This document shows positions 1 to 39,240 of a stretch of 39,240 nt of DNA, piece after piece (position 1 is the stretch's first letter; each line of letters opens with the position of its first letter). The notes below the pieces were generated by a model that did not search any database, was not told the DNA's origin, and saw only the letters and a list, made by a program, of their open reading frames with translations. A program made the position numbers and the translations under genes. Source of the DNA: Lachnospiraceae bacterium (GTDB lineage: Bacteria > Bacillota > Clostridia > Lachnospirales > Lachnospiraceae); contig JAILRO010000015.1 in assembly GCA_024698145.1 (NCBI GenBank), positions 1 to 39,240 on the forward strand, read 5' to 3'.

Positions 1-113
1 GAACTGCTGTTACCGCCAACGTCTCCTTTACCGCCACCGCAGGCTGTAAGTGACAAGGTCGTTGCTAATGCCAGACCCCATGCTACTGTTTTTTTCCAAG
101 AAGATATTTTCAT
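1..113 (-). CDS. Solute-binding lipoprotein, N-terminus only (partial)
   Basis: Only the first 37 codons lie in the window; the gene continues past the left edge. It starts at the ATG at 113-111 behind a strong AAAGGAGG about 6 bases upstream. The peptide begins MKISSWKKTVAWGLALATT, a basic N-terminus and hydrophobic core, then the lipobox LTAC and a Gly-rich stretch. This is the standard start of a Gram-positive lipoprotein anchored to the outer face of the membrane, most often the binding subunit of a sugar or peptide ABC importer. That role is inferred from the signal and Gly-rich linker alone; the ligand-binding domain is not visible. Confidence 0.75.
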   Translation of the reverse strand, partial: MKISSWKKTVAWGLALATTLSLTACGGGKGDVGGNSS

Positions 114-298
114 TCTTGTCCTCCTTTATTATTCTAATTATATCGCTTGTTTTTCAATTCAATCGGAAGTATAACACCCAATTTATCAAAAATCTACAGT
201 TTTGGCGATTCTTAAGAATATCGAAAGGAATATTTAAAATCCGTAAGATATTAACGAATCTCATTCACATATTTATTAGTAAACCGAAAAATTTAACG

Positions 299-347
299 CA
301 AAAAAGGGACCGAATAATTCAACATATTCGTCAAATTATCCGATCCC
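299..347 (-). terminator. Rho-independent terminator of ppdK
   Basis: Read on the minus strand, a 14-bp stem with G.U pairs (GGGATCGGATAATT with AATTATTCGGTCCC) is followed directly by TTTTTT. It starts 33 bases after the ppdK stop and would also insulate the divergent-downstream lipoprotein gene. Confidence 0.85.
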
Positions 348-379
348 ATTAGAATTTAAATTAAAACTCTATAAGTTAA

Positions 380-3019
380 TTATGCCTCTGCAGCAATTGC
401 AGCCTGTGCTGCAGCAAGACGTGCAACAGGTACACGGAATGGTGAACATGATACATAATCAAGTCCGATCTTATGACAGAACTCAACTGATGTAGGATCT
501 CCACCGTGCTCACCACAGATACCGATGTGGAGGTTAGGATTAACAGGCTTACCAAGCTTGATAGCTGTCTCCATTAACTTACCAACACCAGTCTGGTCTA
601 ACTTAGCAAATGGATCATTCTCGAATATCTTAGCATCATAGTAAGCATCAAGGAACTTACCAGCATCATCACGAGAGAATCCAAATGTCATCTGAGTAAG
701 GTCATTAGTACCGAAGCAGAAGAAGTCTGCGTCCTTAGCGATCTCGTCAGCTGTAAGAGCTGCACGAGGAATCTCGATCATTGTACCAACTTCATACTCA
801 AGCTTAACGCCTGCAGCAGCGATCTCAGCATCAGCAGTCTCAACTACTACTTTCTTAACATATTTTAACTCTTTGATTTCGCATACAAGTGGAATCATAA
901 TCTCCGGCTTAACTGTCCAGTCAGCATGTGCCTTCTGAACCTCTATAGCAGCACGGATAACTGCCTTGGTCTGCATCTTAGCGATTTCAGGATATGTAAC
1001 TGCAAGACGACATCCACGATGACCCATCATAGGGTTGAACTCCTTGAGGTTCTCAACGATAGCCTTAACCTCATCTAAAGACTTACCAAGATCTGCAGCC
1101 AACTTCTTCTGCTCTGCTTCCTCGTGAGGAACGAACTCATGAAGCGGTGGATCAAGGAAACGAATTGTAACAGGGTTACCCTCAAGTGCCTCGTAAAGAG
1201 CCTTGAAGTCACTCTGCTGATAAGGAAGAATCTTATCAAGAGCTTTCTCTCTTGCCTCAACTGTATCTGCACAAATCATCTCACGGAATGCAGCAATTCT
1301 GTCCTCTTCGAAGAACATATGCTCTGTACGGCAAAGACCGATACCCTCTGCTCCAAGCTCTCTAGCCTTCTTAGCATCTGAAGGTGTATCAGCGTTAGTA
1401 CGAACTTTAAGTTTTCTATACTTGTCAGCCCACTCCATGATCTGGCCAAACTCGCCAGCGATAGTAGCGTCAACTGTCTTAATCTCGCCTTCGTAAATGT
1501 TACCTGTAGAACCATCAATTGAGATGTAGTCACCCTCTTTGAATGTCTTACCTGCAAGTGTGAACTGCTTGTTCTCCTCATCCATGTTGATATCACCACA
1601 ACCAGATACACAGCATGTTCCCATACCACGTGCAACAACGGCTGCATGAGATGTCATACCACCACGAACTGTAAGGATACCCTGTGCAGACTTCATACCT
1701 GTAATATCCTCAGGTGATGTCTCAAGACGAACAAGAACAACTTTCTCTCCACGTCCTGCCCATTCAACAGCGTCATCAGCTGTAAATACACACTTACCGC
1801 AAGCAGCTCCAGGAGAAGCACCAAGTCCCTTTCCAAGAGGTGTAGCAGCCTTGAGTGCTGCAGCATCGAACTGTGGATGAAGAAGTGTATCAAGGTTACG
1901 AGGATCGATCATTGCTACAGCTTCTTTCTCTGTCTTATGTCCTTCCTTAACAAGGTCACAAGCGATCTTCAAAGCAGCAGGAGCTGTTCTCTTACCATTT
2001 CTACACTGAAGCATGTAAAGCTTCTTATTCTCAACAGTGAACTCCATATCCTGCATATCATGATAGTGATTCTCTAAGATATCACAAACTTTGATGAACT
2101 CAGCATAAGCCTCAGGGAACTCCTGCTCCATCTGAGCGATTGGCATAGGTGTACGAACACCTGCAACAACGTCCTCGCCCTGTGCGTTCTTAAGGAACTC
2201 ACCCATAAGCTTGTTCTCACCTGTAGCAGGGTCACGAGTAAATGCAACACCTGTACCAGACTCATCATTAAGGTTACCGAATACCATAGGCATTACGTTA
2301 ACAGCTGTACCCCATGAATAAGGGATATCATTATCACGACGATATACATTAGCACGAGGATTATCCCATGAACGGAATACTGCCTCGATAGCAAGCTTCA
2401 ACTGCTCTACAGGATCTGAAGGGAAGTCCTGTCCTAACTGCTTCTTGTACTCAGCCTTGAACTGCTCTGCAAGAGTCTTAAGATCTTCTGCTGTAAGATC
2501 TACGTCAAACTTAACACCCTTCTCTTCTTTCATCTTGTCAATTAACTGCTCGAAATATTTCTTACCAACTTCCATAACGACATCAGAGAACATCTGGATG
2601 AAACGTCTGTATGAATCATATACGAAACGCTCGAAAGCAGGATCTGAGTTACCTGCGATCATTGATGCAACAACATCGTCGTTAAGACCAAGGTTAAGGA
2701 TCGTGTCCATCATACCGGGCATTGAAGCTCTAGCACCTGAACGAACTGAAACAAGAAGTGGATTCTCTTTGTCACCGAACTTCTTACCGTTAATCTCTTC
2801 CATCTTCTTAACGCCTTCCATAGCCTGAGCCATGATCTCGTCGTTAATCTTACGTCCGTCCTCATAGTACTGTGTACAAGCCTCTGTTGTAATTGTGAAG
2901 CCCTGTGGTACAGGAAGACCGATACTAGTCATCTCTGCGAGGTTAGCACCCTTACCTCCAAGCAGATTACGCATAGTCATGTCGCCTTCACTGAACATGT
3001 AGACCCATTTGTTTGCCAT
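380..3019 (-). CDS. ppdK: Pyruvate, phosphate dikinase
   Basis: Cytosolic enzyme interconverting pyruvate + ATP + Pi and phosphoenolpyruvate + AMP + PPi; in anaerobic clostridia it commonly serves PPi-linked glycolysis. The 879-aa length fits bacterial PpdK. Visible are the N-terminal nucleotide-binding signature (RSGARASMPGMMDT), the central swivelling domain with phosphorylated His458 in GGMTSHAAVVARGMG, and the C-terminal PEP/pyruvate barrel with CGEHGGDP carrying the acid/base Cys835. The open frame extends 20 codons upstream, but the ATG at 3019 (MANKWVYMF) has TAGGAGGT at the right distance and matches the family start, so I use it. Monocistronic: own extended -10 promoter upstream and terminator downstream. 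Confidence 0.97.
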   Translation of the reverse strand: MANKWVYMFSEGDMTMRNLLGGKGANLAEMTSIGLPVPQGFTITTEACTQYYEDGRKINDEIMAQAMEGVKKMEEINGKKFGDKENPLLVSVRSGARASMPGMMDTILNLGLNDDVVASMIAGNSDPAFERFVYDSYRRFIQMFSDVVMEVGKKYFEQLIDKMKEEKGVKFDVDLTAEDLKTLAEQFKAEYKKQLGQDFPSDPVEQLKLAIEAVFRSWDNPRANVYRRDNDIPYSWGTAVNVMPMVFGNLNDESGTGVAFTRDPATGENKLMGEFLKNAQGEDVVAGVRTPMPIAQMEQEFPEAYAEFIKVCDILENHYHDMQDMEFTVENKKLYMLQCRNGKRTAPAALKIACDLVKEGHKTEKEAVAMIDPRNLDTLLHPQFDAAALKAATPLGKGLGASPGAACGKCVFTADDAVEWAGRGEKVVLVRLETSPEDITGMKSAQGILTVRGGMTSHAAVVARGMGTCCVSGCGDINMDEENKQFTLAGKTFKEGDYISIDGSTGNIYEGEIKTVDATIAGEFGQIMEWADKYRKLKVRTNADTPSDAKKARELGAEGIGLCRTEHMFFEEDRIAAFREMICADTVEAREKALDKILPYQQSDFKALYEALEGNPVTIRFLDPPLHEFVPHEEAEQKKLAADLGKSLDEVKAIVENLKEFNPMMGHRGCRLAVTYPEIAKMQTKAVIRAAIEVQKAHADWTVKPEIMIPLVCEIKELKYVKKVVVETADAEIAAAGVKLEYEVGTMIEIPRAALTADEIAKDADFFCFGTNDLTQMTFGFSRDDAGKFLDAYYDAKIFENDPFAKLDQTGVGKLMETAIKLGKPVNPNLHIGICGEHGGDPTSVEFCHKIGLDYVSCSPFRVPVARLAAAQAAIAAEA

Positions 3020-3102
3020 TGTAAATATACCTCCTACTAGTAAATAATATTTACCCGGACCAATTGCAGCAATCTGCAATACCTGTCCAAAGTCTGTTAA
3101 TC

Positions 3103-3111
3103 ATTATAGCA
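3103..3111 (-). promoter_or_regulatory. ppdK promoter, extended -10
   Basis: The minus strand shows TGCTATAAT, a consensus -10 with TGn extension, about 85 bases before the ppdK start. No good -35 is seen 17 bp upstream, which is acceptable for an extended -10. Confidence 0.55.
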
Positions 3112-3212
3112 CAAAATGAATAAAATATAAAAGGGTTTTTTCTATATTTTGTGAAAAAAAACAAACATGTCCCACTTGTCCAAAAGCTCATTCATTTTTA
3201 GTACTAAATGCA

Positions 3213-3250
3213 CTAAAAAAGCTGTGGCTCATTCTGTTGAACCACAGCTT
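3213..3250 (-). terminator. Terminator of the NlpC/P60 gene
   Basis: Minus-strand hairpin AAGCTGTGG...CCACAGCTT (9 perfect pairs, 14-base loop) followed by TTTTTT, 25 bases after the stop codon. Confidence 0.93.
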
Positions 3251-3275
3251 AAAATAATTCTTTAATTATATGCTT

Positions 3276-4619
3276 TTACTTGATAATTCTTACAGCCTTA
3301 TCGATTGATGCGTAATCATAGTTAGAAATCTTGATTCCTGTCTGAGGATTACTTGCATGAACAATCTGTCCACCACCAATGTATATAGCCACATGTCCAA
3401 ATCCTCTGTAGAAGATAAGGTCTCCCGGCTGAAGGTTGTCAAGACTTACGCTTGTTCCGTCCCCTGCCTGTGAAGCAGCTGTTCTTGAAAGCGAATATCC
3501 AAAATGCTTATATACTGACTGTACAAATCCTGAACAGTCTGCACCGTCTGTCAAGCTTGTTCCACCATACACATAAGGATTACCAACGAACTGAACTGCG
3601 TAGTCAGCGACTGCCTGTCCTGATGTTGTCGAGCTTTCCTGCTTAACTGTTTCTGTGGATGTCTTTTCTTCCTTTACAACTAAATCAGTCTTTTCAACTG
3701 TTTCTTTCTTTTTTTCCTTCTTAGGTGCTTCTGTTGTGGCAGGTGCTTCTGTTGTAGCAGGTGCCTCTGTTGTAGCAGGCGCCTCTGTTGTCGTCTGAGG
3801 CTCTGTTGTTGTCTGAGTCTGCTGTGCCTGCTCCTGCTGTGTTTGAGCTTCCTGTGCTGCTATATCTGCCTGACGAGCTGCTTCCATAGCCTGCTCTTCT
3901 TCTATGGTAATTGCTGTCTCATATACGTAATCAACATATACAAACTCACCTGAAACATAACCTGTCTGATCATCTGTTACAGCAACCTTGTACCAACCAT
4001 TCTCTTCACCCAACAATGTAAGTGCCTGTCCATTGTCTGTCTGTGATACCACATCACTGTCTGTAGACTCTTCTGCACGAACATTAAGTGTGTCAGCAGT
4101 AACTCTTACTACCTGATCACAGTTGTTCTCAATATAATCTTCTGCATCGCTTCCGAAAAGAAGATAATCATTATTCACATAACCATAAGCATTACCTGAA
4201 GAAACAAGTGACCACTGATCACCCTTCTCTACAACAGTACCAACATTACCGTTATAGAACTTTCCTACAACCTCAGCATCCTCAGATGCTTCAGTACGAA
4301 TGTTAAGATAACTTTCTATATTCGCAACCACTTGATTACTCTCAACCTTGGCAGCCTTACTCTCTATTACTGTCTCCGGCTCAATTTCAGTCTGTGCAAC
4401 CTCAACCGGCTCTTCTGTTGTCTCAAGAGCCACCTGATTAACTAATGTTCCTTTGTCAAAACTGTTATTAATATCAACACTGTTCTCAATAGCTTTACTA
4501 ATTAACACCGGTGTATCAGATACACTATTCTTGGCGCCGGTCTGATCTGCAAAACCGCCTGCCATCAATGACAACGTAGCAACTGCAATCATAGAACTAC
4601 GAACCAAATTCTTTTTCAT
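3276..4619 (-). CDS. Secreted SH3b-SH3b-NlpC/P60 peptidoglycan endopeptidase
   Basis: Predicted exported wall hydrolase, 447 aa. In order: Sec-type signal (MKKNLVRSSMIAVATLSLMA), an acidic stretch, two bacterial SH3 domains (about residues 95-155 and 168-228) that should hold it to the wall, a Gln/Thr-rich linker with four ATTEAP-like repeats, a Lys-rich segment, and a C-terminal NlpC/P60 domain (about 333-447). The Cys-His-His triad is present: Cys362 in DGADCSGF, His409 in FGHVAIY, His421 in IVHASNP. The family cleaves gamma-D-Glu/meso-diaminopimelate stem-peptide bonds during growth or daughter-cell separation. It is monocistronic, with a consensus promoter and, downstream of the -10, a perfect WalR-type box. 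Confidence 0.93.
   Translation of the reverse strand: MKKNLVRSSMIAVATLSLMAGGFADQTGAKNSVSDTPVLISKAIENSVDINNSFDKGTLVNQVALETTEEPVEVAQTEIEPETVIESKAAKVESNQVVANIESYLNIRTEASEDAEVVGKFYNGNVGTVVEKGDQWSLVSSGNAYGYVNNDYLLFGSDAEDYIENNCDQVVRVTADTLNVRAEESTDSDVVSQTDNGQALTLLGEENGWYKVAVTDDQTGYVSGEFVYVDYVYETAITIEEEQAMEAARQADIAAQEAQTQQEQAQQTQTTTEPQTTTEAPATTEAPATTEAPATTEAPKKEKKKETVEKTDLVVKEEKTSTETVKQESSTTSGQAVADYAVQFVGNPYVYGGTSLTDGADCSGFVQSVYKHFGYSLSRTAASQAGDGTSVSLDNLQPGDLIFYRGFGHVAIYIGGGQIVHASNPQTGIKISNYDYASIDKAVRIIK
3724..3795 (-). repeat. Four tandem 18-bp repeats coding ATTEAP linker
   Basis: Four head-to-tail 18-bp units (starts 3724, 3742, 3760, 3778) encode a Thr/Pro/Glu-rich linker between the SH3b and NlpC/P60 domains. 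The first three are near identical and the last diverges. Copy number is likely variable between strains. Confidence 0.85.
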
Positions 4620-4649
4620 AATATACCTCGTTTTATTTCTTTTTTAAAT

Positions 4650-4666
4650 GTTACAATTCTGTTACA
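4650..4666 (-). promoter_or_regulatory. WalR (YycF)-type box before the NlpC/P60 gene
   Basis: The minus strand reads TGTAAC-N5-TGTAAC, an exact match to the published WalR consensus TGTWAH-N5-TGTWAH. It lies 31-47 bases before the start codon and roughly +12 to +28 relative to the predicted transcription start, a position that favours repression. A third isolated TGTAAC half lies at 4768-4773. Confidence 0.65.
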
Positions 4667-4683
4667 ATTATTACACCATACAC

Positions 4684-4712
4684 ATAATAACAAACTTTGT
4701 AATTTATGTCAA
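4684..4712 (-). promoter_or_regulatory. Sigma-A promoter of the NlpC/P60 gene
   Basis: Minus strand: -35 TTGACA (4712-4707), 17-bp spacer, -10 TATTAT (4689-4684). The start point would be near 4677, giving a leader of about 58 bases that contains the WalR-type box. Confidence 0.8.
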
Positions 4713-4785
4713 CTTATTTTTCCCTTTTTTTTCGTTATTTCTCATTTATTTGACAATATTATGTAATGTTACAATTTCGAAATAT

Positions 4786-4815
4786 GAAAAACAGCAGACA
4801 TTTTTATGTCTGCTG
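4786..4815 (-). terminator. Terminator of the glyS operon
   Basis: Minus-strand hairpin CAGCAGACA...TGTCTGCTG with a short A-rich loop, then TTTTT, 38 bases past the glyS stop. It ends the M16C-era-recO-lipoprotein-glyS transcript. Confidence 0.92.
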
Positions 4816-4853
4816 CCTTTGTTTTAATCATGATTATATCCTTGTTTATTCTA

Positions 4854-6251
4854 TTAAAAAGCAAGTTTTTCCTCAAAATATGCCTTGAGATCACTGATAG
4901 CGATTCTCTCCTGTTCCATTGAATCTCTATCACGCACTGTTACTGCATTATCTTCTTCAGAATCAAAATCATATGTTACGCAGAATGGTGTACCAATCTC
5001 ATCCTGTCTTCTGTAACGCTTTCCGATATTTCCTCTGTCATCAAACTCACAGTTCCAATATTTTGAAAGCTCTGCAAATACTTTCTCGGCACCTTCATTA
5101 AGCTTCTTAGAAAGTGGGAGCACACCAATCTTAACAGGTGCGATTGCCGGATGGAAATGAAGAACTGTACGTACATCATTCTTCTCTGCATCAAGCACTT
5201 CCTCATCATACGCTTCGCAAAGGAATGCAAGAGTTACTCGGTCAGCACCAAGTGACGGCTCAATAACATAAGGAATGTATTTCTCTTTTGTTTCATCATC
5301 AAAATACTCCATAGGTTCGCCGGAAACATTCTGATGCTGTGTAAGGTCGTAGTCTGTACGGTCTGCAATACCCCAAAGTTCACCCCAATCGGTAAATGGG
5401 AACGCATACTCGATATCAGTTGTTGCATTACTATAGAAAGAAAGCTCTGCCTTATCATGATCACGAAGTCTTAAGCTCTCCTCTTTGATTCCCAAATCAA
5501 GCAACCATTTATAACAGAAGTTTCTCCAATATTCGAACCACTCAAGGTCTGTACCCGGTTTGCAGAAGAACTCAAGCTCCATCTGCTCAAACTCTCTTGT
5601 TCTAAATGTGAAGTTACCCGGTGTAATCTCATTACGGAACGACTTACCAACCTGTCCTATTCCGAAAGGAACTTTCTTTCTTGATGTTCTCTGAACATTC
5701 TTGAAGTTAACAAAAATACCCTGCGCCGTCTCCGGACGAAGATATATTGTCGCAGAAGAATCTTCTGTAACGCCCTGGAAAGTCTTGAACATAAGATTGA
5801 ACTCTCTGATATCTGTAAAATTGTGCTTACCACACTGCGGACAAACAATTCCCTTATCTGCTATGTACTGCTGCATTTCCTCATGAGACCAGCCATCAAC
5901 AGAACTTTCAAGAGTTACGTTATTCTCAACTGCATAATCCTCAATAAGCTTGTCTGCACGATGTCTTGCGTGACACTCCTTACAGTCCATAAGAGGATCC
6001 GAAAAGCTTCCAAGATGTCCTGAAGCAACCCAAGTCTGTGGATTCATAAGAATTGCACAATCAACACCTACATTGTATGGATTCTCCTGAATGAACTTTT
6101 TCCACCATGCTTTTTTAACATTGTTCTTAAGTTCTACACCGAGATTACCGTAATCCCAAGTGTTTGCCAATCCACCATATATTTCCGACCCCGGATAAAC
6201 AAATCCTCTCGATTTTGCGAGTGCTACAATCTTGTCAAATGACTTTTCCAT
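4854..6251 (-). CDS. glyS: Glycine--tRNA ligase, single-chain type
   Basis: Class II aminoacyl-tRNA synthetase of the homodimeric (GlyQS) type, 465 aa, charging tRNA-Gly in the cytosol. It starts [20 protein letters not shown], carries a zinc-type Cys cluster (CKECHARH and CPQCGKHNF), the class II motif 2 region ([21 protein letters not shown]), motif 3 near GADRVTLAF, and a C-terminal anticodon-binding domain ([12 protein letters not shown] onward). The length is normal. It is the last gene of the operon, 20 bases after the lipoprotein gene, and no T-box is seen directly upstream. The ribosome site GGCAGGT is moderate. Confidence 0.96.
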
Positions 6252-6271
6252 TTCTTATACCTGCCTTTTTA

Positions 6272-6844
6272 TTATCTAATTACAAAAATACTGTTTTTCT
6301 TACCGGAAGTTGTTGCAACTCCGTCTTTAACAGTAACTTCGTCATTGTAATACAGAAGCTCTCCTTTGATAACAACATCAGTAGCTTCCGACACCACAAA
6401 TACCTTGGCCTTATTCTCACCCATGATATCTGCCGGTGTTGCCTTCTTATCATCAGCCGATGTAAAACTTCCTGTAAGTTCAGACTCTTTTACATCAGAT
6501 ATGTCCTTATACTTATAATCGAGAAGGTTGAAATTGTTATAACAATCTATATCCTTATAACTTACAACGAGTTTAACCTTGCTCATATCTTCCGTATTAA
6601 TGGATTCCATCTTAATTACGTTACCGACACTGTTATTATATGACTCAATTTGCGACTCCACATAACTTGTAAGGTTGTCTGCACCAACTGATGTCCCCTT
6701 AAAATCTTCAACAGACACCTCAACAAGTGAACCGTTTTTCTTAAGCACAAGTGTGTTTTTGTCATATTGTTCAGCGTAATCCGTACATCCGGTTAATACA
6801 AATACAAGCAATGCCAACGCTGTAATAACCTGTAATCTTTTCAT
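6272..6844 (-). CDS. Putative lipoprotein of unknown function
   Basis: 190-aa exported lipoprotein. The ATG at 6844 is used because it follows GTGAGGTG and begins a clean lipoprotein signal (MKRLQVITALALLVFVLTGC, lipobox LTGC); the open frame runs 24 codons further upstream without signal character. The mature part is Lys/Asp/Ser-rich with alternating beta-type segments, including KNTLVLKKNGSLVEVSVEDF near its start, and has no catalytic motif I recognise. It sits between recO and glyS in a housekeeping operon, so expression is probably constitutive. Function unknown; extracellular membrane anchoring is the only supported statement. Confidence 0.8.
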   Translation of the reverse strand: MKRLQVITALALLVFVLTGCTDYAEQYDKNTLVLKKNGSLVEVSVEDFKGTSVGADNLTSYVESQIESYNNSVGNVIKMESINTEDMSKVKLVVSYKDIDCYNNFNLLDYKYKDISDVKESELTGSFTSADDKKATPADIMGENKAKVFVVSEATDVVIKGELLYYNDEVTVKDGVATTSGKKNSIFVIR

Positions 6845-6912
6845 CCTACGCACCTCACAAAACTTTTCATCAATTATCAACCCATACATTTTACAAGAGA
6901 ATTGATAATATT

Positions 6913-7653
6913 TCAAGATAAAGAATTAAGAATTTCCAATGACTTAAATTTTTTATCTACATGTTTTTCAAAATACCAGCCAACAACAGTGTCAAACTCT
7001 CTTAATATATCATCCGCCAATTCAAATGTGTAAAGCTTATTTATTGCACTGCTCAACACGTATTGTAACGTATATACAGTAGTTTCATTTATAAGTTTTG
7101 CATCAGAAGCACTTTTCGTACACTCATCGCACAACAAACCGTCATTGTTATTGCTGTAACTTATAAGCTTTTCCTTTCCACATTTCGAACACGAAAATGC
7201 TGACATCATTTCGCCGTCAAAGGCAAGCATTTTAAGTTCGAATATTCTTCTTATAAGAAGTGGTTTGAGTTTTTTTCCTTCAAGCGCCTTAAGGGAGGCA
7301 TATATGAGATTGATGACATTAACGTCCCCAATACCTTCTACACACAGATATTCCAATATCTCACAAAAATATGTACCGTAACATATTCCTTCTATGTCAT
7401 TTTTTAAGTCACGAAAATACTCCTTCACCTCGCCGCCCACGAATCTATATGCATCATATCCCTCATAAAGCGAAAAGGTTCCGAAGTTAAACGGCTCGGT
7501 AATTCCTGAAAATGAGCTGTTCATTTTTCTTGCTCCGTTTGCAAACGCAGTTATCTTGCCGCGTTCTTTTGTAAGGATAACTAATCTCTTATCATAATCC
7601 CTAACCGGAGAACTGCTTAAAATTATACCCTTAAGCTCAACTTTTTCTTTCAT
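6913..7653 (-). CDS. recO: DNA repair protein RecO
   Basis: 246-aa mediator that, with RecR, loads RecA onto SSB-coated single-stranded DNA in RecFOR recombination. The N-terminal OB-fold pattern (KGIILSSSPVRDYDKRLVILTKERGKITAFANG, here in two conserved parts around YDKRLVILT and GKITAFANGARK) and the C-terminal zinc finger (CSKCG ... LLCDEC) are both present. The length is normal. Its ATG overlaps the era stop as ATGA (7653-7650), so the two are translationally coupled, the common era-recO order in Firmicutes. Confidence 0.96.
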   Translation of the reverse strand: MKEKVELKGIILSSSPVRDYDKRLVILTKERGKITAFANGARKMNSSFSGITEPFNFGTFSLYEGYDAYRFVGGEVKEYFRDLKNDIEGICYGTYFCEILEYLCVEGIGDVNVINLIYASLKALEGKKLKPLLIRRIFELKMLAFDGEMMSAFSCSKCGKEKLISYSNNNDGLLCDECTKSASDAKLINETTVYTLQYVLSSAINKLYTFELADDILREFDTVVGWYFEKHVDKKFKSLEILNSLS

Positions 7654-8552
7654 AACTCATCCTTTTGATAACCATAATTCTTAAGGAGGAAATCACTGTC
7701 ACGCCAGTCCTTCTTCACCTTAACCCATAGTTTCAAATTAACTTTGGTATCTAAGAGTCGCTCCATATCACATCTTGCATTGGTTCCGATTTTCTTGAGC
7801 ATCGCACCCTTCTTACCAATAATTATTCCTTTGTGAGAGTCTCTTTCACATATTATGGTCGCATCTATATCGACGAGTCCACCACCCTCACGATCCTTCA
7901 TTCTGTCAATCACTACAGCTATTCCATGCGGAACCTCTTTATCAAGACTTCGCAATGCTTTCTCTCGTATAATCTCTGCAACGATTGCGCGTTCCGGCTG
8001 GTCTGTTATTGTATCTTCATCATAATACTGTGGGCCCTCCGGCAGATAAGTAAATATTGTTTTAAGAAGTTCATCAGTATTCTTGCCTTTTAAAGCAGAC
8101 ACCGGAACAATCTCTTTGAAATCATATATATCCTTATACATATCGATAGCTTCAAAAACCTGCTTATCCTCTACGCTGTCAGTTTTATTAACTACCAAAA
8201 TAACAGGTGTTTTAACTTTTGAAAGTCTTTCTACTATGTATTTTTCTCCGGGACCAACAAAATCAGATGGCTCAACCAACCACAAAATAACATCAACTTC
8301 ATTAAGCGTATTCTCTGCCGCCATAAGCATGTACTCACCAAGCTTATTCTTCGCACGGTTGATTCCCGGTGTGTCAAGGAAAACAATCTGTCCCTCACTA
8401 CAACTGTACACCGTCTGTATTCTGTTTCTGGTTGTCTGCGCCTTGTTACTCGTTATCGCTATTTTCTGTCCGATTAAATGATTCATAAGCGTTGACTTGC
8501 CCACATTTGGTCGTCCGATAATTGTAACAAATCCTGACTTGTATTTTCCCAT
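7650..8552 (-). CDS. era: GTPase Era
   Basis: 300-aa essential GTPase that binds the 3' end of 16S rRNA and checks 30S maturation. The G motifs are intact: G1 GRPNVGKST (residues 13-21), G3 DTPG, G4 NKTD. The C-terminal KH domain carries the GIIIGKKGAMLKKIG loop. It begins 16 bases after the M16C peptidase stop and overlaps recO by four bases. No anomaly seen. Confidence 0.97.
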   Translation of the reverse strand: MGKYKSGFVTIIGRPNVGKSTLMNHLIGQKIAITSNKAQTTRNRIQTVYSCSEGQIVFLDTPGINRAKNKLGEYMLMAAENTLNEVDVILWLVEPSDFVGPGEKYIVERLSKVKTPVILVVNKTDSVEDKQVFEAIDMYKDIYDFKEIVPVSALKGKNTDELLKTIFTYLPEGPQYYDEDTITDQPERAIVAEIIREKALRSLDKEVPHGIAVVIDRMKDREGGGLVDIDATIICERDSHKGIIIGKKGAMLKKIGTNARCDMERLLDTKVNLKLWVKVKKDWRDSDFLLKNYGYQKDEL

Positions 8553-8568
8553 TATTTCTCCTTCCGTA

Positions 8569-11478
8569 TTATACCAATGTTCTCACTTCATTAAAGAGAG
8601 AAGCCTCTTTCTCTATAACATCCTCATCACCTAATGCCGAAACACAATTCTCATCGATAATTGCCTGTATATACGGCGCAAGTTTTCTGATGCTTTCCAC
8701 ATCACACGAAAGGACATCATCTCTGTCTTTTTGAAGCATTTCATCATCAATTCCAGAAAGGTAACATACAAAATCATACGCACCTTCCGCTGACGGTGTC
8801 ATCGGCGTGTCTATTTTCGCAATAGTTCCTATTATATACTTAAGCATATCCTGCTCGTCTGCATCAAAGTCTTTTACGTAATCAACCGCTTTGCGATATA
8901 CCTCATACGTTCTTGAAAGGTTTGGATCTCTGTATGAAGTAAAATAAGACTCACCTGTTCTTGAGAAATTACACATACATCCGTATGCACCACCCTGAAC
9001 CCTTACATTTAACCAGAGATAATCATACGAGAATATCATTTGCAGTACCTTAAGAGCACCGTCATATACAAGTCCCGCATTAGTGTAATCACCGCCCATT
9101 GCAGCATACTGAACCTTGCTTGCTGTTTTGAAACCTTCATTTCTCTTTACCAGCTCAATATCTGATGCCGCCTTATCACTTTCTGACTTACTCATGTGTT
9201 TCGAAAGACTGTTAAGTGCAGTCGTCAATACATCTGTTATATCCTGCTTACCTGTATATGAAACAACAAGATTGTCCGGATTCGCAACCAATCTTAATGC
9301 TTCTTTTAAGTTCTTACATAATCCATCATAAGACTCTTCAAAGTTCTTGTTAATAGCATTGACGAACTCGTAGAAAGAAATACCTTCCGTAATTTCCTTA
9401 ACATATGCGCCCTTTGAAAAATAAGACAAACATCTACCGGACATTGCAGCGTGACCACTTTCTGTTATACCGGTCTTCATCTGCGAACACATTTCCGCTA
9501 TTATTTCCTTAAGTCTCTTCTTGTTCGTTATATCAGATGTAAAAAGGATTTCCTCCATAAGTTTGAACGCATCAGAAAGGTTATCCTCGAGTGCCTTTGT
9601 CTTGGCTGAGAAATACACTTTGTATCCACCGTCTTTACCTACAACAGGTGTGACGTTGGTAGAAAAGCCTATTCCACCGGATACTATATCAATCTCGTTT
9701 GCAAGCTGTCCATAAGAATAATTCTTTGTATCGACCTCTTTGTAAATGTTGGAAAGAAGTGCCACATATGGAAGCATTGCCGTCGGAATATCATTTAACA
9801 TGAAGTAATAACCAACATATGCTATTTTGTTTGTTTCTATATCATGACGTACAAGCTTGTAGCCGGCAACCTCTGATTCAATGTTGCTAAGCGTAAGTGC
9901 CTTCTTATCAAGATCCTCGTGTTTTAACATAGGAATCTTATTAAGGTCTTCCTTAGGCGTAGGTTCTGACTGATATGCTATAAGCTCACGTGTCTGCTCG
10001 ACAAGCTTTGTTATTTCTTCCTTGGTCAGGCTCTTCTTATAATCAGCAAGTTTCTCTGCAATACGATCCTCGATCTCTTTGTTAAGTCCTTTTTTTGGTA
10101 TTCCGGTTAGTATTGTTTTGTGGTTATTATCAAGAACACATTCTTTAAGCAGGTTCGTATAGTAATCTGTTCCTACCTTATCCTTGAGGAATTCAAACGC
10201 TGCATCATACTTGAAATAATCAAAAGGTCTGTTAGCATCATAAAGCCACGAATTAAACGCACCCAAACCATACATAAGTCCCTTCGGATATCTTCCAAAA
10301 TTGGCCTCTCTCATCTTAAACTCAAAGTGGTTGATTGCACCCTTAAGCATTTTTTCGTCTAAACCATTATCAATTAGTAACTTTAAAGTATCATTTATTA
10401 TTGAAACGAAACGATCCTTATCTTCTACCTTACAGCCTTTTGCAATAATCGAATAAATAGGCTGGCGCAAGCTTTCCTCGTATGAGCTAAACACATCATT
10501 GCTTATGCCCGCATCCACAAGTGCCTTCTTAATCGGTGCACCAGGCACATCAATAAGTGCATAATCAAGCACAGTAAACGCGATACTTCTTACTCTCTCT
10601 TCCTTGGTCTTAACACACACATTGTAGCTTAAATATGTGTTCTCCATTTCATCTTCCGCTTCAGAAAGAGGATAATTAACCTCTATATCCTGTTCCTTAT
10701 CAAATGCAGGCTGCTCGTTGATGCTTGAATCCACTTCCAGATAATCAAAAGCACTCAAAAACTCTTTATCAATATATTCAAGTTCTTTCTTTGCATCAAC
10801 ATCGCCGTAAAGATAAATGTAGCTGTTAGACGGATGATAATACTTTTTGTGGAATTCAAGAAATTCCTCATACGAAAGTTCCGGTATATGAACAGGATCT
10901 CCGCCCGAATCACAACCGTAAGTCGTTTCCGGAAGAAGCGATCTTTGTATCTCCTGCATAAGCTGCTGCTCTGCAGATGAGTAAGCACCCTTCATCTCGT
11001 TATAAACAACACCGTTATAAGCGATATCATCGTCTTCATTTTCCAGGTGGTAATGCCAACCTTCCTGTTTTAATATCTTATCATTTGTATATGTGTTGGG
11101 ATAAAAAACCGCATCAAGATAAACATCCATAAGATTATGATAATCTTTGTCATTGACTGACGCTATTGGATATACGGTCTTATCAGGATAAGTCATTGCA
11201 TTTAAGAATGTGTTAAGAGAACCTTTGGCCAGTTCAACAAAAGGATCTTTGGCAGGAAACTTTTTAGAACCGCAAAGAACAGAATGCTCTGTAATATGAG
11301 CTACACCGGTACCATTTTTCGGTGGTGTACGAAAACCTATATAGAAAACTTTGTTCTTGTCGTCATTTTTGACGTAGAGAACCTTTGCTTTTGTCTTGTT
11401 ATGTTCTAAAAGATATGCAGTACCGTTAACCTCGCTTATATCTTCTTTCTTAATTAAAGTATAATTATCAATATTCAA
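8569..11478 (-). CDS. M16C (presequence-protease-type) zinc metallopeptidase
   Basis: Large cytosolic insulinase-superfamily peptidase, 969 aa, the usual size for single-chain M16C enzymes, which form a closed chamber and degrade peptides. The inverted zinc motif is HITEH (His61, Glu64, His65), with the further acidic ligand in NEMKGAYSS downstream; the middle M16C-associated domain and a degenerate C-terminal half follow. Start choice: the first in-frame codon, GTG at 11484, lies only one base after GGAGG. TTG at 11478 is seven bases after the same GGAGG and is therefore preferred. It is the first gene of the era-recO-glyS operon, just after the tRNA terminator. No clear promoter of its own is visible, so tRNA read-through or a weak TATAAA near 11497 may serve. 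Confidence 0.9.
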   Translation of the reverse strand: MNIDNYTLIKKEDISEVNGTAYLLEHNKTKAKVLYVKNDDKNKVFYIGFRTPPKNGTGVAHITEHSVLCGSKKFPAKDPFVELAKGSLNTFLNAMTYPDKTVYPIASVNDKDYHNLMDVYLDAVFYPNTYTNDKILKQEGWHYHLENEDDDIAYNGVVYNEMKGAYSSAEQQLMQEIQRSLLPETTYGCDSGGDPVHIPELSYEEFLEFHKKYYHPSNSYIYLYGDVDAKKELEYIDKEFLSAFDYLEVDSSINEQPAFDKEQDIEVNYPLSEAEDEMENTYLSYNVCVKTKEERVRSIAFTVLDYALIDVPGAPIKKALVDAGISNDVFSSYEESLRQPIYSIIAKGCKVEDKDRFVSIINDTLKLLIDNGLDEKMLKGAINHFEFKMREANFGRYPKGLMYGLGAFNSWLYDANRPFDYFKYDAAFEFLKDKVGTDYYTNLLKECVLDNNHKTILTGIPKKGLNKEIEDRIAEKLADYKKSLTKEEITKLVEQTRELIAYQSEPTPKEDLNKIPMLKHEDLDKKALTLSNIESEVAGYKLVRHDIETNKIAYVGYYFMLNDIPTAMLPYVALLSNIYKEVDTKNYSYGQLANEIDIVSGGIGFSTNVTPVVGKDGGYKVYFSAKTKALEDNLSDAFKLMEEILFTSDITNKKRLKEIIAEMCSQMKTGITESGHAAMSGRCLSYFSKGAYVKEITEGISFYEFVNAINKNFEESYDGLCKNLKEALRLVANPDNLVVSYTGKQDITDVLTTALNSLSKHMSKSESDKAASDIELVKRNEGFKTASKVQYAAMGGDYTNAGLVYDGALKVLQMIFSYDYLWLNVRVQGGAYGCMCNFSRTGESYFTSYRDPNLSRTYEVYRKAVDYVKDFDADEQDMLKYIIGTIAKIDTPMTPSAEGAYDFVCYLSGIDDEMLQKDRDDVLSCDVESIRKLAPYIQAIIDENCVSALGDEDVIEKEASLFNEVRTLV

Positions 11479-11506
11479 GTTCACACCTCCAAAAAGTTCT
11501 TTATAT

Positions 11507-11546
11507 ACACAAAATCCAGCACCGAGTTATCTTACAGTGCTGGATT
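11507..11546 (-). terminator. Terminator of the tRNA operon
   Basis: Minus-strand hairpin AATCCAGCAC...GTGCTGGATT followed by TTTTGTG, 15 bases after tRNA-Met. The U tract is short, so partial read-through into the M16C-era operon is possible. Confidence 0.85.
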
Positions 11547-11560
11547 ATACGTGTTTTATA

Positions 11561-11637
11561 TAGTAGCGGAGGGGAGATTCGAACTCTCGACACCACGGGT
11601 ATGAACCGTGTGCTCTAGCCAACTGAGCTACCCCGCC
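11561..11637 (-). tRNA. tRNA-Met (CAT anticodon)
   Basis: The minus strand folds as a cloverleaf starting GGCGGGGTAGCTCAGTTGGC, with anticodon arm CACGG-TTCATAC-CCGTG (anticodon CAT) and T-loop TTCGAAT. The acceptor stem has a G.U first pair, and the encoded end is ACTA rather than ACCA, so the CCA must be completed or repaired after transcription. One A.C mismatch is seen in the T stem. An elongator is more likely than an initiator because the initiator's unpaired 1-72 end and GGG/CCC anticodon stem are not evident. Confidence 0.9.
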
Positions 11638-11641
11638 ATAA

Positions 11642-11714
11642 TGGAACCTACAGGGCTCGAACCTGTGACCCTCTGCTTGTAAGGCAGATGCTCTCCCAGC
11701 TGAGCTAAGATTCC
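11642..11714 (-). tRNA. tRNA-Val (TAC anticodon)
   Basis: The minus strand starts GGAATCTTAGCTCAGCTGGG, with anticodon arm TCTGC-CTTACAA-GCAGA (anticodon TAC), T-loop TTCGAGC, and 3' acceptor AGGTTCC plus discriminator A. CCA is not encoded. It is followed after four bases by tRNA-Met in the same transcript. Confidence 0.93.
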
Positions 11715-11737
11715 ATATGTCATGTGACACAAGTGAT

Positions 11738-11766
11738 AGTATATTCAAAACGACCTCAAATGTCAA
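11738..11766 (-). promoter_or_regulatory. tRNA operon promoter
   Basis: Minus strand: TTGACA (11766-11761), 17-bp spacer, TATACT (11743-11738), about 23 bases before the tRNA-Val 5' end. Confidence 0.9.
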
Positions 11767-11787
11767 GCATAAATTTTAAAATATTTT

Positions 11788-12273
11788 TTAAGATGAAAAA
11801 TACATCACCAAATAAATTATTCCAAGCACCAAAAGTATCGGTATTCCAAAGGTTACAAACACCCATACTCCAATTTTAATAACAAGGAAAAACAACAAAA
11901 ATAACACAAGTAATACAAGCACAAGTAGTATTTTTGACATAACATTTGCAAAAGCCGAAGACAATCCCGAACCGATATCAGAACCGGCACCACTCTCCCT
12001 GTTCTTAAACGGATTATTTCTTACCGTCTTGTTATGACCATCTTCCGTATATTCGTAGTCAACATTTCTCTCACCCTCTTGGGCTGCTATTATAGACCTT
12101 GCTATCAACATAGGTTTGCCAAGTTCTTCCAGTACCTGTGCCTCGGTCTTACCTGCGCGTATTTCCTCATCGATATAATGAGAATAATAATTATACGAGT
12201 CCATCATAACGTTAACCGCAACTTCTCCCGTAAGTGCATCTCTTAACTCATCCAAAAACTGTTGTTTTGTCAT
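11788..12273 (-). CDS. HAAS-domain (DUF1700-like) membrane protein
   Basis: 161-aa protein. Its N-terminal half (TKQQFLDELRDAL ... YYSHYIDEEIRAGKTEAQ ... LGKPMLIARSII) is the HAAS/DUF1700 helical module found in Firmicute membrane proteins, often next to PadR regulators. The C-terminal half has two adjacent hydrophobic segments (LLVLVLLVLFLLFFLVI and FGIPILLVLGIIYLVMY) that should form membrane helices. The ATG at 12273 is chosen over the one at 12285 because GGAGG lies five bases before it and overlaps the earlier ATG. It follows the transglutaminase-like gene by 15 bases in one operon. No PadR gene is nearby, so its signalling role is unclear. Confidence 0.85.
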   Translation of the reverse strand: MTKQQFLDELRDALTGEVAVNVMMDSYNYYSHYIDEEIRAGKTEAQVLEELGKPMLIARSIIAAQEGERNVDYEYTEDGHNKTVRNNPFKNRESGAGSDIGSGLSSAFANVMSKILLVLVLLVLFLLFFLVIKIGVWVFVTFGIPILLVLGIIYLVMYFSS

Positions 12274-12288
12274 TGTTGCCTCCATATC

Positions 12289-13398
12289 TTATTCCGCATC
12301 CAATACGAGCACGCGGTACTTTCCACACAAGAAAGTCTGCCAATTAACGCTTTTGTACCTGTCGGCACCTTCAAACATAAATTGCATCTCGTGTTTGCCC
12401 TCGGAATAATCTTCTATTACAGCCTCATAACGCGTGTTGCCGTGTTGCACCATTTGTTTGTAGGCCTCATCTTCATATTCTTCAAAAGTTTCAAAATACT
12501 GATTATTGTATTGATAATAATTATAAGTCATGCTTTCCGCTTTGGGATAATCACTTCTAAGCCATGTGTGATTAGACGCCATAACTTCGTCAGACACATT
12601 AAAGTACGGGTGCATCACCTTATCACCCTGATCCGGAAGCGGATCGTCCCAAGTAGCATCCATATGATACCACTCTTCCGAGAGCTTTACAAGATTCCAG
12701 GCATGATCAACGTCTCCCGCCGTTCCCACAACAAAACAGGACTCCACTCCCACGCATGTAAACATCATCTGCAAAGCCTCCGCATATCCGTTACACACCG
12801 CATCCTCATTGACAAGCGCACCATACGAGGTATAAATATCACTCTCAACGTCAGAAACATCCTGTTCGCTGTAATGACAATGAGAAACTATGTAATCATG
12901 AAGTGCAAGTTCTTTCTCATAATCCGTCATTCCCGGTTTGATATAAGTATCAAGAACACTTGTCATTTTCTCGTATAAGGCTTTTGCTTTCGTCTCACTT
13001 TCCGGAATCGGCTCATCATTCATATACGCCTTAAGTACGTAATAATTCATGTTCCTCTTTATCTGAATCTCAACCTTCTTATAGTTATCGCCGACATTTC
13101 CAATCTGTCTGTACGCCGCACCGCTTCCGTATATACTGTTAAGTGAGTGATTGATATCCTCTATCTCACCTACATCCATGTTTTTGATATATACTACAAA
13201 TGATTCCTCGCCCTTTAATATCTCTTCATCAAGTCTTTTGGTCAACTCGTCAAGATTAGAATAAATGTTGCCCTCAACAAAATCCTCCTCCGTGTACGAT
13301 GCAACCTTTTCCTGAACCGAAGGGAACTTCAAATATGAGAATAAAGCAATGCATAAACCGATCATAAAAACAAGCAGCGCAACGGCTATTTTCTTCAT
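12289..13398 (-). CDS. Membrane-anchored transglutaminase-like protein
   Basis: 369 aa: one N-terminal membrane or uncleaved signal segment (KKIAVALLVFMIGLCIALF), a helical extracellular stretch, then a transglutaminase-like/papain-fold domain. The triad is visible as Cys202 in AVCNGYAEA, His232 in DVDHAWN and Asp247 in HMDATWDDP. Bacterial members act as extracellular proteases or cross-linkers; the substrate cannot be read from sequence. The ATG at 13398 has GGAGG nine bases upstream; an in-frame TTG at 13404 is too close to it. It is the first gene of a two-gene operon with the HAAS protein and has a consensus promoter. Confidence 0.88.
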   Translation of the reverse strand: MKKIAVALLVFMIGLCIALFSYLKFPSVQEKVASYTEEDFVEGNIYSNLDELTKRLDEEILKGEESFVVYIKNMDVGEIEDINHSLNSIYGSGAAYRQIGNVGDNYKKVEIQIKRNMNYYVLKAYMNDEPIPESETKAKALYEKMTSVLDTYIKPGMTDYEKELALHDYIVSHCHYSEQDVSDVESDIYTSYGALVNEDAVCNGYAEALQMMFTCVGVESCFVVGTAGDVDHAWNLVKLSEEWYHMDATWDDPLPDQGDKVMHPYFNVSDEVMASNHTWLRSDYPKAESMTYNYYQYNNQYFETFEEYEDEAYKQMVQHGNTRYEAVIEDYSEGKHEMQFMFEGADRYKSVNWQTFLCGKYRVLVLDAE

Positions 13399-13430
13399 CG
13401 GCAATTCCCTCCTTAAAAGATATGGCTCTA

Positions 13431-13459
13431 ATTATATAACTATATTATATATGTGTCAA
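13431..13459 (-). promoter_or_regulatory. Consensus promoter of the transglutaminase-HAAS operon
   Basis: Minus strand: TTGACA (13459-13454), exactly 17 bp, TATAAT (13436-13431): a perfect sigma-A promoter, starting 10 bases after the preceding gene's stop. Confidence 0.92.
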
Positions 13460-13468
13460 AAAAGTATC

Positions 13469-16051
13469 CTATTCTTTGTCGGATGTATATTCTCTTATAA
13501 GATTGTTGACGCGCTCAATCTCTTCTTTCAGTTCTCTTGCCGATATAACCATGCAATTCTGACCTCTTGTTATAAGCTGAATAAGACCGTCCGAGGTAGC
13601 AACAGTAACACGGTACTCTTTTGCAATCTCATGAGTAAGCTTCTCTATATATGCATCAGCAGTTTGCGCTTCTTTTGTGTAAACCACATGAATATTGTTA
13701 TAATCGAAAAACTCACCTATATTTCCCTTAACCTTATAAGCATCAAACACGAGTATCAACTCACATTTATCAAACGCCTGATAATTGCACAGTATATCCA
13801 TAAGCTTCGTTCTTGCACCGTCCAAATTATCTTCCGTAAGACTTTTTAATTCGTCCCATGCATGAACTATATTATAACCGTCAACAATCAAATATCTGGT
13901 TCCGTTATTTCTTCTTTCTTTACCCTTATACTTTGTATCCGGCAACGGTTTTGTTTTCTTGTAAACGTGCTTTGATGCTTTCTCATTTGCATGTGAAGTC
14001 TTATTGATTATCGCATCAATCTGTTCTTCATCAATGGAATAATCCATCACACGCCCACCAAGCACCACCGTGTTGTCATAGGCACCATTTGTCTTTTCTT
14101 CCAGCACACACGGAACATGCATTTTATCATGCACTTCATACCACGGAATGATTGTTCCCGCTCCATGACTGCAGAAAACCGAAGAACTTGGATTATCAAT
14201 ATCATTGTCCGGATTGTATCCTATTGTTTCTATAACTTCATCAGCATTATGACATTCATCATATCCGCTGACAGTACATGTAAGACTTCCCATTCCTTTT
14301 GTGTACGAGTTGACCTGTATTTGATAATCTCTCATAGTCGATACCGGAACAGTTCCTGTAAGTATCGCCTTATCATCAACAATCTCCGGCTGACTGTATT
14401 TGGCGTACATGTTTTCCATATCCGTCATAGCACGTCCCACACAATCCATTGGGATTTCAAGTCTAAATGAATAATAAGGTTCCAACAACACGCTTTCGGC
14501 CTGCATAAGTCCCTGTCTTACTGCACGGTAAGTTGCCTGTCTGAAATCTCCGCCTTCTGTATGTTTCGTATGTGACCGACCTGCCACAACCGTTATCTTC
14601 ATGTCTGTAATCGGTGAACCTGTAAGCACACCCACATGTTCTTTTTCCTCTAAATGCGTAAGAATAAGCCTCTGCCAGTTCTTTGCAAGCATGTCTTCGC
14701 TTACATCTGTTGCAAACTGCATTCCACTTCCACGCTCTCCTTTTTCCAAAAGAAGATGTGCTTCCGCATAATGTCTTAACGGTTCAAAATGACCAACACC
14801 ATACGCTTTGTCTTTGATTGTTTCTTTGTAAAGGATGTTCCCGTCGACAAAGCCTACATCAACACCAAAACGTTTTGCAATGGTATTCTTTAAAATCTCA
14901 ATCTGAACCTCTCCCATGAGAGTCATATATATAGTCTTTGTTTCCTCTTGCCATTTCACATGAAGTTCCGGTTCTTCTTCCTCTAACTGCCTTAGGTTAT
15001 TAAGCATTACAACAGCATCCACATCCTCTGGAAGAACAAGTGTATAAGTCAATACCGGCGAAAGCATCGGTACATCGGATGATGCTTCGCTTCCAAGTCC
15101 CTGTCCGGGATATGTATTGTTAAGTCCGGTAATCGCAACAACATATCCTTTCGACACTTCATTTACCGTCTCAAACTTCTCGCCTGAATATCTTCTTATC
15201 TGATTAATCTTTTCCTTGTCATTACCGGTATCAATTATGTCCTTAACCTTGATTGTACCCTCTGTAACTTTGATATATGTAAGACGTTCACCGTTGCTGT
15301 CTCTGGCAATTTTAAAAACACGTGCACCATAATCATTCGTATCTGTCAATGAACCGTCATTATCGCTCATAAAATGGCAAATAGACTCAAGAAATACATC
15401 AACACCGTCCATTTTAAGCGCTGAACCAAAGTAGCAAGGGAACATTTTCCTTTCGCTTATCATGGAACTTATCATCTCATCACTAATCGAAGCACCCGAC
15501 AAATATTTCTCCATGACATTCTCATCGCAAAGCGCTGCCTGTTCCATAAACTCTTCACGGTCAGCATCATTCCCATAAAGCTTATTAAAATTGACAAAGT
15601 TATCTCCAAGCTTGCTTTGTATATCCTCCATAAATGTTTCTGCATCGGTTCTTTCCTGATCCATCTTATTAACAAAAACAAATACCGGAATATTATACCT
15701 TTTTAATAATCTCCACAGGGTATATGTATGTCCCTGCACCCCATCTGCAGCACTGATAACCAGAACTGCATAATCCATAACCCATAGGGTGCGTTCCATT
15801 TCAGCCGAGAAATCCACATGCCCAGGGGTGTCTAACAAAGTTATGTCTGTATTGTATGCATTAAGCACTGCCTGCTTTGAAAAAATAGTAATACCCCTGC
15901 TTTTTTCCTGTTCATCGGTATCAAGGTGCGCATCCCCATTATCAACACGACCAAGCTTATTAATCGCTCCGCTTTGATAAAGCAACGCTTCAGATAAAGT
16001 TGTTTTTCCGGCATCTACATGTGCCAATATTCCTACTGCATATCTTTTCAT
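13469..16051 (-). CDS. EF-G/Tet(M)-like ribosomal GTPase fused to YacP/Rae1 NYN ribonuclease domain
   Basis: 860 aa. Residues 1 to about 690 are an EF-G-type factor closest to the Tet(M)/Tet(W) ribosome-protection group: P-loop AHVDAGKT (10-17), switch I RGITI (52-56), DTPGH (74-78), NKMD (128-131), then EF-G domains II-V. A Lys-rich linker (about 695-718) joins residues 719-860, which match B. subtilis YacP/Rae1 throughout (YLIVDGYNIV, LVFDAYKVKG, TKEAQTADAYIEKL, ISARELKEEIE). The acidic NYN/PIN residues are kept: Asp724, Asp770, Asp799, Asp821. Tet(M) enters the ribosomal A site and Rae1 cuts mRNA in the A site, so the fusion suggests a GTP-driven, ribosome-targeted mRNA nuclease. This is inference. 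A plain tetracycline-resistance label would be misleading. The ribosome site is weak or distant (AGAGGA, about 12 bases). Monocistronic. Confidence 0.9.
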   Translation of the reverse strand: MKRYAVGILAHVDAGKTTLSEALLYQSGAINKLGRVDNGDAHLDTDEQEKSRGITIFSKQAVLNAYNTDITLLDTPGHVDFSAEMERTLWVMDYAVLVISAADGVQGHTYTLWRLLKRYNIPVFVFVNKMDQERTDAETFMEDIQSKLGDNFVNFNKLYGNDADREEFMEQAALCDENVMEKYLSGASISDEMISSMISERKMFPCYFGSALKMDGVDVFLESICHFMSDNDGSLTDTNDYGARVFKIARDSNGERLTYIKVTEGTIKVKDIIDTGNDKEKINQIRRYSGEKFETVNEVSKGYVVAITGLNNTYPGQGLGSEASSDVPMLSPVLTYTLVLPEDVDAVVMLNNLRQLEEEEPELHVKWQEETKTIYMTLMGEVQIEILKNTIAKRFGVDVGFVDGNILYKETIKDKAYGVGHFEPLRHYAEAHLLLEKGERGSGMQFATDVSEDMLAKNWQRLILTHLEEKEHVGVLTGSPITDMKITVVAGRSHTKHTEGGDFRQATYRAVRQGLMQAESVLLEPYYSFRLEIPMDCVGRAMTDMENMYAKYSQPEIVDDKAILTGTVPVSTMRDYQIQVNSYTKGMGSLTCTVSGYDECHNADEVIETIGYNPDNDIDNPSSSVFCSHGAGTIIPWYEVHDKMHVPCVLEEKTNGAYDNTVVLGGRVMDYSIDEEQIDAIINKTSHANEKASKHVYKKTKPLPDTKYKGKERRNNGTRYLIVDGYNIVHAWDELKSLTEDNLDGARTKLMDILCNYQAFDKCELILVFDAYKVKGNIGEFFDYNNIHVVYTKEAQTADAYIEKLTHEIAKEYRVTVATSDGLIQLITRGQNCMVISARELKEEIERVNNLIREYTSDKE

Positions 16052-16131
16052 AATGATGCTTTTCCTCTTGATTTTTTACTTGAATTTACAAAAAATATTT
16101 TATTTTACCCCTAGTACGAACAGACGTTTTG

Positions 16132-16140
16132 TGTTATAAT
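16132..16140 (+). promoter_or_regulatory. Extended -10 promoter of the small membrane protein
   Basis: Plus strand TGTTATAAT: a consensus -10 with TGn, about 50 bases before the start codon. No good -35. Confidence 0.5.
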
Positions 16141-16189
16141 ATAAAAGTTAATAATTATAGGTTAACGATTATAAAACAGGGTGGTTGCT

Positions 16190-16420
16190 ATGATTCCATT
16201 TTTGATTGCTATTATGATTGCCGCCGGCTTTATGATAATAGCATACTTTATATATTTCTTTAAGAGAACGACATTTTACCGCAGGCTATTTTCAATTGCC
16301 ATGCTGTTACTTATTGCACTTCTTATATCCGCATGGATATATTCCATTGTAATCGGCAGACATTCCATTGTCTTGCTTCTTCTTGCAATAATATTTATTA
16401 TACTTCATCGCTTATCATAG
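16190..16420 (+). CDS. Small hydrophobic membrane protein
   Basis: 76 aa (MIPFLIAIMIAAG...), nearly all hydrophobic, with three candidate membrane helices (about residues 2-24, 32-54 and 58-74) separated by short basic turns (FKRTTFYRR, IGRH). The ATG at 16190 has GGGTGG five bases upstream; an in-frame GTG at 16181 overlaps that site and is rejected. It stands alone between two minus-strand genes, with an extended -10 promoter and a strong terminator right after the stop, which supports a real gene. Function unknown. Confidence 0.7.
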   Translation: MIPFLIAIMIAAGFMIIAYFIYFFKRTTFYRRLFSIAMLLLIALLISAWIYSIVIGRHSIVLLLLAIIFIILHRLS

Positions 16421-16461
16421 AAAAAGCATATTATGCATTTATTACATAATATGCTTTTTTT
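16421..16461. terminator. Bidirectional terminator
   Basis: Perfect 11-bp stem AGCATATTATG...CATAATATGCT with nine-base loop, an A-run on the left and T-run on the right. It serves both the small membrane protein (plus) and aspS (minus). Confidence 0.93.
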
Positions 16462-16471
16462 GCATCTATTT

Positions 16472-18223
16472 TTACTGTCTAACCTTAATGTGAACCTCTC
16501 GAAGCTGCTGTTCTGTAATCTCCGAAGGTGCTCCACACATAAGATCCTGCGCATTACCATTCATAGGGAACGGAATAACCTCACGAATATTCTCCTCATT
16601 TCTAAGAAGCATAATCATACGGTCAACACCTGGTGCCATACCTGCATGTGGTGGCGCGCCGTACTGGAATGCATTGTAAAGTGCTCCAAACTTCTCCTTA
16701 AGATCTTTCTCTGTATATCCTGCAATCTCAAATGCCTTAACCATAATATCAAGGTTGTGATTACGAACAGCACCTGAAGAAAGCTCTACACCGTTACATA
16801 CAATGTCGTACTGGTATGCAAGAATGTCTAACGGATCCTTCTCATTTAACGCCTCAAGTCCACCCTGTGGCATAGAGAACGGATTGTGTGTGAATATAAT
16901 CTTCTTACTTTCCTTATCGTACTCAAACATAGGAAAATCGTTAATGTAGCAGAATCTGTAAGCATTCTTCTCTAACAAATCAAGACGATTAGCAATCTCT
17001 GTTCTAAGCTGTCCTGCATAAGAAGCAGCAAGCTCCTCCACATCAGCTATAAAGAATATTGTATCGCCTGCAGTAAGACCTGCAAGATCCTTAATCTCTT
17101 CCTTCATATCATCAGGAATAAACTTATCGATAGGTCCCTTGTAGCTCATATCCTCTAATACTTCAAGATATCCAAGTCCACCCATACCGATTGACTGTGC
17201 ATACTTAAGCAATTTCTCATGCTGACCCTTTGAAAGCTTGGCATGTACATTGATTGCGCGAACTGTCTTGTCGTGGAATGGCTTAAATGTACATCTTGAG
17301 AAGAACTCTGTTACATCAATTATACGAAGCGGATTTCTAAGATCCGGCTTATCTGTACCAAACTCAAGCATAGCCTGTTTGTAGCTTATGATAGGGAATG
17401 GTGTATCTGTGATAGCTGCACCCTCTGGTGCAAACTTCTTAAATGTCTCGTATAATACTTCTTCACCAACCTTAAATACATCTTCCTGTGTAGCAAAACT
17501 CATCTCAAAATCGAGCTGATAGAACTCTCCCGGACTTCTGTCTGCTCTCGCATCCTCATCACGGAAACAAGGTGCTATCTGGAAGTACTTATCAAAACCT
17601 GACACCATAAGAAGCTGCTTATACTGCTGTGGTGCCTGTGGAAGTGCATAGAACTTACCTTTAAACTTTCTTGAAGGAACAACATAGTCTCTTGCTCCCT
17701 CTGGTGATGAAGCACAAAGAATAGGTGTCTGAATCTCCAAAAATCCCATGTCTGTCATTTTCTGTCTTAAGAAACTGATTACATTAGAACGAAATATCAT
17801 GTTGTCACGAACCTTAGGATTACGAAGATCAAGATAACGATACTTAAGTCTTACATCCTCTCTTGTTTCTTTAGAAGTTACTACTTCAAAAGGAAGCTGA
17901 TGATAAACCTTACCAAGTACCTCTACGCTCTTTGCCTCAAGTTCTATTGTACCTGTCGGAATCTTGGGATTATAAGTTTCCTCATCACGATGCTCAATGA
18001 CACCTGATACGCTGATACAATCTTCTCTTGAAAGACCGTCAAGCAAAGAAGTATCACGCATTACTACCTGCATAACGCCATACATATCACGAAGATCGAT
18101 AAATGATACTCCACCATGATCTCGGATATTCTCAACCCAACCGGAAAGTTTAAGCTCTGTTCCTACATCTGCTTCACTAACCTTATCCATTGTACGATTA
18201 CGATAAATGTTGTTCGTGTTCAT
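16472..18223 (-). CDS. aspS: Aspartate--tRNA ligase, probably non-discriminating
   Basis: 583-aa bacterial-type class II AspRS: N-terminal OB anticodon-binding domain (GWVENIRDHGG), motif 2 (FRDEDARADRSPGEFYQLD), the bacterial GAD insertion (about 280-400) and C-terminal motif 3 (GMAPGVDRMIM). The ATG at 18223 has AAGGAG seven bases upstream; an ATG nine codons earlier lacks one. The residue after RD in the anticodon domain is His36. At this position E. coli's discriminating enzyme has Leu and the Pseudomonas aeruginosa non-discriminating enzyme has His (published H31). Together with the AAC specifier in the T-box leader, this suggests the enzyme charges both tRNA-Asp and tRNA-Asn, with GatCAB amidating the latter. 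Confidence 0.95.
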   Translation of the reverse strand: MNTNNIYRNRTMDKVSEADVGTELKLSGWVENIRDHGGVSFIDLRDMYGVMQVVMRDTSLLDGLSREDCISVSGVIEHRDEETYNPKIPTGTIELEAKSVEVLGKVYHQLPFEVVTSKETREDVRLKYRYLDLRNPKVRDNMIFRSNVISFLRQKMTDMGFLEIQTPILCASSPEGARDYVVPSRKFKGKFYALPQAPQQYKQLLMVSGFDKYFQIAPCFRDEDARADRSPGEFYQLDFEMSFATQEDVFKVGEEVLYETFKKFAPEGAAITDTPFPIISYKQAMLEFGTDKPDLRNPLRIIDVTEFFSRCTFKPFHDKTVRAINVHAKLSKGQHEKLLKYAQSIGMGGLGYLEVLEDMSYKGPIDKFIPDDMKEEIKDLAGLTAGDTIFFIADVEELAASYAGQLRTEIANRLDLLEKNAYRFCYINDFPMFEYDKESKKIIFTHNPFSMPQGGLEALNEKDPLDILAYQYDIVCNGVELSSGAVRNHNLDIMVKAFEIAGYTEKDLKEKFGALYNAFQYGAPPHAGMAPGVDRMIMLLRNEENIREVIPFPMNGNAQDLMCGAPSEITEQQLREVHIKVRQ

Positions 18224-18253
18224 AACTTTCTCCTTTTCTATTATATACAAGAA

Positions 18254-18541
18254 GCCCGCCCTAAGCGAACATTCTTAAAGTTCACTCAGGACGGGCCTTA
18301 TATGTCCCGCGGTACCACCTGAATTACCATGTGTACCATAATCACACAGTCTCTCATCGGTTCTTTCAAACCTTACCAAAATAACGGTTGGTTGCCGGCT
18401 CACCTACTAATCGCAAAATGTTCAGATTGCAGCTGATAAAGTGTTATTCGCACCGATTCATTCTATGGGGTTTGCACTATTTCCCACTCACTGTAAGCGA
18501 TAATCAATGTTACTTCTCTTCGTCATTGCTTTTTATAAAAC
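18254..18541 (-). promoter_or_regulatory. T-box leader of aspS, specifier AAC (Asn)
   Basis: tRNA-sensing leader of about 290 bases. The invariant T-box AGGTGGTACCGCGG lies at 18320-18307. The terminator hairpin (GCCCGTCC...GGGCGGGC) spans 18297-18254. Stem I begins near 18530 with the S-turn AGAAGTA. On its 3' side the loop reads GAATAACA, lining up base for base with GAAAGGCA of B. subtilis glyQS, whose specifier is GGC; the specifier here is therefore AAC at 18445-18443, an Asn codon. No GAC or GAU fits that slot. Uncharged tRNA should stabilise the antiterminator and switch aspS on. Confidence 0.9.
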
Positions 18542-18547
18542 GCTAAC

Positions 18548-18576
18548 ATTATATATTATGCATTTTGAATTGTCAA
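18548..18576 (-). promoter_or_regulatory. Consensus promoter of the aspS T-box transcript
   Basis: Minus strand TTGACA (18576-18571), 17 bp, TATAAT (18553-18548). The -35 starts two bases after the stop codon of the large surface-protein gene. Confidence 0.92.
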
Positions 18577-18577
18577 A

Positions 18578-21500
18578 TTATTTGAGATATTTCTTAAGCT
18601 GTTTCTTGCTCCACGTTCCGTCATCGATACGCACAAGAAGTCTTGTATAGTATGTCTTTCCATTCTGTGTTATCTCTGCCGTAAGATGCACCCAGCCTTT
18701 CTTCTTACCCATAACGGTACAGGTCACTGTTTTGCCTTTTCTCTTTACCTTGCCAATCTTTAATGATTTAGCTTCCTTCTTGTTGGCAACATAGAACTTA
18801 ACCTTTGCATCTTTTGCAACTTTCGTGAACTTAATCTTCGTGTTCTTGCCTTTTACAATTCTCTTATATACATTAAACTCAGGAAGTTCTCCGCTTGTCT
18901 TGACAAGTCCCTTATTTTTCAAATTATAGTTCTTTGAAGTTCCCTTGTACTGATTAAGAACTTTGATATCAACTACAACCTTGTACTCAGCACCATTTTG
19001 TATGATTGTACATGTAACCTGTGTTTTACCTGTTTTCTTAGGCGTAATTAACACTTCGCCGTTTTTTTGCTGTTTGATTGATACTATCTTCTTGGCCTTC
19101 TTGCCTTTTCCGGTAATCTTTGAAGAAACTACCGCATAATCTGATATTCCCTTAAGATTAATTGTAAATGTATTCTTCTTTTTAAGAACAATCTCCTTAT
19201 ACATAGAGAACAACGGTGGATTCTTAACAATTGTTCTCTTGTCGTAGTCTATAACACTTATAGTGAACTTTTGAGAAGAACCGTCAGTATATATAATTTC
19301 TGCCGGATAATCACCATTTGGAAGAGTATTAAGATAATCCTTGCTTATCAATATTTTTGTTCCATCTGAAGTAACAGTATATTTATCTACAGGCACTCCA
19401 TTTATCTTAAGACCACCGGTTGTCGGAACTGTCTTATTAGGATCAATCGGTTCAGGCTTATCCTGTGGATTAGTCTTTTCGTAAATGATATTCTCCGGAT
19501 TAGTATTAGTCGTTCCTGTAATTGCAGGAGTTTTATCCTTGTTATCCGATGGAAGAATCACTGTACCGTTAACCTTAGCCTTAACTGTTACAGATACACC
19601 GTCATAGCTAAATGTAACATCATACGTACCGTCTACCGGCTTTAACGAAGACTTATCGCTTACAATTAACTCATCTGCAGAAACCTGGATTCCATTTGCT
19701 ATAGCAATAGCAGATGAAAGATTCTTCAATATACCATCATCACCCGCAATAACCTTAACAACATCTTCCGCGCTAATCTCAAAATCATTTGCTCCGATAG
19801 AAATCTTTTTACCACTGTTACCTGTTCCCTGTGACGCCTTATCCTTAACGTATGCTTTGACTGTCTTACCAATCTTGTTCTCATCAAACTTGTCTTTTCC
19901 TATCGAATTATTAACGCCTGAAGTATATGTAACATCAACTACAGTAGGTTCTGTCACCTTATTAAGTGTAGTTTCAACATTCGAATCAGAATATGTTGGT
20001 GAAACGGTTTTATTCACACCAAGGTTATTAACCCATTCATCAACTACATTAGCTGCTTTTTCAGCATCACTATCATTCATAGACTTTGCCTGTTCTAATG
20101 ACACAACAAAATCATATGCATCAATTGCAAGACGATCTATATATGTTCCGGAGCAATTATCTTTTGAAGATGCATCACCGTCCACATACAACGTAACAGA
20201 CTTATCAGGTATTCCGGAAGCATTTGTAGCCTTAATCAACACTCTCACTTTGTTTTTTGCAATAGCTTCTGTCTGTTCTGTATTTAAGGTAATGCCTGTG
20301 GTTGTTTCTCCACCAATATTGTTCCATGGATCATTGCCATCTGTCGAATACTGCCACTGATATGTGAACTTTCCGTTTGTAAGATCATTACCTGTATATA
20401 CAGTTCCATCATTAAGCTTCACTTCACTTACAGTTATTGTATCACCTGCATAATAATGTTCCGGTTTACCATCATATCCTATTGTCTTCTTATACGGTGT
20501 AAGTTTCGCACTTTCAAGAGCAACCTTGTCAGTAGGAATTACCGTAACTCTGACAATCGTCTCTAATCCCGTATTATCCGTAACATGTACATCTACATAG
20601 CCTTCAGTATTTGAATTGATCTTGCCATTTAAAGTTCCAAGATCACTACCATTAACCGTATATGTTGCAGTAGTATCTTTAACTCCATCCTGAAGAACAG
20701 TAACTAACCCTCTGTTGATAATATCATTGGCATTAAGATTTGACGTTGATGCCTTTACAGAGAAGTCATTGCTTCCGATTTGTCTTTTTCCGTCACCACT
20801 TGTAGTTACGTTATCAAATACCGTTGCTTTAACTGTTGTTTTAACAGTTTCATTAGAACCGTTTACCAAAGTTAAATTGGCACTTTCACCCTCTTTGGTT
20901 TTCTTTAGCACTTCCAACTCCGAAGAAGCAACATCTTTAACAGTAGTAGGGTTAGTGCCGTCTGAAGTTGCTTTAGCCAGCGAAGATGTTCTTACTTTAT
21001 CGCTTGTAACATTTTCTGCATCCGTCTCGGAAATCATAAAGTTATTTCCGGTGATTGTTGCACCGCTTGCAATAACATCTGTTCCATCAATCTTTTCTCC
21101 ATTATCATCAGCACCCTTTACAGAAACATATACCTCACCCGCATAATTAGGATTACGGGCAGGATCTGCGCTTGCTGTGATATGGCATCTTAATTTCTTA
21201 CCAACATCCGTAGCATCAACAACATACTTGTCTGTTTTTGCGCCTACTCCTGTTGCATTACTCCATTTATTTGTGTTGTTATCAAAAACTTCCCACTGAT
21301 ATTCAGGAACCGTTGTATCAATAAGTTCATCATTTGGCACGCCTGCTTTTAAATGCGCATCTCCAATAACAGAAACAACTGATATTGTATCACCCTTTAC
21401 AAATGTGCTACGGTCAAGTTTTGCATCCACAATACTTGGTTCTGCAGTTACCACCGTCAAATCCTTATGTACATCACTTGAACCTTTTTCACCCGGATCA

Positions 21501-22780
21501 CTCACATCACCGTCATCATTTATATCATATGGCGAAAATTCTATGAGATATCCTGCAGGAATTGAGATTGTACTTTCTGTTTTCTCACTACATGCCGGAT
21601 ACCAGTCATTCCAGTTTCCTCCTGTAGTATATCCATAGTGAAGGACATATTCCTGTCTGTTTGAATCTTTTGTTGAGGCAACATTATGATTATTTGGCTC
21701 CGTTCCCGGATTCCACGCAGCATATGTATTAACTGTTCCACCATGATATCCGTTGTTAGGTGAAGCAATTGTATAGAATACACGTGTTTGTGGCGTATTA
21801 TTATGAGACTCCGGACCACACATCCATTTCCATTTAACCGCTGTATTTCCATCTATTATAGGATACAATGCTGTAATTTCGTCTTTATCATAATCCGCAC
21901 CAACAGCTTTGTAATTCTCATCAATAGTATATGTTCTAGCGCCTCCTATCCATGCGCCCTGTGCATGTCCGGCACCCTTTTCTACACCTAATTTGTTGTA
22001 AATAAAATTCTGCTCTGCTACACTTGTTATAGTCGCAAGATAACCTTTTAAATACTTCGTTCCATCAGATGAAACATCTATTTTTTCCTGCTTTGCAAGA
22101 CTATATGCCGTATACCATGTCCACTTAGTACTATCATCCTTAACCGGTGAGGCCGGAAGAGATGTTACAGTACTCTTGCCAACATACTTCTTAGAAACTT
22201 CATCATTCCAGTCTACATATTTATAGTAATGGATATCTCCATCTAAAGAAATTGCTGTAGCACCATAGTCTCTTACATCAAAAATACTGGTAACCACTGA
22301 TACTTTTTGCTTATCCTTTACTCCAACACCGTTACGTGAAAAAACCATATTTTTAATAAAACTCTTAATGTCAGCGTCTTTTAAATCACCAAGTACTGTA
22401 ACCGATATAAGACTAAGTGTATCATCTATTGCTTTTGTCCCAGTCTCTCCACTGTTATCTACATAAGTACCTGTTGAAAGTTCCACACCTGATATATCAA
22501 CAGCATTAGTAAATGATTCCTTCTTAATAGTGAAGCTACCACCGTTACTTACTGAAATACAGAAAACTCTCTGCTTATCGACTCCTTCAGGCATGCCTAC
22601 CGTAACATTAGGAAAACTATACTCCGTTCTCCCATCATTCCACTTTGGCGTACCAAATGTTACACCGCTTCCATCATCTGCAGCATTTACTCTCATCGGG
22701 GATACCACACCTATCACACCAACAAGCATTGCAAATGACATAAGCCATGCAACCACACCTTTAATTAATCTCCCTTTCAT
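18578..22780 (-). CDS. Large secreted surface protein with C-type-lectin-like and Ig-like domains
   Basis: 1400 aa. Positions here use the longer frame from 22789 (three residues more). A signal peptide (about 1-36) is followed by a beta-rich domain (40-180), then a C-type-lectin-like domain (about 186-418): LATITSVAEQNFI, AWIGG, WKWMCGPE, AAWNPGTEPNN, GNWNDW. The carbohydrate/Ca2+ residues of classical lectins are kept: EPN 364-366, Glu380, WND 393-395. DINDDGDVSDPGE (422-434) looks like an EF-hand or dockerin-type Ca2+ loop. Two Ig-like modules (YQWEV..., YQWQYS...) and several beta repeats follow. The last 200 residues are very Lys-rich, with no LPXTG, so wall retention by charge is likely. 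Probable glycan adhesin (inference). ATG 22780 has AAGGA eight bases upstream; ATG 22789 is also possible. Confidence 0.88.
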   Translation of the reverse strand: MKGRLIKGVVAWLMSFAMLVGVIGVVSPMRVNAADDGSGVTFGTPKWNDGRTEYSFPNVTVGMPEGVDKQRVFCISVSNGGSFTIKKESFTNAVDISGVELSTGTYVDNSGETGTKAIDDTLSLISVTVLGDLKDADIKSFIKNMVFSRNGVGVKDKQKVSVVTSIFDVRDYGATAISLDGDIHYYKYVDWNDEVSKKYVGKSTVTSLPASPVKDDSTKWTWYTAYSLAKQEKIDVSSDGTKYLKGYLATITSVAEQNFIYNKLGVEKGAGHAQGAWIGGARTYTIDENYKAVGADYDKDEITALYPIIDGNTAVKWKWMCGPESHNNTPQTRVFYTIASPNNGYHGGTVNTYAAWNPGTEPNNHNVASTKDSNRQEYVLHYGYTTGGNWNDWYPACSEKTESTISIPAGYLIEFSPYDINDDGDVSDPGEKGSSDVHKDLTVVTAEPSIVDAKLDRSTFVKGDTISVVSVIGDAHLKAGVPNDELIDTTVPEYQWEVFDNNTNKWSNATGVGAKTDKYVVDATDVGKKLRCHITASADPARNPNYAGEVYVSVKGADDNGEKIDGTDVIASGATITGNNFMISETDAENVTSDKVRTSSLAKATSDGTNPTTVKDVASSELEVLKKTKEGESANLTLVNGSNETVKTTVKATVFDNVTTSGDGKRQIGSNDFSVKASTSNLNANDIINRGLVTVLQDGVKDTTATYTVNGSDLGTLNGKINSNTEGYVDVHVTDNTGLETIVRVTVIPTDKVALESAKLTPYKKTIGYDGKPEHYYAGDTITVSEVKLNDGTVYTGNDLTNGKFTYQWQYSTDGNDPWNNIGGETTTGITLNTEQTEAIAKNKVRVLIKATNASGIPDKSVTLYVDGDASSKDNCSGTYIDRLAIDAYDFVVSLEQAKSMNDSDAEKAANVVDEWVNNLGVNKTVSPTYSDSNVETTLNKVTEPTVVDVTYTSGVNNSIGKDKFDENKIGKTVKAYVKDKASQGTGNSGKKISIGANDFEISAEDVVKVIAGDDGILKNLSSAIAIANGIQVSADELIVSDKSSLKPVDGTYDVTFSYDGVSVTVKAKVNGTVILPSDNKDKTPAITGTTNTNPENIIYEKTNPQDKPEPIDPNKTVPTTGGLKINGVPVDKYTVTSDGTKILISKDYLNTLPNGDYPAEIIYTDGSSQKFTISVIDYDKRTIVKNPPLFSMYKEIVLKKKNTFTINLKGISDYAVVSSKITGKGKKAKKIVSIKQQKNGEVLITPKKTGKTQVTCTIIQNGAEYKVVVDIKVLNQYKGTSKNYNLKNKGLVKTSGELPEFNVYKRIVKGKNTKIKFTKVAKDAKVKFYVANKKEAKSLKIGKVKRKGKTVTCTVMGKKKGWVHLTAEITQNGKTYYTRLLVRIDDGTWSKKQLKKYLK

Positions 22781-22824
22781 AATACTCATCCTTTCCTTAA
22801 TTTAATCTTTTTGCGAATAAGAAA

Positions 22825-22854
22825 AAGCATCCGTCTCCCTAATACGAAATGCTT
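22825..22854 (-). terminator. Hairpin plus T-run: terminator or leader attenuator
   Basis: Minus strand AAGCAT...ATGCTT with inner CGT/ACG pairs, then TTTTTC, 45-75 bases before the surface-protein start. It may terminate the proB-fliB-nudC transcript (about 100 bases past nudC). If the surface gene's promoter lies upstream (TATACT near 22869), it is a leader attenuator instead. Confidence 0.55.
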
Positions 22855-22955
22855 GTCCTTTAAGTAGTATATCTTTAGATGTCATAGTACAGTAACACAA
22901 TAACAAAGTAAAATCAACTAAAAAACCTGTTTTCTTATTAAAAAGATACGATTTT

Positions 22956-23813
22956 TTACGAAGGTTCATTTCCTTCCTTAAAAATCTTCATCATTTCACC
23001 TGTAAGGCTATATCCTGACGGCTGAAGTTTGATATCGCTTCGTTTAACCCACTTTGCGAACTTAAGCTCACTCTCATCAACCTTAATGGTCTTCTTTCCA
23101 TCAACTTCACAGAAAAATCCAACCAACATATCCGATGCTATGCCCCATGGCTGGGACTTGTAATACTTGATGTTTTTAACAGCTATACCTGTCTCTTCCA
23201 TAACTTCTCTTGCAACCGCTTCCTCTAAGGTCTCACCAATCTCGACAAAACCTGCAACAAGCGCATCATATCTGTATCCTTCTTTGTATCTGGTTATAAG
23301 AATTGAATCCTTATTCTTAACACCAACTATGACCGCCGGGTTGATTCTTGGATACACAACCTGTCCGCATCTGCCACAAGCCATCGCACGCTCACGATTG
23401 GAATGCACAAGGTTTGTACCGCATTTACTGCAAAAAACAGTACTTTCATACCATTTTGCAAGATGCATGGCTGTAAATGCTGCATATGCTGAAAGCTGTG
23501 AGCTAATCGGGTGCGAAGTAAGACTTCTTACCGACATATACACAAAACCATCCTGCTCTTCTACATATGAAAGTGGATTATCTTTGACAAGCAAATAGTA
23601 AGAATTATCATCTACCGAAAACAAATATATGTATTTGTTAGTACCGGCCAAATCTGATATCTTTGGAAATTTGATATTCTGCGCATTCTCATCAAATTGA
23701 ACCAGGATTTTTTCCTGATGATATATTATTACACAATCATCTTCCTTAGGTGTTTTATCCGGATAATATGCGTTATCAAGCTTGTGAGGTGCTATATCCT
23801 GTATCATTGTCAT
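22956..23813 (-). CDS. nudC: NAD(H) pyrophosphatase, NudC-type Nudix hydrolase
   Basis: 285 aa. NudC enzymes hydrolyse NAD(H) to NMN(H) + AMP and can remove NAD caps from RNA. An N-terminal half typical of NudC is followed by a four-Cys zinc ribbon (CSKCG ... CGRCG), then the Nudix box GX5EX7REVXEEXG complete (GFVEIGE ... REVMEETG). The NudC signature after the box is SQPWGIASD, diverging from the usual SQPWPFPxS after the fourth residue. Third gene of the proB-fliB-nudC operon, 40 bases after fliB. Two ATGs two codons apart are both possible starts; the upstream one is used. Confidence 0.9.
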   Translation of the reverse strand: MTMIQDIAPHKLDNAYYPDKTPKEDDCVIIYHQEKILVQFDENAQNIKFPKISDLAGTNKYIYLFSVDDNSYYLLVKDNPLSYVEEQDGFVYMSVRSLTSHPISSQLSAYAAFTAMHLAKWYESTVFCSKCGTNLVHSNRERAMACGRCGQVVYPRINPAVIVGVKNKDSILITRYKEGYRYDALVAGFVEIGETLEEAVAREVMEETGIAVKNIKYYKSQPWGIASDMLVGFFCEVDGKKTIKVDESELKFAKWVKRSDIKLQPSGYSLTGEMMKIFKEGNEPS

Positions 23814-23853
23814 CCTTCTTTCCTATATCATTAGTTTGATTAAAAAACAAAAT

Positions 23854-25038
23854 TTATTGTCTGATATAACATTCCAATATCGAGCAAATATTATCCACAG
23901 TTAAAATCGGGTGTGCAGATAATACAAGTTGCAGCGATTCATAATTATCATAGGAATGCTCTACTTCTTTAGAATACGCATGAGCCACAACCACTTGATC
24001 TTCATAATCAAATGTCTTACCATTTGCAGCCCACCTTGCAACATCGAGTTCAAATATTACAAGATATGATATGATTGCGAACTTGACTTTGGTTAGTGGA
24101 TCATTATCATAAGAAGCTCCCAGAAAATAATTGAATATATAATACACAAGAATGTGTTCAAACTCATATTCCTTATCCTTGTAATAATCCAGGAACTCTT
24201 TCACATCCTGCATATAATTATCGGATTTTAAATGATCAAAACCAAGTTGTAATATACCTTTCCAATCAGGAATGATATTCTCAAGTCCTTCGTACATATT
24301 AATAATACTAAGCATATTATTAATCTCGGCAATTTTTTTATCTTCTGTTGTTATCTTTGTTTTTTTATTATCTTTATATTTGTTTGTTAATGAATCAATT
24401 GCATCATAGTTATCGTCATCAATGCATTTTTGTAATTCATCGGCATAAACAAGGACCTTAAGCGCTCTTTCCATAACATGTAATCTTCTATCCTGTAATA
24501 TGTCATATACAAGTTCTCTTGAAACGATTAGTTTCTCAAAAAGCGGTTTGTTTAATTTGTTTTCGTGTCCCTTTTTCCAGAATGCAAAACGACTTACAGG
24601 TTTCAGTTCCTTCAAACCATATTCTCTGTCTGTTCCATCTTTGCATTCAAATGCCATTTTTTCCTTTTTTGCAAGCATTATTCTGCTTGCTTCAGGACAC
24701 GACATAGTAAGACTCACTTCTTTCAAATTCTCAAACTCTTCAATGTGTCTTGGAAAATTAGTGCATGTCTGGCACAAAGATTTCTCACCTAACTCTATAT
24801 ACAAATCACACAGGTCGTCATCATTATGAAACGGGCACCGTTTGCCATTTAAAATAAACTGTTTATCCCTAACTCTGGTACACGCTTTAATTCGCTTCCC
24901 AAACTCACCTTTTTGCGACAAATAAAACTTGAGAGATTCATCATCAAGATCAATCTCCCAATTATCACAACACGAGTCCTCACAGGCTCCACCTATGCAT
25001 TTGAATTCCTTATAAAATGTCGGGGTTGTGTATCTCAT
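23854..25038 (-). CDS. fliB: FliB-family flagellin lysine-N-methylase-like protein
   Basis: 394 aa. The N-terminal Cys cluster is diagnostic: CIGGACEDSCCDNW, then RCPFHNDDDLCDLY, SLCQTCTNFPR and SCPEA, as in FliB proteins that methylate flagellin lysines in Salmonella and occur widely in motile clostridia. The Cys residues probably bind a metal or Fe-S centre. The rest is helical without motifs I can place. It starts nine bases after the proB stop, with GGGAGC as ribosome site, so it is co-transcribed with a proline-synthesis gene rather than with flagellar genes. Flagellin as substrate is a family-based inference; no flagellin gene is in the window. Confidence 0.82.
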   Translation of the reverse strand: MRYTTPTFYKEFKCIGGACEDSCCDNWEIDLDDESLKFYLSQKGEFGKRIKACTRVRDKQFILNGKRCPFHNDDDLCDLYIELGEKSLCQTCTNFPRHIEEFENLKEVSLTMSCPEASRIMLAKKEKMAFECKDGTDREYGLKELKPVSRFAFWKKGHENKLNKPLFEKLIVSRELVYDILQDRRLHVMERALKVLVYADELQKCIDDDNYDAIDSLTNKYKDNKKTKITTEDKKIAEINNMLSIINMYEGLENIIPDWKGILQLGFDHLKSDNYMQDVKEFLDYYKDKEYEFEHILVYYIFNYFLGASYDNDPLTKVKFAIISYLVIFELDVARWAANGKTFDYEDQVVVAHAYSKEVEHSYDNYESLQLVLSAHPILTVDNICSILECYIRQ

Positions 25039-25047
25039 AATTGCTCC

Positions 25048-25842
25048 CTACTGCACCCGCTTGACGAAGTGGGTACCGCACTCTTCTCCTTCCAGAATAC
25101 GATATATGTTCTGCGGATCTATACCATGTGCAATGTGCATATCAATTCCATGCATAGTTGCATACTCGGCCGCCTCAAGCTTGGTAACCATTCCTCCGGT
25201 TCCTCGATTTGAACTTGTTCCTGTTGCAAGACTCCTTATGTCATCCGTTATCTCTTCAACACAATGGATAAGTACAGCATCCGGATTAACATGAGGGTTA
25301 CTATCATAAAGTCCTTCTATATCAGAAAGAATAATAAGTCTGTCAGCCTCTGTAAGTTTTGCAACAATTGCAGAAAGCATATCGTTATCACCAAATACCT
25401 TCTTGTCAGACTCAATCTCCGCATGGCTTATTGAGTCATTCTCATTTACAACCGGAATCATACCGTTCTCAAGAAGTGCCTCAAATGTATTGGTAATGTT
25501 GCGACGTTTCGCCTTGACAGCTATATCATCAGCCGTAAGTAGAATCTGTCCGACAATGTTACCGTACTCACCAAAGCACTTGTCATATATATGCATAAGC
25601 TCGCACTGGCCAACTGCAGCAACCGCCTGCTTCATACATACATCTGTCGGTTTCTTGGGAAGTCTCATCTTATTAACTCCTACTGCTATAGCACCTGATG
25701 AAACAAGTATCACCTGATGTCCCTCATTATGAAGCGCCGACAACACCTGTGCCAACTTATCAATTGTACGTAACATCAAAGCACCGTTTTCACCGGTAAG
25801 GGTTGACGTTCCCACTTTTACGACTATTCTCTGTTTCTCCAT
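25048..25842 (-). CDS. proB: Glutamate 5-kinase, short form without PUA domain
   Basis: 264 aa; phosphorylates glutamate to gamma-glutamyl phosphate, the first step of proline synthesis. Amino-acid-kinase motifs are clear: VVKVGTSTLT at the N-terminus, ILVSSGAIAVG, PVVNENDSIS, FGDNDMLSAIVA, ILSDIEGLYD, and the Lys/Gly region GTGGMVTKLEAA. The chain ends at about 264 residues, so the C-terminal PUA domain of E. coli ProB is absent, as in other short clostridial forms. The ATG at 25842 has AGGAG six bases upstream; the ATG just before it is too close. No proA follows; the next genes are fliB and nudC. Confidence 0.95.
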   Translation of the reverse strand: MEKQRIVVKVGTSTLTGENGALMLRTIDKLAQVLSALHNEGHQVILVSSGAIAVGVNKMRLPKKPTDVCMKQAVAAVGQCELMHIYDKCFGEYGNIVGQILLTADDIAVKAKRRNITNTFEALLENGMIPVVNENDSISHAEIESDKKVFGDNDMLSAIVAKLTEADRLIILSDIEGLYDSNPHVNPDAVLIHCVEEITDDIRSLATGTSSNRGTGGMVTKLEAAEYATMHGIDMHIAHGIDPQNIYRILEGEECGTHFVKRVQ

Positions 25843-25868
25843 CATGTACTCCTAAAATCCAACATACT

Positions 25869-25884
25869 TGCATTTTTCAATGCA
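25869..25884 (-). other. GAAA-tetraloop hairpin in the proB leader
   Basis: Minus strand TGCATT-GAAA-AATGCA: a six-pair stem closed by a GNRA-type tetraloop, within the leader of the proB operon. Possibly an mRNA stabiliser; function unproven. Confidence 0.4.
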
Positions 25885-25908
25885 TCTTTATGAATCAGCC
25901 AACGATAG

Positions 25909-25937
25909 ATTATAAATCATATCGTTCAAACCGTCAA
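25909..25937 (-). promoter_or_regulatory. Promoter of the proB-fliB-nudC operon
   Basis: Minus strand TTGACG (25937-25932), 17 bp, TATAAT (25914-25909), 67 bases before proB. Confidence 0.85.
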
Positions 25938-25957
25938 ATCATAATATTTTATCGTAA

Positions 25958-26947
25958 TTATTTTTCTTTTTCTGCACTTACCTTTGTCTTCTTAATAACA
26001 TCAAGAAAACGCTGTCTTATTGCAAATTCAGGGTTATTCCCAAGAAGAGAGATTCTATCCGCTGTAATCATACCGCCTGCCATAGCAAAATGACCACCGC
26101 CTCCACCAAGATCCTTGAGTGCTTCCTGGGTTACAGTTCCTGCATGGTAGAACTTCGTCTCATTTCTTACCGAAAACTTGTAACCACCATTACGTTTGGC
26201 ATAAACAACAGCAAACTCAACCACATCAAGTCCAAGAATAAAATCAGATATCATCGCAACCAATGCATCCGGACAATCAAACGAAATAGCAGCGAATCCT
26301 ACATTCTCATATATCTGAATATTTTTTATAGCTTCACCATAAGCATGTAGATCATCAATCTCCATATTATTGTGATACAAATTGATAATTGTCTGACTAT
26401 CCGCAATCTTGTGAAGATAAGAAAACATTTCTATATCAAAATCCGTCACTCCTCTGTTGAACGAATCAGTATCCATCTTAAGTCCATAAAGAAGTGCTGT
26501 CGCAGTATTCGTATCAAGCGTTGTATTACTTTTTATAAAATACTCCGTGACAATCGAGCTACACGCACCACATATTCTAATATCGCTATACTTATAAGAA
26601 CAAGGTATCATTGTCGGATGATGGTCTATTGCAGCAACCTCGTTCCCCGGGAAATCAGTTATGTTGGAATTATATTTCTGCGAATCCATCGTCACTATGT
26701 AATCCTGCTCATCCATATCCGATATATCATCGATATTTACAGCATTTATCCCAAACACTTCTATCATCTTCTTAGTGCTTGATTTGTCGATTTTCCCTGC
26801 ATAACAAATGATACTTTTCACGCCATGAGCCTGCAGAAACACCTGCATACCATAAGCAGATGCCAGTGCATCCGGATCAGGGAAATTATGAGTCTGCAAA
26901 AACACAACATGACCTTTAAGTAATTCAACAAGCGCCTTCCAATCCAT
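25958..26947 (-). CDS. DHH/DHHA1 phosphoesterase (NrnA/GdpP-like catalytic module)
   Basis: 329 aa, cytosolic. DHH motifs: NFPDPDALASAYG (metal-binding DxD), TMDSQ, the signature AIDHHP, and the DHHA1-type C-terminal GGGGGHFAMAGG. Relatives degrade oligoribonucleotides, pAp or cyclic dinucleotides; there are no PAS, CBS or RecJ-type extensions, so an NrnA-like role is the best guess but the substrate is not certain. The ATG at 26947 has GGGAGG six bases upstream; a longer frame to 26974 has none. Monocistronic, divergent from spoVAA. Confidence 0.88.
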   Translation of the reverse strand: MDWKALVELLKGHVVFLQTHNFPDPDALASAYGMQVFLQAHGVKSIICYAGKIDKSSTKKMIEVFGINAVNIDDISDMDEQDYIVTMDSQKYNSNITDFPGNEVAAIDHHPTMIPCSYKYSDIRICGACSSIVTEYFIKSNTTLDTNTATALLYGLKMDTDSFNRGVTDFDIEMFSYLHKIADSQTIINLYHNNMEIDDLHAYGEAIKNIQIYENVGFAAISFDCPDALVAMISDFILGLDVVEFAVVYAKRNGGYKFSVRNETKFYHAGTVTQEALKDLGGGGGHFAMAGGMITADRISLLGNNPEFAIRQRFLDVIKKTKVSAEKEK

Positions 26948-27000
26948 AAAAAACCTCCCACACATAACATTCAATTATCATAAAACCCACTACAACTCTA

Positions 27001-27028
27001 AATATAACAGAAAATACGGATATTTCAA
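27001..27028 (-). promoter_or_regulatory. Promoter of the DHH phosphoesterase gene
   Basis: Minus strand TTGAAA (27028-27023), 16 bp, TATATT (27006-27001), about 54 bases before the start codon. Confidence 0.6.
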
Positions 27029-27115
27029 CATAAAAGACGATTTTACACATAAAAAATGAATTACAAGAGATAATATATTCTGTGGACTATGAAAAATCTT
27101 GAAAAAGGAGCATCC

Positions 27116-27736
27116 ATGAGTGAAATATTATATATTAAAGCCTCTGACTGCAGCGAGGTTGAATACCCCAATGTAATACTTTCTGATTTTCTTACAATAT
27201 ATTCCAATGATAAAAAGCTAGAAAATGAGATAAAAGGTCTGCATTTTTATACATTTCCAAGAGCAGGGCAGATTGCTGTCTCAATAATGAAAATAGTTGA
27301 GCTAATAAACGAAAAGCATCCTAATATTGACATCAAGTTTCTTGGTGAAGAAGATTTTATTATTGAGTACCACATAACTGACAAATACGAAAAACTCAAA
27401 GAAAACCTAGCCACTTGTTTCATATGCCTGGTAGCTTTCTTCGGTGGCGGGTACGCCATAATGTCCTATAACACAGATGTCGGTGCAAAAGAACTGTTTA
27501 TGTATCTTTCCATGCTATTTCTCGGAAACAGCAAGCAAGGTGTTATGATTCTCTCAATTTGCTACAGTCTAGGGCTCACTCTTGGAATGGTATTGTTTTT
27601 CAATCATATAGGCAACAAAAAGCTAAACAAAGATCCAACACCTTTGGAAATACAAATGAGACTTTTTGAAAAAGACCTGGACACAACCATAATCAAGAAT
27701 GCAGACAGACATAATGAAATTCTTGATGTAGAATAA
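27116..27736 (+). CDS. spoVAA: Stage V sporulation protein AA
   Basis: 206 aa. SpoVA proteins form the inner-membrane channel moving Ca2+-dipicolinate into the forespore and out at germination. The N-terminal half is soluble (MSEILYIKASDCSEVEYPN...), followed by two membrane segments (about residues 105-130 and 145-170) and the SpoVAA-type tail PTPLEIQMRLFEKDLDTTII. The ATG at 27116 has AAGGAG five bases upstream; the frame extends nine codons further without one. It is the first gene of spoVAA-AB-AC. I could not find a convincing sigma-G promoter by eye. Confidence 0.9.
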   Translation: MSEILYIKASDCSEVEYPNVILSDFLTIYSNDKKLENEIKGLHFYTFPRAGQIAVSIMKIVELINEKHPNIDIKFLGEEDFIIEYHITDKYEKLKENLATCFICLVAFFGGGYAIMSYNTDVGAKELFMYLSMLFLGNSKQGVMILSICYSLGLTLGMVLFFNHIGNKKLNKDPTPLEIQMRLFEKDLDTTIIKNADRHNEILDVE

Positions 27737-27778
27737 GTCTTTGTTGTTATTTTATAAAATGTGAAGGTGACATTTATT

Positions 27779-28231
27779 ATGAAATATGGATTCCTAACAG
27801 TCTTTGGTTTATCTGCCGGTCTTGTAACCGCCGGTGCTTTTGTAGCATTTATTGCAATGATTGGCATATTCCCGAAATTAGCTGCAAAAACAAAAACCGG
27901 AAACGAATGCATCTTATACGAAAACTGTATTATGCTCGGAATACTAGTTGCAACACTCTTACAGTTTTTTATGACGTATGAATCAATGGGAATAGATACA
28001 CCAACAATCCCACCCTCATCTTTCGGTATAGCAATACTAATATTCATAGGCACATTTGGCGGAATATATATCGGCTTCCTAATTGGCGGATTATCCGAAG
28101 TTCTCAATACATTTCCTATTTTTGCAAGGAAAACACACATCGCGAATAAACTGCCTTATGTCATATATGCATTAGCTCTGGGTAAGGGAACATTTAATCT
28201 GTTTCAGACATTCATATTGGATAAACTATAG
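27779..28231 (+). CDS. spoVAB: Stage V sporulation protein AB
   Basis: 150 aa, almost entirely membrane: four hydrophobic stretches (GFLTVFGLSAGLVTAGAFVAF, CIMLGILVATLLQFF, FGIAILIFIGTFGGIYIGFL, PYVIYALALGKGTFNLF, the last weaker), with the conserved loop between segments two and three and SEVLNTFPIFARK near the C-terminus. Size and gene order identify SpoVAB. The ATG at 27779 follows AAGGTG by nine bases. It lies 42 bases after spoVAA and 90 before spoVAC. Confidence 0.9.
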   Translation: MKYGFLTVFGLSAGLVTAGAFVAFIAMIGIFPKLAAKTKTGNECILYENCIMLGILVATLLQFFMTYESMGIDTPTIPPSSFGIAILIFIGTFGGIYIGFLIGGLSEVLNTFPIFARKTHIANKLPYVIYALALGKGTFNLFQTFILDKL

Positions 28232-28299
28232 CTGTGAATAATTATCGACAACATACAAATAATAACTCATAAAACATGGAAGAAAGGGGAATATCCAAC

Positions 28300-28365
28300 A
28301 TGGATTGGATTAATATTAAGAATGGAACAACAATTGAGCAACGAAGAGTACAACGAATACGTTGA
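28300..28365 (+). CDS. 21-codon ORF overlapping the spoVAC start, out of frame
   Basis: The strong ribosome site AGAAAGGGGA precedes an ATG at 28300 that opens a 21-codon frame (MDWINIKNGTT...) ending TGA at 28363-28365, inside spoVAC but in another frame. spoVAC's own ATG (28322) has only TTAAGA before it. This is either a leader peptide coupling translation to spoVAC or the remains of a one-base change: dropping one A at 28321-28322 would join MDWINIK to spoVAC. Confidence 0.4.
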   Translation: MDWINIKNGTTIEQRRVQRIR

Positions 28366-28783
28366 GCAGGTCACACCCAAATATAATATCTTTAAAAATT
28401 GTTTTAACGCCTTCTGGGTTGGTGGTGCAATATGTGTTTTGGGCGAAGTAATATTTCAATTCTTCAGAAGACAGTTTGGACTTTCTCAAGCAGATGCCGC
28501 TAGCTATGAGTCAATGATTCTCGTTCTTACAAGTGTCATCCTCACGGGCTTAAATGCATACGGACACATTGCACGTTTTGCAGGTGCAGGTGCTTTGGTT
28601 CCAATCACAGGTTTCGCCAATTCCGTCGCAGCCCCTGCAATTGAATACCAGAAAGAAGGTCAGGTATTCGGAATAGGTGTTAAAATATTCACAATTGCAG
28701 GACCTGTTATACTGTATGGAATATTCACAAGCTGGGTGTTAGGAATAGGATACTTGTTCGGAAAAATATGGGGACTGTGGTAA
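28322..28783 (+). CDS. spoVAC: Stage V sporulation protein AC
   Basis: 153 aa inner-membrane protein; B. subtilis SpoVAC behaves as a mechanosensitive channel releasing dipicolinate during germination. Family hallmarks: an N-terminal TPKYNIFKNCFNAFWVGGAI, then LTGLNAYGHIARFAGAGALV, PITGFANSVAAPAIEYQKEG, and the C-terminal helices GIGVKIFTIAGPVILYGIF. Length is normal from the ATG at 28322, but that start lacks a good ribosome site (see the overlapping 21-codon ORF). The stop codon sits in the loop of the terminator hairpin. spoVAD and spoVAE do not follow. Confidence 0.92.
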   Translation: MEQQLSNEEYNEYVEQVTPKYNIFKNCFNAFWVGGAICVLGEVIFQFFRRQFGLSQADAASYESMILVLTSVILTGLNAYGHIARFAGAGALVPITGFANSVAAPAIEYQKEGQVFGIGVKIFTIAGPVILYGIFTSWVLGIGYLFGKIWGLW

Positions 28784-28793
28784 CACAGCCCCC
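28770..28793. terminator. Terminator between convergent spoVAC and cheB
   Basis: GGGGACTGTG-gtaa-CACAGCCCC: nine GC-rich pairs with one bulge; the spoVAC TAA is in the loop. It is followed on plus by a T-rich stretch (TGATTCTTTCTT) and on minus by ATATTTTT, so it can work in both directions. Confidence 0.8.
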
Positions 28794-28812
28794 TGATTCT
28801 TTCTTACTATAA

Positions 28813-29898
28813 TTAATTTCCCATAACCCCTACACGCATGATAACCTCTTGTGCAATCTGCGGTAGTGCCACAACCTCATCCGAAAGTCCGGCTTTAACA
28901 ATAGCTCTTGGCATTCCGTAAACAATCGAACTGCTTTCATCCTGTGAAATAACATACGCCTGTCTCTTGTCTTTCAAATGCATTATACCTTCGGTTCCGT
29001 CCGCTCCCATTCCGGTCATAATAACACAAACTATGTTATCGTATTTGGTTCCGATCAAAGATTCATACATATAATTTGCACACGGTTTTACACCTTCTCT
29101 TGTCGGTTCGTCAGAATATGTAATAATATTTTTTCCTGCCGAAATCCTCTTCACGTTCAGGTGACTTCCTGCCCGTGCTATATACACACAGCCTTTCTTT
29201 AGCACTTCTCCTTCTGTAGCTTCTTTTACCTCGATTTCACTCATCTTGTTAAGTCTGTCAGCCAAAGTTGCGGTAAATCCTTTCGGCATATGTTGTACTA
29301 TAATTACCGGTGCGTTAAGCTGTGGTGGCAAATGTGGCACCACCGATTCTAATGATTTGGGACCTCCCGTCGAAACAGCAATTGCAACAACCGACTCTCC
29401 GGCTATATGTATTGGCTTTTTCTTAACAATATCAACGACCTGACTAACAATTTTCTTGTTTGCCCGGGACTGCTCGTACGATTCAAAAACAGGCGGTTTA
29501 CTGTCAGCCACAACCGCAAGTGTACGTAACATAGTAGTCATAAATTCTTCTGTTTTACAATCAGACACATTCTGTGGCTTATGCACAAAATCCAGCGCGC
29601 CCATTTCCAATGCATCAAGTGTTACGCTTGCGCCCTCCATAGTATCAGTACTTGCCATCATAACCCTTGCACTGATGTTGTTCTTACGAAGTTCGTTAAG
29701 CAATTGAAGACCGTTCATCTTAGGCATATTGACATCAAGAACAACCGCATCATATGTATTCCTCTTAAGCAATCCAAGGGCAGCTTCACCATCATGCGCC
29801 TTAGCTACAACCTCAAATCTCTCATCACTGTTTATTATATCGCTTAAAACTTTTCTCATAAGCGCTGAATCATCTACTACAAGTATTTTCTTTGCCAT
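28813..29898 (-). CDS. cheB: Chemotaxis response regulator protein-glutamate methylesterase
   Basis: 361 aa. N-terminal receiver domain (KKILVVDDSALMRK, phospho-acceptor Asp in VLDVNMPKMNG, STDT, HKPQ) and C-terminal methylesterase with the Ser-His-Asp triad in AVSTGGPKS, IVQHMPKGF and MTGMGADGTEG. CheB demethylates chemoreceptors to reset adaptation. The ATG at 29898 follows AAGGGGAG by six bases; the open frame goes 26 codons further without family similarity. It lies alone next to ybaK, away from other che genes; with fliB and the chemoreceptor remnant it points to a motile organism. Confidence 0.95.
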   Translation of the reverse strand: MAKKILVVDDSALMRKVLSDIINSDERFEVVAKAHDGEAALGLLKRNTYDAVVLDVNMPKMNGLQLLNELRKNNISARVMMASTDTMEGASVTLDALEMGALDFVHKPQNVSDCKTEEFMTTMLRTLAVVADSKPPVFESYEQSRANKKIVSQVVDIVKKKPIHIAGESVVAIAVSTGGPKSLESVVPHLPPQLNAPVIIVQHMPKGFTATLADRLNKMSEIEVKEATEGEVLKKGCVYIARAGSHLNVKRISAGKNIITYSDEPTREGVKPCANYMYESLIGTKYDNIVCVIMTGMGADGTEGIMHLKDKRQAYVISQDESSSIVYGMPRAIVKAGLSDEVVALPQIAQEVIMRVGVMGN

Positions 29899-29928
29899 CT
29901 CAGTCTCCCCTTTACTGATCAAATTCCG

Positions 29929-29942
29929 ATATACCGGTATAT
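29929..29942. repeat. 14-bp perfect palindrome between ybaK and cheB
   Basis: ATATACCGGTATAT, perfectly self-complementary, directly after the ybaK stop and 31 bases before the cheB start. Possible operator or RNA hairpin; no partner identified. Confidence 0.5.
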
Positions 29943-30425
29943 TCAAGCATCTGTAACTATATCCGCCTCTATACATCTTACTACTGCAATAAGATCTTTT
30001 GGTGATAACTCAACCTGAAAGCCAACCTTTCCGGCACTTACATATATTTTATCATAATCCGAGGCTGTTTTGTGTATAAATGTGCGAAATTGCTTCTTCA
30101 TTCCGATTGGCGAACAACCACCATGAACATAACCGGTAAGTGGCAGCAACTCCTTCTGTTTTATCATGCTTACCGCCTTCTCACCACACGCCTTTGCAGC
30201 CTTTTTCAAATCAAGTTCAGCATTTACCGGAACAACAAAGACATAATATTGTCCCGACTTTCCTTGAGTTACCAATGTTTTAAACACTTTTTTTAACGGT
30301 TCTCCCAATATAACAGCTATCTCGCCTCCACTCATAGTTGCGTCAGGTTCATAGCTGTGACTTGTATATGTAATCTTCTTCCCGTCTAAAACTCGCATGA
30401 CGTTGGTTTTTTCTTCCTTTTTCAT
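29943..30425 (-). CDS. ybaK: YbaK/EbsC-type aminoacyl-tRNA deacylase
   Basis: 160 aa. YbaK-family proteins hydrolyse Cys-tRNA(Pro) and related mischarged tRNAs. Typical features: an N-terminal KTNVMRVLDGKKITYTSHSY, the GEPLKKVFKTLV segment, YYVFVVPVNAELDLKKAA, and the Gly loop GYVHGGCSPIGMKK with the catalytic-region Lys and Gly residues. The ATG at 30425 (MKKEEKTN) follows AAGGG by nine bases; the frame extends 21 codons further upstream. It ends 44 bases before cheB, so co-transcription is likely. Confidence 0.93.
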   Translation of the reverse strand: MKKEEKTNVMRVLDGKKITYTSHSYEPDATMSGGEIAVILGEPLKKVFKTLVTQGKSGQYYVFVVPVNAELDLKKAAKACGEKAVSMIKQKELLPLTGYVHGGCSPIGMKKQFRTFIHKTASDYDKIYVSAGKVGFQVELSPKDLIAVVRCIEADIVTDA

Positions 30426-30497
30426 CAATTCTAACCCTTTCAAATTATCTATAATATTTATAACAAAAGTCGTACGTCTTTTGCCCAATCATGTCAA

Positions 30498-30526
30498 TTG
30501 ATATAACCACAAAAATATGTTAGAGT
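30498..30526 (+). promoter_or_regulatory. Promoter of the L,D-transpeptidase gene
   Basis: Plus strand TTGATA (30498-30503), 17 bp, TAGAGT (30521-30526), 29 bases before the start codon. Confidence 0.55.
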
Positions 30527-30555
30527 AAACAAAACATATATTACGGAGATACTTT

Positions 30556-31539
30556 ATGAATAAATCAAAATATATCACAATCTTATTCTTCATTATTACT
30601 ATTTCAATATTTTCCCCGATCAAAGCCCATGCAATTGAAACTTTCAATAACATAAACGAGCCGGCAATAACTAACATTATCTTGCGTTCAAAGAGTTCAT
30701 TTAATGTTACGTTATCGCGAGTTTCTGATGTGGATGGATACTACATATATAATATCGAAGACGACGGCTCTCTCACTCTTTTAAAGACTGTAAATGACAA
30801 CTATACCAGTCATGTAACGTTAAAAGGAATGACTTACGGTCGCAGCTACAGACTGACAGTAAAGGCCTACAAGTTATCAGAAAACGGCGAGATTATCACT
30901 AGTAATTACGACCCAAACGGTATAACAAAGAAACTTAATGTATCAACCCGCTATAAAAAAGGTCTCAAATATTATTATGATGCCGACGGAAAAATAATAA
31001 AAGATGTTGAACATTTTCTGCCTAAAAAAAGAAAATACATGATTAAAGTCAACACAAAAAAATGCGTCGTAACTGTATATGCAAAGGACGGCAGAAAAGG
31101 ATATCGGATTCCTGTCAAATCTTTCATATGTTCACCCGGGAAATATACAAGTTCGGGTACATTTACCGTTGGTGAAAAATACCGTTACAGAAGTCTGTTC
31201 TATAATTCATACAGTCAATGGACCGCTGTAATACACGGGAACATTCTGTTCCACACCACACCATACAAATCATACGGCAACAACAATTCTTTGGATGTAG
31301 CTGAATATAACAAACTTGGAACCCCTGCTTCTCACGGATGTATAAGGCTGCAGTGTGAAGCTGTAAAATGGATATACGACAACTGCAAAAGAGGAACAAA
31401 GGTTGTTATATACAGAAGCAAAAATTCCGGTCCGTTCGGTAAGCCTAAGTTTGCCAAACTTCCCAAATGGCACAAATGGGATCCTACGGACCCCACTGCC
31501 ATAAAGAAATGTCAAAAACATAACTGCAAACATCTGTAA
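30556..31539 (+). CDS. Secreted L,D-transpeptidase (YkuD) with N-terminal Fn3-like domain
   Basis: 327 aa. Signal peptide (KYITILFFIITISIF ... AHA), then a fibronectin-III-like domain (about 36-130; GYYIYNI, YGRSYRLTVKAY), then a YkuD domain (about 160-290). The catalytic motif is complete: His in AVIHGNILFHT and Ser259-His260-Gly261-Cys262-Ile-Arg in ASHGCIRLQ. Such enzymes make 3-3 peptidoglycan cross-links or attach proteins to the wall, outside the membrane. A basic His/Lys-rich tail ends the protein. The start follows GGAG by seven bases. Convergent with the GGDEF gene with only 15 bases between stops and no obvious terminator. Confidence 0.92.
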   Translation: MNKSKYITILFFIITISIFSPIKAHAIETFNNINEPAITNIILRSKSSFNVTLSRVSDVDGYYIYNIEDDGSLTLLKTVNDNYTSHVTLKGMTYGRSYRLTVKAYKLSENGEIITSNYDPNGITKKLNVSTRYKKGLKYYYDADGKIIKDVEHFLPKKRKYMIKVNTKKCVVTVYAKDGRKGYRIPVKSFICSPGKYTSSGTFTVGEKYRYRSLFYNSYSQWTAVIHGNILFHTTPYKSYGNNNSLDVAEYNKLGTPASHGCIRLQCEAVKWIYDNCKRGTKVVIYRSKNSGPFGKPKFAKLPKWHKWDPTDPTAIKKCQKHNCKHL

Positions 31540-31554
31540 ATGTAAGCCGGCATA

Positions 31555-33930
31555 TCAATTGTCTTCTTTGATGACACTTTGACGTCTTGTCTTTTTCGCC
31601 TCATAGAGACAAGCATCGGCCTGACTTGTAAGTTCCGCTATAGAGTAGTTTTCAGTACATGTAAATGTCACACAGCCTGTAGAAAACTCAACATAATAAG
31701 GCTTATCGCAGTTTTCGTTAAACTTACGACAGTTTTCTTTGAGTTGCTTAATAATCTCTTCTGTATCCGATTCATTTTCACAGATTATGAAGGAAACAAA
31801 CTCATCACCGCCTATACGTCCGCAAACAGTCCCCTCACTGCGAAAAGCAGTAATGGTATCCCTTAAAATAGCAGATGCATTCTCAAGTGCAAAGTCACCA
31901 TCTTTATGTCCAAACTTATCATTTATCTGTTTCAAATGATCAAGATCTGAAAAAAATACAGCTGCCTTGGCACCTATATGTGTATTAAGTTCAGTAACCG
32001 CATTCTCGATAAATCCACGTCTGTTGAACAATCCCGTAAGTGAATCCGTAGAAGAAACAAAACTTAACACCTGATTCTTATTCCTTAACTCTTTCAAGGT
32101 TTCATACAACTGACGCTTAACCTCATTCTCTCGCTGACTAATCTGCATATAAGCCTTGGCAGTACTTATCTGTAACGCCGCGCCATACATAAGTCCTATA
32201 GATGCAGCATCAATCTCGCTTAAAAGTATTCCATATTGATATTCCTTGGCAAACAACATAAATGCAACATAATTATGTTTCGATGTTGCCAGAAACTTCG
32301 CTGCAAATCCTTCTTTTTTCGTAACAACAGGACGATCCTTCTTATCATACACTCGTATTTTATTGTTCGTATATTTTGCTGCAAGTTCGAGCTTTTTCGG
32401 ACATTTGAACTGTTCATCTCTGTCACATTTGAGAGGTTTGGGCAAAAGATACAGATACGCGCTTTTTGCTCCCTGAGTAACTACATTTTCAAGAGCAAGA
32501 CTGTTAAACTCATTCTCGTCTTCAACCTTTTCAATCATGTATCTGATTGACGCAGGAACAGCCCAGCTCTTGTTCATAAGCATCATCATTTTGTCTTCAT
32601 CACTTCTCATAACATAGGAAGTAACATAATTGTCTGTTATGCCAAGAATAAGCCCCAACTGAGCAATCAATTGCGGGTCCTTTTCTTTTTTCATATAGTA
32701 GTGCATTATCTGATGGAACGCACTCAAAAAGCCTGAAAAATCAAGGTTGCCATTACTGTCTTTTCCAAAAAACTTCTGTATTTGCAAAAGAACCGATTCC
32801 GAAATATCCTTATTGTCAATAGTGCTTTTCTTATCTGAAAGTTTTAACAGTGTAGTTAATAGGAACTTGAAGTACTCTTTTCCATTCTTTCTTGACTTTT
32901 CTGCAACCATGCTCTGGTATGAACCAGCTGCTGCAATTGAAACAGCCGTATTGATCATTTCTTTATCGGAAGCACTTTCGATTCTACCAAGTACATCTGT
33001 AAGTTCCAATTCTCCCGAAACATCCTGTGCCTTGCAACCACAAGACTGACGCTTTAGAAACTTTGCCGGCAATTTCATTTTCATCGGTTCGGGGTTATTG
33101 CATAAGGAAACAGCACATTTAAGTGCACGATATCCCATATCAAGTCCGTCTTGATTAGCAGTTGTCAAAGGCGGGTCCATACGCTTTGCAAAATCAACAT
33201 CATCGTATCCGGTTACAGCAATATCTCTTCCCGGTATCAAACCACGCTTTCTGCATACTCTGTAAATACTTAATGCCATTTCATCATTAGCGGAAACTAT
33301 AGCCTGTGCGTCCGGATTGCAATCTAACAGTCGCTCAACAAGATCATCAACTTCAGAAGAATAATCACCATATTCAACCATATTCTCCGTAACATCTATT
33401 CCGTGAGACTTCATTGCTTCCCGGTAAGCACGTTCTCTTTCATTGGAATCTGTGTTATTTTTCGGTCCACTCAAATAAAGTATTCGTTCATATCCATGGT
33501 CTGAAAGCAAATGTTCCATAATCTTATACATGCTTCCATAGTTATCACTGATAATAAAACTATCGCACGAATCTTCGTCATACTCTTCAAGGATAACCAA
33601 CGGTACATTTCTGTACTTCGAAGCAAAAGCTTCTCTGTCGTCTTTATCCAAGTAAATGCACAACGTTCCGTACGATATTATCAAAGCATCCAGACCTGCA
33701 ATCAAAGAATAATCATACAACGAGTTATATTGATAGTTGTACGCGAAGAGATCATTTTCATCGCCCTTCCAAAAATCCAATGCATTACCTTGTGCTCCGA
33801 CGAAAAATGTAATATTAACACTTTCTGTTTTTGCTGCTTCGCATATTCCCTGAATCAATTCCATCGGGTGCTGTGTATGTACATTTCCAATCATTACGCC
33901 TATATGAAATACTCTGTCCTTCATCTTCAT
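31555..33930 (-). CDS. Cytosolic LacI-type ligand-binding domain fused to GGDEF diguanylate cyclase
   Basis: 791 aa. Residues about 5-300 are a periplasmic-binding-protein-like domain of the LacI-regulator type (HIGVMIGN start, LLSDHGYERILYLSGPKNN, QAIVSANDEMALSIYRVCRKRG, DIAVTGYDDVDFAKRMDPPLTT) but with no HTH before it and no signal peptide, so it should sense a small molecule, probably a sugar, inside the cell. A helical middle region (about 310-620) leads to a GGDEF domain (626-791) with an intact GGDEF at 707-711 and FSDLDHLKQIND. The RxxD inhibitory site is missing (Ser and Thr at those positions), so product feedback is unlikely. It lies 13 bases after a small XRE gene in one operon. 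Confidence 0.93.
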   Translation of the reverse strand: MKMKDRVFHIGVMIGNVHTQHPMELIQGICEAAKTESVNITFFVGAQGNALDFWKGDENDLFAYNYQYNSLYDYSLIAGLDALIISYGTLCIYLDKDDREAFASKYRNVPLVILEEYDEDSCDSFIISDNYGSMYKIMEHLLSDHGYERILYLSGPKNNTDSNERERAYREAMKSHGIDVTENMVEYGDYSSEVDDLVERLLDCNPDAQAIVSANDEMALSIYRVCRKRGLIPGRDIAVTGYDDVDFAKRMDPPLTTANQDGLDMGYRALKCAVSLCNNPEPMKMKLPAKFLKRQSCGCKAQDVSGELELTDVLGRIESASDKEMINTAVSIAAAGSYQSMVAEKSRKNGKEYFKFLLTTLLKLSDKKSTIDNKDISESVLLQIQKFFGKDSNGNLDFSGFLSAFHQIMHYYMKKEKDPQLIAQLGLILGITDNYVTSYVMRSDEDKMMMLMNKSWAVPASIRYMIEKVEDENEFNSLALENVVTQGAKSAYLYLLPKPLKCDRDEQFKCPKKLELAAKYTNNKIRVYDKKDRPVVTKKEGFAAKFLATSKHNYVAFMLFAKEYQYGILLSEIDAASIGLMYGAALQISTAKAYMQISQRENEVKRQLYETLKELRNKNQVLSFVSSTDSLTGLFNRRGFIENAVTELNTHIGAKAAVFFSDLDHLKQINDKFGHKDGDFALENASAILRDTITAFRSEGTVCGRIGGDEFVSFIICENESDTEEIIKQLKENCRKFNENCDKPYYVEFSTGCVTFTCTENYSIAELTSQADACLYEAKKTRRQSVIKEDN

Positions 33931-33943
33931 TTTACCCCGTTAT

Positions 33944-34300
33944 TCATATATCTTCTTTCATATTCTTAAGTGCTTGTGCATACCCTAATAATCTTGCCTG
34001 CATCGCTGCATCAAGGGAATTATATGTTTCAAGCAATTCGCCGGCATCGGTCTTCGCATCAACCGCATATATCTCCGCAGGATTGCTTCTTGTTCCATGT
34101 AACTCTACTCCGCTTAACAGCCACTCCGGTGTTACATCTAATACCTTACATATAATCATTATCTTTTCAGACGTTGGATTAGTTTTCTTCTTCTTCCAGT
34201 CACTGACTGTCGTTTCAGGAATTCCGGTTCTTTTTGAAAACTCTTTCTGCGTCATATTAAGTTCAGCTAATTTGTCAAATATTTTGTCTCTTATAGTCAT
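33944..34300 (-). CDS. XRE-family transcriptional regulator
   Basis: 118 aa. An N-terminal Cro/C1-type helix-turn-helix (MTQKEFSKRTGIPETTVSDWKK, recognition helix around ETTVSDWKK) spans about residues 5-62. A C-terminal helical tail (AGELLETYNSLDAAMQARLLGYAQAL) is of the type that mediates dimerisation in phage-like repressors. Its ATG overlaps the stop of the upstream pseudogene as ATGA (34300-34297), so its translation was once, and may still be, coupled to it. It precedes the GGDEF gene by 13 bases. The dyad at 34784-34811 in the operon's promoter is its most likely operator (inference). Confidence 0.92.
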   Translation of the reverse strand: MTIRDKIFDKLAELNMTQKEFSKRTGIPETTVSDWKKKKTNPTSEKIMIICKVLDVTPEWLLSGVELHGTRSNPAEIYAVDAKTDAGELLETYNSLDAAMQARLLGYAQALKNMKEDI

Positions 34301-34700
34301 CTCGTGCCGTCCAATCCGTTATCTTTTTTCCATTGTAGCATTCCATCATACAGAAATTCAAGGTCTTCTATAGCTTTTTCATAATTATTTTCGGTAGATA
34401 ATTCCTTCTCATAACGGATAATGTAAAACGGTATGTATATGAATAATCCATCATAACTTTGGCATTCAATCAGATAATAATCATTCTCAATCCGTATAAA
34501 AAAATCATTATCTCTTTCTTCGATATCTTTTCCCTTCGATTCAGTAAGATTAACTATAAACCTTCTGATGGAAGCACTTCAACCTCCGCATTCAACGGGT
34601 AAGCCTTATTAAATGCTTCGTTAATACATGTGATAAACAACCTTTTGTGTTTCACCTTCAATGACTTAAACGTATTATCATAATCTTTAGTTTTCTTCAT
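34297..34700 (-). pseudogene. Degraded PD-(D/E)XK (Rpn-type) nuclease/transposase-family gene
   Basis: An ATG at 34700 behind AGGAGG opens 48 codons (MKKTKDYDNTFKSLKVKHKR ... VEVLPSEGL, then stop). A shift at about 34560 continues the same protein as FIVNLTESKGKDIEERD ... FIRIENDYYLIECQSYDG, then IPFYIIRYEKELS, to a TGA at 34297. The pieces match the N-terminus (YD.F..L.......INE.F), the nuclease core (E.Q of LIECQS) and the far C-terminal IPFYI..YEK block of a Lachnospiraceae family I recall as about 300 aa. About 100 residues between ECQSYDG and IPFYI appear deleted, and the C-terminus is cut. So: frameshift, internal deletion and truncation. The family match is from memory. Confidence 0.75.
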
Positions 34701-34760
34701 AAATGATTCCTCCTAGCAAATGAACTCTGCAACGTTGTCCATATATATCCTATTTTACGG

Positions 34761-34789
34761 ATTTTATTACCAAATAAATTGTATGTCAA
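34761..34789 (-). promoter_or_regulatory. Promoter of the pseudogene-XRE-GGDEF operon
   Basis: Minus strand TTGACA (34789-34784), 17 bp, TAAAAT (34766-34761). The -35 is the left arm of the dyad at 34784-34811. Confidence 0.85.
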
Positions 34790-34811
34790 CAATTTCAAAT
34801 TATTGTTGACA
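34784..34811. promoter_or_regulatory. Perfect 10-8-10 dyad carrying both divergent -35 boxes
   Basis: TGTCAACAAT-N8-ATTGTTGACA. Each arm contains a TTGACA -35, one facing left and one facing right. This is the geometry of a shared operator; the XRE gene in the left transcript is the obvious candidate repressor. Confidence 0.7.
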
Positions 34812-34834
34812 AACGCACACAACTCGGTTAGCAT
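34806..34834 (+). promoter_or_regulatory. Plus-strand promoter of a candidate small RNA
   Basis: TTGACA (34806-34811), 17 bp, TAGCAT (34829-34834). The predicted start is about 34841. The -10 is weak (4 of 6). Confidence 0.55.
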
Positions 34835-34840
34835 ACAAAA

Positions 34841-34902
34841 AGAAACGGGTTTTTTTCAAGTAAAATCTCACGATTCCAAAGGGTTGCCCGTTTCTTTTTT
34901 TT
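34841..34902 (+). ncRNA. Candidate 62-nt small RNA, or a long-loop terminator
   Basis: Begins where the plus promoter should start. AGAAACGGG (34841-34849) pairs with CCCGTTTCT (34887-34895) around a 37-base loop, then a run of eight T. With flanking A and T the repeat reaches 13 bp. On plus this would be a short RNA closed by its own terminator stem. On minus the same hairpin followed by TTTTT could terminate the 246-aa gene. No ORF of note lies within. Confidence 0.45.
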
Positions 34903-34958
34903 CTCTTCACTGTTAGTGGTATCTCTCGGTGATATGCAACTAATATTCACCTCAACTT

Positions 34959-35699
34959 TTATCGATTCAACGCATTTTGAATAATATTCAATATTGTCTT
35001 TAAATGACCAGCTTGCGGGAATAGCGACTCTAGAACCATTAAGATTACTTCTTTGCTACAATTGATAAGTATTTCCTTCAACCCATCAAGTGATGCCTCT
35101 TTGAAAAACTCGCTCGCTAACTTTTTATCCTGTTCACTGATATCAGGATCATCCAAGATTTTCTTTAATTGATTTTTATTAATACTATTATCAAAAGTTA
35201 CATGCTCCTCTTCTGCAAGCATTCTTCCTATTTCCAAGAACGCATCTGCTCGGCACTGAAATAATTTAGGATTCAATTGATATTCATCGTACTGATTATT
35301 GATTTCAAAAAAATTACGTGCGTCCTTAATTACATTAACATCCGGAATAATAAATTTTACCAAATGTTTTACTTCATCATACTTTGCATTTTGAGCATAT
35401 TCCAAAAATGATTTTTTCCAATTATATTCTTTCCTTGGATATCTCAACTCTTTTCTCTCTTTAAGGCTTCTGACTTTCGATTGCGTTATACCCAAATCCT
35501 TTCCTAATGTATAATCATCATATGGTAAATCATTGTCTAAAAGATGTTCGATATAATACGAGAAAATGTAGGTTTCAAAATCAGTTTTACTTATGGTCCC
35601 GAAGTTTCTATGAAAATACATATCCATAATATCATCAAAAAGACGTTTTTTCTCATCTTCCGAAAATCCTTTTATTACTTCATCATTTAAATAATCCAT
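34959..35699 (-). CDS. Unrecognised 246-aa protein with possible helix-turn-helix
   Basis: I do not recognise the family. What can be seen: a charged helical N-terminus (GFSEDEKKRLFDDIMDMYFH), FETYIFSYYIEHLLDND, then DYTLGKDLGITQSKVRSLKE (about residues 64-83), which reads like a helix-turn-helix, a Lys/Tyr/Trp-rich segment, an acidic middle, and a mainly hydrophobic C-terminus (KEVILMVLESLFPQAG, LKTILNII) that looks amphipathic rather than clearly membrane-spanning. There is no signal peptide and no Cys cluster. The start follows AAGGA by eight bases. It lies in the accessory stretch between the leucine-rich-repeat gene and the small-RNA locus, and its end points at the small RNA. A regulator or defence-type protein is possible but unsupported. 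Confidence 0.75.
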   Translation of the reverse strand: MDYLNDEVIKGFSEDEKKRLFDDIMDMYFHRNFGTISKTDFETYIFSYYIEHLLDNDLPYDDYTLGKDLGITQSKVRSLKERKELRYPRKEYNWKKSFLEYAQNAKYDEVKHLVKFIIPDVNVIKDARNFFEINNQYDEYQLNPKLFQCRADAFLEIGRMLAEEEHVTFDNSINKNQLKKILDDPDISEQDKKLASEFFKEASLDGLKEILINCSKEVILMVLESLFPQAGHLKTILNIIQNALNR

Positions 35700-35740
35700 T
35701 CACACCATCCTTTATATATTCCTTGTTAATGCCTAACAAT

Positions 35741-35782
35741 GTAGCGGGATAGAATTATTATCTTTTATAATTTCCCCGCTAC
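35741..35782. repeat. 42-bp two-part inverted repeat before the 246-aa gene
   Basis: GTAGCGGG...CCCGCTAC (8 perfect pairs) with an inner AATTAT/ATAATT stem. It lies 12 bases past the leucine-rich-repeat stop on the minus strand but lacks a T-run on either side, so it is a poor standard terminator; it may be an mRNA leader structure or a binding site. Confidence 0.6.
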
Positions 35783-35793
35783 ATAACCATCAA

Positions 35794-37257
35794 TTATTTA
35801 ACTTTGAACTTTATTGTGTTTTCTACGCCCTTCAAGTCAGTAACGACCAGAATATTAAACTTCTTCTTTTTCAAAAGACTCTTCTTATACTTTGATAATT
35901 TAAATGAGAAACTCTTTACGCCTGACTTTACTTTAACAGGTCGTCCATTTAGCGTAATTGTATCAATTTTGTCTGCATCAGAAATCTTAATCGTTTGTGT
36001 TTTTTTGTATGTTTTCTTATTCTTTATATTGTATTTTGTTTTTTTGTTTGTTGATTTTACTGAAACGTACTTAATATTATTTGTTTTTGCGAACTTTTCA
36101 GCAGCAGAACCTTTAACACAATAAATAGTCAGTTTATCACAATGTTCAAAGGCATCTTTACTAATTTGTTTAGCACTTTCCGGGATTGTTAACTTTTCAA
36201 GGCTGGTACAACCTGAAAAAGTTGTAGGTACAATGGATTTCACACCCTCTGGAATTATTAATTCTTTCAAACTACTACAATTATAAAACGCAGCTAAATC
36301 AATATATTTTATAGTCTTTGGAATTATAAATGTTTTCAAGTTGGAACAACCATAAAAAAGCTGCGCTGGAATTCCTTTTGACCCTTCATCGAATGTAGCT
36401 GTTTCTATTTTTTTATAATTTACAAACGATAATCTGTCTAAAATATCCATATCTGCATTAATTACAACATTTTTTATATAGAACTGTAAATAGTAAGGCC
36501 ATCTATAATCACTATATACACCTCCTTTACCATCCACTGTAATCGTAAATGTATTAGAATCAATTGTTGCTTTTAGGTTCTGTCCTATATTCTCTTCAAC
36601 AACTTTCGACGAAGGACTTATCACCCAATAATCCTTATAGTTTTCTTTAAAGGTAGCATCTGCTTTCAACTTATCACTACAATAAATCAAAAAGTTTTGG
36701 TATGAAGGAAATGCATATTCACCTACGCTTGTAACACTATCTGGCAAAGTTATACTTGTTAATCCTTCACATCCAGAAAACGCGCTTCTCCCTATACTCG
36801 TTACACCATTCGGCAAAGTTATACTTGTTAATCCTGTACATCCAGAAAACGCACTTTCTCCTATACTTTTCACACTATCTGGCAATGTTATACTCGTTAA
36901 TCCTTTGCATCCAAAAAACGCACAATCTCCTATACTCGTCACACTATTTGGCAAAGTTATACTTGTCAATCCTGTACAACCATCAAACGCCCATTCCCCT
37001 ATACTCGTCACACCATTTTCTATAACAACATTCACAATATTGTCATAACAACCTGAACTAAAACTACATTCACCTGTTCCACTAATAGTAACCGTACCGG
37101 TTTTGCTGTCAAAAGTATATGTACAATTTTCGCCACAACTTCCACTACTTTCTGTCAACGTCCCGGCAAGTACTCCTTTACCTTGCCATAGCGCTCCAAA
37201 ACTCACACTTATGGTAAGCATTAGAATCAAAAAAATCTTCTGTTTCATAGTCTTCAT
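35794..37257 (-). CDS. BspA-type leucine-rich-repeat surface protein
   Basis: 487 aa, secreted. Signal peptide ([20 protein letters not shown]), an N-terminal Cys-containing segment ([20 protein letters not shown]) typical of bacterial surface LRR proteins, then five 23-residue BspA (LRR_5) repeats of the form LTSITLPxSVTSIGxxAFxG (about residues 80-190). After a spacer come three more diverged repeats ([20 protein letters not shown] and following), and a Lys-rich beta-type tail with no LPXTG. BspA-like proteins bind host or bacterial surfaces; adhesion is the family-based guess. The ATG at 37257 has GGAGG seven bases upstream; the open frame extends 25 codons further through the promoter and operator region. 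Confidence 0.9.
36722..37020 (-). repeat. Tandem 69-bp coding repeats (LRR units)
   Basis: The block GGCAA(A/T)GTTATACT recurs at 36743, 36812, 36881 and 36950, an exact 69-bp period (23 codons), with very high identity between units. This points to recent duplication or ongoing homogenisation, so unit number may vary between strains. Confidence 0.92.
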
Positions 37258-37278
37258 ATCGAATCCTCCAATACGTAT

Positions 37279-37319
37279 ATATTTACCGAATACCGTTATT
37301 AACCGATTTCGGTAAATAT
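37279..37319. promoter_or_regulatory. 12-17-12 inverted repeat, probable operator
   Basis: ATATTTACCGAA (37279-37290) and TTCGGTAAATAT (37308-37319), perfect 12-bp arms, with extra ACCG blocks inside the spacer. It starts at about +1 of the leucine-rich-repeat transcript and lies upstream of the small Cro-like gene, so that regulator is the likely binder. Confidence 0.7.
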
Positions 37320-37320
37320 C

Positions 37321-37349
37321 ATTATACACCACATTTGGTTATTATTCAA
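37321..37349 (-). promoter_or_regulatory. Promoter of the leucine-rich-repeat gene
   Basis: Minus strand TTGAAT (37349-37344), 17 bp, TATAAT (37326-37321). The start point falls at the near edge of the 12-17-12 dyad. A weak opposite promoter (TATACA near 37323) overlaps it. Confidence 0.8.
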
Positions 37350-37369
37350 TGGAAAGGTGGTGTTTACAA

Positions 37370-37570
37370 TTGATCGTTTATGATAAATTATGGGAAACAA
37401 TGAAAGAAAAAGGAGTGTCACAATATACCCTCATTAAGAAATACGGTATAAGTCCCGCCCAAATAACGAGATTAAAAAGAAACGAATATGTAAGCACCCA
37501 TACGATAGATACATTCTGTAATATATTAGACTGTGATATAACCGATATAATGTCTCACACAAAAGACTAA
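37370..37570 (+). CDS. Small Cro/C1-type (XRE) regulator
   Basis: 66 aa, made almost only of one helix-turn-helix: KLWETMKEKGVSQYTLIKKY, then GISPAQITRLKRNEYVSTHT, and NILDCDITDIM. This is the minimal Cro-like repressor common in clostridial genomes and mobile elements. TTG at 37370 is preferred as start because AAGGTGG lies nine bases upstream and LIVYDKLW matches the usual first residues; the ATG at 37349 has no ribosome site. It is transcribed away from the leucine-rich-repeat gene across the 12-17-12 dyad, which suggests autoregulation and control of that surface gene (inference). Confidence 0.85.
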   Translation: MIVYDKLWETMKEKGVSQYTLIKKYGISPAQITRLKRNEYVSTHTIDTFCNILDCDITDIMSHTKD

Positions 37571-37601
37571 AAAAGCGCCCACATCATAATGACGTGAGCA
37601 C
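37569..37601 (-). terminator. Terminator after the chemoreceptor remnant
   Basis: Minus strand GTGCTCAC...GTGGGCGC (8 pairs, two G.U, plus an inner ATCAT/ATGA helix), then TTTTTT. It overlaps the end of the small XRE gene and may also stop its transcript. Confidence 0.8.
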
Positions 37602-37630
37602 TTCTTTGTAACCCCTTTTATAATTTAACC

Positions 37631-38017
37631 TTAATCAATTTTGAATCTGCTGATAAACTCATCAATACGGTTCGAAGATTCTGCAACTATCTGTGCATTT
37701 TGATCAACCTCATGACTCTCATTTGCAACAGCAACAGCTGATGTTGCCACAAGTTCTACGTTCTGGCTTACTTCGATAGAGCTTGCTGACTGCTCCTCTG
37801 AAATAGCAACTACCGTAGCAGCAATATCATTGACATCATTCATCATTCCAATCATATCTTCTATGGTATTCCTGCATTGTCAAGGTCATGGAAAATGCCT
37901 GCAAATGTATCTCCCGCTGTTGTAACAGCTTCTGTTCCCTGTGTAATCTCCTCTGTATTAACTTTTGATTTCTCTGAAAGAGATTTTATCTGGTTGGTAA
38001 TATCTGCAATAATACCG
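37631..38017 (-). pseudogene. Methyl-accepting chemotaxis protein, C-terminal remnant
   Basis: Coding begins abruptly at 38017 with GIIADITNQIKSLSEKSK and VNTEEITQGTEAVTTAG, recognisable chemoreceptor signalling-domain sequence. It runs to a stop at 37876-37874 and resumes in another frame from about 37880 as NTIEDMIGMMNDVNDI, AISEEQSASSIEVSQNV and RIDEFISRFKID, the normal C-terminus. The sensor, membrane and HAMP parts are missing and the 5' break coincides with the terminator hairpin of the next gene. About 128 codons remain of an expected 500-700. One frameshift and a large 5' deletion: a dead copy. Confidence 0.85.
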
Positions 38018-38039
38018 GCTTAGGAAATATCCTAGCCGG
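38015..38039 (-). terminator. Terminator of the ArsR operon
   Basis: CCGGC(t)TAGGA-aata-TCCTAGCCGG: ten GC-rich pairs with one bulged T, starting eight bases past the stop of the 38047-38733 gene. The T tract is imperfect on minus (TATTATTG). The chemoreceptor remnant joins it directly. Confidence 0.75.
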
Positions 38040-38046
38040 CTTGTTT

Positions 38047-38733
38047 TCACATATCTTCTTTTAATGGCATAACGCATTTCTTAAAGAAAGTTTCCGCACC
38101 TTCTTCACCGAAAACCTTTGAAAGAACAGCTGACGAAGGGTTGCCCTCATAAATCATTCTGTCTCGGAACTTAATAAGTCCTGACAGATTATCCTCTTTG
38201 ATATCGGCACTTTTCACATCTTTGACATAGGCTTTGACTGACTCATTTACCATATCTTGTAACTTCGTATCCTCTGCCTCTCCACCACACTTTATCAAAG
38301 ATGCAGCATGCCTTTCTCCAACATACCATTTAGGTTTTTCGTCATATTCAGGCAAGTCACAATACTTTTGATGAACTGTCATAAGTTCCTTATACTCGTT
38401 ATCATCTGACGTACAATCATAATACTCAACAAAGACCGTTCTTTTCTTACCGACTGTCATGATGTCTATAAGTAGGAAAGGAACAGAACCACCTTCTCCC
38501 GGCATAAATGCTGTCGTCAACAATTCCATACCAAATGGTCCTTTTGTATGCATTGTCATGTAATGACCAAACCCTGCAACTTTATATCTATCCACCGAAA
38601 ACTTCATAAACTTCGGCCACTTTGGGTAATAAAATGTCGAATATTGATCCTGGTTAATTTTCTCATTTTGAAAATCACCAACAAAACCTTTGGTTATATC
38701 ATCCCTCAATTCAGTCAACTTCATATTTCTCAC
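38047..38733 (-). CDS. Bilin-reductase-like (HY2/PcyA-fold?) protein under ArsR control
   Basis: 228 aa, soluble, no signal peptide. I see no certain family, but three regions follow the order and spacing of ferredoxin-dependent bilin reductases. The core GMELLTTAFMPGEGGSVPFL then LIDIMTVGKKRTVFVEYYD resembles PcyA's [20 protein letters not shown] then CDIV. The Asp aligned with PcyA's catalytic Asp105 is kept (Asp90). The C-terminus NPSSAVLSKVFGEEGAETFF resembles [20 protein letters not shown]. PcyA's His88 is Thr here, and length fits (230-250 aa). The start overlaps the ArsR stop as GTGA; ATG at 38724 is an alternative. Bilin or other tetrapyrrole chemistry is an inference from these patterns only. 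Confidence 0.6.
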   Translation of the reverse strand: MRNMKLTELRDDITKGFVGDFQNEKINQDQYSTFYYPKWPKFMKFSVDRYKVAGFGHYMTMHTKGPFGMELLTTAFMPGEGGSVPFLLIDIMTVGKKRTVFVEYYDCTSDDNEYKELMTVHQKYCDLPEYDEKPKWYVGERHAASLIKCGGEAEDTKLQDMVNESVKAYVKDVKSADIKEDNLSGLIKFRDRMIYEGNPSSAVLSKVFGEEGAETFFKKCVMPLKEDM

Positions 38734-39095
38734 CCAATATCTTCCTCAATATGCTCCTGTCCCATGGCAATTATTGTCTTAACATGTTCATCTGCCAAAG
38801 AATAGAATATTGATTTTCCATCTCGTCTTGCTTTCACAAGTTTATTCTGCTTAAGAATTCTCAACTGGTGTGATATTGCTGACTGGTTCATATTAAGAAC
38901 TGTTGCAAGATCGCACACGCAAACCTCCGCCTGCAAAAGAACAAACAATATTCTTATTCTTGTCGAATCTCCAAACACCTTAAAAAGCTCTGCAAGATCA
39001 TACAATTCTGTTTCTTCAGGCATTGTACGCTCCACAATCTCAAGCAGATCTTTATGTACTTCTGTTGTCTCACATGCAAATTCTATTTTCTCCAT
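38730..39095 (-). CDS. ArsR/SmtB-family metal-sensing repressor
   Basis: 121 aa. Winged helix-turn-helix: LAELFKVFGDSTRIRILFVL, then LATVLNMNQSAISHQLRILK (recognition helix) and the wing RRDGKSIFYSL. Both metal-site types of the family can be seen: Cys59-x-Cys61 in EVCVCDL (alpha3/alpha3N site, with Cys8 as a possible N-terminal ligand) and Asp102-x-His104-x10-His115-x2-Glu118 (alpha5 site). A CadC/ZiaR-type sensor of Zn, Cd or Pb is therefore likely. ATG at 39095 has AAGGA eight bases upstream; GTG at 39101 is too close. It is coupled to the bilin-reductase-like gene, its probable target along with itself. Confidence 0.93.
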   Translation of the reverse strand: MEKIEFACETTEVHKDLLEIVERTMPEETELYDLAELFKVFGDSTRIRILFVLLQAEVCVCDLATVLNMNQSAISHQLRILKQNKLVKARRDGKSIFYSLADEHVKTIIAMGQEHIEEDIG

Positions 39096-39240
39096 ATTCA
39101 CTTTCCTTTCTTATATCATGCTGTTTAATGCACTTTTATCCCTAACAAACGCGTATAGATTATCAGATGTATGAATATCCTGTATCCAGGTGAAACGCAC
39201 TAAGAGGTTGTAGGTATGCCGACTACACTTTCTTATAATA

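Follow-up and report, generated by a model that had tools for sequence, protein, structure and literature searches.

A translational GTPase joined to a Rae1/YacP-type nuclease as a probable stand-in for Rae1 in Lachnospiraceae and other Clostridia

According to the accessible parts of the literature, Rae1 (YacP) of B. subtilis acts in the ribosomal A site as a translation-dependent mRNA endonuclease (PMC12320835, PMC10100781), and its allele R166P suppresses efp as a loss of function does (PMC6613710). Moreover, the binding place of Tet-type GTPases lies over the A site, and Pro509 of Tet(M) is the tip proline in the tetracycline site (PMC8161019). An architecture combining a Tet protein with a YacP-like NYN domain has been reported for ten Clostridiales species by Atkinson and co-workers, who guessed a role in resistance (Atkinson 2015; PMC4342817); the initial annotation of the locus was right in supposing that the architecture was already listed. 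The main text of Atkinson 2015, in its available portion, mentions neither a replacement of Rae1 nor a separate group of GTPases (PMC4342817).

The DNA analysed here, which we call the window, is a stretch of 39,240 nucleotides from a Lachnospiraceae bacterium. It contains a gene of this architecture with the following features:

13469..16051, minus strand: whole fusion gene, 860 aa (open reading frame with ATG start)
15371..16039, minus strand: G domain, residues 5-227, with the motifs AHVDAGKTT, RGIT, DTPGH, NKMD and GSAL (Pfam GTP_EFTU, 4.3e-52)
15113..15322, minus strand: domain II, residues 244-313 (Pfam EF-G_D2)
14855..15058, minus strand: domain III, residues 332-399 (Pfam EFG_III)
14498..14839, minus strand: domain IV, residues 405-518 (Pfam EFG_IV)
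14540..14572, minus strand: domain IV tip HTKHTEGGDFR, residues 494-504, with Lys496 aligning with Tet(M) Pro509
14246..14491, minus strand: domain V, residues 521-602 (Pfam EFG_C)
14108..14245, minus strand: conserved tail with SVFCSHGAG, residues 603-648, also present in the standalone sister GTPases, whose chains stop close to this point
13898..14107, minus strand: variable linker, about residues 649-718, mostly of low confidence in the predicted model
13472..13897, minus strand: Rae1/YacP NYN nuclease domain, residues 719-860, with D724, D770, D799 and D821 (Pfam NYN_YacP at 721-856, 3e-46)

The fusion protein is thus a GTPase followed by a tail, a flexible linker and a nuclease. All Pfam domain matches exceed their own curated cut-offs, and the open reading frame, Pfam and phmmer confirm the annotated 860-aa chain of an EF-G/Tet-type GTPase with a C-terminal YacP/Rae1 NYN domain. 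In a predicted structure based on 24 sequences (mean pLDDT 81.8, pTM 0.63) the domains are confident, and the linker has a pLDDT of 30-56, falling below 50 at residues 652-673 and 681-716. The model contains no docked arrangement of the two halves and places the NYN domain without confidence. Across the fusions, the linker measures 60-202 aa and has a median identity to the window protein of 20%, versus 52-65% elsewhere. Since the architecture recurs in 115 loci and the own genome has one YacP match, a chance or assembly join can be dismissed.

The NYN half reaches 157.9 bits against PF05991 (cut-off 24.6), and a phmmer search of the PDB matched it to B. subtilis YacP/Rae1 (5mq8/5mq9, E 2.5e-21). 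The four acidic residues named in the initial annotation, D724, D770, D799 and D821, were all borne out, as they align with Rae1 positions 7, 53, 81 and 104 (counted on the phmmer alignment). We take these four Asp of Rae1 to be its catalytic residues. They are all present in 114 of the 115 fused proteins compared, which include some near-copies, the exception being a truncated frame (L217), and they are kept in 27/27 rows of the solo YacP set. A Foldseek search was also tried as evidence on the NYN domain; the 50 rows shown were all EF-G-type chains and added nothing. The annotated match to YacP/Rae1 holds for the NYN domain and the four Asp but not for the C-terminus: the window protein lacks the Rae1 stretch beyond about position 145 (approximately the last 25 residues), and thus its NYN half is not a complete Rae1. 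The window protein has 39 residues beyond the last Asp. At least 64 are found in 24 of 24 solo proteins measured (27 loci, of which three without the motif were dropped; the set includes L065, a partial fusion gene lying at the end of its contig), and no more than 49 in 41 of the 112 fusions that were measured (115 loci, three dropped); the C-terminal end is shorter in fusions than in solos with p 1e-4 if relatedness is ignored. The position of R166P falls inside the missing stretch. This part of Rae1 may be a docking or stabilising element that the GTPase has made dispensable.

In the own genome, which is 99.85% complete, the fusion gene is the sole YacP match, and the separate rae1 gene that, according to the initial annotation, would speak against a replacement is therefore not seen there. 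The family sample comprised 150 genomes that are at least 95% complete, with fused status set by frame length rather than by individual reading. YacP was found in 138 of them, in frames of at least 500 aa (129 genomes) or below 300 aa (nine genomes), and in 12 there was none. Seven of the nine short-frame genomes stay solo and two were reassigned: G067 resembles a fusion broken by contig ends, with GTPase and NYN on two contigs, and G027 carries the halves in adjacent overlapping frames split in the linker. The initial annotation had also raised the question of which genomes carry the fusion and which a separate yacP; among the 195 genomes of the class sample, again sorted by frame length, 68 are fused, 60 are solo, four have an intermediate frame and 63 are without YacP, and no genome has a clear pair. 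YacP occurs in 42 families of this sample, and the 68 fused genomes are spread over 22 of them. The phylum sample (249 genomes; 138 with a match, 137 of them above the cut-off) added 11 fused rows outside the class, in four further families. Furthermore, a scan of named genomes, with a query built from fused rows, gave 597 confirmed loci, the best 80 of which all have GTPase plus NYN, four of them as two frames; these 80 include Lachnospiraceae, Oscillospiraceae, Caproicibacter, Anaerovorax, Clostridium punense, Desulfosporosinus and others. The protein is conserved across numerous gut and other anaerobic bacteria. At L293 (1014-3699), L186 (8675-11231) and L191 (6427-9133), GTPase and NYN are encoded by two frames that overlap, with the break inside the linker, which may reflect natural fission, a frameshift or a sequencing error; at L142 and L166 the split lies further upstream.

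In the fused genomes of the family, class and phylum samples there is no clear second solo YacP above the cut-off. The second hit of G024 is cut by a contig end, those of G126 and G095 are two pieces of one gene, and those of G257, G307 and G335 lie under the cut-off. The mutual exclusion of fused and solo forms in the class sample has a hypergeometric p of 8.6e-15, with relatedness ignored. In the solo loci, yacP lies directly behind an rlmB-like frame in seven of the ten printed, as judged by eye; the other gene names near solo yacP are likewise our recognition by eye. A tblastn comparison of 22 hand-chosen genomes placed yacP after rlmB in 0/15 fused and 6/7 solo genomes, G038 being the exception. 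The rlmB locus of the own genome (rlmB 252 bits) lacks yacP. At the expected place of yacP, between rlmB and a sigH-like frame, this genome has a low-complexity frame of 190 aa with TQAPDTQAP repeats (L253, 5432-6004, minus strand). Within the genus g175, the solo genome G196 has yacP after rlmB and the fused genomes G257 and G307 do not; in these two, about 180 and 250 bp, respectively, separate the end of the rlmB match from that of the sigH match. Fused and solo forms also coexist within the families f1, f19, f20, f23 and f42 of the class sample and f105 of the phylum sample. Common descent of fused and solo NYN domains was rejected for f20, f23 and f19 (AU p 9e-5, 0.0076 and 0.0053, respectively). 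Because the fused NYN domains of these three families are not kin of their own family's solos, incoming fusions have displaced resident solo genes. The data thus support that the fusion stands in for Rae1.

The genomic place of solo yacP bears on what the nuclease might cut. Solo yacP mostly adjoins rlmB and an mrnC-like frame, which we take to be mrnC, the gene of an rRNA-maturation RNase. This would suit an enzyme cleaving rRNA or tRNA, with the GTPase guiding the nuclease to ribosomes that are faulty or not yet mature, for quality control or maturation, and Atkinson 2015, in its accessible text, both cites a proposal that YacP matures rRNA and tRNA and names an rRNA RNase ability as a thing to test (PMC4342817). 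However, the characterised relative, Rae1, cuts mRNA in the A site (PMC12320835, PMC10100781), and we regard rRNA or tRNA cleavage as improbable.

The number of fusion events was addressed with a tree of the NYN domains. With all 75 rows, the tree requires five changes between fused and solo; after pruning to 58 rows it requires two, and a single fused clade is not rejected (p 0.545). For the pruning, 13 loci were dropped as long-branch, gappy or near-copy, and four named loci were not taken up again. In the pruned tree, the solos nearest to the fused rows are those of the window's own family. The simplest history that the trees allow would be one fusion, between a standalone GTPase and the Rae1 of that lineage, followed by descent and transfer.

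The residues of the GTPase motifs are kept in 110-114 of the 115 fusions. The nearest solved relative of this half is Tet(M) (E 8e-78 in a PDB sequence search), and its best NCBIfam match is the resistance family NF012153. Moreover, annotations of tetracycline resistance are attached to a fusion of Agathobacter rectalis and to the majority of the Ligilactobacillus standalones listed. Effects in E. coli are described for distant ribosome protection genes that share 44-51% identity with those already known (PMC7725328, as far as accessible), so that distance alone leaves resistance possible. These points would fit a ribosome protection protein of the tetracycline type to which an RNase has been added, as guessed in Atkinson 2015 and as implied by the automatic annotation of some copies. 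However, the match to NF012153 reaches 440.8 bits against a cut-off of 775, and that to the EF-G family TIGR00484 308.3 bits against 659.4. Tet(M) Pro509 aligns with Lys496 of the fusion; Lys occupies this position in 112/115 fusions and 14/16 standalones, and Pro in 6/7 Tet-like rows. The tip H.KHT.GGDFR and the loop FEPLRHYAEV are common to the fusions and their sister GTPases, unlike Tet and EF-G, and the domain IV tip differs from that of the three EF-G rows in the alignment. The own genome carries another EF-G-type gene (L003). A tree of 69 GTPases was built by a quick method with SH-aLRT support only, and long branches, most of all L062, were flagged in it. On one side of a branch supported at 100, it has 43 fused and 16 standalone rows. 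The seven Tet-like rows, six of which are annotated resistance genes, fall together at 94 on the opposite side, and the three EF-G-type rows are apart from the fusions. Support for the group of fused rows is 93, and a single standalone GTPase (Ligilactobacillus) falls within it. Most of the family genomes sampled also have just one copy of the gene, a pattern that differs from that of a scattered resistance gene. The distinct tip and loop, Lys496 and the scores below the cut-offs make the resistance role guessed in Atkinson 2015 unlikely, and we consider the ribosome protection protein with added RNase highly improbable. The recognition of drug-bound ribosomes, which the initial annotation had entertained, is unsupported for the same reasons, namely the grouping apart from resistance proteins, the low family score and the replaced proline.

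The occurrence of the two halves has been used to ask whether they depend on each other. In the family, none of the 12 YacP-less genomes has the GTPase (at 1e-110), and five of the seven true solos have it separately. The joint absence gives a p of 0.0018, or 0.009 without G070, whose GTPase is partial and contains a stop; G004 has none and G044 a Tet-level match only. In the class, standalone GTPase and solo yacP are not linked (8/13 vs 52/110 genomes, p 0.39): five of 13 genomes with a standalone GTPase are without YacP, two of the five belonging to one genus, and the standalone GTPase is absent from 52 of 60 solo-yacP genomes. These last counts indicate that each half is able to work without the other, and the lack of co-occurrence in the class counts against a GTPase-targeted nuclease. 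They speak for two independent enzymes on one string, an ordinary Rae1 that reaches the A site alone and a GTPase with a separate EF-G-like job, joined for co-expression. The length and variability of the linker point the same way, as do the halves found in separate overlapping frames in G027, L186 and L191. However, loss of the Rae1 C-terminal part in 41/112 fusions and 0/24 solos, the joint absence in the family and the wide spread of the fusion over families of the class and phylum samples argue against independence, and we hold this explanation to be rather unlikely.

We lean, by a modest degree, towards the view that the fusion is a GTPase-targeted Rae1 with a housekeeping role, cutting mRNA on ribosomes that have paused. 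As Rae1 acts in the A site and Tet-type GTPases bind over it, the fusion joins two likely A-site visitors, and because it replaces the separate Rae1 gene, its probable task is to deliver the nuclease to stuck ribosomes. In this proposal, the GTP form of the EF-G-like half would bind to a 70S ribosome that has paused or stalled, at its factor site. Domain IV, with a tip that resembles neither the one of EF-G nor the one of Tet(M), would enter the A site or its vicinity, clearing or opening it. GTP hydrolysis would then withdraw domain IV, and the NYN domain, held near by the flexible linker of about 70 residues, would move into the vacated A site and cut the mRNA. The cut message would be handled by tmRNA, whose gene is present in the own genome (176 bits), and by exonucleases. 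The ribosome binding, the order of events, the A-site cut and the targeting by the GTPase are what we infer, and ribosome rescue by the fusion is plausible in view of the tmRNA gene. The proposed turn-taking, with the GTPase first, follows from the fact that a seated domain IV and the NYN domain cannot share the decoding site. This order is required by the mechanism and has been seen by nobody, which counts against the proposal. Also unfavourable to it are the predicted model, in which the halves are not docked, and the changing gene neighbourhood described below. A bolder version would be a single-chain, GTP-driven cut-and-clear factor, in which the EF-G-like half ejects an A-site block from a stalled ribosome, the codon laid bare passes to the nuclease of the same chain and hydrolysis is coupled to cleavage. 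A dominant bacterial family of the gut would then have this factor as its main no-go response, and the sisters without NYN would be the same clearing module without the blade. We regard this version as conceivable but on balance doubtful.

The surroundings of the gene vary. No neighbour family occurs at an equal relative place in more than 7 of the 115 loci, some of which are short. In the window, Rfam found no leader regulation for the fusion; its hits are two tRNAs and a T-box leader (RF00230, 96.3 bits) at 18284-18535, minus strand, just upstream of the frame 16472-18250, which presumably is aspS. A sigma-70-like promoter match (12/12) lies at 13431-13459, minus strand, between the end of the fusion and the gene 12289-13404, which is thus probably transcribed on its own; the overall count of sigma-70-like sites equals that in shuffled sequences. 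By eye, the loci L050, L215 and L164 of three distant genomes have a common stretch upstream of the fusion with ACTGGTATC, as if the gene travels with its own promoter. The Agathobacter rectalis fusion (L226, 3968-6769) is located on a 252 kb plasmid and adjoins a BrnT/CopG pair. A standalone sister GTPase is located on a Ligilactobacillus salivarius plasmid (L219, 2986-4920), where its neighbours are rpsN and a putative metal homeostasis gene, and 33 Ligilactobacillus plasmid records match the standalone GTPase at 1e-90. Viral carriage was considered for two IMG/VR contig edges (L261, 1-2178 and L262, 1-2178) and rejected: both hold a standalone GTPase without NYN, probably a host gene beside a prophage.

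If the favoured reading of a GTPase-targeted Rae1 is true, a GTPase cycle would be tied to mRNA cleavage on the ribosome within one chain, and there would be a handle on how Rae1 gets to the A site. It would also suggest what is done by one branch of the Tet-like GTPases, whose members probably do not serve in resistance. Resistance surveys are affected, as at least one public record (Agathobacter rectalis) names the fusion a tetracycline resistance protein. In the accessible parts of the open-licence literature, we met neither the replacement of Rae1, nor the grouping apart from resistance proteins, nor the C-terminal loss in fusions, nor any activity or experiment on a fusion; there, the fusion is stated by Atkinson 2015 only, and the available portions of PMC7725328 and PMC11780869 do not mention it.

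Compared with known systems, the fusion is identical in architecture to the Tet plus NYN proteins of Atkinson 2015. With B. subtilis Rae1/YacP (5mq8, 5mq9), it has in common the NYN domain, the four Asp and apparently an equal genetic role, but its NYN domain follows a GTPase, lies at another locus and is without approximately the last 25 residues. Like Tet(M) and Tet(O), to which it has about 30% identity, it possesses five EF-G-like domains; unlike them, it is without the tip proline, falls outside the resistance grouping and the curated cut-off, and carries the SVFC.HGAG tail and a nuclease. The standalone sisters, found in Paenibacillus (L228), Ligilactobacillus (L219) and clostridia (L229-L242), lack the linker and the NYN domain, and they share with the fusion the tip H.KHT.GGDFR (in nearly all cases), the loop FEPLRHYAEV and a tail that ends near MHC.
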